From: Acuticoccus sp. I52.16.1
Lineage (GTDB): Bacteria; Pseudomonadota; Alphaproteobacteria; Rhizobiales; Amorphaceae
Assembly (NCBI RefSeq): GCF_022865125.1
Contig: NZ_CP094828.1
Span: 1,488,001 to 1,552,000, forward strand
DNA: 64,000 nucleotides
Direction: 5' to 3'
The first letter of the stretch is position 1, and the number at the start of each line of letters is the position of its first letter. The translations under genes and the position numbers were made by a program. Of this stretch, positions 1-64,000 are shown in pieces. The notes below the pieces were generated by a model. That model did not search any database. It had not been told where the DNA came from and worked only from the letters and a program-made list of their open reading frames with translations.

Positions 1-152
1 TCTTCTACCTCCGCGGCGCCGCGCCGCCGGAAGTCTCGACCGCCGCCATCTATCGCGGCGTCGCGCCGTTCATCCTGCTGCAGGGGGCGGGCGTCGCGCT
101 CGTCTGGTTCCTGCCGCAGCTCGCCACCTTCCTGCCGGGCCTCTTCTACTGA
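1..152 (+). CDS. TRAP transporter large permease (DctM-like), C-terminal fragment
   Basis: Only the last 49 residues are in the window; the reading frame begins at base 3 and ends in TGA at 150-152. The tail is hydrophobic and has the IYRGVAPFILLQ pattern followed by a proline-bounded last helix, typical of the end of DctM/UehB-type TRAP large permeases. Such proteins form the membrane channel of Na+-driven substrate-binding-protein-dependent importers. The stop codon overlaps the ATG of the next gene by one base, so the permease and the downstream deaminase are probably translated from one message. Family assignment from such a short fragment is moderate; the substrate cannot be told. Confidence 0.6.
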   Translation, partial: FYLRGAAPPEVSTAAIYRGVAPFILLQGAGVALVWFLPQLATFLPGLFY

Positions 153-1441
153 TGTTCGATCTCCTCGCCACCAACGCCACCCTCCCCGACGGCCGCACCG
201 CCGACATCGCCGTGAAGGACGGGACGATCGCCGCCGTCGAGCCCGGCATCACCGCCGCGGCCGGGGAGACGATCGATGCCACCGGCTGCCTCGTCAGCCC
301 GCCCTTCGTCGACCCGCACTTCCACATGGACGCCACGCTGTCGCTCGGCATCCCGCGCCTCAATCGCTCCGGCACCCTCTTGGAGGGCATCGCGCTGTGG
401 GGCGAGCTGAAGCCGACGCTGACGGTGGAGGCGATCGTCGAGCGGGCGCTGCGCTACTGCGACCTCGCCGTCGCGCAAGGGATCGGCGCCATCCGCACCC
501 ATGCCGACATCTCCGAGCCGCGCCTAGTCACCGTGGAGGCGCTGCTCGAGGTGAAGGCGCGGATCGCCGACTATATCGACCTCCAGATCGTCGCCTTCCC
601 GCAGGACGGCTACTTCCGCGCGCCGGGCGGCGAGGCGGCGATGGCCCGCGCGATCGACATGGGCGTCGACGTCGTCGGCGGCATCCCGCACTTCGAGCGG
701 ACGATGGCGGACGGGGCACGCTCGGTGGAAGCGCTGTGCCGGATCGCCGCCGACAAGGGCCTCCCGGTCGACATGCACTGCGACGAGACCGACGACCCGC
801 ACTCGCGCCATGTCGAGACGCTCGCGGCGGAGACGGTGCGCTTCGGCCTGCACGGGCGCGTCGCCGGCTCGCACCTCGCCTCCATGCATTCAATGGACGA
901 CTACTACGTCTCCAAGCTGATTCCGCTGATGGCGGAGGCGGAGCTGCACGCGATCCCCAATCCGCTCATCAACATCACCCTGCAGGGCCGGCACGACGGC
1001 TACCCCAAGCGGCGGGGCATGACGCGGGTTCCGGAGCTGATGGCGGCGGGCCTCAACGTCGCCTTCGGCGGAGACTGCGTGATGGACCCGTGGTACTCGC
1101 TCGGAAACGCCGACATGCTGGAGGTCGCGCACATGGCCGTGCACGTCGCGCAGATGACCTCGCCGGCGGCGATGCGTCAGGCCTTCGACGCTGTGACGGT
1201 GAACCCCGCGCGCGCCATGGGCCTCGACGGCTATGGTCTGGCGCCGGGCGCCAAGGCCGACTTCGTCGTGTTGCAGGCCCGCGACCCGGTGGAGGCGATC
1301 CGCCTCAAGGCGACACGCCTCGCGGTGGTGCGCCGCGGCGAGGTGATCGCCCGCACCGCCCCACGGGTGGCGACCCTCGCGCTGAAGGACCGCCCCGCGA
1401 CGGTCGACCCCGCCGCCTACGCCCCTCCGCTCGACAGCTGA
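152..1441 (+). CDS. Cytosine deaminase-like amidohydrolase
   Basis: A 429-residue metal-dependent amidohydrolase of the CodA type. The metal/catalytic residues of CodA can be followed: HFH at 56-58, Q151 in FPQDGYF, HCDETDD at 209-215 (H209, E212), H241 in AGSHLASMHS, and D308 in FGGDCVMDPWYSLG, with the CodA-like continuation NADML. The family deaminates cytosine, isocytosine or related rings. CodA reads GHDDV where this protein reads GGDCV, so the residue just after the catalytic Asp is Cys309 instead of Asp; that position tunes substrate choice in CodA. The exact substrate is therefore open. It directly follows a TRAP permease and lies just upstream of a BMP-type importer, which fits nucleobase salvage. 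Start is fixed by the one-base overlap with the permease stop. Confidence 0.85.
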   Translation: MFDLLATNATLPDGRTADIAVKDGTIAAVEPGITAAAGETIDATGCLVSPPFVDPHFHMDATLSLGIPRLNRSGTLLEGIALWGELKPTLTVEAIVERALRYCDLAVAQGIGAIRTHADISEPRLVTVEALLEVKARIADYIDLQIVAFPQDGYFRAPGGEAAMARAIDMGVDVVGGIPHFERTMADGARSVEALCRIAADKGLPVDMHCDETDDPHSRHVETLAAETVRFGLHGRVAGSHLASMHSMDDYYVSKLIPLMAEAELHAIPNPLINITLQGRHDGYPKRRGMTRVPELMAAGLNVAFGGDCVMDPWYSLGNADMLEVAHMAVHVAQMTSPAAMRQAFDAVTVNPARAMGLDGYGLAPGAKADFVVLQARDPVEAIRLKATRLAVVRRGEVIARTAPRVATLALKDRPATVDPAAYAPPLDS

Positions 1442-1443
1442 TC

Positions 1444-1935
1444 TCAGCGGCGGGCGCGCAAGCTGAGGAACTTGTTGACCGACAGGCCCACCAGAAGCGG
1501 CCCGTAGAGGAGCCCGAACAGCGCCTCCAGCGACGTGAACAGCCGGACGCCCGGACACGGCACGAAGTCGCCATAGCCGAGCGTCGTGAAGGTGGTGGCG
1601 GAAAAGTAGACGTACTCCATCCAGTGCGTCGCGACCGTGTCGTCATGTTGGATGCCGGACCCGGCGTAGACGTTGGCGAAGCCGAGAATGATCGTCACGA
1701 TCGAGAGCAGAGACACGATCAGGCCGGACTGATGGTTGTTCGATCGCTCGGTGATGATGGCGATCGGGATCAGCAGCACCGCGACGATCAACGGCGCGAA
1801 CCCCAACCAGACCGCGCCGTCGAACGGCTGGCACGCCGCCGGCAGCGTCATGCGCGTGAGATCGTAGATCGGTTTGACGACACTGAGGAGGACGGCCAGC
1901 ACGTAAAGTGCGAGCCTGAGGAATGAATTGCGCAT
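1444..1935 (-). CDS. Two-transmembrane potassium channel family protein
   Basis: A 163-residue membrane protein. It has an N-terminal hydrophobic helix (about 5-20), a second pair of helices (about 43-60 and 70-90), a pore loop with the selectivity-filter sequence TTFTTLGYGDFVP (about 114-126), and a final helix LFGLLYGPLLVGLSV. The TLGYGD filter is diagnostic of K+ channels (Ion_trans_2). It has no visible regulatory RCK/TrkA domain, so gating is unknown. It is transcribed away from the BMP operon and ends 2 bases from the stop of the deaminase gene, convergent with it. The first Met has no strong Shine-Dalgarno sequence, so the start is moderately certain. Confidence 0.85.
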   Translation of the reverse strand: MRNSFLRLALYVLAVLLSVVKPIYDLTRMTLPAACQPFDGAVWLGFAPLIVAVLLIPIAIITERSNNHQSGLIVSLLSIVTIILGFANVYAGSGIQHDDTVATHWMEYVYFSATTFTTLGYGDFVPCPGVRLFTSLEALFGLLYGPLLVGLSVNKFLSLRARR

Positions 1936-2063
1936 GGTCCGCAGCCTCTATCACCTCGGATCGGCATTTCGAACAGGTGCGTCGGGCTCGGCCGTTGACA
2001 GCGAAGTAGGCAGGCCGCAATCCTGCCGCAAAGCAAGGCAACGAGAGCGGACAGAGGATCGGC

Positions 2064-3050
2064 ATGACAAAGCTTACCGTCGGGCGTCGTCAATTCTTGA
2101 TGGGGAGCGCGGCCGTCGGCGCCGGTTTGATCCTGCCCGCCCGGCTGCGGGCGCAGGAGGTGCTGAAGGTCGCCGGCATCCACGCCTCGCCGGTGGAGAA
2201 CGCCTGGAACTCCCGCCTCCACAAGGCGATGGTGGACGCTGCGGAAGAGGGCGTCATCGAATATGTCTTCTCCGAAGGCGTCTCGGCGACCGACTACCCG
2301 CGCGCCATGCGCGAATATGCCGACCAGGGGGCCGACCTCATCGTCGGCGAGGCCTACGCGGTCGAGCGTGAGGCGCGCCAGGTCGCGCAGGATTACCCGG
2401 ACACCGCCTTCCTGATGGGCTCCTCCGGCGAGGAGGCCGGCGACAACTTCGGCGTCTTCGGCACCTGGAACCACGAGGGGGCCTATCTCGCCGGCATGCT
2501 GGCCGCTCCGCTCAGCGAGACCGGCGTCTTCGGCGCGGTCGGAGCGATCCCGATCCCGGAGGTCAACATGCTGATCAACGGCTTCCGCGAGGGCGTCAAC
2601 GCCGTGCGGCCGGACGCCAAGCACCTCGTCGGCTTCATCGGCACCTTCTTCGACCCGCCGAAGGCGCGCGAGGCGGGGCTGGCGCAGATCGACGCCGGGG
2701 CCGACATCCTCTTCGGCGAGCGCATCGGCACCGCGGACGCCGCCAAGGAGCGCGGCATCAAGGCCGTCGGCTCGCTGATCGACTATTCCGACCGCTATCC
2801 CGACACCGTCTTCGCCAACGCGATGTGGTACTTCCGCCCGCTGCTCGACGCGGCGATGGAGGACGTGAAGGCCGGCAACCCGACCGCCCGCAACTACACG
2901 CCCTACGCGCTGATGATCCACGGCGGCAACGACGTGACGTTCGTGGAATCGATGGTGAAGCCGGAATCCATCGGGCCGATGGAGGAGCGGCGTGCGGCCA
3001 TCCGGGCCGGCGACTTCGAGGTCCCGATCGACTTCTCCGAGCCGACCTGA
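2064..3050 (+). CDS. BMP-family ABC transporter substrate-binding protein
   Basis: A 328-residue periplasmic binding protein. The N-terminus MTKLTVGRRQFLMGSAAVGAG carries a twin-arginine signal (GRRQFLMG) followed by a hydrophobic stretch and an AxA-like cleavage region (RLRAQ). The body shows BMP/PnrA-family landmarks: VIVGEAYAVEREA-like text around residue 95, the FGVFGTWNHEGAYLAGMLAA segment, FIGTFFDPPKAREAG and ADILFGERIGT. The family binds purine nucleosides or related compounds. A good Shine-Dalgarno AGAGGAT precedes the ATG. It is the first gene of a four-gene ABC importer operon (binding protein, ATPase, two permeases), and the adjacent cytosine-deaminase-like gene suggests a nucleobase or nucleoside ligand; this is inference. 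Confidence 0.9.
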   Translation: MTKLTVGRRQFLMGSAAVGAGLILPARLRAQEVLKVAGIHASPVENAWNSRLHKAMVDAAEEGVIEYVFSEGVSATDYPRAMREYADQGADLIVGEAYAVEREARQVAQDYPDTAFLMGSSGEEAGDNFGVFGTWNHEGAYLAGMLAAPLSETGVFGAVGAIPIPEVNMLINGFREGVNAVRPDAKHLVGFIGTFFDPPKAREAGLAQIDAGADILFGERIGTADAAKERGIKAVGSLIDYSDRYPDTVFANAMWYFRPLLDAAMEDVKAGNPTARNYTPYALMIHGGNDVTFVESMVKPESIGPMEERRAAIRAGDFEVPIDFSEPT

Positions 3051-3055
3051 CACCG

Positions 3056-4561
3056 GTGCCGACCGTGCTGCGGCTCGAAGCGATCACCAAGCGCTTCGGG
3101 TCCTTCCTCGCCAACGACGGCATCACCATCGAGCTGAAGCGCGGCGAGATCGTCGCGCTCCTGGGCGAGAACGGGGCCGGCAAGACGACGCTGATGAACA
3201 TCCTCTTCGGTCACTACGTGGCCGACGAGGGGCGCGTGCTGGTCGACGGCGAGCCGCTGCCGCCGGGCCGGCCGGGCGCGGCGATCGCCGCCGGCGTCGG
3301 CATGGTGCACCAGCACTTCGCGCTCGCCGCCAACCTGACGGTGCTGGAGAATGTCACCGCCGGGACCGAGCGGCTGACCTCACTCTGGCGCCGCCGCAAG
3401 GCCGCCCGCGCGAAGCTCGCGAGCCTCGCCGCGCGCTTCGGCCTCGCGGTCGACCCCGATGCGCGGGTGGGCGACCTTTCGGTGGGCGAGCGCCAGCGCG
3501 TCGAGATCCTGAAGGCGCTCTACAACGACGCGCGCATCCTCATCCTCGACGAGCCGACCGCGGTGCTGACCGCGCCGGAGGCCGAGACGCTGTTCGCCAC
3601 GCTCAGGACGATGGCGCGGGAGGGCCTGTCGCTCATCTTCATCTCCCACAAGCTGGGCGAGGTGATGAGCGCGGCGGACCGCATCGTGGTGCTGCGCCGC
3701 GGGCAGATCGTCGCCGAGCGCACCCCCGCCGCGACCACGCGCGAGGAGCTGGCCGAGCTGATGGTCGGCCGCCGCGTCGCCCGCCCCCGCCGCACAGAGG
3801 CGCACGTCGGCGAGGTGGTGCTGCATGCGGCGGGCGTCGACGTGGTGGACGGCGGCCGCAAGCGCCTCGGCGAACTATCGTTCGAGGTCCGCTCGGGCGA
3901 GACGCTCGCCATCGTCGGCGTCTCGGGCAACGGGCAGTCGGCGCTGGGGGCGCTGGTCTCGGGCCTCCTGCGGCCCGCGCGCGGCACGCTCGCCGTACTG
4001 GGCGAACCCGTCGCCGACCCGCGCACGCTGGTGGGGCGCGGGGTCGGCCGCATCCCGGAGGACCGGCACGCCGAGGGAGCGGTGGGCGAACTCACCGTGT
4101 GGGAGAACGTCATCCTGGAGCGGGTGCGCGACCCCGACTATGCGGCGCGCGGCATCATCCGCCGCGGCACCGCCAAGGCGCACGCGGAGGAGGTGGTCGC
4201 GAAATTCGACGTCCGGGGCGGCGGCGCGGGCCGGCGTGCGGCGCTGTTGTCGGGCGGCAACCTGCAAAAGCTGATCCTCGGCCGCAACCTCGTCGCCGGG
4301 CCGCGGCTGCTCATCGCCGCGCAGCCCACCCGCGGGCTCGACGAGGGCGCCATCGCCGAGGTGCACCGCGCCATCCTGGAGGCGCGCGACGCCGGCGCCG
4401 GGGTGCTCCTCATCTCGGAGGATCTGGACGAGGTGCTGGGGCTCGCAGACCGCGTGCAGGCGATCGTCGGCGGCCGCCTCTCCCCGCCCGAGGGGGCCGA
4501 CGCGCTGGACTCGCGCCGCCTCGGCCTGATGATGGCCGGCGAATGGCGCGACGCCGCCTGA
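3056..4561 (+). CDS. Nucleoside/sugar-type ABC transporter ATP-binding protein (double ATPase)
   Basis: About 501 residues from the GTG at 3056 (GTG at 3065 is the alternative; neither has a strong ribosome-binding site). Two fused ABC modules are seen. Module 1 has Walker A GENGAGKTTL, signature LSVGERQRVEILKAL and Walker B LILDEPTAVL. Module 2 has a degenerate P-loop GVSGNGQSALG, signature LSGGNLQKLILGRNL and IAAQPTRGLD in place of the usual Walker B aspartate-glutamate, which is normal for the second half of this transporter class (YufO/RbsA-like). It energises import of the ligand captured by the upstream BMP protein. It begins 5 bases after that gene and ends 21 bases before the first permease. 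Confidence 0.9.
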   Translation: MPTVLRLEAITKRFGSFLANDGITIELKRGEIVALLGENGAGKTTLMNILFGHYVADEGRVLVDGEPLPPGRPGAAIAAGVGMVHQHFALAANLTVLENVTAGTERLTSLWRRRKAARAKLASLAARFGLAVDPDARVGDLSVGERQRVEILKALYNDARILILDEPTAVLTAPEAETLFATLRTMAREGLSLIFISHKLGEVMSAADRIVVLRRGQIVAERTPAATTREELAELMVGRRVARPRRTEAHVGEVVLHAAGVDVVDGGRKRLGELSFEVRSGETLAIVGVSGNGQSALGALVSGLLRPARGTLAVLGEPVADPRTLVGRGVGRIPEDRHAEGAVGELTVWENVILERVRDPDYAARGIIRRGTAKAHAEEVVAKFDVRGGGAGRRAALLSGGNLQKLILGRNLVAGPRLLIAAQPTRGLDEGAIAEVHRAILEARDAGAGVLLISEDLDEVLGLADRVQAIVGGRLSPPEGADALDSRRLGLMMAGEWRDAA

Positions 4562-4582
4562 TGCGACGAGAGGGTTTCCCCG

Positions 4583-5632
4583 ATGCGGCTTGAGCGGCGC
4601 GAGACCCAATCGCGCCTGATGATGCTGACCGCCCCGCTGGTGGCGATCCTGGTGGCGCTGATGCTGGCGGGCGGGCTGATCGCCCTGTCCGGCGCCTCGG
4701 TCCCGGAGGCGTTCCGGCGTATCGCCGTCGGCGCGTTCGGCTCGCGCCTCGCCATCACCGAGACGCTGACGCGCGCCACGCCGCTGATCTTCACCGGCCT
4801 CGCGGTCGCGGTCGCGTTCCGCGCGCGGGTCTGGAACATCGGCGCGGAGGGGCAGCTCTATCTCGGCGCCGTCGCCGCCGTGGCGGTCGGGGCGACCAAC
4901 CCGCTCGGCCTGCCGCCGCTGCTCCTGGTGCCGGTGGTGGCACTGGCCGGCGCGGCGGCGGGCGCGGCGCTGCTTCTGGTGCCGGTCGCGCTGCGGATCC
5001 GCTTCGCCGTCGACGAGGTGGTGACGACCCTCCTTCTCAACTTCGTGGTGCTGCTCTTCGTCTCGATGATGATCGAAGGGCCGATGAAGGACCCGCTGGC
5101 GTTCGGCTGGCCCGCTTCCGTCCCGGTGGTCGACGCGGCGACGCTGCCCGGCCTCGTCGAGCGCTCGCGCCTCCATGCCGGCCTCATCCTCGCCGTGGTC
5201 GTGGCGTGCGTCGTCCAGTTCGTCATGTCGCGCACGGTCTTCGGGCTGGAGGCGCGGGCGACCGGGCACAACCCGGCGGCGGCGCGGTTCGCCGGGGTCT
5301 CGGTGGGTGCCACGCTCCTCAAGGTGGCGGCGCTGTCGGGCGGGCTCGCGGGGCTCGCCGGGGCGGTCGAGGTGATGGGCGTCAAAGGCTACGTCACCAC
5401 CGACCTGTCGCCCGGCTTCGGCTACGCGGGGATCATCGTCGCGATGCTCGCCAACCTCTCCCCCGTCGGGGTCGTGGCCGCGGCGGTCTTCTCCGCGGCG
5501 ATCTTCGTCGGCGCCGACTCCATGGGCCGGGCGATGAGCGTGCCGAGCTTCATCGCCGACGTCACCGTCGCGCTGGCGCTGCTGACGATGCTCGTCGCCC
5601 TCCTCCTCACCACCTACAGGATCCGCCGATGA
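4583..5632 (+). CDS. ABC transporter permease, BMP operon (first subunit)
   Basis: A 349-residue polytopic inner-membrane protein of the BPD_transp_2 family. Eight or more hydrophobic segments are visible. The conserved cytoplasmic coupling motif region ARFAGVSVGATLLKVAALSGGLAGLAG sits near 235-260, and RVWNIGAEGQLYLG near 90 is the characteristic sequence of nucleoside-type (YufP-like) permeases. A cytoplasmic N-terminus rich in Arg precedes the first helix. It pairs with the second permease, whose ATG overlaps this gene's stop by 4 bases (ATGA), so the two subunits are translationally coupled and probably form a heterodimer. Confidence 0.9.
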   Translation: MRLERRETQSRLMMLTAPLVAILVALMLAGGLIALSGASVPEAFRRIAVGAFGSRLAITETLTRATPLIFTGLAVAVAFRARVWNIGAEGQLYLGAVAAVAVGATNPLGLPPLLLVPVVALAGAAAGAALLLVPVALRIRFAVDEVVTTLLLNFVVLLFVSMMIEGPMKDPLAFGWPASVPVVDAATLPGLVERSRLHAGLILAVVVACVVQFVMSRTVFGLEARATGHNPAAARFAGVSVGATLLKVAALSGGLAGLAGAVEVMGVKGYVTTDLSPGFGYAGIIVAMLANLSPVGVVAAAVFSAAIFVGADSMGRAMSVPSFIADVTVALALLTMLVALLLTTYRIRR

Positions 5633-6573
5633 GCGTGATGCTCGACGTTTTCGCCTCGGCGGGCCTGTGGGAGGCGGTGCTGCGCATCGCGACGCCGCTG
5701 ATCTTCGGCACGCTGGGCGCGCTCCTGTGCGAGCGGGCGGGCGTCCTCAACCTGGGCATCGAGGGCATCATGACCTTCGGTGCGATGATCGCGTGGCTGA
5801 CCGTCTTCGGCGGGGCCAACCTGTGGGTCGGGCTGCTGGCGGCGGCGGCGTGCGGCGCCCTCTTCGGCCTGCTCCACGCGGGGATGACGGTGCCGCTCGG
5901 CCTGTCGCAACACGTGACGGGGCTCGGCATCACGCTGCTGGCGTCCTCGCTCGCCTACTACCTCTTCCGCCTCGCCGTCCCGGTACAGGGGACGCCGCCC
6001 ACCATCGAGGCGTTCCAGCCGGTGGGCTGGGCATGGCTGGAGGCGATCCCGGTCGTCGGCCCGCTGCTGGCCGCGCAGACCCCGCCGACCTTCCTGGCGC
6101 TGGCGCTGGTGCCGCTCCTCGCATTCGTCCTCGCCGCGACGCCGCTGGGCCTCGCCATCCGGATGACTGGCGAGAACCCGCACGCCGCCGAGGCGCAGGG
6201 GATCGACCCGATCGCGACTCGCATCGGCACCGTGGTCGCCGGCAGCGCGTTGATGGCGCTCGGCGGCGCGTTCCTCACCCTCTCGGCGTTCAACAGCTTC
6301 TTCCCGACGATGGTGCAGGGGCGAGGCTGGGTGTCGATCGCGCTGGTCGTCTTTGCCATGTGGCGGCCGTGGCGGGCGCTCTTGGGTGCGCTCCTGTTCG
6401 CACTGTTCGACGCCTACCAGCTCCGCCTGCAGGCCCAGCTCGGCAAGGAGGTGCCCTACCAGCTCTTCCTGATGATGCCGTACATCCTCTCGATCGCCGC
6501 GCTGGTGGTGATGGCGCGCCGGGCCCGCGTGCCCCAGGCGCTGATGCAGCCCTACCGCCGCGGCGAGCGCTGA
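5629..6573 (+). CDS. ABC transporter permease, BMP operon (second subunit)
   Basis: A 314-residue multi-spanning membrane protein of the BPD_transp_2 family (YufQ-like). LCERAGVLNLGIEGIMTFGAM near residues 27-48 is the hallmark of the second nucleoside-type permease, and the loop AIRMTGENPHAAEAQGIDPIATR (about 175-197) is the ATPase-coupling region. The start was set at the ATGA overlap at 5629, where the N-terminus MSVMLDVFASAGLWEAVLR matches the family and the upstream codons do not. It is the last gene of the importer operon. About 95 bases with no gene follow before the cytochrome gene. Confidence 0.9.
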   Translation: MSVMLDVFASAGLWEAVLRIATPLIFGTLGALLCERAGVLNLGIEGIMTFGAMIAWLTVFGGANLWVGLLAAAACGALFGLLHAGMTVPLGLSQHVTGLGITLLASSLAYYLFRLAVPVQGTPPTIEAFQPVGWAWLEAIPVVGPLLAAQTPPTFLALALVPLLAFVLAATPLGLAIRMTGENPHAAEAQGIDPIATRIGTVVAGSALMALGGAFLTLSAFNSFFPTMVQGRGWVSIALVVFAMWRPWRALLGALLFALFDAYQLRLQAQLGKEVPYQLFLMMPYILSIAALVVMARRARVPQALMQPYRRGER

Positions 6574-6667
6574 TCCGTCCCCGCGGCAAACCCCGCCGGC
6601 CTCGGCGCATCACGAACTGTTTTCATTGCAAGTGTGTCTGCCGTGATAAGTTGAGGAATCGACTCTC

Positions 6668-7531
6668 TTGGACGCGTCTATGCGCAATATTCTTTCGCGA
6701 ACCGGTGCGGCGATCGCTCTCGTCTTGGCCGCATCTTTCCCCGCGACGGCCGACGACGATCTCGTCGCGCGCGGGGCTTACCTCGTCGACACCGTGATGG
6801 CATGCGGCAACTGCCATACGCCGATGGGGCCGAACGGGCCGGACCTCGGCCGGCATCTCTCCGGCGGCCTCCATTTCGACACGCCGTACTTCACCGTGAC
6901 CGCATCGAACCTGACCTCGCACGAGACCGGCCTCGGCACCTGGTCCGACGACGAGATCAAGCGTGCGATCGCCACCGGCCACCGGCCCGACGGCAGCGCA
7001 TTGGCGCCGATCATGCCGACCAGCTTCTACCACGTGCTCACGCCCCGCGACCTCGACGCCGTGGTCGCCTACCTGCGCACCGTGCCGCCGGTCGACAATG
7101 CCGTGCCCGTGCCGCGCTACGAGGGGCCGCCGCCGCCGGCTTTCCCCGGCGCCGAGTCGCCGATCCTGGAGGACGAGCAGGATGCCGACCCGCTGCGCAA
7201 GGGCTTCTACCTCGTCACCATCGCGCACTGCATGGAGTGCCACACCAAGATCAACGAAGGGGGCGGGCGCGGGACGATGGGCGCGGGCGGCATGGAGCTG
7301 CCGGGGCCGTGGGGCGTCGCCGTTTCGGCCAACATCACCTCGCATCCCGAAGCCGGCATCGGCGAATGGAGCGACGAGGAGATCATCCGCGCCATCACCA
7401 CCGGCGTATCGCGCGACGAGCGGCCGTTGTCGCCGCCGATGGGCTACCGCTACTATGCCGGGATCGCGCCGGACGACCTCGCCGCGATGGTCGCCTATCT
7501 TCGCACCGTGCCGGCCGCCGACGCGCCCTGA
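6668..7531 (+). CDS. Periplasmic diheme cytochrome c
   Basis: A 287-residue exported c-type cytochrome with two heme-binding motifs, CGNCH (about 46-50) and CMECH (about 189-193). Each sits in a similar repeat that ends in AAMVAYLRTVP or DAVVAYLRTVP, so the protein is a tandem duplication of one cytochrome c domain. A signal peptide (hydrophobic to about residue 27, ending PATADDD) directs it to the periplasm. It resembles electron-accepting subunits of alcohol/aldehyde dehydrogenase systems, but no dehydrogenase is beside it, so the partner is unknown. The TTG at 6668 lies 9 bases after GAGGAA and is preferred; an ATG at 6680 (MRNILSR) would also give a good signal peptide. Confidence 0.85.
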   Translation: MDASMRNILSRTGAAIALVLAASFPATADDDLVARGAYLVDTVMACGNCHTPMGPNGPDLGRHLSGGLHFDTPYFTVTASNLTSHETGLGTWSDDEIKRAIATGHRPDGSALAPIMPTSFYHVLTPRDLDAVVAYLRTVPPVDNAVPVPRYEGPPPPAFPGAESPILEDEQDADPLRKGFYLVTIAHCMECHTKINEGGGRGTMGAGGMELPGPWGVAVSANITSHPEAGIGEWSDEEIIRAITTGVSRDERPLSPPMGYRYYAGIAPDDLAAMVAYLRTVPAADAP

Positions 7532-7538
7532 GGCCCCC

Positions 7539-7829
7539 TCAGAAGGCGCGGAGTGCGACGATGCCGGCCATCGCCGAGACGACCGTCGCCGTCGTCCCGA
7601 AGCGCAGCGACACCAGCACCGTGGCGCCGAGGACGGCCAGCTCGCGCCAGCCGCCGTTGACCACCGCCGGCACGACCAGCGTGGTCATGACCGCGGCCGG
7701 CACCGCGTCGAGCGCGGCGGCGACACGGAAGTGGATCCGCTCGAAGCGCGACAGGATCAGGTACCCGCCCATGCGCGCGCCGATGGAGACGGCCGCGCAG
7801 GCGATGATGACGGCGACGGGGTCGGTCAT
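7539..7829 (-). CDS. azlD: AzlD-like branched-chain amino acid transport subunit
   Basis: A 96-residue membrane protein with about four hydrophobic segments, starting MTDPVAVIIACAAVSIGARM and containing ARMGGYLIL and VPAAVMTTLVVPAV, the standard landmarks of AzlD. With AzlC it forms an exporter of branched-chain amino acids or analogues in the inner membrane. Its ATG overlaps the stop of azlC by four bases, so the pair is translationally coupled. It ends 8 bases from the stop of the diheme cytochrome gene on the other strand. Confidence 0.9.
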   Translation of the reverse strand: MTDPVAVIIACAAVSIGARMGGYLILSRFERIHFRVAAALDAVPAAVMTTLVVPAVVNGGWRELAVLGATVLVSLRFGTTATVVSAMAGIVALRAF

Positions 7830-8596
7830 TCGGCCGGGTCCATCACCGAGGCCGGCATCGCGGCCTGCGCCTCGTCGGCGAGGGAGACCTCCGGCGGATC
7901 GGGGCGGGCGGCGAGCGCGGCGGCCAACATTCCGGCGATCCCGCCCAGCGAGATGTGCCAGGGCGAGCCGAGGAAGGTGACGCCCAAATCCGGCGCCTTG
8001 TAGACGAGCGCGGAGACGGCGAACGTCGTCACCACCGTCAGCCCCCAGTTGGGGCGGCGGCGGAAGCTCATCACCAACGCCAGGAAATAGATCGGCATCA
8101 GCATGTCGAGCGCGTAGGCCTCGGGCGAGGAGATCAGCTTGCCGAAGCAGGCGCCGAACACCGTCGCCGCGACCCAGACGACGTAGACCGTCACGCCGAG
8201 CGAGAAGTAGGCCACGAGGTCGAGCCGGTGCTTGTTCTCCTGGATGAAGGCGAAGGCGGGGTCCACCAGCAGGAAGAACATCGGCACCTTCACACGCCAC
8301 GGCAGCACGTGGATGACCGGCGTGATGGCCGCCGAATAGAGCAGGTGGCGGAAGTTCACCGCCAGCACCGACACCACGATCGACCAGATCGGGACGGCGT
8401 GGCCCATCAGGTCGATGGCGACGAATTGGGCGGCGCCGGCGAACACGGTGGCGCTCATCACCGTGGCTTCGAGCGGTGTCATCCCCTGACCGATCGCGAG
8501 CGCTCCGAACAGGATCGCCAACGGCGCCAAGGCGGTTTGCACCGGGAGGCCGTAGGCCGCTCCCCGACGGACGGATGACCAGAACGTGTGTGACAC
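7826..8596 (-). CDS. azlC: AzlC family branched-chain amino acid exporter
   Basis: A 256-residue polytopic membrane protein. Recognition comes from FGALAIGQGMTPLEATVMSA, the SATVFAGAAQFVAIDLM segment and VNFRHLLYSAAI (about 97-108), which are conserved in AzlC proteins. About six to eight membrane helices are visible; the last 30 residues are polar and cytoplasmic. It lies upstream of azlD with a four-base overlap. Export of leucine, isoleucine, valine or toxic analogues such as azaleucine is known for the family. No regulator of the Lrp type is adjacent. Confidence 0.9.
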   Translation of the reverse strand: MSHTFWSSVRRGAAYGLPVQTALAPLAILFGALAIGQGMTPLEATVMSATVFAGAAQFVAIDLMGHAVPIWSIVVSVLAVNFRHLLYSAAITPVIHVLPWRVKVPMFFLLVDPAFAFIQENKHRLDLVAYFSLGVTVYVVWVAATVFGACFGKLISSPEAYALDMLMPIYFLALVMSFRRRPNWGLTVVTTFAVSALVYKAPDLGVTFLGSPWHISLGGIAGMLAAALAARPDPPEVSLADEAQAAMPASVMDPAE

Positions 8597-8722
8597 GCAA
8601 GCGAACTACACCTGCCGCGGGAGAGCCGCAAGCGGCGCGTCGACGGCGGACGGAGACCGCCTTCCTCCCGTCACGGCGAGGCGGTAGGACGGCCCGACCG
8701 CGACCGGCCGCGAGACGATGCG

Positions 8723-9259
8723 ATGCCCCGACCCGCCCTCCCCGCCTGCCCCACGCGCCGCCGCGTGCTCCACCTCGCCGGCCGCCTCGCCGCCGCGCTT
8801 TGCGCCGCCGGTCCGGTGAACGCCGCGGGGCCGGGGGAGCGGGCGGCCGCGCTCGCCGTCGAGGACGCGCAAGGGATCGTGCGCCCTCTGGCGGCGCACC
8901 TCGGCGGGGCACCGGCGGCGGTCCACTTCTGGGCGACGTGGTGCGCGCCGTGCCTCGCGGAACTGCCGCGCCTCGACGCGCTGCTGGCGGACCGGCCGGA
9001 CCTCGCGGCGCGCGTCCTCCTGGTGTCGGTGGACACCCGGCCGATCGGCGAGGTGCGGGCCTTTCTCGCCGACCGGGTCGGGGTGGCGCTCGACACCCTG
9101 CGCGTCGCCCGAGGGACGGCGGGCGACGCCTTCGGCCTCACCGGCTATCCCGCGACGGTGTTCGTCGCCGCCGACGGGACGGCCGAGGTGGCCGCCGGCT
9201 CGCTCGACTGGACGGACCCGGCGGTGATCGCGGATCTCGCGCGCCGTCTCCTCGACTGA
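8723..9259 (+). CDS. TlpA-like thioredoxin-fold thiol-disulfide protein
   Basis: A 178-residue exported protein with an Arg-rich N-terminus (RRRVLHLAGRLAAAL) and hydrophobic signal ending near AAG. The thioredoxin-like domain has the active site WATWCAPCLAELPRLD (about 71-86), and the cis-proline loop is represented by LTGYPATVFV. TlpA/ResA-type proteins keep periplasmic cysteines reduced, for example for cytochrome c or metal-centre assembly. It converges with the FtsX-type permease gene, 5 bases away. The neighbouring minus-strand system has a secreted CPFC protein that could be a redox client, which is only a suggestion from context. Confidence 0.85.
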   Translation: MPRPALPACPTRRRVLHLAGRLAAALCAAGPVNAAGPGERAAALAVEDAQGIVRPLAAHLGGAPAAVHFWATWCAPCLAELPRLDALLADRPDLAARVLLVSVDTRPIGEVRAFLADRVGVALDTLRVARGTAGDAFGLTGYPATVFVAADGTAEVAAGSLDWTDPAVIADLARRLLD

Positions 9260-9264
9260 GCGGG

Positions 9265-10641
9265 TCAGCCGCGCAGCGCGCGCACGACGCTGCGCGGCGA
9301 GGCGGCGAGCCCCGGCAGCAGCGCCAACACCACCGCCACGGTGACGAATGCGGCGACGAGATGCACCTCGCGCCACCCCAGCGCGGCGGTGACGAGGATG
9401 TCCGTCCGCGCGGTGAGGACGCGCGACAGGATGAGCGTCGCCCCGTAGCCGACGCCGAGCCCCGCCACCGCGCCGACCGAGATCAGCACCGCCGCGTAGG
9501 ACCATACCACCGCCAGGACGAACCGCACCGGCGCGCCCAGCGCCCGCAGCAGCGCCAGCCGCTGCGCATAGAGCCGGGTGAGGATGACGAGCCCCGTCAG
9601 CACCCCCGCCGCCACCAGGACCTGCGTGACAATCGCCAGCAGCGACATCACCTGCCGCACGTCGCCCAGCAGGGCGTGAAGCTGGGCGAGCACCGCACCG
9701 GGGAAGAAGGCCATCACGTCCGCGCGCGTGAAGTCCGAGCGCAGGGCGTAGTTGGCCCACATCTCGTCCGCCCGCACGATGATCGCCGGCGTGCCGGGGA
9801 AGGACGCCGCGTCGAACGGCTCGCCGACGGCCCCGTCCCAGCCCGCCCCGTGGCCGCTGGCGAGCCCGTGGACGTGCCACACGGCCTCCACCGGGACCAG
9901 CACGGCGCGGTCCCAGGGGCTCCCGGTGGGCGCCATGCGGCCGACGACGTGGAAGTCGGCGCCCTCGTGGGCGTGCTCGTCGGCGGCCGGGCCATGGCCG
10001 TGCGCGGGCTCGAACGCGTCGCCCACCGCCAGCGGCACGTGGGCGCCCACCACCGCCTCCGTCTCGTCGGCGAAGACCCGGCCCTCGGCGAGGGCCCCGC
10101 CCAGGTGGTCGACGAAGCGCGGCGTGGTGCCGACGACGGGGGCTCCATGGACGCTGTCGCCGAAAGCGATCGGCGCGGCGACGGCGACGCGGGGATCGGC
10201 CGCGACTTGCGCGTAGACCTCGCCCGAGAGGAGCGGCACGTCGGCCGGTTGCAGATAGACGGCTGCGAGCAGCATCGTCATTTCGCTGCCCGGCGCGGCG
10301 AGGACGAGGTCGAACTTGTCGGCCGCGCGGGCCGTGCCGGCGCGCAGACCCCGCTCCTGGGCGATCAGGCCGACGCCGATGCCGACCGAGATCGCGATCA
10401 GCGCCACGAACATCAGGTTCGTCAGCCGGAAGCGCCACAGCATCGCCCCCACCAGGGAGGCGGGACGGAAGCCGGCGGTGAGCGCGAGGCCGAGGAGCAG
10501 CGCCGGCAGCAGCAGACCCACGGTGAAGAGGGCGTCCTGCATGCCGGGGGCGAGGCTCTCCCAGCCGAGACGCAGGCGGTCATACTGCGCGCAGAGCATG
10601 GCGAGCGTCTCGGTCAGCGCGGGCGGCAGGCGGTCAAGCAT
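9265..10641 (-). CDS. FtsX-type ABC permease with histidine-rich extracytoplasmic loop
   Basis: A 458-residue membrane protein. Hydrophobic helices lie near 38-58, 76-95, about 340-365, 385-415 and 430-450, with a large loop from about 100 to 330, the MacB/FtsX layout plus one extra N-terminal helix. The loop is rich in histidine between residues 214 and 264 (H214, H216, H223, H225, H231, H256, H258, H264). In the Zur-regulated zrgABCDE zinc systems of Vibrio, similar FtsX-type permeases occur with an ATPase and a DUF3299 protein. I therefore infer a metal-linked, probably zinc, function. It overlaps the upstream ATPase gene by 8 bases. A lipoprotein-release or export role like MacB/LolCE cannot be excluded. 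Confidence 0.8.
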   Translation of the reverse strand: MLDRLPPALTETLAMLCAQYDRLRLGWESLAPGMQDALFTVGLLLPALLLGLALTAGFRPASLVGAMLWRFRLTNLMFVALIAISVGIGVGLIAQERGLRAGTARAADKFDLVLAAPGSEMTMLLAAVYLQPADVPLLSGEVYAQVAADPRVAVAAPIAFGDSVHGAPVVGTTPRFVDHLGGALAEGRVFADETEAVVGAHVPLAVGDAFEPAHGHGPAADEHAHEGADFHVVGRMAPTGSPWDRAVLVPVEAVWHVHGLASGHGAGWDGAVGEPFDAASFPGTPAIIVRADEMWANYALRSDFTRADVMAFFPGAVLAQLHALLGDVRQVMSLLAIVTQVLVAAGVLTGLVILTRLYAQRLALLRALGAPVRFVLAVVWSYAAVLISVGAVAGLGVGYGATLILSRVLTARTDILVTAALGWREVHLVAAFVTVAVVLALLPGLAASPRSVVRALRG

Positions 10642-11320
10642 GGGCCGGCTCCGCGTCGCCCATGACGAGGGCGCCGTTCTCGATCGTGACGACGCGGTCC
10701 ATCGCGGCGAGCAACGCGTCGTCGTGGCTGACCGCGATCAGCGTCTTGCCACCCCCGCGCGCGGCGCCGACGAGATCGTCGACGATGTGGGCGCGGGCGA
10801 CGGCGTCGAGGCTGGCGGTCGGCTCGTCGGCGAGGATGACTTCGGGGTCGGCGGTGAGCGCGCGGGCGAGCGCGATGCGCTGGCGTTCGCCGCCCGAGAA
10901 GGTGCGCGCGGCCCGGCGGCCGGCTGGGACGCCGAGTTCGGCGAGACGCTCGCTCGCCCGGCGGCGCAACGGGGCCCGCCGGCGGCGGGGGGAGAAGGCG
11001 GCGCAGATCGCGGCGTTGGCCTCCGCCCCAAGCTCCTCGAACAGCAGGAAGTCCTGGAAGACGAGGCCGACATTGTCACGCCGGAAGCGGGCGCGGGCGC
11101 CGGAGCGGATGGCGAGAATGTCCCGCTCGCCCCAGGCGACACGGCCGCGCGCGTCGGGGATCAGGCCGGCGATCGCGTAAAGGAAGGTCGACTTGCCGGC
11201 GCCCGACGGTCCGCGGATACCGACGCACTCGCCCGGTGCCGCGGCGAAGTCGGCCACCGCGACGAGGCGGCGGTCGGAAGCGCTCACCACCAGCGACGAG
11301 ACGGCGAGAGAAAGGCCCAT
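10634..11320 (-). CDS. ABC transporter ATP-binding protein (MacB/LolD type)
   Basis: A 228-residue single-module ABC ATPase with Walker A GPSGAGKS (about 37-44), Q-loop VFQDFLLFEELG, signature FSGGERQRIALARAL, Walker B VILADEPTASLD and the switch histidine in VSHDD. The size and the short form are typical of LolD/MacB ATPases that work with FtsX-type permeases. Its end overlaps the permease start by 8 bases, so they form one complex. The gene is 68 bases downstream of the CPFC secreted protein gene. Confidence 0.9.
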   Translation of the reverse strand: MGLSLAVSSLVVSASDRRLVAVADFAAAPGECVGIRGPSGAGKSTFLYAIAGLIPDARGRVAWGERDILAIRSGARARFRRDNVGLVFQDFLLFEELGAEANAAICAAFSPRRRRAPLRRRASERLAELGVPAGRRAARTFSGGERQRIALARALTADPEVILADEPTASLDAVARAHIVDDLVGAARGGGKTLIAVSHDDALLAAMDRVVTIENGALVMGDAEPAHA

Positions 11321-11388
11321 GATGCCTCGATGGTTGGCGCCGGCGGGCGCGCCGCGGCGTGGGAGGGAGCGGCCGCGTTCAACCGCGC

Positions 11389-11820
11389 TCAGTCGCGCTC
11401 GAAGCTCGCGTCGGTCAGGCGCACGCGCGACAGGAAGCCCGTGTCGGGGTCGCGATAGTCGCCGATCTCCAGCGTGCCGCGGGCGACGATGGGGACATTG
11501 TAGGCCACCACGTCGAGGTTGCGCTTGAGGTAGACGGCGAGGATGTCCTCCGGCCAGTCGGCCGAAGTCTCGCAGAAGGGGCAGACCGCCATCGGCCGCT
11601 TGGTCAGCACGAAGAAGCGCGCATCCGCCTTCAGCGGCGGGGCCATGTAGCCGGCGACATCGACCCGCCGGCCGGTCCGGGCCTTGGCATAGTCGGAAAA
11701 GTCGCCGCCCTTGAGGTAGAGCTCGCGCAGCTTCACCGCGTCGTCCGCAGCCGGGGCCGGCCGCGCCAGCGTGACGAGCGAGAGGGCTGACGCCCCGGTG
11801 AGGAAGGTCCGACGATCCAT
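11389..11820 (-). CDS. Tat-exported CPFC protein, DUF3299-like
   Basis: About 143 residues from MDRRTFLTGASALSLVTLA, a twin-arginine signal (DRRTFL) ending at AAD. The mature part has VAGYMAPPL (about 54-62) followed by RFFVLTKRPMAVCPFCE and ends with RGTLEIGDYRDPDTGFLSRVRLTDA. This GYM-x-P layout with a small OB-like fold recalls DUF3299 proteins found with zinc-responsive FtsX-type ABC genes; here the usual ligand loop is replaced by a CPFC pair that could bind metal or heme or do redox chemistry. Starts further upstream (11829, 11847) are possible, but the Tat motif argues for 11820. First gene of the set with the ATPase and permease. Confidence 0.6.
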   Translation of the reverse strand: MDRRTFLTGASALSLVTLARPAPAADDAVKLRELYLKGGDFSDYAKARTGRRVDVAGYMAPPLKADARFFVLTKRPMAVCPFCETSADWPEDILAVYLKRNLDVVAYNVPIVARGTLEIGDYRDPDTGFLSRVRLTDASFERD

Positions 11821-11841
11821 CGTCCGCATTCCGTTACTCGA

Positions 11842-11877
11842 TGACAAATAGAGATGAGAGGCCGCCGGAGCGGCCTC
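11842..11877 (-). terminator. Hairpin downstream of phoA
   Basis: A perfect 8-base inverted repeat, GAGGCCGC at 11858-11865 and GCGGCCTC at 11870-11877, with a CGGA loop. On the minus strand it is followed by a moderately T-rich stretch (TCATCTCTATTTG). It sits 22 bases after the phoA stop and ahead of the CPFC gene, so it probably ends or attenuates phoA transcription. Confidence 0.5.
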
Positions 11878-11898
11878 CCGTGGGTCGCGGCGGCAGGA

Positions 11899-13410
11899 TT
11901 ATTGCGCGCCGCCCTTCACCGCATAGTCCATCACGTGGAAGATGTAGTTCTGCTCGACGGTGCCGTCGAACAGGTGGGCGAACGGCCCCTTGGCGTAGAT
12001 GGCGACGTCCTCGCCGGAGTGCGACTCGGAGGACATCGGGATCATCGCCTCCTGGACGAAGTCGATGTCGGTGGCCTCCTCCTGGGTCAGCTCGGCGCGG
12101 CCCTCGGGGGCGGCGTAGCTGTCGTCTGCCTGCTTCTTGATGACCGCGCCCGGACCGTTGAGGTAACCGATCACGGTGTAGGGCTTGCCGTCGTCGGCGA
12201 GCTCGGGCTTCTCGCCGTGCTCGACCTGACCGGCGACGATCTCCATGCACAGGCCCAGGATCGGCGAGCCGCGGCCGCAGTAGCCGTTGAACGCGATGGC
12301 ATGCTCATGGTCGGCGGTGACGATGATGAGGGTGTCCTCGTCGTTCGTCAGCGCGTCGGCGGCGGCGATCGCCTCGGCGAACTCCACGCCGTCGGTCAGC
12401 GTGCGGTAGGCGTTGCCGTCGTGGTTGGCATGGTCGACGCGGCCGGCCTCGATCTCGAGGTAGTAGCCGTCCTCGTTGTTGGCGAGGTACTGGATGGCGG
12501 CGCGGGTCATCTCCTCGAGCGAGGGCTCCTCGGCGGGGTCGCGGTCGGCCTCGTAGGCCATGTGCGAGTCCTCGAAGAGGCCCAGCACCGGGGTCGAGCC
12601 GTCCAGCGTCAGGCCCTCGAAGGTCTCGGTGTTCCAGGCGTACTGCACGCCCGCGTCCTTCGCCTGCTGGACGAGGTTGACCTCGTCCTTGCGGCGACCG
12701 TCGCCGCCTTCGTCGGTCGGCGTGCCGGCGGGCACGAAGTAGCGGCGACCCCCGCCCATGGCTAGGTCGACGACGCCGGCCTGCATCTGGTCGAAGAGCT
12801 GGGTGGCGATGTCCTTGGAGCCGGTGCAGCTCTCCGGCACGTCGCCCTCCCAATTGCGGTTGGCCGTCTTGGCGTAGACCGCGGCGGGGGTGGCGTGGGT
12901 GAGGCGCGCGGTGGAGATGACGCCGACCGACTTGCCCTCTCCGCTCATCATCTCGGCGAAGGTCGTCAGGCGGTTGCCCTCCTCGGAGGCGCAATCGTCA
13001 TGGACGCCGCCCTCGGGGGCGAGGTTGATGGTGTTGAAGATCTGCTTGACGCCGGTGTTCATCGAGCCGGCGGTCGGCGCGGAGTCGGGCGTCTGGGCGT
13101 TGACGTTGTAGGTCTTGACCAGAGCCAGGTACGGGAACGCCTCGTGCGGGAGGACGTGCTCCTCGCCGAGCTTGCCTTCCTGCTGCCCGGCGAACAGGCG
13201 GATGGCGTAGTTGGTGCCCACACCCATGCCGTCCGCGACGAAGAGGATCACGTTCTTGGCCGGGGTGGTGATCGGCTGGCGGGCGATCTTCTCGTTCAGC
13301 GTTGCCTGGGCATCGGTGAACCATTGGCTGGAAGCCTGCGGCAGGTCCTGGGCCTGAGCGGAACCGATCGCGAGCGCGATCGCCGTCGTGGCCAACGCGA
13401 GTGTCTTCAT
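11899..13410 (-). CDS. phoA: Alkaline phosphatase
   Basis: A 503-residue periplasmic phosphomonoesterase. Sec signal MKTLALATTAIALAIGSAQAQ, then NVILFVADGMGVGTNYA (metal-binding Asp), DSAPTAGSMNTGVK with the nucleophilic Ser, VDHANHDGN, ADHEHAIAFNG and SESHSGEDVAIYAKGP, which are the metal-ligand blocks of the family. These enzymes hold two Zn2+ and one Mg2+ and release phosphate from organic esters under phosphate starvation. The catalytic block reads DSAPTAG rather than the DSAGTAT form of E. coli PhoA, as seen in marine/Vibrio-type enzymes. A Pho box lies 48 bases upstream, and a metal-type ABC set lies downstream. Confidence 0.93.
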   Translation of the reverse strand: MKTLALATTAIALAIGSAQAQDLPQASSQWFTDAQATLNEKIARQPITTPAKNVILFVADGMGVGTNYAIRLFAGQQEGKLGEEHVLPHEAFPYLALVKTYNVNAQTPDSAPTAGSMNTGVKQIFNTINLAPEGGVHDDCASEEGNRLTTFAEMMSGEGKSVGVISTARLTHATPAAVYAKTANRNWEGDVPESCTGSKDIATQLFDQMQAGVVDLAMGGGRRYFVPAGTPTDEGGDGRRKDEVNLVQQAKDAGVQYAWNTETFEGLTLDGSTPVLGLFEDSHMAYEADRDPAEEPSLEEMTRAAIQYLANNEDGYYLEIEAGRVDHANHDGNAYRTLTDGVEFAEAIAAADALTNDEDTLIIVTADHEHAIAFNGYCGRGSPILGLCMEIVAGQVEHGEKPELADDGKPYTVIGYLNGPGAVIKKQADDSYAAPEGRAELTQEEATDIDFVQEAMIPMSSESHSGEDVAIYAKGPFAHLFDGTVEQNYIFHVMDYAVKGGAQ

Positions 13411-13458
13411 GGCGTCCTCTTGGGGTCGAGCGATGTGGCTGCCGCATAGACCGCGAAT

Positions 13459-13476
13459 ATGACACGGCGATCACAG
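13459..13476 (-). promoter_or_regulatory. Pho box (PhoB-binding direct repeat) upstream of phoA
   Basis: On the minus strand the 18 bases read CTGTGATCGCCGTGTCAT: two 7-base units, CTGTGAT and GTGTCAT, each one mismatch from CTGTCAT and spaced exactly 11 bases start to start with a 4-base spacer, the PHO-box arrangement. It ends 48 bases before the phoA ATG. A weaker third unit may follow towards the gene. Confidence 0.7.
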
Positions 13477-13557
13477 AAGACGCGTCCGGCCCGAATGCCG
13501 GCGTCGCCGGAACGCTCGACGCTCACCCGCAGGTGGAAGGCTCGCCCCCGGTCGGCC

Positions 13558-14325
13558 TCAACGGTTGCGAGGCTTGGCGTCGTTCCGGCGGGCGCGCAGG
13601 GCCTGGCGCAGGTTGCGGCGGCGCAGGTGGCCGAGCCGCTCGATCGCCCCGCGCGCGCTCGCCGCGTCGCCGCGGAGGATCGCCTCCGTGAGAGTGCGAT
13701 GGTCGCCCAGCGCCTCGGTGTGGCTGTCCGCGTCCAGGAAAAGGGGCGACATGAAGGTGGACAGCGCCGTCTCGATCACGCCGTAGACGTGACCGCAGAA
13801 CTGGTTGTTGGCTCCATCGATCAAGGTGTGATGGAACCGGTATTCGACGTTGGCGAGCTCTTCGCGGTCGGCCGTGTTGGCCGCTTCCATCCGCTCGAAG
13901 GCGAGTTTGAGGGCCGCTCGGTCGAAGCTGTCGTCCTCGGCGGCGCGACCGCAGGCGATCATCTCCACCGCCAGGACGAAGTCGACCAGGTCGTCGAGCA
14001 CCTTGTCGTCGGGGTCGTAGCGAATCCGCCAGTCGATCACGTTGCGATCGAACAGGCTCCAGCTTTCGACCGGCGTGACCTCGGTGCCGAGGCGGCGGCG
14101 AGTCCGCAGCATGCCCTTGGCGACGAGGGTCCGCACCGCTTCCCGCACCACGGTGCGCGAGACGCCCAGCTCCTCGACGATATCGGTCTCGTTCGGCAGG
14201 ATGCCGCCGATGGGGACCTGGCCGCTGACGATGCGACGCGCGATCGCCTCCACCGTGACGACGAGCAATGTTGCCCCCGGGGGCGCAGGCGTCGCGATGC
14301 GACTAGCTGTCCCGAACCGAGTCAT
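13558..14325 (-). CDS. GntR family regulator, FadR (FCD) subfamily
   Basis: About 255 residues from MTRFGTASR. The winged helix-turn-helix is at about 25-90, with VTVEAIARRIVSGQVPIGG, LPNETDIVEELGVSRTVVREAV and RTRRRLGTEV. The C-terminal FCD domain has EYRFHHTLIDGANNQF and LGDHRTLTEAI, whose Asp/His residues bind a metal and ligand. FadR-type regulators of sugar-acid or carboxylate catabolism look like this. Neither start (14325 or an ATG at 14379) has a clear Shine-Dalgarno; 14325 is preferred because the bases beyond it are AT-rich and contain inverted repeats. The target is not evident; the nearby PfkB kinase is a candidate. Confidence 0.85.
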   Translation of the reverse strand: MTRFGTASRIATPAPPGATLLVVTVEAIARRIVSGQVPIGGILPNETDIVEELGVSRTVVREAVRTLVAKGMLRTRRRLGTEVTPVESWSLFDRNVIDWRIRYDPDDKVLDDLVDFVLAVEMIACGRAAEDDSFDRAALKLAFERMEAANTADREELANVEYRFHHTLIDGANNQFCGHVYGVIETALSTFMSPLFLDADSHTEALGDHRTLTEAILRGDAASARGAIERLGHLRRRNLRQALRARRNDAKPRNR

Positions 14326-14380
14326 GTGCAGGCCAATTGCATTTTCATCTGAAATCTCATTTGCATAGCAGCAATGCATG

Positions 14381-14415
14381 AAAAATCCGATGAATGCACT
14401 ATTGTTCGGATTTTT
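14381..14415. terminator. 10-base inverted repeat flanked by A/T tracts
   Basis: AAAAATCCGA at 14381-14390 and TCGGATTTTT at 14406-14415 form a perfect inverted repeat with a 15-base loop. Read on the minus strand it follows the TAXI gene and ends in TTTTT, as an intrinsic terminator would. It also lies just upstream of the GntR gene, so it could instead be an operator for that regulator. Confidence 0.45.
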
Positions 14416-14445
14416 GAGAAAAAACGCCCTTCATACATCTGATAT

Positions 14446-14460
14446 GCCTAATTTATAGGC
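14446..14460. promoter_or_regulatory. Small AT-rich palindrome, possible regulator site
   Basis: GCCTA-ATTTA-TAGGC is a perfect 5+5 inverted repeat in a 160-base AT-rich gap (14326-14488) between the GntR gene and the TAXI gene. The gap stands out from the surrounding GC-rich DNA. A GntR autoregulatory site or part of the terminator region is possible; nothing decides between them. Confidence 0.3.
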
Positions 14461-14488
14461 TGAATGACATGATTTCATCTCAATTTCG

Positions 14489-15808
14489 TCACGTTGTCGG
14501 CACCACATCCGGCCGAATTGCCAGCCCCGCCGCCCGGTCCGATCGCACCAGAAGTTGCCGATGGTTCAACGTAGAGGCCGCAGCTTGCCACGCAAAGGAG
14601 AATGAGAGCAGCGACTTCTCTTCGATGCGGTCGAGATCGAGGTCGACGATCACCCGTTCGAATAAGGCGAACAAATCGAGCCGGATGCGGTCGAACTCCG
14701 CGTCGCTGTCCGCTGCCTCGATGCGTGACACGATCTCGACGATTTCGAGATTATAATGGTCTGCTCGGTTCTTGCGCGCGTTGGAGAGCCAGATCCGCGC
14801 CTGCCACAGGCCGGAGGCCAGCAGCGCCAGCGCCGTCACCCCCAGCGCCAGAGGCTCGGCGTACTCGACGATGAAGATGGGGTCGTCCTGCTCGTAGTAG
14901 CGGTCCGCCCCCGGATGGACGCCGAAGGCCAGCCGCTCCTCGTCGGTGGGGGCGGTGATGAAGGCGGCTTGCGGAAGCTGGCGCACCATCGCCTGGCGCT
15001 GCTCGAAGAGGGCGCGGGTGACCGCCTCCACCGTGGAATCGGGGACGTTGCGGCCCACGGCCAGCAGGCTGCGCACCGAGACGACGGGGATCGGCCGATC
15101 CGGCACCGGCCGCTCGCCGGAGTAGGCGCCGACCGGCACCTCCTTGGCCTCCAGCGCCGGGTCGAACAGCGCCATCGCTTCGGCCTGGTCGATCGGCACC
15201 AGCTGCGTCGGCGTCGACTTGATGATCTCCTGGATCGTCTGGTTGCCCAGCGCCACCACCATGAAGAAGGCGTCGATCTCGCCCTTGCGGATCGCCTCGG
15301 CATGGTCGGCCAGATTGCCGCGGATGATCGTCAGCGACGACTCCGGCACCTCGTAGTGCGCCAGCAGGCGATCGAACAGCGCGTTGGAACCCGCACCCGG
15401 CGGCATCAGGCCGATGGTCTTGCCGCGCAGATCGTTGACCGACTCGATCCCCGAGCCGACGCGTGCGACGAGGTGAAAGGCCTCGGGGAAGAGACGAGCC
15501 ATCACCGTGACGTTGCTGGCGACCGGCGTGTCGCCCTGGATGAGGCCGAACGCGGCCTCGCCGTCCTGGATGCGCTTGGCGTTCTGGCTCGACCCGGCGG
15601 AGGGCATCGCCTCGATCCGGGCGACGCCCTTGCGCTCCAGCGTGGTGGCCAGCACCTCGCCGAAGGCGGCGTAGGTCCCGCCGCTGGTGCCCGAGCTGAG
15701 CTTCAGGACATCGGAACTGCGCCCCTCCAGCTGCCACAGGGCGAGTGTCGCGCCGATCGCGAGCGCCAGCACCGCCACGGCGGAGTAAACGAGAGGTCGG
15801 CGCGTCAT
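14489..15808 (-). CDS. TAXI-type solute-binding protein with C-terminal membrane helix and cytoplasmic tail
   Basis: 439 residues from MTRRPLVYS. An N-terminal helix (about 8-25) acts as signal or anchor. The TAXI/TRAP binding domain follows, with LSSGTSGGTYAAFGEVLA, SAGSSQNAKRIQDGEAAFGLIQGD and LRGKTIGLMPPGAGSNALF. Most TAXI proteins end there, but this one continues with a second hydrophobic segment (PLALGVTALALLASGLW, about 320-340) and a charged cytoplasmic tail of about 95 residues rich in Asp/Glu/Arg and probably helical. No TRAP permease is next to it. It may be a membrane-bound sensor or adaptor rather than a transporter subunit. Divergent from the sugar kinase gene, 100 bases apart. 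Confidence 0.75.
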   Translation of the reverse strand: MTRRPLVYSAVAVLALAIGATLALWQLEGRSSDVLKLSSGTSGGTYAAFGEVLATTLERKGVARIEAMPSAGSSQNAKRIQDGEAAFGLIQGDTPVASNVTVMARLFPEAFHLVARVGSGIESVNDLRGKTIGLMPPGAGSNALFDRLLAHYEVPESSLTIIRGNLADHAEAIRKGEIDAFFMVVALGNQTIQEIIKSTPTQLVPIDQAEAMALFDPALEAKEVPVGAYSGERPVPDRPIPVVSVRSLLAVGRNVPDSTVEAVTRALFEQRQAMVRQLPQAAFITAPTDEERLAFGVHPGADRYYEQDDPIFIVEYAEPLALGVTALALLASGLWQARIWLSNARKNRADHYNLEIVEIVSRIEAADSDAEFDRIRLDLFALFERVIVDLDLDRIEEKSLLSFSFAWQAAASTLNHRQLLVRSDRAAGLAIRPDVVPTT

Positions 15809-15908
15809 GGTCGTCCCTGGGGTTAATACGGGCTCGGAATGCGGTACCGTTGAAGAAAAGAGTGCAACAGGCAAGCCGGCGTTGCGGGATGCCACCGGAG
15901 GAGGAAGA

Positions 15909-16880
15909 ATGAGCGTACTCGTGTGCGGTGAGATGCTCTACGACGTCTTCGTCGAGGGACCGACCGAGAAGGGCTTCGCGCTGGATGCGCGGATCGGCGG
16001 CTCGGCGCTCAACGTCGCCGTGGGGCTGGCGCGGCTCGGCCGCCCGGTGAGCCAGCTGACGGGCGTCTCCCACGATATGTTCGGCCAGCGCCTCGCCGCC
16101 TTCCTCGCCGGCGAAGGGGTCGACACCTCGCACCTCGTGCGCACCCCCGCCCCGACGACGCTGGCGACCGTCACGCCGGGGCCGGACGGCTCGCCCGCCT
16201 ACGCCTTCTACGGCGAGGGGGCGGCGGACCGGCAGGTCGAGGTCGCCCATCTGCCCGACCCTTCCGGGTTCGACGCGCTGGTGTTCGGCTGTTTCTCGCT
16301 CATCACCCGGCCGACCAGCTGCTCGTTCCTGGAACTGGCGCGCCGGGCCAAGGCGGCCCGCCCCGCCCCGCTGGTGGTTCTCGACCCCAACGTGCGCCGC
16401 ACCGTCGAGCCCGACGCTGCCGTCTGGCGCCGCCGCATCGCCGATTTCGCCGCCCATGCCGATCTCGTGAAGACCTCCCGCGAGGACCTCGACGAGACCT
16501 ACGCGGAGGCGGCCGAAACGGTGGTCGCGCGCTGGCTGGCCGAGGGGATCACCGCCGTGATCGTCACCGACGGGCCGCGCGGCGCGACGCTCCACACCCG
16601 CGCCCGAACGGTGACGGTGCCCGCCGCCCCGGTCGCCGTGGTCGACACCGTGGGCGCGGGCGACAGTTTCCTCGCCGCCGTCCTCGCCGCGCTGTCGGAC
16701 GCCGGGGTGACGACGGCGCCGCAGATCGCCGCGCTCGACGAGGCGGCGTGCCGCGCCGTGCTGCAATTCGCGGTGCGGGCGGCCGGCGTCACCTGCACGC
16801 GCCGCGGCGCCGACCTCCCCCGCCGCGCCGACCTCGCCACCCCGCCCGATCCGGTTGCCGATGCGGGAGGAAGGCGCTAA
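15909..16880 (+). CDS. PfkB family carbohydrate kinase (fructokinase-like)
   Basis: A 323-residue ribokinase-fold sugar kinase. The first PfkB signature is seen as RIGGSALNVAVGLARLGRP (about 28-46) and the second, with the catalytic Asp, as DTVGAGDSFLAAVLAAL (about 247-263). It phosphorylates a sugar or sugar acid with ATP; fructose or 2-keto-3-deoxygluconate are typical substrates, and the sequence alone does not decide. A strong GGAGGAGGAAGA lies just before the ATG. It is divergent from the TAXI gene and is followed 14 bases later by tRNA-Gln. Confidence 0.85.
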   Translation: MSVLVCGEMLYDVFVEGPTEKGFALDARIGGSALNVAVGLARLGRPVSQLTGVSHDMFGQRLAAFLAGEGVDTSHLVRTPAPTTLATVTPGPDGSPAYAFYGEGAADRQVEVAHLPDPSGFDALVFGCFSLITRPTSCSFLELARRAKAARPAPLVVLDPNVRRTVEPDAAVWRRRIADFAAHADLVKTSREDLDETYAEAAETVVARWLAEGITAVIVTDGPRGATLHTRARTVTVPAAPVAVVDTVGAGDSFLAAVLAALSDAGVTTAPQIAALDEAACRAVLQFAVRAAGVTCTRRGADLPRRADLATPPDPVADAGGRR

Positions 16881-16894
16881 ACGGTGACCCCGAT

Positions 16895-16969
16895 TGGGGC
16901 GTAGCCAAGTGGTAAGGCAGCGGTTTTTGGTACCGCCATGCGCTGGTTCGAATCCAGCCGCCCCAGCCA
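16895..16969 (+). tRNA. tRNA-Gln (anticodon TTG)
   Basis: A 75-base cloverleaf. The acceptor stem starts TGGGGCG and pairs with CGCCCCA near the 3' end; the D arm is AGCCAAGTGGTAAGGC; the anticodon stem GCGGT/ACCGC encloses the loop TTTTGGT, giving anticodon TTG; the T arm is CTGGTTCGAATCCAG. Discriminator G and an encoded CCA end the gene. It closely resembles bacterial tRNA-Gln. Confidence 0.97.
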
Positions 16970-16976
16970 TTTCCCA

Positions 16977-17014
16977 TAGACGCTCGTAGACGCTCGGTTT
17001 CCGACGACCGAGCG
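16977..17014 (+). terminator. Tandem 10-mer and hairpin after tRNA-Gln
   Basis: TAGACGCTCG is repeated head to tail (16977-16986 and 16987-16996), and CGCTCGGT (16991-16998) pairs perfectly with ACCGAGCG (17007-17014). No T tract follows, so it is at best a Rho-assisted or processing hairpin for the tRNA transcript. Confidence 0.4.
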
Positions 17015-17458
17015 CGTGGACCTGCCGCGTGCCGTTCTCGGCCATGCGGGTCCGCCACGCGAGTCTGCGCCCCGACCTCGGCACGAACGGGGCTTTTGCG
17101 GGATCGGTATCTTGTCATATCCGGCTCCTTGCGCGCATCGGCACAGCTGCGGAATGTTGCCGGGTTCGCCCGCTGTCGCGGCGGCGGCCGGGGTGGCCGG
17201 CGCGGAGCGGCGGCCCTCGCCCGGAGGTGGAAAACCGCCGGCGTGCGCTGGACTTGGCGCGCAGGGCCGACGCGTGCCGGCGGCGCCCCCCGGCGTGCGG
17301 CGAGCAGAGCGAGGAGCGCGCGTTCGGGTTGAGCATATTCCTGGGTTGTGAAACAGTGTGCCGGAAGAACGCCGCCGCATCGGGCGATCGGCTCCGCATC
17401 ATAATCGTCGTTGCAGCGATGCTCGCCGCGAGAGCGCTGCCTCCACCAGGAAAAGGTC
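17015..17458. other. Non-coding stretch upstream of the kai operon
   Basis: About 440 bases with no supported gene. Frames are open on both strands, but those on the minus strand run straight through tRNA-Gln and have no recognisable product. The last 130 bases are less GC-rich (around TTGAGCATATTCC and TTGTGAAACAG) and probably hold the kai promoter. No copy of the tRNA 3' end, which would mark an attachment site, was seen. Confidence 0.5.
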
Positions 17459-18298
17459 ATGGCTGCACCTCGGGGAAAGCTTTCTCGATCACAGGTCTTC
17501 CCCGTTCTTCTCATCGAAGACGAGGACGGAGACGCGGCGTTGTTCCAGGCCTATTTGGAAGAAAGCACGACCGACCGGTACACTCTGACCCGCGCCAGCA
17601 ACCTCACCGATGCCCTCGAGCACCTGCGCCGCACCCATTACGACGCGGTTCTGCTCGACCTCACATTGCCGGACTCCCGCGGCACGTCGAGCGTCGGCGC
17701 GGTGCGCGACGTGTCGCATGTGCCGGTCATCGTGCTGACCGGGATGGGCGAGGACGAGCTGGCGATGCGGTGCCTGGAGGCCGGCGCCGAGGATTATCTT
17801 CGCAAGAACGAGGTCGACGCCCGCGCCCTGCTGCGCGCCCTCGGCTACGCCATCATCCGGCGGCGCGAGGCGGAGCTGCGCACGATTTCCGACGCCCGCG
17901 CGCAGTACCAGACCATGTCCAACGGCGACCAGCCCAAGCCGGCGCTGAGCCCGCTGCGGGCCCGCGCGCCCGACGAGTTCCGCGCCTGCGCCACGCGCTA
18001 TTACGAAACGCTGATCAGCTACACGACCGCCATCAACAACCGCATGCGCAAGCCGCGCGAGGGGATGTCGGACATCGCCGACCGGCTCGGCCGGCTGAAC
18101 TGCGCGCCGCGCGACCTCATCGCGGTCCACGCCGCGGCGCTGGAGCTGGCTTCCGGCGAACTGCCGATCGAGCGGCAGTGCGAGCTCGTCGTCGAAGGGC
18201 GCCTCTTCGCATTGGAAATGATGGGCGTCCTGCTCGAATTCTACAGGTCGTCACAAGCGACGATGGAGGGGCGTGCGGCACATGATCTATCGTCTTAG
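17459..18298 (+). CDS. Receiver protein with KaiA-like C-terminal domain
   Basis: 279 residues. Residues 14-135 form a response-regulator receiver with a complete catalytic set: acidic pair near E20/D21, phosphoacceptor D67 in VLLDLTLPD, T94 in IVLTG and K116. A linker to about 170 is followed by a helical domain (about 172-265). Its end, with VHAAALELASGELPIE, RLFALEMMGVLLEFYRSS and matching spacing, resembles the KaiC-binding C-terminal domain of cyanobacterial KaiA, which ends ..RLTLIDVIAHLCEMYRRS as I recall it. A receiver joined to a KaiA-like domain is known as KaiA3 in cyanobacteria. It would stimulate KaiC autophosphorylation. The start follows AGGAAAAGG; kaiB begins inside its 3' end. 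Confidence 0.7.
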   Translation: MAAPRGKLSRSQVFPVLLIEDEDGDAALFQAYLEESTTDRYTLTRASNLTDALEHLRRTHYDAVLLDLTLPDSRGTSSVGAVRDVSHVPVIVLTGMGEDELAMRCLEAGAEDYLRKNEVDARALLRALGYAIIRRREAELRTISDARAQYQTMSNGDQPKPALSPLRARAPDEFRACATRYYETLISYTTAINNRMRKPREGMSDIADRLGRLNCAPRDLIAVHAAALELASGELPIERQCELVVEGRLFALEMMGVLLEFYRSSQATMEGRAAHDLSS

Positions 18299-18572
18299 CC
18301 TGTACGTCAGTGGCGAGAGCGCTCGCTCCTACGCGGCGATCCGGCACATCGAGTCGATCGCCAAGACCCATCTCCCCAACGCCTACGAACTCGAATTCGT
18401 GGATGTCCTGAAAGACCCCGCACGGGCCGAGCGTGACAAGATCCTCGCCACGCCGACCCTGGTGCGCGAACAGCCTGGACCGCGCAAGAAAATCATGGGC
18501 GAATTCGCCAATCACCTGGCCGTCATCGAGGCTCTGGAGATCGAAGTCTACGGACCCGGGGCACAGAACTAA
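18282..18572 (+). CDS. kaiB: Circadian clock protein KaiB
   Basis: A 96-residue thioredoxin-like KaiB. Family landmarks are LSLYVSGESARSYAAIRHIE, YELEFVDVLKDP and the signature DKILATPTLVREQPGP, followed by RKKIMGEFA. KaiB switches fold and binds the KaiC CI ring in the night phase, sequestering KaiA. The ATG at 18282 has GGAGGGG 11 bases ahead; an in-frame GTG at 18273 is too close to it. It overlaps the end of the KaiA-like gene by 17 bases and lies 5 bases before kaiC, so all three are co-translated. Confidence 0.95.
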   Translation: MIYRLSLYVSGESARSYAAIRHIESIAKTHLPNAYELEFVDVLKDPARAERDKILATPTLVREQPGPRKKIMGEFANHLAVIEALEIEVYGPGAQN

Positions 18573-18577
18573 CCGAC

Positions 18578-20101
18578 ATGTCGATCGATCCGCACTACAC
18601 GCTTCCCAAGATCGCCTCCGGTATCAACGGTTTCGACGCAATCTCCTACGGCGGCCTGCCGGAAGGGGGCTCGACGCTGATCGCCGGCGCCTCCGGCAGC
18701 GGCAAGACCGTCTTCTCGCTCCAGGTGCTGTACGCCGGCGTCAACGACCACGACGAGAACGCCGTCTTCGTCACCTTCGAGGAACGGCCGGCACGCCTGC
18801 TGCGCAACGTCCTGGGCTTCGGCTGGGACCTTCAGTCGCTGATCGACCGCAAGAAGCTCGCGATCGTCGACGTCACGCCCGAGCCGCAGGAGGAGCAGGT
18901 CGACCTCGGCACGCTGAACCTGTCGGCGTTGCTGGCGCGCATCGAGGCGGCGGTGAAGACCGTCTCGGCCAGGCGCGTGGTGCTGGATTCGATCGGCTCG
19001 CTGTTCCCCCAGTTCGCCGATCCCGGCATGGTCCGCCGCGAGCTGTTGCGCATCATCTCCCATTGCATGGACCTCGGGACCACCGTGCTCGTCACGGTGG
19101 AACGCTCCGAGAACGAGGGGCAGATCGGCCGTTTCGGGGTCGAGGAATACATCGCCGACAACGTCATCGTGCTGCGCAACCGCCTCGAAAACGAGACGCG
19201 ACGGCGCACGATCGAGATCCTGAAGTGCCGCGGCACCGACCACCAGCGCGGCGAGTTCCCCTTCACCATCGACCGCGAGGACGGGGTGACGGTGGTGCCG
19301 CTGTCGTCCACCACGCTGTACCAGCGCGCGCCCAATACCCGCATCACCTCCGGTATCGAGGTGCTGGACCGCATGACCGGCGGGGGCCTCTACGAGAGCT
19401 CGATCCTCCTGGTCTCGGGCGCGACCGGGACCGGCAAGACGCTGATGGTCGCCGAAACCGTGCGCGCCGCGATCAACAACGGCGAACGCATGCTGCTCTT
19501 CGCCGCGGAGGAGGCGCGCGAGCAGCTCACCCGCAACGCGGCCGCCTGGGGGGTCGACTTCGACGGCGCGGAATCGTCCGGCCTCCTGCGTATCGCCAGC
19601 CATTCGCCCGAAGAGGTCGGCCTGGAGGATCACCTCCTGCGCATGAAGCGGCAGATCGCCGACTTCAAGCCCAAGCGCATCGCCGTCGACAGCCTTTCGG
19701 CCTTCGAGCGCGTGTCGACGCCCAAGTCGTTCCGCGAGTTCGTGATCGGCCTCACCTCGCACATCAAGGTGATGCAGATCACCGCCGTCTTCACCAACAC
19801 GACGTCGCTGCTGATGGGCACCGAGTCGGTCACCGAGACGCACATCTCGACGATCACCGACTCGATCATCCTGCTGCGCTACGTCGAGATCAACGGCGAG
19901 ATGCGGCGGGGCGTGATGGTGCTGAAGATGCGCGGCACGTGGCACGAAAAGGCCATCCGCGAATACGTCATCGACGCCAACGGCATGCGCATCCTCGGCC
20001 CGTTCACCGGGATCCATGGCATCCTGTCGGGTGTGCCCACGTATACCATCAGCTCCGAGTCGCATCGGCTCGGCTCCCTGATACCCGACGACGAGGACTG
20101 A
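18578..20101 (+). CDS. kaiC: Circadian clock ATPase/kinase KaiC
   Basis: 507 residues, two RecA-like modules as in cyanobacterial KaiC. CI: Walker A GASGSGKT at 37-44 and catalytic EE at 68-69 (VTFEERPA). CII: Walker A GATGTGKT at 281-288, EE at 311-312, and THISTITDSIILLRYVEI with S424 and T425 aligned to the autophosphorylated Ser431/Thr432 of S. elongatus KaiC. The motif MRGTWHEKAIREY and the tail SGVPTYTISSESHRLGSLIP keep the region that forms the A-loop and KaiA-binding end. It should therefore hydrolyse ATP in CI and phosphorylate itself in CII. Fourth in a tight operon with the KaiA-like gene and kaiB before it and a histidine kinase after it. Confidence 0.96.
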   Translation: MSIDPHYTLPKIASGINGFDAISYGGLPEGGSTLIAGASGSGKTVFSLQVLYAGVNDHDENAVFVTFEERPARLLRNVLGFGWDLQSLIDRKKLAIVDVTPEPQEEQVDLGTLNLSALLARIEAAVKTVSARRVVLDSIGSLFPQFADPGMVRRELLRIISHCMDLGTTVLVTVERSENEGQIGRFGVEEYIADNVIVLRNRLENETRRRTIEILKCRGTDHQRGEFPFTIDREDGVTVVPLSSTTLYQRAPNTRITSGIEVLDRMTGGGLYESSILLVSGATGTGKTLMVAETVRAAINNGERMLLFAAEEAREQLTRNAAAWGVDFDGAESSGLLRIASHSPEEVGLEDHLLRMKRQIADFKPKRIAVDSLSAFERVSTPKSFREFVIGLTSHIKVMQITAVFTNTTSLLMGTESVTETHISTITDSIILLRYVEINGEMRRGVMVLKMRGTWHEKAIREYVIDANGMRILGPFTGIHGILSGVPTYTISSESHRLGSLIPDDED

Positions 20102-20123
20102 CGTGTCACCAGAGGGGGTCAGC

Positions 20124-21878
20124 ATGGTTCGGATCGTTCGCACGCGCGGCGAGGACGAACTCGATCCCCTCGCCGGCTTCGACCTCGACGGCCCGACCCG
20201 CATATCCGCCGTGCTGGTGGACGACCTGGCCGCCGCCCGCTCGGCCCTGCGCGAGCGGGACATCCTGCTGGTCAACCCGGCGGACCTCGTGGACGGCGCG
20301 CTGCCCGCATGGGTGGTCGAACGTGGGCGCAAGCATCTCGTCGTCGCCATTGCCGATGCACACTGGCCGCATGCCTTGCCCGCGGCGGTGATCGTCCTGG
20401 AGTCGGCGGCACACCTCGTCAGCTCGGCCCCGCTGCTGGCCCGCTGGGGCGCGCAGCTCGACGCCGCCCAGCGCGAGGCACGCGACCTCGGCGAGCTGGT
20501 CGACGCCAACCCCGACGCGGTGGTGGTGACCGACGACGGCGGCATCGTGCTGCGGGCGAACGCGGCTGCGGTGGCCATGTTCGTGGCGCCGGGAGAAGAG
20601 CTGGTCGGCCAGTCGCTCGCCTTCTCCGTCGGCGACAACGGCACCGGCCAGCTCGAATTCCTGGCGGAGGGGCAACGGCGCATCGGCGAGATCCGCCTGG
20701 CCTCGGTGGACTGGAACGGCGCGCCGGCCACCCTCGCCCTGGTTCGCGACGTGACCGACAAGGTGGACCTGCAGGACCAGCTCGCGCAATCGCAGAAGGC
20801 CGATGCGATCCGGCTGATGGCGGGCGGCATCTCGCACGAGTTCAACAACATGCTCGTCGTCGCGATGACGAACCTCTACTTCCTGCGCACCCATGTCGGC
20901 GGCGAAGGATCGGACCTGCTCGACAAGATCGACGAGGTGGTCGACCGGTTGCGCGTCCTCTCCGAGCAGATCCGCATCCTGTCGCAGAGCCATACCTCCG
21001 AGGCGCGGCGGACCGACCTCGGCGCGCTGGTCGCCGAGCATACCCCGATCCTGCGGTCCGCCATCCCGGCCGACATCGAGTTGGAGGTCGACGAGCCGAC
21101 CGAGCGATACCTCGTCGTCGTCGACCCCAACGAGATGCGCCAGGTGGTGATGAACCTCGTCGTCAACGCCATGAGCGCGACCAGCGCCGGCGGGACGATC
21201 CGCATCGCCACCGGCATGGTGCACGGCGCGCCCAACGGCCTGCCGGAGGGCGACTGGTCGACCCTGACGGTGAGCGACACGGGCAGCGGGATCGCCCCGG
21301 AGGACATGCCGCGCATCTTCGACCCGTTCTTCACCACCAAGCCGGTCGGGGCGGGGCGCGGCCTCGGCCTCTCGGTGAGCCGGGCGTACGTGCGACGCGC
21401 GGGCGGCACGATCGACGTGCGCTCGACCCCCGGCAAGGGCACCGTCGTCACCATCTACCTGCCGGGCGAGGGCGGCGTCCCGGAGGTCGCCGGGGCGATC
21501 GTCCGGAAAGACGATGCGGCCCCGCACATCCTCCTCATCGAGGACGACAGCGACGTCGCCACCGTGGTGAGCAAGGTGCTGGAGCGCGGCGGCTTCAAGG
21601 TGACGTGGCGCGACAACGGCCTGGAGGGCAAGGGCCTGATCGAAGCCGACCAGTCGATCCGGCTGGTGGTCAGCGACGTGGTGATGCCCAAACTCGGCGG
21701 GCGCGACCTCGCCGAGTGGCTGATCCGCGACCGGCCGCACGTGAAGCTCCTGCTGATGACGGGCTACACGGATCGCGTCGAGTGGCTGGAGGAGATCCGC
21801 GACGACACGCGCGACTACATCCTCAAACCGTTCCCGCCCAAGCGGCTCCTGTCCAGCGTGCGCCGCCTGCTCGACTGA
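20124..21878 (+). CDS. Hybrid histidine kinase of the kai operon
   Basis: 584 residues, soluble. Residues 1-110 form an unassigned alpha/beta domain that may be a degenerate receiver. A PAS domain follows (about 118-215, VDANPDAVVVTDDGG), then a HisKA helix with H238 in GGISHEFNNML, an ATPase domain with MRQVVMNLVVNAMSA, DTGSGIAPED and GAGRGLGLSVSRAY, and a C-terminal receiver (about 467-584) with phosphoacceptor D518 in VVSDVVMPKLGG. It has no KaiB-like sensor domain as in SasA, but its place 22 bases after kaiC makes it the likely clock output or input kinase. ATG at 20124 follows AGAGGGGGT; a GTG at 20103 is the alternative. Confidence 0.85.
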   Translation: MVRIVRTRGEDELDPLAGFDLDGPTRISAVLVDDLAAARSALRERDILLVNPADLVDGALPAWVVERGRKHLVVAIADAHWPHALPAAVIVLESAAHLVSSAPLLARWGAQLDAAQREARDLGELVDANPDAVVVTDDGGIVLRANAAAVAMFVAPGEELVGQSLAFSVGDNGTGQLEFLAEGQRRIGEIRLASVDWNGAPATLALVRDVTDKVDLQDQLAQSQKADAIRLMAGGISHEFNNMLVVAMTNLYFLRTHVGGEGSDLLDKIDEVVDRLRVLSEQIRILSQSHTSEARRTDLGALVAEHTPILRSAIPADIELEVDEPTERYLVVVDPNEMRQVVMNLVVNAMSATSAGGTIRIATGMVHGAPNGLPEGDWSTLTVSDTGSGIAPEDMPRIFDPFFTTKPVGAGRGLGLSVSRAYVRRAGGTIDVRSTPGKGTVVTIYLPGEGGVPEVAGAIVRKDDAAPHILLIEDDSDVATVVSKVLERGGFKVTWRDNGLEGKGLIEADQSIRLVVSDVVMPKLGGRDLAEWLIRDRPHVKLLLMTGYTDRVEWLEEIRDDTRDYILKPFPPKRLLSSVRRLLD

Positions 21879-22082
21879 GGCGCCTCGCGCCGGTGGAGGG
21901 GCGGAGCCGCTCGCGGGCGGCGGACAGGAGAGAGCCGCGATCTCATCGTATGGCTGCCACCCCGTGACCGCAGAACGGGGCGGTTCGGGCCACGATCGGG
22001 CATCAGCCATGCGGAGGCCGGCGCGCGGCACGCCCCGTCGCCGCGCGACCTCCGGACCGCCCACGCCGGGGCGGCCGGCGCC
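21879..22082. other. Gap between the kai kinase and a secreted protein gene
   Basis: About 200 GC-rich bases between convergent genes. No open frame with a credible start or recognisable product and no T-tailed hairpin was seen. Confidence 0.4.
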
Positions 22083-22424
22083 TCAGTTGGTGACGATGGA
22101 CGTGTCGTGGACGAGGAGGGTGTCGGCCTCGCGGCTGATCACCAGCTCGACCGGGACCGCGCCCGCGATCCGCGGCGTCGACAGCACCACGCTCTGGCCC
22201 GGCGCCAGGATGCTGGTGACGCGAAGCGGCGTGCCCTCGGCACCGTCGGCGAGCGTCGCGACGACGCGGAAGCCCTGCGGCTCCACGGTATAATAGGCGA
22301 CGCCGGAGACGGCGCCGAGGTCGATCGGATGGGCGCGGCTGGGGCCGACCTCGCCGGCGAGCGCCGGTCCGGCGAGCGGGGCGAGAGCGAGAACGGCCGC
22401 GAGAGCGGTGTGACGGATGGTCAT
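22083..22424 (-). CDS. Small secreted protein of unknown function
   Basis: 113 residues with a clear Sec signal peptide (MTIRHTALAAVLALAPLAGPALA), then a mature part of about 90 residues that looks all-beta: HPIDLGAVSGVAYYTVEPQG, FRVVATLADGAEG and TPLRVTSILAPGQSVVLSTP. It has no cysteine. AGGAG lies 8 bases ahead of the ATG. I do not recognise a family. It is divergent from a LysR regulator with a 90-base shared control region, which suggests that this regulator controls it. Confidence 0.7.
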   Translation of the reverse strand: MTIRHTALAAVLALAPLAGPALAGEVGPSRAHPIDLGAVSGVAYYTVEPQGFRVVATLADGAEGTPLRVTSILAPGQSVVLSTPRIAGAVPVELVISREADTLLVHDTSIVTN

Positions 22425-22446
22425 GATAGTCTCCTGACGTTCGAGG

Positions 22447-22469
22447 ACCGGGCGGGCACGCCGTCCGGT
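22447..22469. promoter_or_regulatory. Candidate LysR operator in the divergent promoter
   Basis: ACCGGGCGG at 22447-22455 and CCGTCCGGT at 22461-22469 form an 8-of-9 inverted repeat around GCACG. It is central in the 90-base gap between the secreted protein gene and the LysR gene, where a LysR regulator commonly binds. Confidence 0.4.
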
Positions 22470-22514
22470 CGTGACGGGAGACAGATTGGACCTCCACCCG
22501 CATCGATCAAACGG

Positions 22515-23468
22515 ATGGGCTGCATTGTGACTATCGATGGCATCGATCTCTCGCGGGTCGATCTGAACCTTCTGGTCCACCTCGAGGCGCTGCTGGCGGA
22601 GCGCAACGTGACACGGGCGGCGGCGCGTGTCGGGCTCAGTCAGTCGGCGATGAGTCACAACCTCGCCCGCCTGCGCGCGCTGTTCGACGACGAGCTGCTG
22701 ACGCGTGGCCCCGAGGGCCTGCGCCTCACCCCGCGCGCGATGGCGCTGACGGGCCCGGTCGACGCCACGCTCGCCGACGTGCGCACTCTGCTCGCCCGCG
22801 ACGACGCGTTCGACCCCGCCACCGCCGAGCGCACCTTCCGCCTCGGCCTGCCCGACAGCATGGAGATGCTGATCGGGCCACCTCTGCTGGCGCACCTGCG
22901 CGCGCACGCGCCCGGCATCCGGCTGCGGCTGCACAACATCGACTCGGTCGAGGTGCTGGACGACCTGGACGCCGACCATATCGAGCTGGCGATCGGCTAT
23001 GGCGATTATCCGCACGGGCGCGCGCATCACAAATGGCGCCTGCTCTTCTCGGAGAGCTATGTCTGCATGTTCTCCGCGGCGCAGACGGGCAAGCGCGCGC
23101 CGCTGTCACTGGAGGACTACACCAGCGTGCCGCACATCCTCACCAGCCTGCGCCACGGCGAAGGGGTGCGCGGGGTGGTGGACGACGCGTTGGAGGCGCT
23201 GGGGCTGGCGCGCACAGTCGTGCTGACGACGCCGCGGTTCCTCGGCGTTGCCGCGCTGGTCGCCCGCGCGCCGGTGCTGGTGACGATGCACGCCCGCGTC
23301 GCCCGCCTGTTCGCCGACGAATACGGCCTCGACCTCAGCCCGCCGCCGGTCGAGATCGACGACGTGGCCGTCTCGCTCCTGTGGCACGCGTCGCACGGCA
23401 ACGACGCGGGGCACGCGTGGCTGCGCAACCTGGTGGTGCAGCTGGTGGGCGAATTGCGCCAGCGTTGA
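22515..23468 (+). CDS. LysR family transcriptional regulator
   Basis: 317 residues. The helix-turn-helix is at about 10-68, with DLNLLVHLEALLAERNVTRAAARVGLSQSAMSHNLARLRALF followed by LLTRGPEGLRLTPRA, the NodD-like subgroup of LysR proteins. The effector domain (about 95-300) has the RLGLPDSMEMLIGPPLL strand and AIGYGDYPHGRAHHKW. The ligand is unknown. Start at ATG 22515 (MGCIV); a GTG 12 bases further (22527) is possible. It is divergent from a small secreted protein gene, the likely target, and converges with the OxyR-like gene. Confidence 0.88.
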   Translation: MGCIVTIDGIDLSRVDLNLLVHLEALLAERNVTRAAARVGLSQSAMSHNLARLRALFDDELLTRGPEGLRLTPRAMALTGPVDATLADVRTLLARDDAFDPATAERTFRLGLPDSMEMLIGPPLLAHLRAHAPGIRLRLHNIDSVEVLDDLDADHIELAIGYGDYPHGRAHHKWRLLFSESYVCMFSAAQTGKRAPLSLEDYTSVPHILTSLRHGEGVRGVVDDALEALGLARTVVLTTPRFLGVAALVARAPVLVTMHARVARLFADEYGLDLSPPPVEIDDVAVSLLWHASHGNDAGHAWLRNLVVQLVGELRQR

Positions 23469-23474
23469 CGCCGG

Positions 23475-24398
23475 CTACGCCGCCGGCCGGTCCGCCTCGG
23501 CGAAGAGCAGCCCGCGCGCCTCGACCAGCTCGGCGCCGAGCGCTGCGAAGAGGTCCTTCTGCGCCGAGGACGCGCGGTAGGCCAGCACCACACGGCGCGG
23601 CCGCGCCCCGGCGAGGTCGGTGAGCGCCACGTCGTGACCGCGCGCCACGCCGGCGGCGACGGCGACGTTGGGCAGCAGCGTCAGCCCGATCCCCTGCTCG
23701 ACCATCGCCACCAGCGTCGGCAGGCTCGTCGCCGCGAAGGTGTCGTCCTTGGCGAGAGCGAGGTCCGGGAAACTCGACAAGGCGTGGCGCTGGAGGCAGT
23801 GGCCGCGCTCCAGCAGCAGCAGCTCCCGCCCCTCGAGGTCGCGCCCCTCAACCGCCTCGCGGTTCGCCAGAGGATGCCCGCGCGGCACGGTGAGCTGGTA
23901 GCCGTCGTCGAACAGGGCCTGCGTGTCGATCTCGGCCGGGAGGTCGTGCGGCAGGGCGATGAGCGCCAGGTCCAGCCGCCCGGCGACGAGCCCGTCGACC
24001 AGCGAGGCGGTCAGCTCCTCGCGGAGATAGAGCCGCAGCTGCGGAAAGGTCGCGCGGATGAGCGGCAGCGCGCGCGGCATCAGGAAGGGACCGACCGTCG
24101 GGATCGCGCCGAAGCGGATCGACCCGGTGCCGAACACCGCCGAGGCGCGGGCGACGTGCTCCAGCTCGCCGATTTCCGCCAGCACCGTGCGCGCCCGCCG
24201 CGCCACCTCGGCGCCCACCGGCGTCAGCACCACCGAGTGGCGGCTGCGCTCGGCCAGCTGCGCGCCCAGCGCCAGCTCGAGCTCCTTGAGCCCGGTCGAC
24301 AGGGTCGGCTGCGTGACGTGGCAGGCCTCCGCCGCCCGCGAGAAGTTGAGCGTGTCGGACAAGGCGACGAGAAAGCGGAGCTGACGCAGGGTGGTCAT
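23475..24398 (-). CDS. OxyR-like LysR family regulator
   Basis: 307 residues from MTTLRQLRFLVALSDTLNFS. The helix-turn-helix (about 15-60) reads SRAAEACHVTQPTLSTGLKELE. The effector domain follows OxyR closely: LLLLERGHCLQRHALSSF at about 193-210. C201 matches the redox-active Cys199 of E. coli OxyR, but the partner Cys208 is replaced by F210, so an intramolecular disulfide cannot form in the usual way. The ATG at 24398 is preferred to a TTG at 24410. It is divergent from two YeeE/YedE genes and a persulfide-dioxygenase-like gene, which suggests sensing of sulfane sulfur or peroxide. Confidence 0.88.
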   Translation of the reverse strand: MTTLRQLRFLVALSDTLNFSRAAEACHVTQPTLSTGLKELELALGAQLAERSRHSVVLTPVGAEVARRARTVLAEIGELEHVARASAVFGTGSIRFGAIPTVGPFLMPRALPLIRATFPQLRLYLREELTASLVDGLVAGRLDLALIALPHDLPAEIDTQALFDDGYQLTVPRGHPLANREAVEGRDLEGRELLLLERGHCLQRHALSSFPDLALAKDDTFAATSLPTLVAMVEQGIGLTLLPNVAVAAGVARGHDVALTDLAGARPRRVVLAYRASSAQKDLFAALGAELVEARGLLFAEADRPAA

Positions 24399-24566
24399 CG
24401 CATATTTCAATCACACGGCGCGAATAAATCAATTTCCCGGATCACCGCCGCTCCATCATCTATAGCCCAACAGCCGCCCCCGCGGGGTCCGGTCCACGCC
24501 CAGAAACCCGCCGAGGGCGCCGCCGGGCACAGCCGCGGCGAGATCGAAGCGTCACAGGAGGCCGCG

Positions 24567-24998
24567 TTGCCGACAGACTTCACCCCGATCGCCTCGCTCG
24601 CCGGCGGTGCCCTCATCGGCCTCTCGGCGGTCATGCTTATGGCGCTGCTGGGGCGCATCCTCGGCGCCACCGGCATCCTCGCCGGCGCGCTCGGCTTCGG
24701 CGAGCGGGCCGAATGGCCGATGCGCGTCGCCCTGATCGCCGGAATGGCACTGGGGCCGGCGCTCGCGCTGCTGCTGACCGGCGCCTGGCCGCCGGTCGAG
24801 GTGCCGGCCGGGCCGTGGGGGCTGGTCCTCGGCGGTCTCCTCGTCGGTGTCGGCGTCACTCTCGGCGGTGGCTGCACCTCGGGGCACGGGGTGTGCGGCC
24901 TCGCCCGCCTGTCGCCCCGCTCGATGGTCGCCACGTCGACCTTCATGCTCGCCACCTTCGCCACGGTCTTCGTGCTGCGCCACATCCTGGGAGCCTGA
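24567..24998 (+). CDS. YeeE/YedE family membrane protein (first half)
   Basis: A 143-residue membrane protein with about four helices and the family motif GVTLGGGCTSGHGVCGLARLSPRS (about 95-118), whose Cys and Gly residues line the channel of thiosulfate/sulfur-compound transporters (TsuA, PmpA-like). TTG start at 24567 with ACAGGAGG ahead. Together with the next gene it forms the split YeeE/YedE pair common in proteobacteria, located with an OxyR-like regulator and a persulfide-dioxygenase-like enzyme. Transport of a sulfur species is inferred from the family. Confidence 0.88.
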   Translation: MPTDFTPIASLAGGALIGLSAVMLMALLGRILGATGILAGALGFGERAEWPMRVALIAGMALGPALALLLTGAWPPVEVPAGPWGLVLGGLLVGVGVTLGGGCTSGHGVCGLARLSPRSMVATSTFMLATFATVFVLRHILGA

Positions 24999-25001
24999 GC
25001 C

Positions 25002-25466
25002 ATGCGCGTCCTCGCCGCCATCCTCACCGGTGCCGTCTTCGGGCTCGGCATCACCATCTCGGGCATGGGCAACCCGGCCAAGGTGCTGAATTTCTTCGAC
25101 CTCGCCGGCACCTGGGATCCGTCTCTCGCTTTCGTCATGGGCGGGGCGTTGGCGGTCACCTTCGCCGGATATCGCCTCGTGCTCGTCCGTCCGCGGCCCC
25201 TCCTCGCCTCCCGCTTCGCCCTCCCGGCCGACACCGCGATCGACCGGCGGCTCGTCGGCGGTTCGGCGCTGTTCGGCGTCGGCTGGGGGATCGCCGGCTT
25301 CTGCCCCGGCGGCGCATTGCCGATGCTCGGCACCGGCGTGGCGGACGTCTTCGTCTTCGTCGCCGCCCTCGCCGCCGGGATCGTCGCGACGCGCCTCGTC
25401 CCGGCCCGCGCGGCATCCGACGAGAGCCACCCGGCCGCCACCGCGGCCAGCAAACGGAGGACGTGA
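25002..25466 (+). CDS. YeeE/YedE family membrane protein (second half)
   Basis: A 154-residue membrane protein. It begins MRVLAAILTGAVFGLGITISGMGNPAKVLNFFDLAGTWDPSL-like, with the conserved SGMGNPAKVLNFFD motif (about 26-39), and contains GWGIAGFCPGGALPMLG (about 100-116), the second sulfur-handling Cys motif. It starts 3 bases after the first half and overlaps the start of the MBL gene by one base. The two halves probably form one channel for a sulfur compound. Confidence 0.88.
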   Translation: MRVLAAILTGAVFGLGITISGMGNPAKVLNFFDLAGTWDPSLAFVMGGALAVTFAGYRLVLVRPRPLLASRFALPADTAIDRRLVGGSALFGVGWGIAGFCPGGALPMLGTGVADVFVFVAALAAGIVATRLVPARAASDESHPAATAASKRRT

Positions 25467-26350
25467 TGCAGGATCCGGTCGATCTAACGGTAAAGCCCGA
25501 AGTCGAAGGCTTCTTCGACCCCGACACCCATACGATCTCGTACGTTGTAAAGGACCCCGCGTCGAACGCCTGCGCGATCGTCGACAGCGTGATGGACATC
25601 GACTACGCCGCCGGCCGCATCTCCACCGACCACGCCGACCGGATCATCGCCTTCGTCAGATCGCGCGGCCTGGCTGTGGAGTGGCTGATCGAGACGCACG
25701 TCCACGCCGACCACCTGTCGGCCGCGCCCTACATCCAGCGGGAGCTGGGCGGCCGGCTCGGCATCGGCCGCAACATCACCGTGGTGCAGGAGACGTTCGG
25801 CAAGATCTTCAACGAGGGGACGGAGTTCCAGCGCGACGGCTCCCAGTTCGACCGCCTGTTCGACGATGGCGACACCTACACCGTCGGCACGATGAAGGGC
25901 ACGGCGCTGCACACTCCCGGCCACACCCCGGCCTGCATGACGCACGTCATGGGCGATGCGGCGTTCGTGGGCGATACGCTGTTCATGCCAGACGGCGGCT
26001 CGGCGCGGGCCGACTTCCCGGGCGGCGATGCGGAAAAGCTCTACGATTCCATCCAAAAGGTGCTGGCGCTGCCGGGCGCGACGCGACTCTTCATGTGCCA
26101 CGATTACGGCCCCGGCGGACGCGAGATCCGCTGGGAGACGACGGTGGCCGACGAAAGGGCGCACAACATCCACGTCGGCGGTGGGCGCACGAAGGCGGAG
26201 TTTGTCCGGTTCCGCACCGAACGTGACGCGACGCTTGCGATGCCGCGCCTCATCCTCCCCTCGCTGCAAGTGAACATGAAGGCCGGCCAGCTCCCGCAGG
26301 AGGAGCAGAACGGCAAGCGCTACCTCAAGGTGCCGCTGAACGGGCTATGA
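25466..26350 (+). CDS. MBL-fold hydrolase, persulfide-dioxygenase/Blh type
   Basis: 294 residues. The metal site of the metallo-beta-lactamase fold is visible: ETHVHADHLSAAPYI (about 73-87), TPGHTPACMTH, FVGDTLFMPDGGSARADFPGG and LFMCHDYGPGG. This is the ETHE1/Blh pattern of glutathione-persulfide dioxygenases, which oxidise persulfide to sulfite. The C-terminal part with RTERDATLAMPRLILPSLQVN is typical of the Blh enzyme of BigR-controlled operons. Here the operon has YeeE/YedE transporters and an OxyR-like regulator in place of BigR. It probably detoxifies hydrogen sulfide-derived persulfide in the cytoplasm. Confidence 0.9.
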   Translation: MQDPVDLTVKPEVEGFFDPDTHTISYVVKDPASNACAIVDSVMDIDYAAGRISTDHADRIIAFVRSRGLAVEWLIETHVHADHLSAAPYIQRELGGRLGIGRNITVVQETFGKIFNEGTEFQRDGSQFDRLFDDGDTYTVGTMKGTALHTPGHTPACMTHVMGDAAFVGDTLFMPDGGSARADFPGGDAEKLYDSIQKVLALPGATRLFMCHDYGPGGREIRWETTVADERAHNIHVGGGRTKAEFVRFRTERDATLAMPRLILPSLQVNMKAGQLPQEEQNGKRYLKVPLNGL

Positions 26351-26376
26351 GCCGGCGCCGCCCGAGAGGCGGAACG

Positions 26377-26403
26377 GTCCGCCGCGCCGACGGCGCGGCG
26401 GAC
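26377..26403. terminator. Strong GC hairpin between convergent genes
   Basis: GTCCGCCGCGCC (26377-26388) and GGCGCGGCGGAC (26392-26403) form a perfect 12-base stem around GAC. It lies between the stops of the MBL gene and the DUF3775 gene, as a shared terminator would, but there is no T tract. Confidence 0.55.
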
Positions 26404-26416
26404 GATCGCAGGCGGG

Positions 26417-26869
26417 TCAGGCCGCCTGACGGTCGACCCAGGCGAGGTAGGAGTCGAGCCCGCTCTCCAGATGGGTGGGAAACACCTCGATCTCGAAGAG
26501 GGTCGCGCTGGCGGGGCCGGATGCCGCGGCCTTCGCCTCACGCACGGCGGTCTCCAACTCGGCCGGCTCGTAGTCGCCGCGGCCGATGTAGGTGAGCGCC
26601 AGCAGTTCGGCCTGCTCGTCGACGTTGAGCGAGTCGATCATCGCGGACGCCTCCTCCCGCGTCTCGTCCGGCATGCGTTCGTCGGACAGGGAGTTCTCGT
26701 CTCCGCGCGACAGCGAGGTCGCCGAGTCGATCTCGATCTCCATCTCCACGTCGTCCGCCTCCGAGTCCGGCACCTCGAAGAGGGCCGCGCGGGACTTGGC
26801 GACGATCAGACGCACGAGGTCGTCGTCGATGTTGAGTTCGCGTGCGCCGCTGCGCTCCCGGAGGCTCAT
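26417..26869 (-). CDS. DUF3775 family protein
   Basis: 150 residues, acidic. The N-terminal half has INIDDDLVRLIVAKSRA-like text (NIDDDLVRLIVAKSRAALFE) and an Asp/Glu-rich linker; the C-terminal half has SLNVDEQAELLALTYIGRGDYEPAELETAV, the mark of DUF3775. Function unknown for the family. It overlaps the upstream small gene by four bases (ATGA), so they are co-translated. No signal peptide or membrane helix. Confidence 0.8.
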   Translation of the reverse strand: MSLRERSGARELNIDDDLVRLIVAKSRAALFEVPDSEADDVEMEIEIDSATSLSRGDENSLSDERMPDETREEASAMIDSLNVDEQAELLALTYIGRGDYEPAELETAVREAKAAASGPASATLFEIEVFPTHLESGLDSYLAWVDRQAA

Positions 26870-27141
26870 GATCTGTCCTCGCCGGCATGCGGGTGGACGC
26901 CGCCGCCTTTGTTCAGCTCGGCCTCGGCGCGCGCGTCCTTGTCCTGGAGGCGCGCGCTTTCGACCGGGTCGGCGTCCGCGGTGAGTTTCGCGTCCGGCAC
27001 GGCCTGGCGCTGGTTGTGGACGTTGAGCTGATCATCGCCCTGCAGCCGGTTGTTGCCCATCACGTCGCCGGCGATGTCGGTCTCGCCGATCCGCTCGGCG
27101 TCCCGAGTGCGGTCCGGACCGTTGGTGTTCGGCTTTTCCAT
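26866..27141 (-). CDS. Small hydrophilic protein of unknown function
   Basis: 91 residues from MEKPNTNGPDRTRDAERIG, very hydrophilic, with many Asp, Asn, Gln, Arg and Glu and no hydrophobic core, so probably disordered. GGAGAG precedes the ATG. It is coupled to the DUF3775 gene and divergent from another small gene over a 183-base, less GC-rich promoter region. I do not recognise a family; proteins of this composition are often stress-linked, but nothing here proves it. Confidence 0.6.
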   Translation of the reverse strand: MEKPNTNGPDRTRDAERIGETDIAGDVMGNNRLQGDDQLNVHNQRQAVPDAKLTADADPVESARLQDKDARAEAELNKGGGVHPHAGEDRS

Positions 27142-27324
27142 TGATCTCTCCAATCGCTTCAAAGCGAACAATGGCGGGGACGGGACAAAGGTTTCGCGTA
27201 TCAGAATTGGAATGCATGGCACCTCTGCAATTGGAAAGAAGCTGTTCGGTTGGCGTTCAGATTGCGAAGGCCTAATGGAACTCACCTTCCACAGGCCGCT
27301 TCAGTCAGTAAGGAGTTCAGGACG

Positions 27325-27513
27325 ATGGCCAGCGTGACCGCGCCCACCACCGAGACGACCACCCCCGCGCAAACCCAACCGGCCGAGACGAGCTCGAACC
27401 AGCCGGCGCGTTCGCCTTGGGCCTTCGGTGGGCCTTTCTCTCACGACCGACCGATGCCGATCGTGGCGGAATCTGCGACCCTGGGCGAGCTCGACCTCCA
27501 CGGCCGCCTCTAA
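27325..27513 (+). CDS. Small Thr/Pro-rich protein of unknown function
   Basis: 62 residues beginning MASVTAPTTETTTPAQTQ and ending TLGELDLHGRL. It is disordered-looking, with no membrane segment or cysteine. It is supported by a good Shine-Dalgarno (AAGGAG, 9 bases ahead of ATG) and a lower-GC promoter region, not by homology. Divergent from the 91-residue hydrophilic protein. Confidence 0.5.
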   Translation: MASVTAPTTETTTPAQTQPAETSSNQPARSPWAFGGPFSHDRPMPIVAESATLGELDLHGRL

Positions 27514-27971
27514 GCGGACCGGCCGCCGCGGCCGATCCACCACCCTTCGCCCCCTGGGGTCCGGGCATGCCGGCACCGCCGCCGTTCCCCGTCCCCAGCC
27601 GTGAAGAGACGGTTCCGGCGAACCCACCCGAGCATCGTGCACGAAGGCGGCGCCCCTTCCCGCACGACCCTCGCGGGAGCGTCCACGGCCCTCGCAGCAG
27701 CCGAATCCGACCGTTGCGAGACGAATGGTCCGCGGTGTTGCCCGCCGGCCACAATGCACGCAAGGCACCCGCGGCAGCGCCCGGCGCCCCGCGCGACTTG
27801 ACGTGAGCCCTCCCAGCACGTAACTCCCAGCGACGCGGCCCTCGCCGCACCACCGCCCGACAGCGCGTTGCGCCCTCGGGCGCGTTTTGCGTTGCTCATC
27901 TGTCTGGCTGGCCGCCTGCGGCTCGCCGGTCGCCCGTCGCCGTCATGGCGTCGCCACCTCGGGGGTTGCCC
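27514..27971. other. Non-coding stretch upstream of ffh, with a hairpin
   Basis: About 460 GC-rich bases without a supported gene. Near its end GCGCCC (27870-27875) and GGGCGC (27878-27883) form a stem followed by GTTTTGCG, a possible terminator or leader hairpin ahead of ffh. I looked for the conserved SRP RNA (4.5S) loop here because ffh follows, and did not find it. Confidence 0.4.
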
Positions 27972-29564
27972 ATGTTCGAGAGCCTTTCGGATCGCCTCTC
28001 CGGCATCTTCGACAAGCTGACCGGCCGCGGCGCCCTGTCCGAGGCCGACGTCGACGCCGCGATGCGCGAGATCCGCCGCGCTCTGCTGGAGGCGGACGTC
28101 GCCCTCCCGGTGGTGCGGCAGTTCGTCGAGGAGGTGCGCAAGGAGGCCGTCGGCGCCACGGTCGTGAAGTCGGTCACGCCGGGCCAGATGGTCGTCAAGA
28201 TCGTCCACGACGAGCTGGTGAAGATGCTGGGCGAGACCGCCGAGCCGATCTCGCTCGCCGCCGCGGCCCCGGTGCCGATCATGATGGTCGGCCTGCAGGG
28301 CTCGGGCAAGACGACGACGTCGGCCAAGATCGGCCTGCGGTTGCAGAAGCGCGAGAAGAAGCGCGTGCTGATGGCCTCGCTCGACACCCAGCGCCCGGCC
28401 GCGCAGGAACAGCTTCGCGTCCTCGGCGAAGAGAACGGCATCGAGACCCTGAAGATCGTGCCGGGCCAGAACCCGCGCCAGATCGCCGAGCGGGCGATGA
28501 CCGCGGGCCGCCTCGGCGGTTACGACGTCGTCATTCTCGACACCGCCGGCCGCCTGTCGATCGACGAAGCCTTGATGACCGAGATCGCGGACATCAAGCG
28601 TGCCACCAACCCGCACGAGATCCTGCTGGTGGCCGACAGCCTGACCGGCCAGGACGCCGTCGCCACCGCCAAGGCGTTCGACGAGCGGATGAACGTCACC
28701 GGCATCGTCCTGACCCGCGTCGACGGTGACGGGCGCGGCGGTGCGGCGCTCTCCATGCGCGCCACCACCGGCAAGCCGATCAAGCTCATCGGCGTCGGCG
28801 AGAAGGCCGACGCGCTGGACGAGTTCCACCCGCGCCGCATCGCCGACCGCATCCTCGGCATGGGCGACATCGTCTCCCTGGTGGAGAAGGCGGCCGAGCA
28901 CGTCGACGCCGAAAAAGCCGCCGCCATGGCCCAGAAGATGGCCAAGGGCGGGTTCGACCTCAACGACCTGAAGGACCAGCTCGGTCAGATGGAGAAGATG
29001 GGCGGGCTCGGCGGGCTGATGGGCATGATGCCCGGCATCGGCAAGATGAAGAAGGAGATGGCCGCCGCCGGACTCGACGACGGGATCATCAAGAAGCAGG
29101 TCGCCATCATCAACTCGATGACCAAGATCGAGCGCAAGAAGCCCGACATCCTGAAGGCGAGCCGCAAGAAGCGCATCGCCGCGGGCTCGGGCACCGAGGT
29201 CGCCGAGGTCAACAAGCTCCTGAAGATGCACCGCCAGATGGCGGACATGATGAAGATGATGGGCAAGAAGAAGGGCGGCATGATGGGCGGCCTCGGGCAG
29301 ATGCTCGGCATGGGCGGCGGCGGCGTTCCCGACATGCCGAAGGGCCTGGAAGGCATGAACCCGGCCGACCTCGAGAAGCTCGCCAAGCAGATGCCCCAAG
29401 GCGGTATGCCCGGCGGGATGGGCGGCGGCATGCCGCCCGGCGGTCTGCCGGGCCTCGGCGGTCCGGGGGGCCTGCCCGGTCTCGGCGGCCCCGGCATGCC
29501 CGGCCTTCCGGGCCTCGGCGGCGGGCACGGCAAGGGCAAGCGGCAAAAGGGCAAACGCAAATGA
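27972..29564 (+). CDS. ffh: Signal recognition particle protein Ffh
   Basis: 530 residues. N domain at 1-85 (MFESLSDRLSGIFDKLTGRG); G domain with GLQGSGKTTTSAKIGLRL, DTQRPAAQEQLRVLGE, ILDTAGRLSIDEAL, TRVDGDGRGGAALS and GVGEKADALDEF; M domain with IGKMKKEM and the RNA-binding RKKRIAAGSGTEVAEVNKLLK. The tail of about 60 residues is Gly/Met/Pro-rich and ends basic ([11 protein letters not shown]). Ffh binds 4.5S RNA and signal sequences and delivers ribosomes to FtsY. The Met at 27972 matches family starts; an earlier in-frame ATG at 27945 adds nine residues. First gene of the ffh-GNAT-rpsP-rimM-trmD cluster. Confidence 0.97.
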   Translation: MFESLSDRLSGIFDKLTGRGALSEADVDAAMREIRRALLEADVALPVVRQFVEEVRKEAVGATVVKSVTPGQMVVKIVHDELVKMLGETAEPISLAAAAPVPIMMVGLQGSGKTTTSAKIGLRLQKREKKRVLMASLDTQRPAAQEQLRVLGEENGIETLKIVPGQNPRQIAERAMTAGRLGGYDVVILDTAGRLSIDEALMTEIADIKRATNPHEILLVADSLTGQDAVATAKAFDERMNVTGIVLTRVDGDGRGGAALSMRATTGKPIKLIGVGEKADALDEFHPRRIADRILGMGDIVSLVEKAAEHVDAEKAAAMAQKMAKGGFDLNDLKDQLGQMEKMGGLGGLMGMMPGIGKMKKEMAAAGLDDGIIKKQVAIINSMTKIERKKPDILKASRKKRIAAGSGTEVAEVNKLLKMHRQMADMMKMMGKKKGGMMGGLGQMLGMGGGGVPDMPKGLEGMNPADLEKLAKQMPQGGMPGGMGGGMPPGGLPGLGGPGGLPGLGGPGMPGLPGLGGGHGKGKRQKGKRK

Positions 29565-30718
29565 CGAGCGGCGGCGCCGGGATCCTCTCCGGCATCCCGG
29601 CCGGCCGCGCCGAAGCCGAGGCGGCCCTCGACGGCATCGTCATGCCCCAGACCATCCGCACCGAGCGGATGATCCTGGAGCCGTTCGCGATGCACCACCT
29701 CTCCGGCTTCGCCGAGTTCTTCGGCGACGCGGCGTCGACCCGCTTCATCGGCGGCCCGGCCGACCGGTCCGGCACGCTCGACCGGATGGCCCGCTTCAGC
29801 GGCCTGTGGCGGCTCTACGGCATCGGCTGCTACGCGCTGACCGACGAGCGTGGCCGCCTGCACGGCTACGCCGGCCTCTGGTTCCCGCACGACTGGCCGG
29901 CGCCGGAGATCGCCTACGGCCTGCTGCCGGGCTCGCGCGGCGAAGGCCGGGCGCTGGAGGCGGTGCGCGCCGTGAAGTCGATCGCCGAGGCGGTCGGCAT
30001 CGGCGCCCTCATCAGCACCATCGCGCCGGACAACGTCGGCTCGCAGCGCGTCGCGACCGCCGTCGGCGCCACCCGCGGGGAGCGCGTGACGCTGAACGGC
30101 GACGCGGCCGACATCTGGCACCACGCCATGTCGCCGGCCGCGGCGGATCGCGACGCGGTGGTGATGCTCGACTCCAACGTGATGCCGCTGCGCATCCGCA
30201 GCGAGCGGCTCACCCTCGTCCAGTGGCGGCCGGATCACTTCGCCCCGTTCGCGGCGCTGGTCTCGGACGCCGATTCCATGCGTTACCTCGGCGGCCCGAA
30301 CTCGCTCTTCCACGCCACGCGCGGTTTCATCCAGCGCGCCGGCATGTGGCACCTGCGCGGCTACGGCATGTATGCGCTCGAGCATGAAGGCCGCTTCGTC
30401 GGCAGCGTCGGCCTGTGGCACCCACTCAACTGGCCGTGCGCCGAGATCGGCTACACGCTGATGCCCGAGGCGCGCGGCCAGGGCTTCGCCGCCGAGGCCG
30501 TCGCCGCCGTTCGCGAGGTGGCCGCCGAGCAGGGCCTCGCCGACCTCGTCAGCTTCATCGACCCGGACAACGCCGCCTCGCAGGCGGTGGCACGCCGGGT
30601 CGGCGCCGTCCCCGACGGCACGACCCAGATCGCCGGCCGCACCTTCGGGGCGTGGCGACACCAACCCGAGGCCGCCACCGGCCGGCCCCGGATTCACGAG
30701 CTCGAACCCGCGCTTTGA
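29561..30718 (+). CDS. Tandem GNAT N-acetyltransferase (RimJ/RimL-like)
   Basis: 385 residues, two acetyltransferase domains in a row. Domain 1 spans about 28-195 ([45 protein letters not shown]), domain 2 about 205-370 ([49 protein letters not shown]). The R-G-x-G-x-A acetyl-CoA loop is RGEGRA in the first and RGQGFA in the second, so both may be active. It acetylates an unknown amine, possibly a protein N-terminus. Its ATG overlaps the ffh stop by 4 bases and rpsP follows 56 bases later, so it interrupts the usual ffh-rpsP neighbourhood. Confidence 0.88.
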
Positions 30719-30774
30719 GCGCATCCAACCCCGCGCCACGAGCGCACAGGAACCAGAGAGAACCAGGAGACACC

Positions 30775-31149
30775 ATGCCCACCAAGATCCGGCTCGCCCG
30801 CGGCGGCTCCAAGAAGCGTCCTTACTACCGCATCGTCGTCGCCGACGTCCGCGCCCCGCGCGACGGCCGCTTCATCGAGAAGGTCGGCAGCTACAACCCG
30901 ATGCTCGCCAAGGACAATCCCGAGCGCGTGACGCTCGTCCAGGAACGCATCGAGCATTGGCTGAAGCAGGGCGCCCAGCCGACCGACCGCGTGCTGCGCT
31001 TCCTCGACCAGGCCGGCATCGCCAAGCGTCCCGAGCGGTCGAACCCGAAGAAGGCCGAGCCGGGCAAGAAGGCGCAGGAGCGTGCCGAGGCGCGCCGCCA
31101 GGCCGAGGCCGACAAGGCCGAAGCCACCGCCGAGTCCACCGAGGCGTAA
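30775..31149 (+). CDS. rpsP: 30S ribosomal protein S16
   Basis: 124 residues. The N-terminal 80 residues are standard S16: [43 protein letters not shown] and [20 protein letters not shown]. The last 40 residues are a charged Ala/Glu/Lys extension common in alphaproteobacteria. AACCAGGAGA precedes the ATG. S16 helps assembly of the 30S subunit. It heads the rpsP-rimM-trmD unit, 18 bases before rimM. Confidence 0.97.
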
Positions 31150-31167
31150 GCCAGCCGGGAGGTCGTC

Positions 31168-31785
31168 ATGACCGACGTTCCAAAGGCGGACGGTCCTGCC
31201 GCCGGCGATCCGGCGGAGGGCATCCTCATGGCGACCATCGGCGCGCCCCACGGGGTGCGCGGGGCGGTCAAGCTCACGGTCTTCGCCGAGGACCCGCTGA
31301 GCCTGCGCCGCTACAACCCCTTCACCACCGCCGACGGCCGCTCCATGAAGCTGACGTCGGTGAAACCCATCGGCAAGGCGATCGTCGCCACCATCGACGG
31401 GATCGACGACCGCAACGCCGCGGAGACCCTGCGCGGCACCGCGCTCCACGTCGCCCGCGCCCGCCTGCCGCGGCCGGACGAGGACGAGTTCTACCACGTC
31501 GACCTGATCGGCCTCGAGGCGCGGCTGGAGGACGGCACGCCCCTCGGCACCGTCCGCGGCGTGTTCGACTTCGGCGCCGGCGACCTCCTCGATATCCTGG
31601 GCGACAAGCCCCTCCTCGTCCCGTTCACCCGCGAGGTCGTGCCCCACGTCGACCTCGCCGGCGGCGTCGTGACCGTGGCCGCCGTGCCCGGCCTGCTCGA
31701 CGATCCGGCGCCAGAGGACGGGGCCGACGCGGACGCCACGCCCGAAGAGACGGCGGGAGAGGCGAAGGGCGAGGCGAAGGCGTGA
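31168..31785 (+). CDS. rimM: Ribosome maturation factor RimM
   Basis: 205 residues. The N-terminal RimM domain has [22 protein letters not shown] (about 18-40) and the PRC-barrel half has [32 protein letters not shown] and [15 protein letters not shown]. The last 30 residues are an acidic tail. RimM binds S19 and matures the 30S head. Its stop overlaps the GTG start of trmD by four bases. Confidence 0.96.
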
Positions 31786-32477
31786 CCTTCGCCGCCACCG
31801 TCCTGACGCTCTATCCGGCGATGTTTCCCGGCCCGCTCGGCACGGCACTGGCCGGCCGCGCGCTGGGGACACAGTGGACGCTCGACCCCGTCGACATCCG
31901 CGACAGCGCCACCGACCGGCACCGCTCCGTCGACGACACGCCCGCCGGCGGTGGCCCCGGCATGGTGATGCGGGCCGACGTCCTCGCCCGCGCGATCGAC
32001 ACCTGCGGCGGCACCGGCCCGCGCCTCCTGATGAGCCCGCGCGGCCGCCCGTTCGACCAAGGTCTGGCGCGCACGCTCGCGTCGGGGCCCGGCGTCACCA
32101 TCGTCTGCGGCCGCTTCGAGGGGGTGGACGAGCGCGTCATCGAGCGGCGCGGCCTGACGGAAGTGTCCATCGGCGACTACATCCTGTCGGGCGGGGAAAT
32201 CGGTGCGATGGCGGTGCTCGACGCGATCGTGCGGCTCCTGCCGGGCGTGATGGGCAACGCCGCCTCGGCCGACGAGGAGAGCTTCGCCGACGGGCTCCTC
32301 GAGCATCCGCAGTACACCCGCCCCGCCCAGTGGGAGGACGCGCCGATTCCCGAGGTGCTCATGTCCGGCGACCACGGCAAGATCGCCGCCTGGCGGCGCG
32401 CGGCACGGCTGCGTCTCACCGCCGCCCGCCGGCCCGATCTGTTCGAGCGCCGCACCCCCGGCGAGCCGGCGAAGTAA
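31782..32477 (+). CDS. trmD: tRNA (guanine37-N1)-methyltransferase TrmD
   Basis: 231 residues from a GTG overlapping the rimM stop (GTGA). The SPOUT-class deep-knot methyltransferase sequences are present: [49 protein letters not shown] and [23 protein letters not shown]. It makes m1G37 in tRNAs reading CNN codons and prevents frameshifts. In many bacteria rplS follows; here the next gene lies on the other strand 21 bases away, so rplS is elsewhere. Confidence 0.97.
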
Positions 32478-32498
32478 CCCCGCCGGCCACGCCGTCCG

Positions 32499-34025
32499 TC
32501 AGCCCGGCAGCATCGCGGTCAGGTCGTCCAGGCTGTAGCGCGCCAGCGGCTCGTCCGAGAACTCGAACCACTCCACGTCGGTCACGTCGAGGTCCGTCTC
32601 GGCGCCGTTGACGATGTTGAGGATGCCGCTCTCGGCGTCATACGCGTAGCCGTAGTCCTCGGCCGAGCCGTAGAGGATCAGCGTGTCGCCGCCGAAGAGC
32701 CCCGCCTCGCTGCCGCCGTCGATGAAGCCGGACCCGTTCTGGATATCGAACACGTCGTTGCCCGAGCCGCCTTCCAGCGCATGCTCGAAGGTGCCGCCCT
32801 CGCCGGTGCGCTCGTCGAACAGGCCGCCGGTCGTGCCACGCGCGACGATGAGGTCGTTGCCGGAGCCGAGGTCGATGTCGGATCGAATGACGGCGACGCC
32901 GGTCGAGCCCGGATTGCCCGGGTCCACGATCCCCCCCGCCAGCACCACGTCCCGCTCCGAGCCGGTGTCGATCGTGCTGTCGACGATGCCGGACGCATGG
33001 CTGGGCTCCGCGCCGCCGAGCGCATCCGGGTTCGCCTCGCCGGACGCGTCGACGAAGTCGCGCCCGCCGTTGGTGACGATCGTCGTGGCGACGATGCCGA
33101 CGGCGCTCGCCGCCTCGCCCACCGCGGAGGCGAGACCGGTGATGGTGTCGTCGCTGTCGCCAGTCTCGATGGCGCTGGAGGCGATCGCCTCGGCGCGCGC
33201 CTCCGGGCCGAGCGCGTCCGCGTGGGCCTCGACCACGGCGCGGCCGGCGCCGGCGTCGGTGCCGATCTCGCTGGCCCCGAGGCCGACGGCCGATGCGCTG
33301 GCGCCCGACTCCGCGGTCGCCTCGGCGAGAACGAGCAAGCTGCCGCGCCCGGCGCTGATGTTGGCGCTGACGCCCGTCGCCGTCGCCTCGACCGCGGCGT
33401 CGGTCCAGGTGGCGGCGGTGCCGACGATATTCTCGCTCTGCGCCCCGCCGAGCACCGTGGCGACGGAGAGGCCCACCGCGTCGACGCTCGCCCCGTCCAT
33501 GCCGCTGGGCACCGCCTGTGCGTGGCCGGAGAGCTGGTTGCGGCCCGCACCGAGGTCCACATAATCCGCCGAGACGCCGGTGACGCTGGTCTGGCCCTCG
33601 CCGACGGCAGGTGTCGCGCGCTGCCAGATCGCCGAGCCGCGGACCATATCGTCGCCGAGGCCGGTGGTCAGCATCGCACCGTCCGCAACCTCGAGGCCGA
33701 CGATGGTGGCCGCCTCGGCGCTCGCCTGCGTGACGTCGACCAGCCCCGAGACGCGGTCGCGACCGGCGCCGGTGGCAAGGTTTGCGGACGCCGCCAGCCC
33801 GGTGACGGCGAGCGGTCCGTCGACCGTGAGGTCCAGCGCCCGGCCGCGGAAGACGCCGAGCACCGTGTCCGCCCCGGAGCCGAGGTCCTGGGGGCTGCCG
33901 TTGGTCATGGCGACCGCCGCGGCGGTCGATATCTGGCCGTCGACGCGGTCGATCGCGATCGCGGTGTCGCGCCGGCCCGAGAACGGCGCGAATTCGGAGA
34001 GGTCCGCCTGTCGAAAAAGGATCAT
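32499..34025 (-). CDS. Long-period RTX-like (beta-roll) repeat protein
   Basis: 508 residues from MILFRQADLSEFAPFSGRRD, with GAGG ahead of the ATG. Most of the protein is built of roughly 45-50-residue repeats, each with an Ala-rich strand (A-x-G-I/L or A-V-G-I) and then an Asp/Gly turn such as TGLGDDMVRG, DLGAGRNQLSG, TGDSDDTITG, TNGGRDFVDA, DTGSERDVVLAG, DLGSGNDLIV and EGGSGNDVFDI. Only one Ca2+-type turn occurs per repeat, unlike the 9-residue RTX array. The last 100 residues (GDTLILYGSAEDYGYAYD to LTAMLPG) resemble the end domain of type I secreted proteins. No N-terminal signal peptide, so type I secretion is possible. Acidic and cysteine-free. Confidence 0.7.
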   Translation of the reverse strand: MILFRQADLSEFAPFSGRRDTAIAIDRVDGQISTAAAVAMTNGSPQDLGSGADTVLGVFRGRALDLTVDGPLAVTGLAASANLATGAGRDRVSGLVDVTQASAEAATIVGLEVADGAMLTTGLGDDMVRGSAIWQRATPAVGEGQTSVTGVSADYVDLGAGRNQLSGHAQAVPSGMDGASVDAVGLSVATVLGGAQSENIVGTAATWTDAAVEATATGVSANISAGRGSLLVLAEATAESGASASAVGLGASEIGTDAGAGRAVVEAHADALGPEARAEAIASSAIETGDSDDTITGLASAVGEAASAVGIVATTIVTNGGRDFVDASGEANPDALGGAEPSHASGIVDSTIDTGSERDVVLAGGIVDPGNPGSTGVAVIRSDIDLGSGNDLIVARGTTGGLFDERTGEGGTFEHALEGGSGNDVFDIQNGSGFIDGGSEAGLFGGDTLILYGSAEDYGYAYDAESGILNIVNGAETDLDVTDVEWFEFSDEPLARYSLDDLTAMLPG

Positions 34026-34162
34026 GACTGCCTCGCGTGACGCTGAAATGGCGAGGTATTCATAGCGCCCGACCCAGGCAACACAAAGGCAATTCACGTA
34101 AAGTGAAGATATCGCGCGCCGCATCGGCTAAGATACTCGAGACAAAGCCGATTTTGTTCTGT

Positions 34163-34195
34163 GCCCCTGCGGCGCCCGGGGAGGTCCGCAGGGGC
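34163..34195. terminator. Hairpin near the thioesterase stop
   Basis: GCCCCTGCGG (34163-34172) pairs perfectly with CCGCAGGGGC (34186-34195), 8 bases beyond the stop of the thioesterase gene on the minus strand. No T tract follows on that side, so Rho-independent termination is uncertain. The bases between it and the RTX-like gene (34026-34162) are AT-rich and likely hold that gene's promoter. Confidence 0.45.
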
Positions 34196-34202
34196 GCCGC
34201 CC

Positions 34203-34634
34203 TCAGACCTGTTCGACGAGGTGGGCGTTGAGCTTTTCGCGCACGCCGTCGGGCATCGCGGCGGAGGCCCGCGTCTGCGGATCGAAGAAGACGTCCACCT
34301 GGTCGTAGGTGGCGTGCAGCGCGCCGGTGTCGGCGTGGAGCATGCGCAGGTGGAAGGTCACGCTCTTGGAGCCGACGCGCGAGACCACGCCGTCGATCAC
34401 GATGAGATCGCCGGCAGTCAGCTCCTTGACGAACTGCGTCGTGGCCTGCGCGGTGACGGTGTGGACGCCGTGCTGCGGGATGATCTCCGAATAGGCCAGG
34501 CCGAGCCGGGTCCACATATGGAAGACCGCATCGTCGAAGAACGGCGCATAGTGGCGCACGTTCATGTGGCCGAAGATGTCATGGTGCCAGGGGTGGACCA
34601 CCCCGCGAAGAAGTTCGAGCCTGTCGGCCATCAT
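34203..34634 (-). CDS. Acyl-CoA thioesterase, hotdog fold (4HBT)
   Basis: 143 residues. HPWHHDIFGHMNVRHYAPFFDDA (about 14-36) holds the catalytic Asp and the GHMN motif of 4-hydroxybenzoyl-CoA-type thioesterases. VTAQATTQFVKELTAGDLIVIDG forms the strands that follow. It releases CoA from an unknown acyl-CoA in the cytoplasm. GGGAG lies just upstream; the second Met (34631) is equally good as start. No pathway genes adjoin it; the neighbour on the other side is hisS, divergent. Confidence 0.85.
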   Translation of the reverse strand: MMADRLELLRGVVHPWHHDIFGHMNVRHYAPFFDDAVFHMWTRLGLAYSEIIPQHGVHTVTAQATTQFVKELTAGDLIVIDGVVSRVGSKSVTFHLRMLHADTGALHATYDQVDVFFDPQTRASAAMPDGVREKLNAHLVEQV

Positions 34635-34771
34635 GTCTCCCGTCGTCGATTGTCCGGCGACCCTATCCGAACATCGGCCCGATGGGGACCGCCCCGACTC
34701 GCGACGCGCCGGCTTCGGTTGTCGCGGCGGTGAACTCGCGGTAGACGGACGGCCTCAAATGGAGGCTGAAG

Positions 34772-36199
34772 ATGGCGAAGGACAAGGCGAACCGACCCAA
34801 GGCGCGTCTCCCGCGCGGGTTCGCTGATCGCCATCCCGGAGAGATCCGGCGCGTGGCGGACATGATGGAGACGATCCGCCGGGTCTACGAGCGCTGGGGC
34901 TTCGAGCCGGTGGAGACCCCGCTGATCGAGTTCGCGGACGCATTGGGCAAGTTCCTGCCCGACGCGGACCGGCCGAACGAGGGCGTCTTCGCGTTCCAGG
35001 ACGACGACGAGCAGTGGCTGTCGCTGCGGTACGACCTGACGGCGCCGCTCGCCCGCATGGTGGCGGAGAACTTCCAGAACGTGCCGCGCCCGTACAAGAG
35101 CTACCGGGCCGGCTGGGTGTTCCGCAACGAGAAGCCGGGCCCGGGCCGCTTCCGCCAGTTCATGCAGTTCGATGCCGACATCGTCGGCGCCGCCTCCCCG
35201 CTGGCCGACGCCGAGATCTGCATGATGGCCGCCGACACGATGGAGGCGCTGGGGTTCGGCCCGAACGAGTACGCCATCCGCGTCAACTCGCGCCGCGTGC
35301 TCGACGGGGTGCTGACGGAAATCGGTCTGCCCGAGGCCGACCCGCGCCGCCTCACGGTGCTGCGCGCGATCGACAAGGCGGACAAGTTCCCCCTCCCCGA
35401 GATCGCCAAGCTCCTCGGCCCCGGCCGCGAGGACGAGTCGGGCGACTTCACCAAGGGCGCCGGTCTCGACGAGGGGCAGGCGGCCACGGTGCTGGCGCTG
35501 CTCGATCCCACCCAGGAGCCGCGGCTCTCGGAGGACCTCATCACCATCGGCGAGACCGTCAAGGCCGCCGGATACGACAGCATCGTCATCGACCCGTCGG
35601 TGGTGCGCGGGCTCGAATACTACACCGGCGCCGTCTTCGAGGCGGAGCTGAAGTTCGAGGTGCAGGACGAGAAGGGCCGGCCGGTGCGGTTCGGCTCGGT
35701 CGGCGGCGGCGGGCGCTACGACGGGCTCGTCGGCCGCTTCATCAGCCAGGACGTGCCGGCGACGGGCTTCTCGGTCGGCGTCTCGCGTCTGGCCGCGGCG
35801 CTCGCGGCCCGCGAGACCGCCGGCGCGGCCGTCCGCGGCCCGGTGATCGTCACCGTGATGGACCGCGACAACGTCGCCCGGTACCACGAGATGACCGCCA
35901 AGTTGCGCGCGGCGCTGAACCGGGACGGCGCGGTGGTGCCGGTGGAGATGTACATCGGCGACAGCGGCTTCAAAGCGCAGATGAAGTACGCCGACCGGCG
36001 CGGCGCCCCGTGCGTCATCATCCAGGGCGCCGACGAGCGGGCGGCCGGCAAGGTGCAGATCAAGGACCTCGCCGCCGGCAAGGAGGCCGCGCGGGAAATC
36101 GAGGACCGGGCCGAGTGGGTCGCCGCCCGTCCCGCCCAGGTCGAGGTCGACGCCGATATCGAGACGATCGCCGCCGCGGTGCGCGCGATCCTGACGTGA
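34772..36199 (+). CDS. hisS: Histidyl-tRNA synthetase, alphaproteobacterial eukaryal-like type
   Basis: 475 residues, class II synthetase. Motif 2 region reads [31 protein letters not shown]; the histidine motifs are [16 protein letters not shown] and [12 protein letters not shown]; the anticodon-binding domain starts near 350 ([12 protein letters not shown]). The upstream segment [16 protein letters not shown] is like eukaryal HisRS and unlike E. coli HisRS, matching the variant class known from part of the alphaproteobacteria in which tRNA-His lacks the usual G-1 identity. First gene of hisS-hisZ-hisG. Confidence 0.95.
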
Positions 36200-36206
36200 G
36201 CCGAGC

Positions 36207-37289
36207 ATGAGCCAGAACGTCTGGGCCGTCTTGGAAGCGGCCAGCGACATGGTCGTTTCCGTGCCGCTGCTGCAACCGGCCGACATTTTCGTCGACCTCG
36301 CGGGCGAGGAGTTCCGCAAGCGCCTCTTCACCACCGACGACGGCGGCACCACGCTGTGCCTGCGACCGGACTTCACCATCCCGGTCTGCTACGAGCACCT
36401 CGCCGCGCATCACGATTCGCCCAAGACCTACGCCTACACCGGCAAGATCTTCCGCAAGCGCCGCCTGTCGGGCGACCCCGAGTTCACGCAGATGGGCACC
36501 GAGTGGATCGGCCACGGCGACGAGATGGCGGTCGACGCCGAGGTGTTCGCCCTCGCGATGGAGTGCGCCGCCGCCGCCGGCATGCGTGCGCCCACGGTGC
36601 GCGTCGGCGATGCCCATGTGTTCGACGCGCTGACCGCGGCGCTCGGCCTGTCGGCGAGCTGGCGCTCCCGCCTGGGCGCCGCCTTCGGTGATGCGGCGCG
36701 CATGACCGGCGCGCTGTCCCGCCTCGGCCACCGCGCCCGGTCGGACGGGTTCGCCGCCCGCCTCGCCCCGGCGCTCGCCAAGGTCGACGCCGTGCAGGCG
36801 CGCGCTATCGTCGAGGCGGTGATCGGCCTGCCCGGCGCGCCGCCCCCCGGCGGCCGCACCGACGAGGACATCGCCCTGCGCCTTCTCGAACAGGCGAGCA
36901 ACGGCAACTCGACCCGCGCCGCCGAGGTCATCGAGCGCTTCCTGCCGCTCAACGCCCCGCTCGACCGCGCGGCCGACCACCTCGCCGCCTTCGCCACCGC
37001 GGAGGGGCTCGACCTCGGCGCCGTCATCGACGATTTCCAGCGCCGGACCGACGCGCTGACCGCCATCGGCGTCGATACCAGCGCCCTCGACTTCGACGCG
37101 TCGTTCGGGCGGCGCATCGGCTACTACACCGGCTTCGTGTTCGAGGTGATCGGCGTCGACGGCGTCAACGAGGCGATCGCTGGCGGGCGGTACGACAAGC
37201 TGATCGCCCTGCTCGATCCGCGCACGTCGCTCCCCGGCATCGGCTTCTCGGTCTGGCTCGACCGCCTGCCGCCGGAGGTCGCCCCGTGA
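36207..37289 (+). CDS. hisZ: ATP phosphoribosyltransferase regulatory subunit HisZ
   Basis: 360 residues, a HisRS-like fold without synthetase activity. LCLRPDFTIPVCYEHLA (about 50-66), YAYTGKIFRKRRLSGDPEFTQMGTEWIG and RRIGYYTGFVFEVIG plus IAGGRYDKLI are the HisZ versions of the synthetase motifs. It has no anticodon-binding domain. HisZ binds HisG and gives histidine feedback control at the first step of histidine synthesis. It starts 7 bases after hisS and overlaps hisG by 4 bases. Confidence 0.94.
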   Translation: MSQNVWAVLEAASDMVVSVPLLQPADIFVDLAGEEFRKRLFTTDDGGTTLCLRPDFTIPVCYEHLAAHHDSPKTYAYTGKIFRKRRLSGDPEFTQMGTEWIGHGDEMAVDAEVFALAMECAAAAGMRAPTVRVGDAHVFDALTAALGLSASWRSRLGAAFGDAARMTGALSRLGHRARSDGFAARLAPALAKVDAVQARAIVEAVIGLPGAPPPGGRTDEDIALRLLEQASNGNSTRAAEVIERFLPLNAPLDRAADHLAAFATAEGLDLGAVIDDFQRRTDALTAIGVDTSALDFDASFGRRIGYYTGFVFEVIGVDGVNEAIAGGRYDKLIALLDPRTSLPGIGFSVWLDRLPPEVAP

Positions 37290-38254
37290 GTGAACTCATC
37301 CTCGCCGTCCCCTCCAAGGGCCGCCTCCAGGAGCAGGCGCTCGACTTTCTGACCCGCTCCGGCCTGAAGATCGACCGGGCGCGCGGCGGGCGGGATTATC
37401 GCGGCCACATCGCCGGCCTGCCCGAACTCGAGGTCGCCTTCCTTTCCGCCTCGGAGATCGCCCGCGAGCTGGCGGCCGGCAATGCCCACCTCGGCCTCAC
37501 CGGGCTCGACCTCGTCCACGAGACGGTCGACGACCCGGCCGACCGGGCCGCGAAGCTGCACCTCGTCACCCCGCTGGGGTTCGGTCCGGCGGACGTGGTG
37601 GTCGCGGTCCCGGAGCGTTGGATCGACGTCGACAACATGGCCGACCTCGCCGACGCCGCCGAGATGCATCGCGCCCGCCACGGCCGCACGCTGCGGGTGG
37701 CGACGAAGTTCGTGCACATGACGCGCCGGTTCTTCGCCGCGCACGGCCTGGCGGACTACCGCATCGTCGAGAGCCTCGGCGCCACCGAGGGCGCCCCCGC
37801 CGCCGGCGCGGCCGACCTCGTGGTCGACATCACCACGACCGGGTCCACCCTGGCCGCCAACCAGCTCAAGATCCTGAGCGACGGGGTGATCCTCGCCAGC
37901 GAGGCGCACTTCGTCGCCTCGCGGGTGGCGCCGTGGACGGACGCGACGCGCAGCATCGCGGCGACCATCGTCGACCGGATCGCCGCGGAGATGCGGGCCC
38001 GGTCCGTCCTGGAGCTGCGCGCCGTGCTGCCCGACCCGGCCCGCGCCGCGACGGAGACGGCCGAGCGGTTCGACGCGGTCGCCCCCTTCGGGCACGAGCC
38101 GGTGCCGTTGACGCTGCATGTCCCGCGCCGCCGCGGTTCGGAGTGCGCCGCCTTCCTGCGCCTCATCGGCGCATCGTCGGTGGTCATCATGCAGGTCGCC
38201 GACGTCTACGGCGACAACCCGCTCACCGCGGCGCTGATCGAGGCGATCGGCTGA
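37286..38254 (+). CDS. hisG: ATP phosphoribosyltransferase HisG
   Basis: 322 residues. LILAVPSKGRLQEQALDFL (about 4-22), AHLGLTGLDLVHE, TLRVATKFVHMTRRFFA and the PRPP loop ADLVVDITTTGSTLAANQLK are the catalytic landmarks. It condenses ATP with PRPP in the first step of histidine biosynthesis. With a HisZ partner, the C-terminal part beyond about residue 220 is not the classical ACT-like domain of long HisG but a different extension, as I recall for Rhizobiales enzymes. Start overlaps the hisZ stop (ATGA-type). Confidence 0.94.
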   Translation: MSELILAVPSKGRLQEQALDFLTRSGLKIDRARGGRDYRGHIAGLPELEVAFLSASEIARELAAGNAHLGLTGLDLVHETVDDPADRAAKLHLVTPLGFGPADVVVAVPERWIDVDNMADLADAAEMHRARHGRTLRVATKFVHMTRRFFAAHGLADYRIVESLGATEGAPAAGAADLVVDITTTGSTLAANQLKILSDGVILASEAHFVASRVAPWTDATRSIAATIVDRIAAEMRARSVLELRAVLPDPARAATETAERFDAVAPFGHEPVPLTLHVPRRRGSECAAFLRLIGASSVVIMQVADVYGDNPLTAALIEAIG

Positions 38255-38476
38255 TCGCCCCAGCGCCGCTGCTACGTCGAGACGGTGCGCCGGTGCAGCC
38301 CGCGCCGGCGCCGCTTCGTCCACCGCGGGCGCGAGATCTGCCGCCGACCCGCGCGACGCCGCCCTCTCCCGGTGCGCCACCCCGGCCTTGGACGGCGGCC
38401 ACATACCCGCTCTGATCCGGCGCGGGTTGACGCCGCCGCCCCGGCGCTCTTTGACAGCAGCCGACCGGAGCGCGAC

Positions 38477-39916
38477 ATGCAACAGCCTGCCGCGGCTCGC
38501 TCGGCCTCGCCGTTCGGTGCTTGGGGCGCAGCAGCCGCGATCATCCTCTACATCCTGCTCCTCACGGCCCTGAGGCTCGCCCTCTCGCCGTTCCTGGAGA
38601 TCGACGAGGCGGCCTTCGTCGGCGCGGTGGACCTGCGCCTCGTCTACGCCGACGCGCACCCGCCGCTCTACGCATGGCTCGTCCGCGGCGCGCTGGAGCT
38701 GACCGACGGGCGCTGGATCCTCGCCGTCGCGGCGGTCAAGGCCGGGCTCCTGGCCGCGCTTCATCTCCTCGTGTTCGATGCGGCGCGGCGCGTCGCGGGC
38801 GCGACGGCCGGGCTGGTCGCCGTGGCGCTCACCGCATTGATGCCGCAGCTCTCCTTCATGGCGGCGCACACGCTCACCCACCCGGTGCTGGCGAGCGTGG
38901 CGGCGGCCGGCCTCGTCAACGGCGTCGCGCGGCTCGCCACCGGGCCGCGATGGAGCGCGTGCCTCGTCCTCGGCGTGGCGCTCGCGGCCGGTGCGCTGGC
39001 GCAGCCGGAGATCTGGCTGCTGGCCGTCCCCCTCGGCGTCGCGATGATCGCCGATCGCTTCTGGTACGACCGCCTCGCCTCGGCGTGGACATTCCTCGTG
39101 CCGCTGCTCGTCGGCATCATCGCCGGCCCGGCCTTGTGGGCGCTGGCGGACGCGTTGAAGGCGTCCGGCGGGCGCATCGGCCGGCTCTACGCCGAGGGCC
39201 GGTTCGAGGCGGTCGACGTCTCCGGCGTGGGCGTCGACGGCGTGCTGTCGCTGGCGGTCGCGGCGGGGCTGTCGGGCGGGCTGGTGGCGTTGCTGGTGCT
39301 GGCCTTCGCCCGCACCCGCCCGGCACTGGCGGCCGAGGGGCACGCCGTGCGGCGGCTCCTGTGGCGCACGCTGGCGCTCGCGCTCACGCTGAGTGCGGCG
39401 GGCGTGCTGGCGGCCGACGTCAGCGTCGTGGCACCGCGCGCGCTGATGCCGATCCTGATGCCGCTGCCCGTGGTGGCCGCGCTGCATCTCGCCGGTCGGC
39501 GGCCGTGGGCCCTCCTCAAGGCGGGGGCGACGGTGTTCCTGCTGGTGCCCGTCGCCATCGCCGGCGTCACCGCCTTCGGCGACCATCGCTTCGTCCGCCC
39601 CTACGACGTGTGGGCGCGGGAGATCCTGGCGGCGGCACCGCAGGGGCGGATCGCGGTGACGGCCTCGCGCCAGGTGCTGGCGGCCAATATGATGCTGGCC
39701 TTTCGCCGTGCCGGGCGGGACGCCTGGGTGGCGCACGACCGGCACGCCCCGCTGACCGACGTGGCGGTGGTGCTGGCGCCGGGCCCCGGCGCGGCACCGG
39801 CGCCGCCTGACGGCCTGTGCCCCGATGCCGAGGTCACGACGACCGCGCCGCTGCGCAACCTCGCCGCCACGCCGATGACCGTCCGCGCCACGATCGCCCG
39901 GCGCTGCCGCCCGTAG
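38477..39916 (+). CDS. GT39/PMT-like multi-spanning glycosyltransferase
   Basis: 479 residues with about ten or more membrane helices. The first loop has FLEIDEAAFVGAVDLRLVYADAHPPLYAWLVRGALE, in which the acidic pair after the first helix and HPPL are the mark of GT-C enzymes of the ArnT/PMT_2 type, which use polyprenyl-phosphate sugars at the periplasmic face. The last 90 residues are a soluble domain (GRIAVTASRQVLAANMML). The acceptor is unknown. The gene follows hisG after 222 bases that show no other gene; the start was set at ATG 38477. Confidence 0.75.
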   Translation: MQQPAAARSASPFGAWGAAAAIILYILLLTALRLALSPFLEIDEAAFVGAVDLRLVYADAHPPLYAWLVRGALELTDGRWILAVAAVKAGLLAALHLLVFDAARRVAGATAGLVAVALTALMPQLSFMAAHTLTHPVLASVAAAGLVNGVARLATGPRWSACLVLGVALAAGALAQPEIWLLAVPLGVAMIADRFWYDRLASAWTFLVPLLVGIIAGPALWALADALKASGGRIGRLYAEGRFEAVDVSGVGVDGVLSLAVAAGLSGGLVALLVLAFARTRPALAAEGHAVRRLLWRTLALALTLSAAGVLAADVSVVAPRALMPILMPLPVVAALHLAGRRPWALLKAGATVFLLVPVAIAGVTAFGDHRFVRPYDVWAREILAAAPQGRIAVTASRQVLAANMMLAFRRAGRDAWVAHDRHAPLTDVAVVLAPGPGAAPAPPDGLCPDAEVTTTAPLRNLAATPMTVRATIARRCRP

Positions 39917-40777
39917 TCAGGCCGCGAGTGCGCCGAGCCGCGCCACCAGCGCGTCGCGCACATGGACGAGCCCCTTGTATTCGAGCTGCGCGGGGTCGAG
40001 CCCGGCGAGTTGCGTGGCCAGCGACGCGGCGAGGTGCGCGCCGTCGGGATGCCGCGCCAAGGCGTCGACCGGGTCGACCATCACCTTGATCGTAAACAGC
40101 AGATCCCCCGTCGCGAGGCGGCGCAGGGTCTGCCGTTCGACGCGCACCAGCGGGGCCTCGACGGTGCGCGCCGCCGGCCGCTCGTGCTTGGAGCCGGCGA
40201 GGACGAGGCCGCCGCCGAACTGGATCGACCAGTTGAGCCGCCACACCGGGGCGTCGACGGCGAGGTGGTCGAAGATGCGGGCGACGCGGGTCGCCATCGG
40301 CCCGGCCCAGCCGGGAACGCTTCGGTGGATCTCGTCCATCGGCCGGTCGAACTTTTCCCTCAGCTCCCAGGCGGAGGGGAAGGCGACGACGCCCGCCGCC
40401 AGCGACCACGCCGCCTCGCCGCGGCGCATGACGACGAGGTCGTCCGGCACCATCATCGCCGCCTCGACGAGCGGCGAGACGGGCCGCCCGCCGGCCAGCC
40501 GCGACGGCATGCCGACGGGCAGCGGGTCGAGGCCCCGGCGCGCCAGATCGGCGGCCACGAGGTCGCGAACCTCGGCCTCGGAACGCGCGCAGTCCGGCCG
40601 GATGCGCACCGCGTCCGGGTCGGCGGCGAGGATGGCGGCCTTTTCGCCGAGGTCGGCGAGACGCCGCTCGTCGACCTCGATCCAGTCCTCGAGCGCGATG
40701 GGGGACATCGCGATCGAGAACGGCTTGGTGCCGCTCGCCCACGGCGTGTGACGCGGGCGGACCGCGACGTCGGCCAT
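39917..40777 (-). CDS. DUF3445 protein (heme-dependent oxidative N-demethylase-like)
   Basis: 286 residues. Family landmarks are TKPFSIAMSPIALEDWIEVD near the N-terminus, FPSAWELREKFDRPMDEIHRSVPGW, WRLNWSIQFG, and VRVERQTLRRLATGDLLFTIKVMVDP. DUF3445 proteins include the heme-binding subunit of dimethylamine-type oxidative N-demethylases. No partner reductase gene is adjacent, so the substrate is unknown. The start overlaps the stop of pepF by one base, so the two are probably co-transcribed. Confidence 0.8.
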   Translation of the reverse strand: MADVAVRPRHTPWASGTKPFSIAMSPIALEDWIEVDERRLADLGEKAAILAADPDAVRIRPDCARSEAEVRDLVAADLARRGLDPLPVGMPSRLAGGRPVSPLVEAAMMVPDDLVVMRRGEAAWSLAAGVVAFPSAWELREKFDRPMDEIHRSVPGWAGPMATRVARIFDHLAVDAPVWRLNWSIQFGGGLVLAGSKHERPAARTVEAPLVRVERQTLRRLATGDLLFTIKVMVDPVDALARHPDGAHLAASLATQLAGLDPAQLEYKGLVHVRDALVARLGALAA

Positions 40778-42639
40778 CAGCCGGCTGCGATGTCCGCCGA
40801 GGCCAACTCGTCGATCAGGCCCTCGATTACCGAGAGGCCGGTCTGCCAGAAGGCCGGGTCGCGCGCGTCGAGGCCGAAGGGCGCCAGAAGCTCCGAGTGG
40901 TGCTTGGTGCCACCGGCGGCGAGAAGGGCGAAGTACTTGTCCTGGAAGCCGTCCGGCTCCCGCTCGTAGACGCCATAGAGCGAGTTCACCATGCAGTCGC
41001 CGAAAGCATAGGCGTAGACGTAGAACGGCGAATTGATGAAGTGCGGAATGTAGGCCCAGAACACCTCGTAGCCGTCCTGCAGGCGCACCGCCGGGCCGAG
41101 CGACTGGGCCGACACCTCGGTCCAGATCTCGCCGAGGCGCTCCGCCGTCAGCTCCCCCTCGCGCCGCTCGGTGTGGACGTGCCGCTCGAAGGTGTAGAAC
41201 GCGATCTGCCGCACCACGGTGTTGATCATGTCCTCCACCTTGGAGGCGAGCATCACACGGCGCGTCTTGGCGTCCGGCGCCTCGGCGAGGAGCTGGCGGA
41301 AGGTCAGCATCTCGCCGAACACCGAGGCGGTCTCGGCCAGCGTCAGCGGCGTCGGCGCCATCAGCGCGCCGTTGGGGCCGGCGAGGATCTGGTGCACGCC
41401 GTGGCCGAGCTCGTGGGCGAGCGTCATCACATCGCGCGAGCGGCCCTGGTAGTTGACGAGCACGTATGGGTGCGCCGAGGGGACGGTCGGGTGCGCGAAG
41501 GCGCCCGGCGCCTTGCCGGGGCGCACCGGCGCGTCGATCCACGGATTGTCGAAGAAGCGGCCGGCGAGGTCGGCGAGCTTGGGCGAGAAGCCGCCGAACG
41601 AGGTCATCACCGTCTTCTGCGCGTCGGCCCAGGAGATGGTGCGGTCGTCCGCCTCGGGGAGCGGAGCATTGCGGTCCCAGGTGTCCAGCGCGTCCTTGCG
41701 GAACCACTTCGCCTTCATCGCATAGTAGCGGTGCGACAGGCGCGGATAGGCCTCGGTGACGGCCGAGACCAGCGCGTCGACCACCTCCCGCTCGACCCGG
41801 TTGGCGAGGTGGCGCGAGGAGGCGACGTCCTCGAATCCGCGCCAGCGGTCGGAGACTTCCTTGTCCTTGGCGAGGGTGTTGGTGATGAGCGTGAAGGTCC
41901 GCTCCTCGCTTTTCAGCGCCTTGGCGATCCCCTCCGACGCGCTCTTGCGCACGATCTCCTTGGGGTCGAGCAGCTTGTTGAGCGCCTCCTCCAGAGTCGC
42001 CTTCGCGTCCGAGCCGGCGATGTCGACCCGCAGCGCGGCGATGGTGTCGTCGAAGAGGCGCGTCCAGGCGGTGCGCGACGAGGTCGACTTGTCGAGGAAG
42101 AGGCGCTCGACTTCGTCGGAGAGCTGATGCGGGCGTTCCTTGCGCAAGTCCTCGATGAACGGGGCGTAGTGCGCCGCGGCCGGGTCCTCGAGCGCCTCGG
42201 CCATCACCGTGTCGTCGATCCGGTTCAGCTCCAGGCCGAAGAACAGGAGATGACTGGCCAGGCTGGTGAGCTTGTCCGACACGTCGCCGTAGGTCTTGGC
42301 GTAGATCGGGTTGGTCGTGTCGGTCGCGTAGAGGAGGCCGGCGTAGGAGCCGATGCGGCCGGCACGGTCCTCCAGCGCCTCGTAGGCCTTCAGCGCGGCG
42401 GCGAGCGTCGCGCCACCGTCGGGCTCGGCCAAGCTCGCCGCAAGCGTCCCCTTGTAGGCGGCCTCGAACGCCGCGGCGTCCTTGGTGAGGTCGGTGATGT
42501 CCGCTGCCAGCGCCGGGTCGTCGGGACCGGCGTAGAAGTCGCCGAGGTTCCATTCGGGCAGACCCTCGACGGGGCCGGTGCCGCTGGTCCGGTCGGCGGT
42601 CTCGTGTGGCAAAAAAGCGTGATTGGCAGGGAAACGCAT
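40777..42639 (-). CDS. pepF: Oligoendopeptidase F (M3 family)
   Basis: 620 residues, soluble. The M3 zinc site is LAHELGHGVHQIL (HExxH type: HELGH) followed downstream by the third ligand region ETASVFGEMLTFRQLL. The N-terminal helical lobe begins near MRFPANHAF and includes PEWNLGDFYAGPDDPALA, standard for PepF. It cuts short peptides in the cytoplasm. The product covers the usual family length, and the gene is divergent from the L,D-transpeptidase gene. Confidence 0.93.
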   Translation of the reverse strand: MRFPANHAFLPHETADRTSGTGPVEGLPEWNLGDFYAGPDDPALAADITDLTKDAAAFEAAYKGTLAASLAEPDGGATLAAALKAYEALEDRAGRIGSYAGLLYATDTTNPIYAKTYGDVSDKLTSLASHLLFFGLELNRIDDTVMAEALEDPAAAHYAPFIEDLRKERPHQLSDEVERLFLDKSTSSRTAWTRLFDDTIAALRVDIAGSDAKATLEEALNKLLDPKEIVRKSASEGIAKALKSEERTFTLITNTLAKDKEVSDRWRGFEDVASSRHLANRVEREVVDALVSAVTEAYPRLSHRYYAMKAKWFRKDALDTWDRNAPLPEADDRTISWADAQKTVMTSFGGFSPKLADLAGRFFDNPWIDAPVRPGKAPGAFAHPTVPSAHPYVLVNYQGRSRDVMTLAHELGHGVHQILAGPNGALMAPTPLTLAETASVFGEMLTFRQLLAEAPDAKTRRVMLASKVEDMINTVVRQIAFYTFERHVHTERREGELTAERLGEIWTEVSAQSLGPAVRLQDGYEVFWAYIPHFINSPFYVYAYAFGDCMVNSLYGVYEREPDGFQDKYFALLAAGGTKHHSELLAPFGLDARDPAFWQTGLSVIEGLIDELASADIAAG

Positions 42640-42750
42640 CGGTGGGAGCCTTCAAGGGATCGTGAGGACGCTCTTAAGGACGGAGCGGGATGGTATCTCA
42701 TTTCTGATCAGATGGCCCCTCGGTATGAGTGTGAAAGGGCGACACCCGCA

Positions 42751-44367
42751 ATGACTCCCATGGCTCGTTCCTGGCGACTGGCGACGGTCGCAGCCGTTGC
42801 GCTCGCGCTTCCGGTCGCAGCGGCCGCCGAGGTGCCGTTGCCGCGCCTCTCGCCCAAGGCCGACGCGGTGCCCGCCGCCAGCATCGCCCCCCGTGGCGAG
42901 ACTTTCGAGGCGATGGCGGTCCCGGCGACCATCGAAGCGGCGATCGAGGCCGAGGTGTCGACCGACGTCTGGCTCGCGGTCGCCCGATATTACGCGATGC
43001 GCGACTACGCCCCGGTGTGGACCGAGGCGCGCGCCGCCACGTTGCGGGCCCGCCTCGCCGAGGCCGCCTACGACGGGCTCGACCCCGAGGCCTACGCCGT
43101 GGCCGACTATGGCGACGGCATCGCCGAGCGCGCCCGCGAGGACGTGGCCCTGACCGAGGCGGCGCTGCGCTACGCCCGCCACGCCCACTCCGGGCGCATC
43201 GCGCCGACGGACGTGTCGCGGATCATGACGATGGACCCGCCGAAGCTGAGGGAGCTGCGCTTCCTGGTGCGGCTCGGCCGCGCCGAGGACGTGGTCAAGA
43301 CGCTGGAGAGCGTCCACCCGCAGCACGCCCAGTACCAGCGTCTGCGCGCGGCGCTGCGCAAGACGCTGGACAGCAGCGTCCCCCAGCCGCCCGCGGTCGG
43401 CGACGGGCCGGCGCTGAAGGTTGGCTCCAGCGGGCCGCGCGTCGCCATTTTACGCGCCCGCGTCGGCGCGACCGTGCGCCGCGGCGCGGACCCGGAGGTG
43501 TTCGACCAGGATCTCGCCGTCGCCGTCGCCACCTGGCAACGCGCCAACGGGCTCGGCGCGGATGGGATCGTCGGCCCCAACACGCTGCGCGTCCTCGACG
43601 GTGCGTCGGAGGCCGAGCAGGCCGAGGCGCTGATCTCCAACATGGAGCGCTGGCGGTGGATGCCGCGCTGGCTCGGCAACCATCACGTCTTCGTCAACGT
43701 GCCCGCCTACCGGGTCGAGGTCGTCGACGGGGGCGAGGCGACCTATACCGGCCGCGTCGTCGTCGGTACCCCCTCCAACCCGACGCCGATCTTCTCCGAC
43801 GAGATCGAGCACATCGTCGTCAATCCGTACTGGAACGTGCCCTACTCGATCGCCAAGAACGAGATGCTGGGCGGGATCCGGTCCAATCCGGCCGGCTACA
43901 TGGCCAAGCGCAACTACGAGGTCGTCTTCAACGGCCGCGTGGTGAACCCGGCGACGGTGAACTGGAACGAGGCGACCTTGCGGCGCGTGCGCATCCGCGA
44001 GCGGCCGGGGCGGGGCAATGCGCTGGGGGCGGTGAAGTTCCTGTTCCCCAACCAGCATGCCGTCTACCTGCACGACACGCCCTCCAAGCACCTCTTCAGC
44101 CGCGACCGCCGCGCCTACAGCCACGGCTGCGTGCGGGTGGAGAACCCGTTCGAGTTCGCCGCCGCGCTGCTGTCGCGCGAGCCGAACCTTTCCGGGCCGG
44201 GGATCGAGCGCATGGTCGGCGGCGGCGAGAAGTGGCTGAACACGCAGGAGCACATCCCCGTCCACCTCGCCTATTTCACCCGAGAGGTGACGGCTGCGGG
44301 CAACGTGGTGCGGCTGGACGACGTGTACGGCTTCGATTCGCGCACGCAGCGCAAGCTCGGCCTCTGA
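42751..44367 (+). CDS. L,D-transpeptidase, YcbB-like, with peptidoglycan-binding domain
   Basis: 538 residues, exported (signal about 4-30, VAAVALALPVAAAAE). Order: scaffold domain (YYAMRDYAPVWTEARAATLRARL, about 78-100), peptidoglycan-binding repeat (VATWQRANGLGADGIVGPNTLRVL, about 258-281) and a YkuD catalytic domain with HDTPSKHLF and YSHGCVRVENPFEFA, where C460 is the nucleophile. These enzymes form 3-3 cross-links or attach proteins to peptidoglycan. ATG at 42751 is preferred; an ATG 9 bases later is possible. Divergent from pepF; a YcbK-like envelope gene follows on the same strand. Confidence 0.93.
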   Translation: MTPMARSWRLATVAAVALALPVAAAAEVPLPRLSPKADAVPAASIAPRGETFEAMAVPATIEAAIEAEVSTDVWLAVARYYAMRDYAPVWTEARAATLRARLAEAAYDGLDPEAYAVADYGDGIAERAREDVALTEAALRYARHAHSGRIAPTDVSRIMTMDPPKLRELRFLVRLGRAEDVVKTLESVHPQHAQYQRLRAALRKTLDSSVPQPPAVGDGPALKVGSSGPRVAILRARVGATVRRGADPEVFDQDLAVAVATWQRANGLGADGIVGPNTLRVLDGASEAEQAEALISNMERWRWMPRWLGNHHVFVNVPAYRVEVVDGGEATYTGRVVVGTPSNPTPIFSDEIEHIVVNPYWNVPYSIAKNEMLGGIRSNPAGYMAKRNYEVVFNGRVVNPATVNWNEATLRRVRIRERPGRGNALGAVKFLFPNQHAVYLHDTPSKHLFSRDRRAYSHGCVRVENPFEFAAALLSREPNLSGPGIERMVGGGEKWLNTQEHIPVHLAYFTREVTAAGNVVRLDDVYGFDSRTQRKLGL

Positions 44368-44376
44368 AAACAGGGA

Positions 44377-44398
44377 GCCGCCATGCAGCTATGGCGGC
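44377..44398 (+). terminator. Hairpin after the L,D-transpeptidase gene
   Basis: GCCGCCAT (44377-44384) and ATGGCGGC (44391-44398) form a perfect 8-base stem with a 6-base loop, 9 bases after the stop. There is no T tract behind it. The rest of the gap to 44596 is less GC-rich and likely carries the promoter of the next gene. Confidence 0.4.
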
Positions 44399-44596
44399 CG
44401 AATGCAGAAAACTGTGCTCTTCTCGCCACAGTGAGCGGCCATGACATAACGGGTCTTCCGGACTCGACGGCAATTCGTTAAGGCTCCGGCAAGCGTTGGG
44501 TCTTAATTCCAAGTTGCTACGTCGATGATCCGGCGTACCCTGATGTGTCCGACAGGGGGCGGCCGCTTGACACGATTGCGAGTCCAGAGTTCCGCC

Positions 44597-46330
44597 ATGT
44601 TACGTTGCGGCAAATCACTGCGCCGTGCGGCCCGCATCCGTTCGCTGGGCTTCGCCGCGATCCTCGGGTCCCTGCTCTTCGCCTCCGGCGTGAGTGAGGC
44701 GGAAGCCTCGTCCCGGACCCTCAAGCTCTATTTCACCCACACCCGCGAGAGCATCGAGATCGTCTACAAGCGCAACGGCAGCTATGTCGGTTCCGCGCTG
44801 CGCGACCTCAACCGCTTCCTGCGCGACTGGCGCCGCAACGAGGCGACCAAGATGGATCCGGAGCTGTTCGATCTGCTCTGGGAGTTGCAGCAGGAATTCG
44901 GCGGCACCATCAACGTCGTGTCCGCCTACCGCTCGCCGGCGACCAACTCGATGCTGCGCAGCCGCTCGCGCGGTGTGGCGAAGAACTCGCAGCACATGGC
45001 CGGCCGCGCGATCGACTTCTACATCAAGGGCGCCAACCTCTCGAAACTGCGCGCCGCGGGCATGAAGCGTCAGGTCGGCGGCGTCGGCTACTATCCGACC
45101 TCCGGCAGCCCCTTCGTCCACATGGACACCGGCAGCGTTCGCGCCTGGCCGCGCATGTCGCGCTCCGAGCTGGCACGGGTCTTCCCCAACGGCAAGACGC
45201 TGCACCTTCCGTCCGACGGCAAGCCGCTTGCCGGTTATGCCGAGGCCCAGCGCCTGGAGAAGGAAGGCAAGCTCACCAGCCTGCGTGACGGTGGTGGCGG
45301 CGGTGGCGGCAACGTGTTCGCCGCGCTCTTCGGCGGCGGCAACGACGATGAGGAGGGTGACGACGAGGTCGTGACCGATCGCGTCACCACGCGCCGCAGC
45401 CGGCCCCAGGCCACCGAGGTCGCCGCGGCGCGGTCGCGCGAGACGCGGGTCGAGTCGGCGCGGGTCGCCCCGGCGCAGCGCCCGGCTCCGCCCCCCCGCG
45501 AGGAACCGACGCAGACCGCCGCGGCCGACACCTCCGACTCCGATTCCGGTGGTGGCTTCTTCCGCCAGCTCCCCAGCGTGTCGCTCGGCGGGCTGATCGG
45601 CCGCTCGCGCCGGAGCGACGAGCAGGAGGCCCCCGCCGTCGAGCCCGTCGCCCTCCCCTCCACGCCGCTGACCGCGGTCGCGTCCGACGGCGGCCAGTCG
45701 GCCCCGGCGCCGACCCCGACGCCCGCGCCGCCCCCCGCCGCCGCGCCCGCTGCGGCCGACGCGCCGAGCGAAGACGCCGCCGACGCGCCGATCGTCGTCG
45801 CCGCGCTGCCGCCGCAGCGGCCGCGCCCGCGCGCCACGGCCGCCGAGCCCGCCATCGCGCAACCGGCCGTCGCCGCCACGACGGCGACCCCGGCCGCCAC
45901 CCTCGCCTATGCGCGTGACGATGCCGGGCTCGACGCCGACTCGCCGCAGACCGCCGTCGCCGCGATCATCCCGCGCCCGTCCGACGTCGCCGCCGCTACG
46001 CCGGCCGCCATGCCGCGCCAGGCCGTCACGCTCGGCCTGCCCGAGCGCGGCCCGGTGCCGAGCGCCCTCACCGTCGACGCGGTCGACGCGCTGATGACCC
46101 CGGTCCACGACGTCGCGCCCGAGCTGGTCGCCAACGTCTCCGGCGTCTCCGGCCGCGACTTCGCGACGCTGCTGGCGCCCGACCGCACCGCAGCCGCGAG
46201 CGACGGCGTCCTCCTCGCACCCGGTTTCCTCGGCTCGGCCACGACCATCGCCGAAGGCGGCGCCGAGTGGCTCGACACCGACCGCTTCACCGGCACACGG
46301 GTGACGGTGTTCGCCAGCCCGCGCTCCTGA
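44597..46330 (+). CDS. YcbK-like (DUF882, M15 peptidase) envelope protein with long disordered tail
   Basis: 577 residues from MLRCGKSLRRAARIRS (an earlier ATG at 44525 adds 24). Signal-type N-terminus ending near EAEASS. The M15/DUF882 domain spans about 38-190, with LWELQQEFGGTINVVSAYRS, SQHMAGRAIDFYIKG (H133, D140) and SPFVHMDTG (H175), the zinc triad of D-Ala-D-Ala peptidase relatives. From about 230 onward the protein is a low-complexity Ala/Pro/Asp region with no clear fold. It probably trims or binds peptidoglycan in the periplasm. It follows the L,D-transpeptidase and ends at a strong terminator. Confidence 0.88.
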   Translation: MLRCGKSLRRAARIRSLGFAAILGSLLFASGVSEAEASSRTLKLYFTHTRESIEIVYKRNGSYVGSALRDLNRFLRDWRRNEATKMDPELFDLLWELQQEFGGTINVVSAYRSPATNSMLRSRSRGVAKNSQHMAGRAIDFYIKGANLSKLRAAGMKRQVGGVGYYPTSGSPFVHMDTGSVRAWPRMSRSELARVFPNGKTLHLPSDGKPLAGYAEAQRLEKEGKLTSLRDGGGGGGGNVFAALFGGGNDDEEGDDEVVTDRVTTRRSRPQATEVAAARSRETRVESARVAPAQRPAPPPREEPTQTAAADTSDSDSGGGFFRQLPSVSLGGLIGRSRRSDEQEAPAVEPVALPSTPLTAVASDGGQSAPAPTPTPAPPPAAAPAAADAPSEDAADAPIVVAALPPQRPRPRATAAEPAIAQPAVAATTATPAATLAYARDDAGLDADSPQTAVAAIIPRPSDVAAATPAAMPRQAVTLGLPERGPVPSALTVDAVDALMTPVHDVAPELVANVSGVSGRDFATLLAPDRTAAASDGVLLAPGFLGSATTIAEGGAEWLDTDRFTGTRVTVFASPRS

Positions 46331-46350
46331 CCGAGGCGCTCACCAGGCAC

Positions 46351-46388
46351 AAAAAAACCCCGCGCAGTGCAAGCTGCGCGGGGTTTTT
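46351..46388. terminator. Strong bidirectional intrinsic terminator
   Basis: CCCCGCGCAG (46358-46367) and CTGCGCGGGG (46374-46383) form a perfect 10-base stem with a 6-base loop, preceded by seven A and followed by five T. It serves the YcbK-like gene on the plus strand and can also serve gapR on the minus strand. Confidence 0.95.
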
Positions 46389-46485
46389 CATGTCCACCTC
46401 ACGGGACGCCGGGCTTACGACGCCATGGCGGCCGACCGCCGGGCGCCGCGGGGCGACCGGCCCTCCCGGTTCACCGGCGCGCGGG

Positions 46486-46788
46486 TCAGGCTGCCTCGGC
46501 CTGCTGTCCGACGCGCGCCTCGGCCCGCTCGATCCCCTCTTCGGTGAAGCGCATGCCGAGGGCCTGCATGTAGAGGTCGAGGATCGCCTCGAACTCCGTG
46601 CGCTCGTTCGGCTCCTGCTTGCGCAGCCGCACGATCTGGCGGAGCACCTTCGCGTCGAACCCGTTCGCCTTCGCCTCCGCGTAGACGTCCTTGATGTCGT
46701 CCGCGATGCCCTGCTTCTCCTCTTCGAGACGCTCGATCCGCTCGACAATCGCCCGCAGCTGGTCGCCAGCCACACCTTCGTTGACCAT
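46486..46788 (-). CDS. gapR: GapR (DUF2312) nucleoid-associated protein
   Basis: 100 residues, almost wholly helical. The DUF2312 sequence is clear: [48 protein letters not shown], then [14 protein letters not shown]. In Caulobacter GapR tetramers clamp overtwisted AT-rich DNA ahead of forks and polymerases and are needed for growth. The last 12 residues extend beyond the conserved core. It is convergent with the YcbK-like gene; its promoter faces a long non-coding region. Confidence 0.93.
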
Positions 46789-47496
46789 CGGTCCATCTCC
46801 ACTGATTTACGCGTACGAGTTTCGACGTCTGGCCGTCCGGATCAATCGGCCAGAGACGTTCGTCCCCGTTGTCCGCTCAATTCCACGCCACAGAGTTTCG
46901 GAAGCCTTAACCGCTGTGGCCTCGCTGCGTCGCGTGCCGGGGCCCGAGGCCTTCAGCTAGGGCCGCGTTGCATTCCTGCCTTGAGGCTGGGTCGGCCGTC
47001 GAGACGGACAATCGCCCTCGGGGAGGGTTTCAGACCGGTGCAAAGATGGTACAGCGGGCGACAAAATGTGTGACAGACAAAAATATCTCGCGCTGTTTCG
47101 TCCTTGCGACACGGCCACCTTCGAATCGAATCGAGGTAGTTCGCAAATGTTTCCCGCCGCTTTTCGGGCATTTTCGAGGACAGAAGGTTGCCGAACGCAT
47201 TCTTCCGCGTCATGTCGGAGCATAGAGTTGCGATGTGGCCGATAATCAAGTGTCAAGGATAATGCGAGAACCCTGTGGAAATAACAGCTCCGCGAAAGCC
47301 TCATGCCCTATCTACGAGTAACATTCAGTTGCGAGGGAGATTCGGGGTGGTTAACCCGCGTGCGTAAACGCTTGCCTTGTCAGCGTTGGCGCTCGACCCC
47401 CGCGATTGACAAGGCGCGAGCAAGCTCGCATGAACACCGCGGTCACGCGCCGCGAACCAGTTTATGATGAACGAAAAATAGGACGGCTCGCTGCAG
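46789..47496. other. 708-base non-coding region, lower GC, with inverted repeats
   Basis: No supported gene. The middle (about 47050-47300) is clearly less GC-rich than the rest of the window. GCCTTGTCA (47374-47382) and TGACAAGGC (47407-47415) are a perfect 9-base inverted repeat 24 bases apart, and GCGAG-CAAG-CTCGC follows immediately (from 47417). Promoters for gapR (left) and the DUF1036-pyk pair (right) are expected here. A 98-codon frame on the minus strand (46953-47249) has no recognisable product. Confidence 0.5.
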
Positions 47497-47955
47497 ATGT
47501 TCCGACTCCCCCGCCGCGTACTGACGGGCCCGCTCGTCCTCCTTCTTGTGACTTTCGCGGCCGTATTCTCCGGTACGACTGATGCTTCCGCCGAACTCCG
47601 CCTGTGCAATAAGACCCCTGTGCAGGTCGGCATCGCGATCGGCTACCGAAACAACGAAGAGTGGGTGAGCGAGGGGTGGTGGAACCTCGACGCCGAGTCA
47701 TGTCAGGTTGTGGTCGACGGACCTCTCCCGTCCAGGTATTACTACCTCTACGCCCTCGACTATGAGGAAGGCGGCGCTTGGGGAGGCACAGCCTTTATGT
47801 GCACGTCAGATAAAGAGTTCACCATCCAAGGCACCAACAACTGCGTCGCCCGCGGTTACGAGCGTCGCGGCTTCGTCGAAGTCGACACCGGCGACCGCCT
47901 CACGTGGACGGTCCAGCTGACCGAGCGGCCGAAAGCCGGTATCGGCGGACAATGA
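47497..47955 (+). CDS. DUF1036 secreted protein
   Basis: 152 residues with a signal peptide (LTGPLVLLLVTFAAVFSGTTDASAE). The mature part has LRLCNKTPVQVGIAIGYRNN, SEGWWNLDAESCQVVVDGPL and RYYYLYALDYEEGG, with cysteines near 42, 69, 109 and 119 that could form disulfides; this is the DUF1036 pattern. Its role is unknown, but the gene commonly precedes pyruvate kinase in Rhizobiales as I recall, and here its stop overlaps the pyk ATG by four bases. Confidence 0.88.
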   Translation: MFRLPRRVLTGPLVLLLVTFAAVFSGTTDASAELRLCNKTPVQVGIAIGYRNNEEWVSEGWWNLDAESCQVVVDGPLPSRYYYLYALDYEEGGAWGGTAFMCTSDKEFTIQGTNNCVARGYERRGFVEVDTGDRLTWTVQLTERPKAGIGGQ

Positions 47956-49382
47956 TACGCGCGCGGCGAGTCCGCGTCGTCGCCACGCTGGGTCCGGCCT
48001 CCTCCGAGCAGGATCAGATCGCCGAACTGCACCGTGCCGGAGCGGACGTCTTCCGGATCAACATGAGCCACGCCGATCACGGCCTGATGCGCACCCTGGT
48101 CTCCCGCATTCGCGCGGTCGAGGCCGCCGCCGGCTCACCGATCACCATCCTCGCCGACCTCCAGGGACCGAAGCTGCGCGTCGGCACGTTCGCCGACGGC
48201 CCGGTAATGCTCGCCGAAGGTGACACCTTCACGCTCGACGCCGACCCTGCGCCCGGCGACCAGACCCGCGTGCACCTGCCGCACCCGGAGATCCTGCGCG
48301 CGCTGGAGCCCGGCCATCGCCTCCTGCTGGACGACGGCAAGGTCGCCCTCCGGGTCACCGAGGCCTCGCCGCAAAAGGCAGTAAGCGTGGTGACGGTCGG
48401 CGGTAAGCTGTCCGACCGCAAGGGCGTCAGCTGTCCCGACACGCTGATCGCGGTCGGCGCCCTGACCCCGAAGGACCGCTCCGACCTCGACGCCGCGCTC
48501 GAGGCCGAGGTCGACTGGATCGCGCTCTCCTTCATCCAGCGGCCGGACGACCTGGCCGAGGCCCGCAAGGTCGCCCGTGGCCGCGCCGGCATCCTCGCCA
48601 AAATCGAGAAGCCCCAGGCGATCGAACGGCTGGACGACATCATCGAGCTGTCCGACGCACTGATGGTCGCCCGTGGCGACCTCGGCGTCGAGATGCCGCT
48701 GCAGGACGTTCCGAGCCTGCAGAAGCGCATCACCCGCGCCGCCCGGCGCGCCGGCAAGCCCGTCGTCGTCGCGACGCAGATGCTCGAGAGCATGATCACC
48801 GCCCCCGTCCCCACCCGCGCCGAGGTGTCGGACGTCGCCACCGCCGTCTACGAAGGGGTCGACGCCGTCATGCTGTCGGCCGAATCCGCCGCGGGCCAAT
48901 ACCCGGTCGAGGCGGTCGGCACGATGGACCGCGTCGCCCGCTCGGTCGAAGCCGACGAGACCTACCGCACCATCCTCAACGCCCAGCGCATGGAGCCGGA
49001 CGCGACCGGGGCCGACGCTCTCGCCGCCGCCGCGCGCCAGATCGCAGAGACGCTGAGCGTCGGTGTCATCGCCTGCTACACCTCCTCCGGATCGACGGTG
49101 ATCCGCGTCGCGCGCGAGCGGCCGACGGCGCAGATCTTCGCCTTCTGCCCCCGCATCGAGACGGCGCGGCGGCTCGGGATCGTCTGGGGCGTGACCAGCA
49201 TCGCCACCACCCCCAGCGAAGACCTCGAGGACTTCATCGCCGACGCGGGGGCACGCATCGTCGAGGCCGGCCAGGGCCGCACCGGCGACCGGTTGCTCGC
49301 GGTGGCCGGAGTGCCGCTGGATACCCCCGGCGTCACCAATGCGTTGCAACTGGCCTTTATCCGCTCTCGCGACGAGCGATGA
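47952..49382 (+). CDS. pyk: Pyruvate kinase
   Basis: 476 residues. RVRVVATLGPASSEQDQIAELHRAGADVFRINMSHAD at the start, LADLQGPKLRVG, then the active-site signature ILAKIEKPQAIERLDDIIELSDALMVARGDLGVEMPLQDVP, and VVVATQMLESMITAPVPTRAEVSDVATAV. The C-terminal allosteric domain begins near 340. It converts phosphoenolpyruvate and ADP to pyruvate and ATP. Translationally coupled to the DUF1036 gene. Confidence 0.97.
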   Translation: MIRARRVRVVATLGPASSEQDQIAELHRAGADVFRINMSHADHGLMRTLVSRIRAVEAAAGSPITILADLQGPKLRVGTFADGPVMLAEGDTFTLDADPAPGDQTRVHLPHPEILRALEPGHRLLLDDGKVALRVTEASPQKAVSVVTVGGKLSDRKGVSCPDTLIAVGALTPKDRSDLDAALEAEVDWIALSFIQRPDDLAEARKVARGRAGILAKIEKPQAIERLDDIIELSDALMVARGDLGVEMPLQDVPSLQKRITRAARRAGKPVVVATQMLESMITAPVPTRAEVSDVATAVYEGVDAVMLSAESAAGQYPVEAVGTMDRVARSVEADETYRTILNAQRMEPDATGADALAAAARQIAETLSVGVIACYTSSGSTVIRVARERPTAQIFAFCPRIETARRLGIVWGVTSIATTPSEDLEDFIADAGARIVEAGQGRTGDRLLAVAGVPLDTPGVTNALQLAFIRSRDER

Positions 49383-49461
49383 CAACCGGACCGAGCAACG
49401 AGTTGCCAACACAATCTTAGCGTGATTATCTGGCGCGACCCACAACGAGGGATCGCACCCG

Positions 49462-51663
49462 GTGTTTCGCTCGCGGCTCTTCCCGGTTCGGGCCTTCCTC
49501 GTTCGGCTCGCCCCCGCCCGGCTGTTTCTTGTCCGGCTGTTTCTCGCCCGGCGACCGGGCGCCCGGCCCGCACGCCCCCCGGCCGCCTCTGACGCGCCGA
49601 GGCTCCGCCGCCGGTCCGTCTTCGCGGCACCGTCGCAGCGCGCCGGCCCGGCCGCCCCATCCCCGGTCGCACCCTTCCCCGCCGCCCCCGCCGCACGCTT
49701 CCCCCCCGCGCCGGAGCCGGAGCCCTTCTCCGCGACCTTCGCCCACGTCGCCCCACGCCGGCCGCGGCTGACCGCGCGGGACGCCTGCTTCGCGCTCGGC
49801 GCCGCCAACCGCGGCCCCAGCGCGGCACGCCGTCGCGGCCCCCTGCCCGATGTCGCCCGATCCATCGCGCTGGCAGAGCCGCAGGATTGCCTCGATGCCG
49901 CGTTCGCGTCCGAGCGTTGGCGGCCCTCGGCGGTCAACCGCGCCGCGCGGCGCCCGTGCGCCAACCCGCCCCCCTTCCGCGACGTGGACTATTTCGCCGC
50001 GCTCGCCCGCTGGCTCGGCTGCGCGTTCGACCGTGGGCCCGGCCTCGCCGCCCTCGCCCGGCACCAGCGGCTCGACGTCACGACCTCCGACGACGGCGTC
50101 GTCCTGCGCGGCGATCGTGACGGCAAGCCCTACATCGCCATCGTCCCGGCGCTCGGCTGGCTGCCGCACCTCGGCGCCCTCGTCGCCGAGACGCCGGCCT
50201 ATGCGGACGAGATTACCATCGTCCCGCCACAAGCCGTGGTCGAGGCGCTGGGCGACCGTGGCCCGGTCGTCGCGCACGGACGGCTCGATCCCCTGCATGG
50301 CGTGCCCGACCGCGACCTGGCCGACCGCGTGCTGACGCCCGGTCAGGCCGTCACCCTCGCCAGCTTCGGAGCGGTGCTCCTGTTCGCGCTGTTGGTGCAC
50401 CCGATCGCCAGCCTGATGGTGCTGATCGCGGCCATGACGACGGTGCTGATCGGCTACGCGGCGAGCCGTGCGATGGCGCTCGCGGGGCATGCCAGCGGCG
50501 CTCCGCCGCGCCGCCGCCTCAAGTCGCGGGAGCTTCCCGAATATTCGATCCTCGTCCCGCTCTACAAGGAGGACGAGGGGTTGAAGCACCTCGTCGCCGC
50601 GCTCACCCGGCTCGACTATCCGCCCGACAAGCTGGACATCCAGTTCCTGGTCGAGGTCGACGACACGGTCACCCAGCGCGCGGTGCTGCGCGAGGCGCAC
50701 GACCTGCGCTGCCGCATGACGATCGTGCCGGCGGGCCTGCCACGGACCAAGCCGCGGGCGCTCAATATCGGGCTGCGCCAGGCGCGCGGCAGCCTCGTCA
50801 CGATCTTCGACGCGGAGGACCGGCCCGACCCCAAGCAGCTGCGCATCGCGGCCGAGACCTTCGCCGCCGCCCCGCCCCGGCTCGCCGCCGTGCAGGCGCA
50901 CCTCACGATCGACCACATGAGCGACAATTGGCTGACGAAGATGTTCGCGATCGAGTATGCGTGCCTCTTCGACCATATCCTGCCGATGGTGGCCGCCGAG
51001 GGCCGGCTGCTGCTGCTCGGCGGCACCTCCAACCACTTCCGCACCGACGCGCTGGTCGAGGCGGGCGGGTGGGACCCCTACAACGTCACCGAGGATGCCG
51101 ACCTCGCCGTGCGACTGTGCCGCAGCGGCTACCGCATCGCGATGATCGACTCCCACACCTGGGAGGAGGCACCCGTCTCGATCGAGGCGTGGCTGAAGCA
51201 GCGCTCCCGCTGGTTCAAGGGCTTCATTCAGACCTGGCTCGTCCACAACCGCCAGCCGCTGGCTTTCCTGCGCGAGGCCGGCCCGGCCGACACGCTGGTC
51301 TTCCACGTCTTCATCCTCGGCGCGCTGACGGCAGCGCTCGCCCATTGCGCCTTCCTGGTGCAACTCGCCCTGGTGCTGCTGGGCGAGCCGGTGCTCTTCG
51401 GCCAGTCCATCTGGCTGGGCGGCCTGCAGACGCTCGCCGTCGCCGTCGGCTACGGCACCAGCTTCATCCTGGGCGTGCGCAGCATCCAACGCCGCCGCAG
51501 CGGGGCGATCAGCCCATGGGCCGTCGCATGGTTCCCGGTCTACTGGGTCCTGATGGGCGTCGCGGTGCTGATCGCAGTGCACGACATCGTGCGCAAGCCC
51601 CACCACTGGCGCAAGACCACACACGGCGTCGCCGCCCGGCCGCGCCGCATCACCGCCCATTGA
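49462..51663 (+). CDS. GT2 family membrane glycosyltransferase (cellulose-synthase-like)
   Basis: 733 residues from a GTG with ACGAGGGA ahead. The first 30 residues are five-residue repeats (FPVRA FLVRL APARL FLVRL FLARR) and the next 130 are Ala/Pro/Arg-rich and may be disordered. Residues about 160-270 resemble the GSPII_E N-terminal domain. Two helices (about 295-340) precede the GT-A domain with SILVPLYKEDEG, FLVEVDD, IFDAEDRPDP, NVTEDADLAVRL and KQRSRWFKGFIQTW (D, DxD, TED, QxxRW motifs). More helices close the protein. It should make or export a beta-linked polysaccharide. Neither acceptor nor sugar can be told; the extreme N-terminus is uncertain. Confidence 0.85.
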   Translation: MFRSRLFPVRAFLVRLAPARLFLVRLFLARRPGARPARPPAASDAPRLRRRSVFAAPSQRAGPAAPSPVAPFPAAPAARFPPAPEPEPFSATFAHVAPRRPRLTARDACFALGAANRGPSAARRRGPLPDVARSIALAEPQDCLDAAFASERWRPSAVNRAARRPCANPPPFRDVDYFAALARWLGCAFDRGPGLAALARHQRLDVTTSDDGVVLRGDRDGKPYIAIVPALGWLPHLGALVAETPAYADEITIVPPQAVVEALGDRGPVVAHGRLDPLHGVPDRDLADRVLTPGQAVTLASFGAVLLFALLVHPIASLMVLIAAMTTVLIGYAASRAMALAGHASGAPPRRRLKSRELPEYSILVPLYKEDEGLKHLVAALTRLDYPPDKLDIQFLVEVDDTVTQRAVLREAHDLRCRMTIVPAGLPRTKPRALNIGLRQARGSLVTIFDAEDRPDPKQLRIAAETFAAAPPRLAAVQAHLTIDHMSDNWLTKMFAIEYACLFDHILPMVAAEGRLLLLGGTSNHFRTDALVEAGGWDPYNVTEDADLAVRLCRSGYRIAMIDSHTWEEAPVSIEAWLKQRSRWFKGFIQTWLVHNRQPLAFLREAGPADTLVFHVFILGALTAALAHCAFLVQLALVLLGEPVLFGQSIWLGGLQTLAVAVGYGTSFILGVRSIQRRRSGAISPWAVAWFPVYWVLMGVAVLIAVHDIVRKPHHWRKTTHGVAARPRRITAH
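49464..49553 (+). repeat. 15-base degenerate tandem repeat at the start of the GT2 gene
   Basis: Six units of 15 bases: GTTTCGCTCGCGGCT, CTTCCCGGTTCGGGC, CTTCCTCGTTCGGCT, CGCCCCCGCCCGGCT, GTTTCTTGTCCGGCT, GTTTCTCGCCCGGCG. All end in CGGCT or a variant. In the gene frame they encode F-L-V-R-L-type pentapeptides; on the other strand, hydrophilic E/K-x-x-P pentapeptides. Confidence 0.8.
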
Positions 51664-51773
51664 TCCCCTTGCGCGCCCCCCGCGTCCGCGCGCCCCCTCA
51701 CCTCGCCGCACGGGCGCGCCGTCCGCCCCCGTCCCTCGGTGATCTCGGGTGCCTGCGCGACGCCGGCGCGACC

Positions 51774-52754
51774 TCAGGGTGCCGCGTCCTGCCCCCACAC
51801 CCCGCCGACGAGGTTCACCCGCGCCAGCAGCTCGGCGTCGAACTCGCGGCGGATGCGCGGCACCGGCGTGGCGATCGCATCGAGCAGGGCGCGGCGGCGC
51901 GCGGCCGCCTCGCCCACGTCGACCCAGCGGAAGCGAACCTCATCGCGGGGCCGGCGCTGGGCCAGCCGCGGCCGGTCGGCTGCCGCGATGACGCAGATCT
52001 TGGGGTACCCCCCCGTCGGCGCACGGTCGGCGAGCTGCACGATCGGCTGTCCGTTGCCCGGCACCTGCATCGCCCCCTCGACGATCCCGTCCGAGACGAT
52101 GTCGTGGCTGACCGCCTCGACCTTGGGACCGACCAGCGTGTAGCCCATCCGGTCGATCGCGTCGGAGAGGTGGAAGGGCTCGGCCGCGAAGGTCGCGCGG
52201 ATCGCCTCGGAAAACATGTGCTGCTGCGGCCCCGGCAGCACCGCGACGGGGCCGGCGTCGTCGTACGGGTCGTCGAACAGCTCCGGCGCGGCAGGGTCGA
52301 CGGCGGCGCAGGCGAAGCCGGACGCGAGATCGCGCTTGCCGAAGCCGGTGCGGGCATTGGTGGCGAACGAGCCCAGGACCGGCGCGCCGTAGTCGATCCC
52401 CTCGACCGTCACGTAGGCCCACATGCCGTGGCGGCCGGGGGTGAGCGACAGCGTCTCGCCCGCCTCCAGGGTGATGCGGGCCGGCGGCGTCAGCGTCGTC
52501 TCGCCGATCCGCACGACGAAGCCCGGCCCCGTCACCGCGACGCGCACCGTCCCCCCCTCGGCCACGAACCGCGCCCCGCCGAGGCCGACCTCGAAGGCCG
52601 CCGGCGCGTCCACCAGGCGCCGCGCCAGCCGGTAGCGCACCCAGTCCATCGGCCCCGATTCGGAGACGCCGTAACGCATCGCGCCGCGCCGCCCGGCGTC
52701 CTGCACGGTGATGAAGGGGTTGGGGTCGACGACCCGGATCCGCGCGCCGCTCAC
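51774..52754 (-). CDS. pxpC: 5-oxoprolinase subunit C (biotin-dependent carboxyltransferase-like)
   Basis: 326 residues from a GTG (52752-52754) that overlaps the pxpB stop by four bases. ITVQDAGRRGAMRYGVSESGPMDWVRYRLA at about 15-44 is the family signature; VGPKVEAVSHDIVSDGIVEGAMQVPGNGQPIVQLADRAPTGGYPKI holds the conserved cyclophilin-like core. PxpABC converts 5-oxoproline to glutamate with ATP. It lies last in pxpA-pxpB-pxpC. Confidence 0.92.
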   Translation of the reverse strand: MSGARIRVVDPNPFITVQDAGRRGAMRYGVSESGPMDWVRYRLARRLVDAPAAFEVGLGGARFVAEGGTVRVAVTGPGFVVRIGETTLTPPARITLEAGETLSLTPGRHGMWAYVTVEGIDYGAPVLGSFATNARTGFGKRDLASGFACAAVDPAAPELFDDPYDDAGPVAVLPGPQQHMFSEAIRATFAAEPFHLSDAIDRMGYTLVGPKVEAVSHDIVSDGIVEGAMQVPGNGQPIVQLADRAPTGGYPKICVIAAADRPRLAQRRPRDEVRFRWVDVGEAAARRRALLDAIATPVPRIRREFDAELLARVNLVGGVWGQDAAP

Positions 52755-53458
52755 GCGTCCGCCCTTTTCAGGCCGCCGCCGTCGCGCGTCAGCCGCTCCA
52801 GCTCGGCGGCGCAGACGGGCTCGAACGTCAGCCGGTCGCCCACGGCGAAGGGGACCATCGGATCGGCGTCCTTGTCGAACAGGGTGAGCGCGGTACGGCC
52901 GACGACGTACCACCCCGTCGGCATCGACACCGAGGCGAGCACCGCCATCCCGGCGGCGATGATGATGCTGCCGGCCGGGATCGGCGGTCGCGGCTTCTGC
53001 CGGCGCGGCAGCGTCAGCGTCTGGTCGATGCCGGAGAGGTAGGCATAGCCGGGCGCGAAGCCGTACATGCCCACTTGGTAGCGGCTCGCCGCCAGCCGCT
53101 CGCGCACGGTGTCGGGCGGCATGTCGAGCCCGCGCGCCGCCTCGTCGAGGTCTTCGGCGCAGGTGGCCTCGAAGCAGGCCGGGACGATCCATTCCGCGCT
53201 CGTGGTGCCGGCTCCGGCGCCCTCCTCGGGCAGCGCCTCCAGGATGGCGTCCCGCGTGGTGACGTCCGGATCGAACAGGACGAGCAGCGAGCGGAAGGTC
53301 GGCACCGCCTCGACGAAGCCCTCCGGCGCCGCGGCCTCCAGCGCCGCGAAGAGCGCCGCGACGCGCCGCCCGACGGCCTGGTCGATCGCCTCGCCATATT
53401 CGATCACGAACGCCGCCTCGCCGCTGGGGCGGATCGTGGCACCCTCTAGCCAGGACAT
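52751..53458 (-). CDS. pxpB: 5-oxoprolinase subunit B
   Basis: 235 residues from MSWLEGATIRPSGEAAFVIEYG. The KipI/AHS1 domain shows GFVEAVPTFRSLLVLFDP, YQVGMYGFAPGYAYLSGID (with the conserved GFAPG) and RTALTLFDKDADPMVPFAVGDRL. It partners pxpC. It starts 7 bases after the pxpA stop and overlaps pxpC by 4 bases. Confidence 0.92.
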   Translation of the reverse strand: MSWLEGATIRPSGEAAFVIEYGEAIDQAVGRRVAALFAALEAAAPEGFVEAVPTFRSLLVLFDPDVTTRDAILEALPEEGAGAGTTSAEWIVPACFEATCAEDLDEAARGLDMPPDTVRERLAASRYQVGMYGFAPGYAYLSGIDQTLTLPRRQKPRPPIPAGSIIIAAGMAVLASVSMPTGWYVVGRTALTLFDKDADPMVPFAVGDRLTFEPVCAAELERLTRDGGGLKRADA

Positions 53459-53465
53459 CAGCGCG

Positions 53466-54224
53466 TCATGCGAAGGCGGCGACGCGGATGCCGGCCGCTT
53501 CCAGCGCCCCGCGCACCGCCGCGGCGACACCCACCGCGTGCGGGTTGTCGCCATGGACGCAGATCGAGTGCACCGGGGTGGCGACCTTGGTGCCGTCGTG
53601 GGCGATGATGGCCCGCGCCCGCATCATCTCCACCGTGCGCGCGGCGGCGACATCGGCCTCGTGAATGATGGAGCCCGGCTTGGCGCGGGACATCAGCTGC
53701 CCGTCCGCCTCGTAGGCGCGGTCGGCGAAGATCTCGGACGCCACGGTGAGGCCGGCCTCCAGCCCGGCGCGCTCCAGCTCCGTCGCGGCGACGGCCAGCA
53801 GCGTGAGCGACGGGTCGACCGCCTTGACCGCGGCGACGATCGCCTCGGCCGCCGCGCGGTCGGCGCAGGCGAAGTTGGAGAGCGCGCCGTGTGCCTTCAC
53901 ATGCCGCACCGGAACGCCGACGAGCGCCGCCATCGCCGCGAACGCCCCGACCTGGTAGGCGACCATCCGCGTCAGCGCCGCGGGCGCCATCGGAAGGACG
54001 CGGCGGCCGAAGCCGGGCTTGTCGTCGAAGCCGGGGTGGGCGCCGACGGCGACGCCGTTCGCCTTGGCGATCTCCAGGGTGGCGGCCATCGTGTCCGGGT
54101 CGCCGGCGTGGAAACCGCAGGCGATGTTCGCCGTGGTCACGATCTCGAGGATCGCCGCGTCGTCCCCCATCGTCCAGGGGCCATAGCTCTCGCCGCAATC
54201 GGCGTTCAGGTCGATCGTCGTCAT
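53466..54224 (-). CDS. pxpA: 5-oxoprolinase subunit A (LamB/YcsF family)
   Basis: 252 residues. IDLNADCGESYGPWTMGDD at the N-terminus, ANIACGFHAGDPDTM, GAHPGFDDKPGFGRR, VKAHGALSNFACAD and EIFADRAYEADGQLMSRAKPGSIIHE are the full set of LamB/YcsF blocks. The subunit binds 5-oxoproline. GGAGGA lies 8 bases ahead of the ATG at 54224. Lead gene of pxpABC; the upstream gene on the same strand is a class III aminotransferase about 100 bases away. Confidence 0.94.
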   Translation of the reverse strand: MTTIDLNADCGESYGPWTMGDDAAILEIVTTANIACGFHAGDPDTMAATLEIAKANGVAVGAHPGFDDKPGFGRRVLPMAPAALTRMVAYQVGAFAAMAALVGVPVRHVKAHGALSNFACADRAAAEAIVAAVKAVDPSLTLLAVAATELERAGLEAGLTVASEIFADRAYEADGQLMSRAKPGSIIHEADVAAARTVEMMRARAIIAHDGTKVATPVHSICVHGDNPHAVGVAAAVRGALEAAGIRVAAFA

Positions 54225-54321
54225 GCCGTCCTCCGTCCACGCACAATGAAGCAGGATCGGCGCCATGCGGGAAGACGCCGCGCGGTTCGGACTGGCATGC
54301 GCCCACCGCCGCGTGGACGGC

Positions 54322-55659
54322 TCAAGCCGCCGCGGGGAGCACGTCGTCGATGGCGGCGGTGATCCGGGCGGCGATCTCGTCGACGTCGCCGGCGGTGACG
54401 ATGTAGGGCGGGGCGAGCATGACGTGGTCGCCCCTCACGCCGTCGATCACGCCGCCCATCGGGTAGCACATGATGTCCCGCGCGAAGGCGGCGGCCTTGA
54501 TGCGGGCGTGGGTCTTCGCCTCGGCCGGAAGCGGCGCCTTGGTGTCCCGGTCGGCCACCAGCTCGATGCCGAGGAAGAGGCCGCGGCCGCGGATGTCGCC
54601 CACATTGGGGTGCTGGCCCAGCCTCGCCTCCAGCTGCGAGCGCAGCCGCTCGCCCATCGCGCGCACGTTGGCGATCAGGTCCCGCTCCTCGAACGCGGTG
54701 AGGACGGCGATGCCGGCGGCGCAGGCCACCGGGTGGCCCATGTAGGTGTGGCCGTGCTGGAAGGCGCCGGAACCCGACGCGATGGTGCGGTGGATCTCCT
54801 CGTTCACCAGCATCGCGCCGATCGGCTGGTAGCCGGCGCCGAGGCCCTTGGCGACGAGGACGATGTCGGGCCGGACCGCGTCCGCCTCGCAGGCGAAGAG
54901 GTGCCCGGTGCGGCCCATCCCGCACATCACCTCGTCGAGGATCAGGAGCACGCCGTAGGTGTCGCAAATCTGGCGGATGCGGGCGAAGTAGCCGGCGACG
55001 GCGGGGACCGCGCCCATGGTCGCGCCGACCACAGGCTCGGCAATGAAGGCGGCGACCGTCTCCGGGCCGAGGCGCAGGATCTCGGCCTCGAGCTCGTCGG
55101 CGGCGCGCAGGCCGTAGGCCTCCGCGCTTTCGCCGGGTTCGCCGAACCGCCAGTAGTGGCAGGGCGCGATGTGGCTGGTCGCGTCGGTCAAGAGCGGGGC
55201 GAACTGGCGCCGGCGCCAGGCGTTGCCGCCCGCCGCGAGCGCGCCCAACGTGTTGCCATGGTAGCTCTGCCGGCGGGCGACGATGCGGAAGCGGTCCTCG
55301 CCCTTCTCCAGGAAATATTGCCGGGCGAGCTTGAGCGAGGCCTCCGCCGCCTCCGACCCGCCGGACACGAAGTAGACCCGGCCGATCCCCTCCGGTGCGC
55401 GCTCCACCAGCATCGCGGCGAGCCGCTCGGCCGGCTCGGAGGTGAAGAAGCCGGTGTGGGCATAGGGCAACGCGTCGACCTGGGTCTTGATGGCGTCGGC
55501 CACGGTGCGGTCGGAGTGGCCGAGACAGGAGACCGCGGCGCCGCCGCACGCATCGATGATACGCCGGCCGTCGGCGGTGAGGATGGTGATGCCCTCGCCC
55601 GATACCGCGACGGGAAGGTCGGCGGCCGAAGCCCGCTGGAAGACGTGGGGAGACGGCAT
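54322..55659 (-). CDS. Class III PLP-dependent aminotransferase
   Basis: 445 residues from MPSPHVFQRASAADLPVAV, with AGGAG ahead. YFVSGGSEAAEASLKLARQYF (about 107-127), SYHGNTLGALAAGG, FIAEPVVGATMGAVPAV, LILDEVMCGMGRTGHLFACE and IVLVAKGLGAGYQPIGAMLV, with the PLP lysine in VAKGLGAG. Omega-amino acid or diamine substrates are typical of class III; the substrate here is unknown. Its place upstream of pxpABC suggests a link to glutamate or amino acid catabolism. Confidence 0.9.
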   Translation of the reverse strand: MPSPHVFQRASAADLPVAVSGEGITILTADGRRIIDACGGAAVSCLGHSDRTVADAIKTQVDALPYAHTGFFTSEPAERLAAMLVERAPEGIGRVYFVSGGSEAAEASLKLARQYFLEKGEDRFRIVARRQSYHGNTLGALAAGGNAWRRRQFAPLLTDATSHIAPCHYWRFGEPGESAEAYGLRAADELEAEILRLGPETVAAFIAEPVVGATMGAVPAVAGYFARIRQICDTYGVLLILDEVMCGMGRTGHLFACEADAVRPDIVLVAKGLGAGYQPIGAMLVNEEIHRTIASGSGAFQHGHTYMGHPVACAAGIAVLTAFEERDLIANVRAMGERLRSQLEARLGQHPNVGDIRGRGLFLGIELVADRDTKAPLPAEAKTHARIKAAAFARDIMCYPMGGVIDGVRGDHVMLAPPYIVTAGDVDEIAARITAAIDDVLPAAA

Positions 55660-55981
55660 GGGAGGCTCCTGCGGGCGCGCGCGAACGGGCCGAATGTAGG
55701 CCCTCGCGCCCCTGGTTGCACGTCTCCGCTCGGCAGAATCGCCTCGGCGGATCGCGTGGCCCGCCGCCGCCCCGGCCGCACGCCGGCCCCGCCTGATCCC
55801 GCCGCTCGCCCTCGCGGTGCGCGCCGGGAGCGGCGCCGGGCGGCCGGGCCGGGGCGAGGGTTGTGGGCGCGCCAGCCTGTCACCCCCCGTTTGCATTTCA
55901 CTCCACTCCATATGGCGGTACCCTCGGATCCGATTCGCGACACGGAGGTGGGATGAGCGACGCGCCGCGCGAGGGGCTGAC
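55660..55981. other. Divergent promoter region between the aminotransferase and divL, with a mini-ORF
   Basis: About 320 bases. The best ribosome-binding site (GGAGGTG, 55944-55950) serves an ATG at 55953 that opens an 11-codon frame (MSDAPREGLTC) ending at 55988, just inside the divL start. This may be a coupling leader peptide. The rest shows only promoter-like lower-GC patches near 55890-55940. Confidence 0.4.
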
Positions 55982-58228
55982 ATGCTGACGGCCTGGGCCG
56001 TGACGGCGGCGGCGAGCGCGCTGGCCGGCCTCGTCGTGGCGCGGGCCCGTCATGCCACACGAGCGGCCGCGGGCACCGCCCACGACCGCTCCATCGACGA
56101 CGCCCGCATCGCCCTCGCCGAGCTGGCACTCGCCCGCGGTGCGCTGGGCGCCGCCCGCCTGATGCCGTCCGGCGACGTGATCGCCTGCGGCGAGGTTCCC
56201 GCCGCCGTCGTCGCCGCGCTGGAGGCACCGCGGGCCGAGGGTCCGCTCGCCGCCGCCGCACGGCAGACGGGCCGCACCGGCCAGCCCTTCCGGCTCGACA
56301 TCGCGGCGGAGGCCGGCCCGCCGCGTCTCGTCACCGGCTCGCTGGAAGGCGGGCACCCCACGCTCTTCGTCGAGCCGGCGCCGGAGGTCTGCGCCAGCGC
56401 CCCGAACGACGCCGCCGGCCGCCTCGGCGCCCTCATCACCGCCGCGCCCTACCCCGCGTGGGTCGAGGGCGAGGGCGGCGCGACGGTATGGTCCAATCCC
56501 TCCTATTCGCGTGCCATCGGCGGCGCGGCGCACGGCGGCGACTCGCTGCTCGACGCCAACGCCCGCACCCAGCTCGGCGCCGGCGAGGCGGGAGGGCCGG
56601 TGCACCAGCGCGTGCAGACCGTCGTCGCCGGCGAGCGCCGCCACCTCGACGTCAGCGCCGAGATGCAAGGGGGCACCCTCGCCGCCCTCGCCGTCGACGT
56701 CACCGACACCGTCCACGCGATGAGCGTGCAGGCCCGCGCGCTGGAGAGCCACGCGGCGACGTTCGACCTGCTCGCCACCGCCGTCGCCATCTACGGCCCG
56801 GACCGGCGCCTCGTGTTCCACAACGCGGCATTCCAGCGCCTGTTCGAGCTTCCCGGCACCTTCCTCGAACACGCCCCGTTCGAGGACCAGGTGCTCGACC
56901 GACTGCGCGCCGAGCGGCGCCTGCCCGAAACCGCCGACTTCAAGGCCTGGAAGCGCGACCAGCTGAAGGGTTACGAGACGCGCGAGAGCTTCGAGCGCTG
57001 GTGGCACCTGCCGGACGGGCAGACGCTGCGCGTGGTCGCCAATCCGGGAGCCGACGGGGGCGTCACCTACGTCTACGAAAACGTCACCCAGCAGCTGGCA
57101 CTGGAGCGGCAGTACAATGCCCTGTCGCGCGTCCAGGCCGAAACGATCGACAATCTCGGCGAGGGGATCGCGAGCTTCGGTCCGGACGGCCTGCTGCGCC
57201 TCGCCAATCCCGCCTTCTGGACGCTGACGGACGTCCCTCCGGTCGACATCGGCGAGCACGTCAACACCATCGCGGCCAAGGCGCCCGACGCGGAGGCCGG
57301 CATCTGGGCCGCGCTGACCGAGCGCGTCACCGGCCTGACCGACCACCGCACTCCCACCGGCGGCCGCATGGAGCGCGCTACCGGCCGCACGCTCGACTAC
57401 GCCTTCTCGCCGCTGCCCGACGGGTCGACCCTCGCCACTTTCTCCGACGTGACCGACTCGGTGAACATCGCCAAGGCGCTGGTCGACCGCAACAACGCGC
57501 TGGTGGAGGCCGACCGGCTGAAGAACGCCTTCATCGAGCATGTCTCCTACGAGCTGCGCTCGCCGCTCAACTCCATCATCGGCTTCACCCAGCTCCTGAC
57601 CCGACCGGAGACGGGCGACCTCTCCGCCAAGCAGCGCGACTACGCCAACTTCGTGCTCACCTCGTCCGAGGCGCTCCTCGTCATCATCGACGGTGTCCTC
57701 GACCTCGCCTCGATCGACGCGGGGGTGATGGAGCTGACCATCGCCCCGGTCGACGTCACCGCCACCATGCGCCAGGTCTGCGACGGGTTGAAGGACCGCA
57801 TCGTCGAGGCCGGACTCGACGTGGAAGTCGCCGTCGCCGACGACGCGCGTGTCTTCCCCGGCGACGAGATGCGCGTGCGCCAGGTGCTCTTCAACCTCGT
57901 CTCCAACGCCGTCACCCACTCCCCGCCCGGCGCTTCGATCACCGTCGCGTCGCGCCGGGACGGGGACTACGTGGCGCTTTCGGTGCGCGACCGCGGGCCG
58001 GGGATCAGCGAGGACAATGCCGAGGCGGTGTTCGAGCGGTTCAACACCTCCGGCGCGCACGGACGGCGCCGCGGTGTCGGGCTCGGCCTGTCGCTGGTCA
58101 AGAGCTTCGTCGAGTTGCACGGCGGCACGGTCTCCGTCGCGCCGACCGACGGACCGGGGGCCGAGTTGGTGGTGCGCTTCCCACGGCAGCAGGCGGGCGT
58201 CGAGACGCACCTCCTCGACGCCGCGTGA
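55982..58228 (+). CDS. divL: DivL-like pseudo-histidine kinase (tyrosine in H-box)
   Basis: 748 residues. An N-terminal helix (about 3-20) anchors it, followed by several PAS-like segments (about 140-500: LLATAVAIYGPDRRLVFHNAAFQRLFELPG, NLGEGIASFGPDGLLRLANPAFWTL). The H-box reads FIEHVSYELRSPLNSIIGFTQLL: Y523 stands where the phosphorylated His of ordinary kinases is, as in Caulobacter DivL. The ATPase domain is intact (VRQVLFNLVSNAVTHSPPG, DRGPGISEDN, GVGLGLSLVKSFVELHGG). DivL tunes CckA and so CtrA in the cell cycle. It starts the divL, tsaE-amgK, murU, addB-addA row. Confidence 0.9.
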   Translation: MLTAWAVTAAASALAGLVVARARHATRAAAGTAHDRSIDDARIALAELALARGALGAARLMPSGDVIACGEVPAAVVAALEAPRAEGPLAAAARQTGRTGQPFRLDIAAEAGPPRLVTGSLEGGHPTLFVEPAPEVCASAPNDAAGRLGALITAAPYPAWVEGEGGATVWSNPSYSRAIGGAAHGGDSLLDANARTQLGAGEAGGPVHQRVQTVVAGERRHLDVSAEMQGGTLAALAVDVTDTVHAMSVQARALESHAATFDLLATAVAIYGPDRRLVFHNAAFQRLFELPGTFLEHAPFEDQVLDRLRAERRLPETADFKAWKRDQLKGYETRESFERWWHLPDGQTLRVVANPGADGGVTYVYENVTQQLALERQYNALSRVQAETIDNLGEGIASFGPDGLLRLANPAFWTLTDVPPVDIGEHVNTIAAKAPDAEAGIWAALTERVTGLTDHRTPTGGRMERATGRTLDYAFSPLPDGSTLATFSDVTDSVNIAKALVDRNNALVEADRLKNAFIEHVSYELRSPLNSIIGFTQLLTRPETGDLSAKQRDYANFVLTSSEALLVIIDGVLDLASIDAGVMELTIAPVDVTATMRQVCDGLKDRIVEAGLDVEVAVADDARVFPGDEMRVRQVLFNLVSNAVTHSPPGASITVASRRDGDYVALSVRDRGPGISEDNAEAVFERFNTSGAHGRRRGVGLGLSLVKSFVELHGGTVSVAPTDGPGAELVVRFPRQQAGVETHLLDAA

Positions 58229-58316
58229 GGCCTCGCTTTATACTGCCGGGCCCGCGCGGTCGCGGCGCGCGCCACTCATCCCACGGTAAGCTCCGCCCTG
58301 TGAAACGCCTCGCCTC

Positions 58317-59780
58317 ATGACCCGCCTCGCGGAGCCGCCCGACCCCGACACCCCCGTCACCGTCGCGATCCCCATCGCCTCCGAGGACGCGATGCTGACC
58401 CTCGGCGTGGAGATCGCCGCGACGCTCCGGCGGGGCGACCGCGTCGCCCTCGTCGGCGATCTCGGGGCCGGCAAGTCGACGTTGGCGCGTGCGACGCTGC
58501 GCAGCCTCGCCGGCGACCCGGCGTTCGAGGTGCCGAGCCCGACCTTCACCATCGTCCAGGACTACCCCGAGCTGACGCCTCCCGTGCGCCACGTCGACCT
58601 CTACCGCGTCGGCGAAGGGGACCTCGCCGAGCTGGGCCTCGGCGAGGGCGACGCCGCGGAGCTGATCGAGTGGCCGCGCGAGCCCCTGCCGGTCACCGTC
58701 GCCATCGCCTTCGCCGCCGATCCGAACGCCCGCGACGTGACGATCACGGCGCCGTCCGCCTGGGCCGCCCGCCTCGCCCGCCAGCGCGCGGCAACCGCCT
58801 TCCTCGCCCGCGCCGGGTGGGGCGAGGCCCGCCGCCAGCCGCTCAAGACCGACGCATCCACCCGCGGCTACGCACGCGTCACCGGCAGCGCCACGCGCGC
58901 CGTGCTGATGGATTCGCCCGTCTTCACGCCCGGCCCCGGCAGCTATCCGGTCCGCGCCCGGCTGGCCGACGGCAATCTCGGCGCCTTCCTCGCGATGGGT
59001 GCGGCCCTGCGCGGCGCCGGCCTCGTCGCGCCGACGGCGATTGCCGTCGACATGACCGACGGCTTCCTCCTCATGGAGGATTTCGGTGACGACAAGATCG
59101 CCGGGCCGGACGGCATCTACCCCGAGCGCTACGCCGTCGCCGCCGCGGCGCTCGCCGCCTTCCACGAGGCGCCGCCGGAGCTGCCCCTCGCCGGCCCGCC
59201 GCCCTACCGGCCGCCGATGTTCGACGCGGACCTCTCGGCGATCGAGGTCGCGCTCTTCCCCGAGTGGTATCAGCGCGCCCCGCTCGACCCCGAGTACGCC
59301 GCCATGTGGCGCGCCGTCATCGAGGCCCTGCCGCGCGACGACGACCGTCTGGCCTTACGGGATTTCCACTCCCCCAACCTGATGTGGCTGTCGGGCGAAG
59401 AAGGAATTTCGCGGATCGGCTTTCTGGACTATCAGGACGCTATGATCGCACCCAGCGCCTACGACATGGTCTCGCTCGCCCAGGACGCGCGCGTCGACGT
59501 GCCCGACGACGTCGAGGCCGACCTCGTCGCGTGCTACCTCGCCGCGCGCCCGTCGGTCGACCCCGCGCAATTCCGCCGCGCCTACCACGTGCTCGGCGCA
59601 CAGCGGGCGACACGGGTGCTCGGCGTCTTCCGCCGCCTCAACGATCGGGACGGCAAGCCGCAATACCTCGCCCATCTCCCGCGCGTGCGCCGGGCGCTCG
59701 CCAAGAACCTCACCGCCGAACCGTCGCTCGCCCCGCTGGCCGCCTGGTTCGCCACCCATTCGGACGTGATGAGCGCATGA
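58317..59780 (+). CDS. Fused TsaE ATPase and AmgK sugar kinase
   Basis: 487 residues, two enzymes in one chain. Residues about 15-150 are TsaE (GDLGAGKSTLARATL Walker A, VPSPTFTIVQDY, HVDLYRVGEGDLAELGL), which helps make t6A37 in tRNA. Residues about 165-480 are an aminoglycoside-phosphotransferase fold with LLMEDFGDDKI, LALRDFHSPNLMWL (catalytic Asp) and IGFLDYQDAMIAPSAYDMVSL, matching AmgK, which phosphorylates MurNAc/GlcNAc at C1 in cell-wall recycling. The next gene is murU, the following step. The fusion is found in Rhizobiales as I recall. It overlaps murU by 4 bases. Confidence 0.9.
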   Translation: MTRLAEPPDPDTPVTVAIPIASEDAMLTLGVEIAATLRRGDRVALVGDLGAGKSTLARATLRSLAGDPAFEVPSPTFTIVQDYPELTPPVRHVDLYRVGEGDLAELGLGEGDAAELIEWPREPLPVTVAIAFAADPNARDVTITAPSAWAARLARQRAATAFLARAGWGEARRQPLKTDASTRGYARVTGSATRAVLMDSPVFTPGPGSYPVRARLADGNLGAFLAMGAALRGAGLVAPTAIAVDMTDGFLLMEDFGDDKIAGPDGIYPERYAVAAAALAAFHEAPPELPLAGPPPYRPPMFDADLSAIEVALFPEWYQRAPLDPEYAAMWRAVIEALPRDDDRLALRDFHSPNLMWLSGEEGISRIGFLDYQDAMIAPSAYDMVSLAQDARVDVPDDVEADLVACYLAARPSVDPAQFRRAYHVLGAQRATRVLGVFRRLNDRDGKPQYLAHLPRVRRALAKNLTAEPSLAPLAAWFATHSDVMSA

Positions 59781-60493
59781 GCGGTCTCTCTGCGATGATC
59801 TTCGCCGCCGGCCGCGGCACGCGCATGCGGCCCTTGACGGCGATCACCCCCAAACCCCTCATCGAGGTGTTCGGCAAGGCGATGATCGACCATGTGTTCA
59901 CCCGGCTCGACGATGCCGGGGTGAAACGCTACGTCGTCAACGTCCACTACCTCGCCGACATGATCGAGGTGCACGTGCGACGCCACGCGCCGGGCGCGGT
60001 GACGATCTCTGACGAACGCAAGCGCCTGCTCGACACCGGCGGCGGGCTCGTCAAGGCACTGCCGCAGCTCGGCTCGGATCCCTTCATCGTCGCCAATTCG
60101 GACACCTTCTGGCTGGAGGGCGCGTCACCGACGCTGAAGCGCGTGATCGAAGCGTTCGACCCGGAGCGGATGGACGCGATGCTGGTGCTCGCACCCACCG
60201 TGACCGCCGTCGGCTACGACGGGCGGGGCGACTTCGAGCTGGGCACCGACGGGCGCCTGACGCGGCGCCGCCAGTACACCGTGGCGCCGTTCGTCTACGC
60301 CGGCTGCGCGATGATCTCGCCCGCCGCGCTGGCCGATCCGCCGGGCGAGGTGTTCTCCCTCAACGCCATCTTCGACCGGTCGATCGCCAACGGCCGCCTG
60401 TTCGGCGTGCGGCTCGACGGGTTGTGGCTGCATGTCGGCACGCCGCGAGCCATAGTCGACGCGGAGCGAGCCATCCGCGCCAGCGCGGCGTGA
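59777..60493 (+). CDS. murU: N-acetylmuramate-1-phosphate uridylyltransferase
   Basis: 238 residues, nucleotidyltransferase fold: MIFAAGRGTRMRPLTAITPKPLIEVFGKAMIDHV at about 7-40 (nucleotide loop and Lys), YVVNVHYLADMIEVHV, LLDTGGGLVKAL, IVANSDTFWLEG (metal Asp) and LHVGTPRAI. MurU makes UDP-MurNAc from MurNAc-1-phosphate, avoiding MurA and so giving intrinsic fosfomycin tolerance. It partners the AmgK half of the upstream gene and overlaps addB by 4 bases. Confidence 0.9.
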   Translation: MSGLSAMIFAAGRGTRMRPLTAITPKPLIEVFGKAMIDHVFTRLDDAGVKRYVVNVHYLADMIEVHVRRHAPGAVTISDERKRLLDTGGGLVKALPQLGSDPFIVANSDTFWLEGASPTLKRVIEAFDPERMDAMLVLAPTVTAVGYDGRGDFELGTDGRLTRRRQYTVAPFVYAGCAMISPAALADPPGEVFSLNAIFDRSIANGRLFGVRLDGLWLHVGTPRAIVDAERAIRASAA

Positions 60494-63363
60494 GGGTCCT
60501 CTCGGTCGACCCCTGCGACCCCTTCCTGCCGACGCTGGCCGCGCGCCTCGCCGATGGGACGCTCTGGCCGGGCGGCATGCCGGACGACCCGCTGGCCCTC
60601 GGCGACGCCACCGTCTACCTGCCCACCCGCCGCGCCGCCCGCGCCCTCGCCACCGCCTTCCTCGACGTCGCCCCGGGCGCGGCCACCGTGTTGCCGCGCA
60701 TCGAAGCGCTCGGCGACCCCGAGGAGGTGCCCGAGGGTCGCGCCGGCGTCATGGGTCAGCTCGAGGCGCGGGTCGTCCTGGCGCGGCTGATCCGCACCTG
60801 GGCCGGGGCGATCGAGCCGCGCGATCCGGGGATGCGCCCGCTCGTCTCGACCTCCGGCCCGGACTCGGTGCGCCTCGCCGACGACCTCCTCGCCCTGCTC
60901 GACCAGGTGGAGACCCAGGAGGCCGACTGGCGGGATCTGCCGGGGCTGGTGGAGCGGACCGACCTCGCCGCCCACTGGAAGATCACCACCGACTTCCTGA
61001 CCATCGCCACCGAGGCGTGGCCCGCCCATCTCGCCGCCGCCGAGAAGATCACCGAGGCCGCCGCCCGCCGTGCCGACGCCGAGGCCGCAGCCCGCCATAT
61101 CGCGGAAGCGCGCGGCCCCATCGTCGTCGCCGGCTCCACCGGGTCGATCCCGGCGACGCGCCGGCTGATCTCTGCGATCGCCGAGAGCCCCTGGGGCGTC
61201 GTCGTGCTGCCGGGGTTCGACCGCGCCGCGGACCCGGCCGACTGGGGCGCCCTCGCCGAGGCGCACGACGCGCCCGGCCATGTGCAATACGGCATGAAGC
61301 AGCTCGTCGACACGCTGGGGATCGCCCCGGAGGGCGTCGCCCGGCTCGCACCGCCGGCGCCCTCCGCGACGCCCGCCGCCCGCACCGCGACCCTCGCCGC
61401 CTCGCTGCGCCCGGCCGCCGCCACCGGCGCCTGGCGCGAGGACCGCATGAACGCCGGCGTCGCCGAAGCGTTCGACGGGCTGACGATGGTCGAGGCGGCG
61501 GACGAGCGCGAGGAGGCCGCCGCCATCGCGATCGCCATGCGCCAGTCCGTGGCGCTGGGCGAGACGGTCGCGCTCATCACCCCGCACCGTGCGCTGGCCC
61601 GGCGCGTGACGCATCAGCTCCGCCTGTGGGACATCCGGGTCGACGACTCGGGCGGCGAGCCGCTGGCGACGACGCCGGCCGGGGTGCTCGCCCGCCTCGT
61701 CGCCGCGACCGCGTTCGGTGGCGGCGCGGCGGAGTGGCTGGCGCTCCTGAAGCACGCGGGCCTCGCGATCGAGGCCGAGCCGGGCGCCGTCGCCGCGGTG
61801 GAGCGGCTGCTGCGCGGCCCTCGCATCGGCCCCGGCCGCATGTTCGACGCGATGGCCAGCAAGGAGCCGGCCGCCGCGCTCGCCGAGACCCTGCGCACCG
61901 CCTACGCACCGCTCCTCGCGCTGTCCCGGACCGCCAGTGTCGGCACCTTCGCCGCCGCGCTGAAGACCGTGTTCGAGGCGCTCTCGGACCCTGCCCTCGG
62001 CTCGCGCGAGCCGGTCCTCGCCATGCTGACCGAGCTGGCCGAGCGGCACGAGCTGACGCTGCCCGCCGGCGACTGGCCGGCGACGTTCGAGGCGCTGATC
62101 GCCGGCATCGTCGTCCGCGCGCGACCGATCGACGACGCGGTGCGCATCCTGGGGCCGCTGGAAGCGCGGCTCCAGTCGTTCGACCACGCGGTGCTGGGCG
62201 GGCTCAACGAGGGCACCTGGCCCGCCGCGCCCGACGCCGGCCCCTGGATGAGCCGCGGCATGATGGGCGCCTTCGGGATCGACCTGCCGGAGCGCCGCAT
62301 CGGCCTCTCCGCGCACGACTTCTTCACCGCAGCGCATCAGCCGCGCGTGACGCTGACGCGCGCCCGCAAGGCCGCCGGCGAGCCGACGGTCGCCTCGCGC
62401 TGGTGGCAGCGCCTCGCCGCCTTCGCCGGGGATGCCAAAAAGCCCGCCTATGAGCGCGGCGCGGCGCTGGCCGCGTGGGCCCGCATGCTGGACGAGCGCC
62501 CCGCCGTGCGCCCGGCCCCGCGGCCCGAGCCCAAGCCGCCGGTCGCCGCCCGTCCGGCATCCTTCTCCGTCACCGAGATCGCTCGGCTGGTGCGCGATCC
62601 GTACGCCATCTACGCGCGGCGCATCCTGGGCCTGAAGCCGCTCGATCCGCTGGAGCAGGAGCCCGACGCCGGCAACCGCGGCGAGCTCTTTCACGACGTG
62701 CTCGCCCGCTTCGTCGGCGGCGGGCACCATCGCGCGGCCACCGCCGCGGACGCCGAGGACGCCTTCCGCCGCATCCTCGACGCGGCGCTGCGCGAGCTCG
62801 ACTTCGCGCCCGAAGCGCAGGCCCTCTGGGGCGCGCGGCTGCGCTACATCGCCCCCTTCATCCTGGAGGAGGAGCGCAAGCGCATGGACCGGGCGGACAC
62901 CTCGCTGGTCGAGGTCGCGGCCGTCACCGACCTTCCCGGCGGGCCGACGCTGAACGGGCGCATCGACCGCATCGACCTCGGCGCCGCGGGGGCCGAGATC
63001 GTCGACTACAAAACCGGAAATCCCCCCACCGGAAAGCAGGTCAAGAGCTTCCTGGAGCCGCAGCTTCCGCTGGAGGCGGTACTCGTGCGCGCCGGTGCCG
63101 TCGAGCGCGTGCCGACCGACATCGCGCTGACGGGCCTCACCTATGTGGCGCTCGGCGCCGGCCGCGCCCCGGTGCGCTGGGCCGAGGTGGCGGGCGAGGA
63201 GAGCGCCGCCCTTGCCGACGAGGCGCGCGCCCGCCTCACCGCGCTCCACATGCTCTACCAGAGCGAGGATCAGGGCTACCTGTCGCGCGCCCGCCCGATG
63301 CGCGACAGCGACTCCGGCGACTACGACCACCTCGCCCGCGCCGCCGAGTGGCAGAACGAATGA
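60490..63363 (+). CDS. addB: Double-strand break repair protein AddB
   Basis: 957 residues from a GTG overlapping the murU stop (GTGA). N-terminal part has VYLPTRRAARALATAFLD and GPIVVAGSTGSIPATRRLI in the inactivated helicase-like region, then HAVLGGLNEGTWPAAPDAGPWMSR. The C-terminal nuclease has FSVTEIARLVRDPYAIYARRIL, GNRGELFHDVLARF and the RecB-type site EIVDYKTGNPPT with QLPLEAVL. With AddA it resects breaks for RecA loading. It overlaps addA by four bases. Confidence 0.94.
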   Translation: MRVLSVDPCDPFLPTLAARLADGTLWPGGMPDDPLALGDATVYLPTRRAARALATAFLDVAPGAATVLPRIEALGDPEEVPEGRAGVMGQLEARVVLARLIRTWAGAIEPRDPGMRPLVSTSGPDSVRLADDLLALLDQVETQEADWRDLPGLVERTDLAAHWKITTDFLTIATEAWPAHLAAAEKITEAAARRADAEAAARHIAEARGPIVVAGSTGSIPATRRLISAIAESPWGVVVLPGFDRAADPADWGALAEAHDAPGHVQYGMKQLVDTLGIAPEGVARLAPPAPSATPAARTATLAASLRPAAATGAWREDRMNAGVAEAFDGLTMVEAADEREEAAAIAIAMRQSVALGETVALITPHRALARRVTHQLRLWDIRVDDSGGEPLATTPAGVLARLVAATAFGGGAAEWLALLKHAGLAIEAEPGAVAAVERLLRGPRIGPGRMFDAMASKEPAAALAETLRTAYAPLLALSRTASVGTFAAALKTVFEALSDPALGSREPVLAMLTELAERHELTLPAGDWPATFEALIAGIVVRARPIDDAVRILGPLEARLQSFDHAVLGGLNEGTWPAAPDAGPWMSRGMMGAFGIDLPERRIGLSAHDFFTAAHQPRVTLTRARKAAGEPTVASRWWQRLAAFAGDAKKPAYERGAALAAWARMLDERPAVRPAPRPEPKPPVAARPASFSVTEIARLVRDPYAIYARRILGLKPLDPLEQEPDAGNRGELFHDVLARFVGGGHHRAATAADAEDAFRRILDAALRELDFAPEAQALWGARLRYIAPFILEEERKRMDRADTSLVEVAAVTDLPGGPTLNGRIDRIDLGAAGAEIVDYKTGNPPTGKQVKSFLEPQLPLEAVLVRAGAVERVPTDIALTGLTYVALGAGRAPVRWAEVAGEESAALADEARARLTALHMLYQSEDQGYLSRARPMRDSDSGDYDHLARAAEWQNE

Positions 63364-64000
63364 GCCTGCGCGTCCCCCCCGAAGCCGACGACGCGCAGCG
63401 CCGCTCGTCCGACCCTGCCGCCTCCGTCTGGGTCTCGGCCAACGCCGGGGCGGGCAAGACCTACGTCTTGTCCCAACGCGTGGTACGCCTGCTCCTCTCG
63501 GGCGTCGCGCCGCGCACCATCTTGTGCCTCACCTACACCAACGCCGCGGCGGCCGAGATGGCGCAGCGCGTCTACAATGCGCTGGCGGTGCTGGCAGCGC
63601 TGCCGGACGACCGCCTCGCCGCGCACGTCGCCAAGCTCGCGCCGGACGCCGATCCCGACGCGGCGGCGCTGCGGGCGCGCACCCTCTTCGCCGAGGCGTT
63701 GGAGACGCCCGGCGGCCTCAAAGTCCAGACGATCCACGCCTTCGCGGCGGCACTCCTACGGCGCTTCCCGCTGGAGGCCAACATCTCCGGCTCGTTCCAG
63801 GTGCTCGACGACCCGATGCGCGAGGAGCTGACCGACCGCGCCATCGCCACCGTCCTCGCCCGCGCGACGCTCGACCCCGGCGGCCCGGTCGGCGACCTCG
63901 TCGACGCGATCCTGCCGCACATCTCCGACTTCGGCCTCGCCGCGAGCCTCAAGGCCGCGCTCGGCGAACGGCGCCGGCTGATCCGCTGGCTCGGCATGGG
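63360..64000 (+). CDS. addA: ATP-dependent helicase/nuclease AddA, N-terminal part
   Basis: The first 213 residues of a UvrD-type helicase, cut by the window end. Motif I VWVSANAGAGKTYVLSQRVVRLLL (about 23-46), motif Ia ILCLTYTNAAAAEMAQRV and motif Ic VQTIHAFAAALLRRFPLEA are complete. The full protein should be about 1,150 residues with a C-terminal nuclease. Translationally coupled to addB (ATGA). Confidence 0.95.
   Translation, partial: MSLRVPPEADDAQRRSSDPAASVWVSANAGAGKTYVLSQRVVRLLLSGVAPRTILCLTYTNAAAAEMAQRVYNALAVLAALPDDRLAAHVAKLAPDADPDAAALRARTLFAEALETPGGLKVQTIHAFAAALLRRFPLEANISGSFQVLDDPMREELTDRAIATVLARATLDPGGPVGDLVDAILPHISDFGLAASLKAALGERRRLIRWLGM

Follow-up and report, generated by a model that had tools for sequence, protein, structure and literature searches.

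A KaiA3-type protein with a phosphorylatable receiver domain in one of two kaiABC sets of the alphaproteobacterium Acuticoccus sp. I52.16.1

The closest described counterpart of the locus reported here is KaiA3 (Sll0485) of Synechocystis sp. PCC 6803, presented by Koebler et al. 2024 in an article that supplies most of the background used below (PMC11372060). According to this article, KaiA3 orthologs are known from Rhodospirillum, Bradyrhizobium, Roseiflexus, Chloroflexus and Chloroherpeton, and kaiA3B3C3 synteny is reported for KaiA3 carriers, Rhodospirillum and Bradyrhizobium included. The KaiA3B3C3 system of Synechocystis oscillates in vitro, and a possible input to KaiA3 is phosphorylation by a histidine kinase that is still to be identified. 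The N-terminus of cyanobacterial KaiA is a pseudo-receiver, the fold of the KaiA C-terminal domain is common to RsbU, and KaiA3 proteins without the receiver aspartate have been reported from Pleurocapsa and Microcystis. Proteobacterial Kai sets cited in the same article are tied to stress responses in Legionella and Pseudomonas, or to an hourglass timer in Rhodobacter. In R. rubrum, a second source places Rru_A3293 (kaiA3) before kaiB2C2, with the PAS kinase Rru_A3296 before it (PMC10931921).

The window analysed here, a stretch of 64,000 nucleotides from the genome of Acuticoccus sp. I52.16.1, carries a gene of this kind directly upstream of kaiB and kaiC (Table 1). The preliminary description of this DNA had read a KaiA-like gene that overlaps kaiB on the forward strand of an alphaproteobacterial genome, and each of these statements was borne out, the reading frame being correct in coordinates and strand and the class assignment agreeing with an alpha_tmRNA match in the genome (E 4.5e-81; among 14 control genomes only Caulobacter matches). 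The stop codon of kaiA3 (18296-18298) lies inside kaiB, with an overlap of 17 bases when kaiB is read from ATG 18282, the better placed start behind GGAGGGG, or of 26 bases from the alternative GTG 18273; for kaiA3 itself, TTG 17411 is a less likely start than 17459. Five bases separate kaiB from kaiC, and a hybrid histidine kinase, which the preliminary description had not mentioned, follows from GTG 20103, 1 base past the kaiC stop, or from the better placed ATG 20124, 22 bases past it. It is the sole kinase of the locus, which has neither an upstream kinase nor a lone receiver; HATPase and receiver profiles found no kinase or receiver gene besides the cluster's own between positions 11001 and 24000. 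A sigma-70 promoter scan returned zero matches against a chance expectation of 0.3. Further along the window, an Rfam ffh sRNA match lies at 27847-27890 (47.3 bits). The presence of a kaiA in a proteobacterial kai locus, which the preliminary description had set against the usual picture of kaiB and kaiC alone, stands, with less surprise attached to it since KaiA3 of Rhodospirillum and Bradyrhizobium had already been reported (PMC11372060).

Table 1. Features of the kai operon, in window coordinates
Feature	Position	Strand	Description and basis
kaiA3	17459..18298	+	279 aa; receiver plus KaiA-type C-terminal domain; ORF, Pfam Response_reg, profiles of relatives finding KaiA
Receiver domain	17504..17833	+	Residues 16-125; Pfam Response_reg E 4.3e-18; E20/D21, D67, T94, K116
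KaiA-type C-terminal helical domain	17942..18256	+	About residues 162-266; ends VVEGRLFALEMMGVLLEFYRSS; family profiles
kaiB	18282..18572	+	Pfam KaiB E 5e-20 (read from 18276); start-site reading
kaiC	18578..20101	+	507 aa; two ATPase domains; PF06745 E 6.6e-111
KaiC C-terminal tail			ILSGVPTYTISSESHRLGSLIPDDED
Hybrid histidine kinase	20103..21878	+	PAS-HisKA-HATPase-receiver; Pfam, NCBIfam
Kinase N-terminal segment	20163..20480	+	No receiver recognised; in the second-set kinases of this genus the segment is an intact receiver

The protein begins with a receiver whose phosphorylation site is complete, as had been claimed, and D67 is the aspartate available for phosphorylation. This receiver is its sole Pfam match, with no DNA-binding or enzymatic output domain found, and the 25 NCBIfam matches listed of 90 are response regulators and kinases, all aligned within the receiver or slightly beyond its end. 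Across a 32-row alignment of relatives, E20 and K116 are invariant, D67 is present in 29 rows, and the position of T94 is split evenly between T and S (16 each). This tally leaves out 5 of the 37 genes mapped below, namely a partial gene (L051), one of other architecture (L052), and three without a short locus (G440 contig 178, the second gene of G510, and G447 contig 306), which are also outside the A4 alignment.

The kinship of the C-terminal domain emerges from the family profile, not from the single sequence. Residues 165-279 gave no Pfam match at E <= 1, no NCBIfam match among the 25 of 90 listed and, when searched alone with phmmer, no PDB chain at E <= 10; Pfam KaiA (PF07688) matched nothing in the genome at E <= 1, let alone at its curated cut-off, and a single-sequence AlphaFold model made without an alignment consisted of helices only, at pLDDT 49. 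Relatives were gathered without reference to KaiA, at full length in the genus and then with the C-domain alignment in class and phylum samples, and as the resulting profile grew from A2 (8 genus rows) through A3 (11 rows) to A4 (34 rows) it was compared with the PDB. With A2, the best two of 12 sequences were KaiA (E 0.016), the third was the mitochondrial ribosomal protein mS46 (E 0.019), and KaiA made up 5 of the top 7. With A3, the top 8 of 17 were all KaiA (E 0.00095-0.015; next 0.1), and with A4 the PDB's 8 KaiA sequences ranked first of 10 at E <= 10 (0.0016-0.014; next 0.54). When the family profile was aligned with KaiA chains by HMMER, the KaiA-like C-terminus with one single-residue indel that had been noted from the letters was recovered, and the likeness exceeds chance: against three KaiA C-domains, hhalign scored A4 at 29.6 and A2 at 29.4, where the maxima over 298 column shuffles were 23.6 and 20.5, respectively. 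The profile-profile E-value is about 1.1e-4, at an hhalign probability of only 55-56%. Scanned singly at E < 1, 6 of 34 relatives matched Pfam KaiA (best 0.029), 4 matched RsbU_N (best 0.067) and 2 matched Gag_p24_C, whose best E of 0.00098 is the lowest of the scan, below any KaiA match, and is taken as chance; nine other families were hit by one member each. Taken together, the profile ranks, hhalign scores, shuffles and single-member scans support the view, drawn from sequence comparison, that the domain is a homolog of the KaiA C-domain too remote for the curated models to reach.

The weak RsbU_N matches, and the fold common to KaiA and RsbU (PMC11372060), could also be read as a partner-switch domain, in which case the helical bundle would bind some switch kinase instead of KaiC, and its place among kai genes would have another reason. 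We consider this highly improbable, as the PDB ranking favours KaiA, and both gene neighbourhood and evolutionary distances tie the family to KaiC. In a map of 37 genes with the C-domain in 35 loci, the window included, which was counted by a fixed rule and in which many loci stem from few related genera and are therefore not independent, kaiB and kaiC adjoin 34 of the 37 genes; the exceptions are L043 (G006), L051 (G293), which lies where a contig begins, and L099, which has a contig edge downstream. KaiA3 distances follow KaiC distances across 31 loci with a Mantel-type r of 0.94, a value inflated by related loci and reached in none of 2000 permutations. These 31 pairs omit the three genes without an adjacent kaiC (L043, L051, L099), the first L105 gene and L119, where kaiC is broken, and L118, where it is cut at the contig end. 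Profile searches, synteny and co-inheritance thus support the KaiA3 architecture and operon context proposed beforehand, and we regard the protein as a KaiA3 in the sense of Koebler et al. 2024, a kind already known, in Rhodospirillum and Bradyrhizobium too (PMC11372060).

The domain was found in at least 22 of 398 genomes of the phylum sample and in at least 5 of 289 of the class sample, figures that each include the window's own genome. They are minimum values because scoring covered only the first 15 or 11 candidates of each genome, and one of the class matches is judged false (G307, E 4.2e-4, by eye a repeat-rich, coiled-coil-like protein). Full-length relatives are present in 5 of the 8 genomes of the genus, and a KaiC of at least 62% identity occurs in G000, G002, G004 and G005, each with KaiA3. 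No such KaiC was found in G001 (89% complete), G003, G006 or G007, among which only G006 has KaiA3. There, a kinase, a lone receiver and kaiA3 follow one another (L043 2713-6769), and kaiB and kaiC are neither adjacent nor found in a genome that is 91% complete, which means either a KaiA3 without KaiC or an assembly gap. In G293 likewise, kaiB and kaiC were both not found. We also observed kaiB directly before kaiA3 in L106, L112, L116, L118, L119 and at the second kaiA3 of L097, with a second kaiB after kaiA3 in L112, L116, L118 and L119. Searching a collection of genome contigs with the window protein gave 10 loci, all within query residues 4-136, which are receivers of other proteins, and a scan of viral contigs gave no relative. 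Plasmids yielded 1209 matching records; among the 15 listed, none is annotated as a kai gene, and the two whose matches span 80% or more of the query (27-30% identity) carry the annotations GAF-domain protein and response regulator, and around the latter no kai gene is annotated to a distance of 3 kb. For KaiC, 286 plasmid records matched, and of three loci inspected two are annotated, one of them with kaiB and neither naming a kaiA, while the third carries no annotation.

The KaiC encoded in the window carries S424/T425 at the S431/T432 sites and ends in a short tail with no KaiC2-type extension, and thereby has the two CII phosphosites and short tail of the KaiC1/KaiC3 type. Its best PDB match is 8zn5, an entry named KaiC (E 2.5e-183), followed by other two-domain clock KaiC chains at E 7.4e-157 to 4.3e-165, whereas the chains of 8db3, 8dba and 8fwi, which we take to be Rhodobacter KaiC of the KaiC2 type, reach only about 1e-100. 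Across the 31 loci, the phosphosite pair is ST in 15, SS in 15 and MT in 1, the CII E/E pair is present in 30, and a stretch ILSG or ILTG resembling the A-loop region was counted by eye in the short tails of 22. At the MT exception (G262), KaiC has neither the CII glutamates nor the Ser phosphosite, and KaiA3 is replaced by a protein of unusual architecture (L052 5436-7004) in which the KaiA-type C-domain is preceded by two PAS domains and, judged by eye, also by a degenerate receiver, encoded in front of kaiB and kaiC.

On these grounds the window protein is likely a KaiA3-type activator of KaiC. By analogy with known KaiA and with the Synechocystis KaiA3 work (Koebler et al.), its C-domain would dimerise, bind the KaiC tail and pull out the A-loop, thereby raising KaiC autophosphorylation; at a later stage the activator would be sequestered by KaiB on phosphorylated KaiC. 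The same activation might also serve a stress or redox timer without a sustained rhythm, which is compatible with an activator role and differs from a clock in rhythm only. We give this a chance somewhat short of even, given that no photosynthetic reaction centre was found (Photo_RC profile, E <= 0.001, in a 97% complete genome) and that other proteobacterial Kai sets are linked to stress or hourglass timing (PMC11372060). On the other side stand the oscillation of Synechocystis KaiA3B3C3 in vitro (PMC11372060) and the window KaiC itself, in which every catalytic and phosphosite residue checked is kept.

The kinase is a candidate source of input to the receiver. Kinases adjoin the C-domain gene upstream in 20 of the 37 cases, downstream in 27 (a 28th, at L040, escaped the rule, its reading frame having been started too far upstream) and on either side in 30 by the rule, a lone receiver lies directly upstream in 25, and the full cluster of kinase, lone receiver, kaiA3, kaiB, kaiC and kinase recurs in 16. 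Tentatively, the operon kinase may phosphorylate D67, or remove its phosphate, and so tune the drive of KaiA3 on KaiC; this weaker proposal is one we would rate below an even chance. The enzyme matches only PAS, HisKA, HATPase and receiver families in Pfam, with none of the KaiB-like sensor domain of SasA, and a kinase is present at both other window-type loci as well. A SasA-like nature of the short kinases after kaiC elsewhere was rejected in the three tested, all PAS-HisKA-HATPase. Cyanobacterial SasA and CikA are KaiC-bound proteins that hand time on to a two-component system. With that precedent, and with a kinase gene directly behind kaiC here and downstream at most mapped genes, the protein could instead lie on the output side, as a response regulator driven by KaiC whose helical domain docks on KaiC while the kai complex gates phosphotransfer from kinase to receiver. 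This appears improbable to us, because the receiver's partner domain is of the KaiA type, which is known to activate KaiC, and no output domain was recognised, and because three paralogs without a phosphorylation site still keep the C-domain.

Those three paralogs belong to a second kaiABC set, also absent from the preliminary description, which accompanies the window-type set (kaiA3-kaiB-kaiC-kinase) in this genome (G000) and in two congeners (G002, G005). The second set is ordered kinase, lone receiver, kaiA3, kaiB, kaiC and a kinase with receivers at both ends. Its KaiA3 proteins account for all 3 of the 32 receivers without D67, having H instead, D21 changed to Q and a loop deleted, and the downstream kinases retain an N-terminal receiver with its Asp. 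This loss of the aspartate is not unique, given the Pleurocapsa and Microcystis precedent (PMC11372060). A further congener (G004) has the second-type set alone, with both the KaiA3 receiver and the kinase N-terminal receiver intact. In the three window-type kinases, an N-terminal receiver gave no profile match better than E 0.3. A degenerate receiver in the first ~110 residues of the window kinase could not be substantiated by hhalign (score 24.0 at 17% probability, with 1 of 200 shuffles exceeding it at 28.9). The upstream kinase of the second set in the own genome (L037 656-3493) shows HK_sensor_dom_bact, a weaker dCache match and PAS domains, which suggests that this set may read an external signal through the predicted sensor domain.

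It is conceivable that, in this non-phototrophic alphaproteobacterium, the two sets share out phospho-input, one receiving it through the KaiA receiver and the other through the kinase receiver, and that the second-set pseudo-receiver came to resemble that of cyanobacterial KaiA by its own route, though jointly we rate these proposals as rather unlikely. The downstream kinases of L102, L106, L112 and L116 have no N-terminal receiver either, though their KaiA3 keeps D67, so that lacking this receiver does not set the window type apart; moreover, the pattern comes from a single genus, with probably one change on each side, in the KaiA3 receiver and in the kinase receiver. The sequence trees do not decide whether the two sets stem from a duplication inside the genus, since the KaiC tree joins window and second types with G737 apart (support 0.93), whereas the KaiA3 tree, for which node support is not given, draws G737 with the second type.

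What this locus adds to the known KaiA3 systems is a candidate partner kinase, a recurrent cluster and the presence of two sets in one genome. The kinases beside 30 of the 37 genes form a short list of candidates for the histidine kinase that Koebler et al. name as a possible input to the KaiA3 receiver (PMC11372060), and intact and dead KaiA receivers within one genome provide a natural control for the effect of receiver phosphorylation on a Kai oscillator. Among the titles and abstract openings listed from an open-access library, there was no description of how kinases and receivers are arranged around kaiA3 in proteobacteria, of paired sets with active and dead KaiA3 receivers, or of a neighbouring kinase proposed to partner the KaiA3 receiver. 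In summary, the window protein shares with Synechocystis KaiA3, to which it is likened by architecture, a phosphorylatable receiver, a KaiA-type C-domain and a gene directly upstream of kaiB with kaiC after it, the order of most reported Sll0485 orthologs (PMC11372060); it differs in the hybrid kinase behind kaiC and in the second, pseudo-receiver set. The RsbU N-terminal domain (PF08673) has the fold of the KaiA C-terminal domain (PMC11372060) and is weakly matched by some relatives, but the window protein has no phosphatase domain and stands in a kai context. Cyanobacterial KaiA (PF07688) has a related C-terminal domain and a receiver-like N-terminal domain, but the latter is a pseudo-receiver (PMC11372060) and the Pfam model misses the window protein. 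The R. rubrum locus of Rru_A3293 is likewise an alphaproteobacterial kaiA3-kaiB-kaiC arrangement with a kinase nearby and resembles the layout of the second set, whereas the window locus, with its only kinase downstream, departs from it in having neither the upstream kinase nor a lone receiver.
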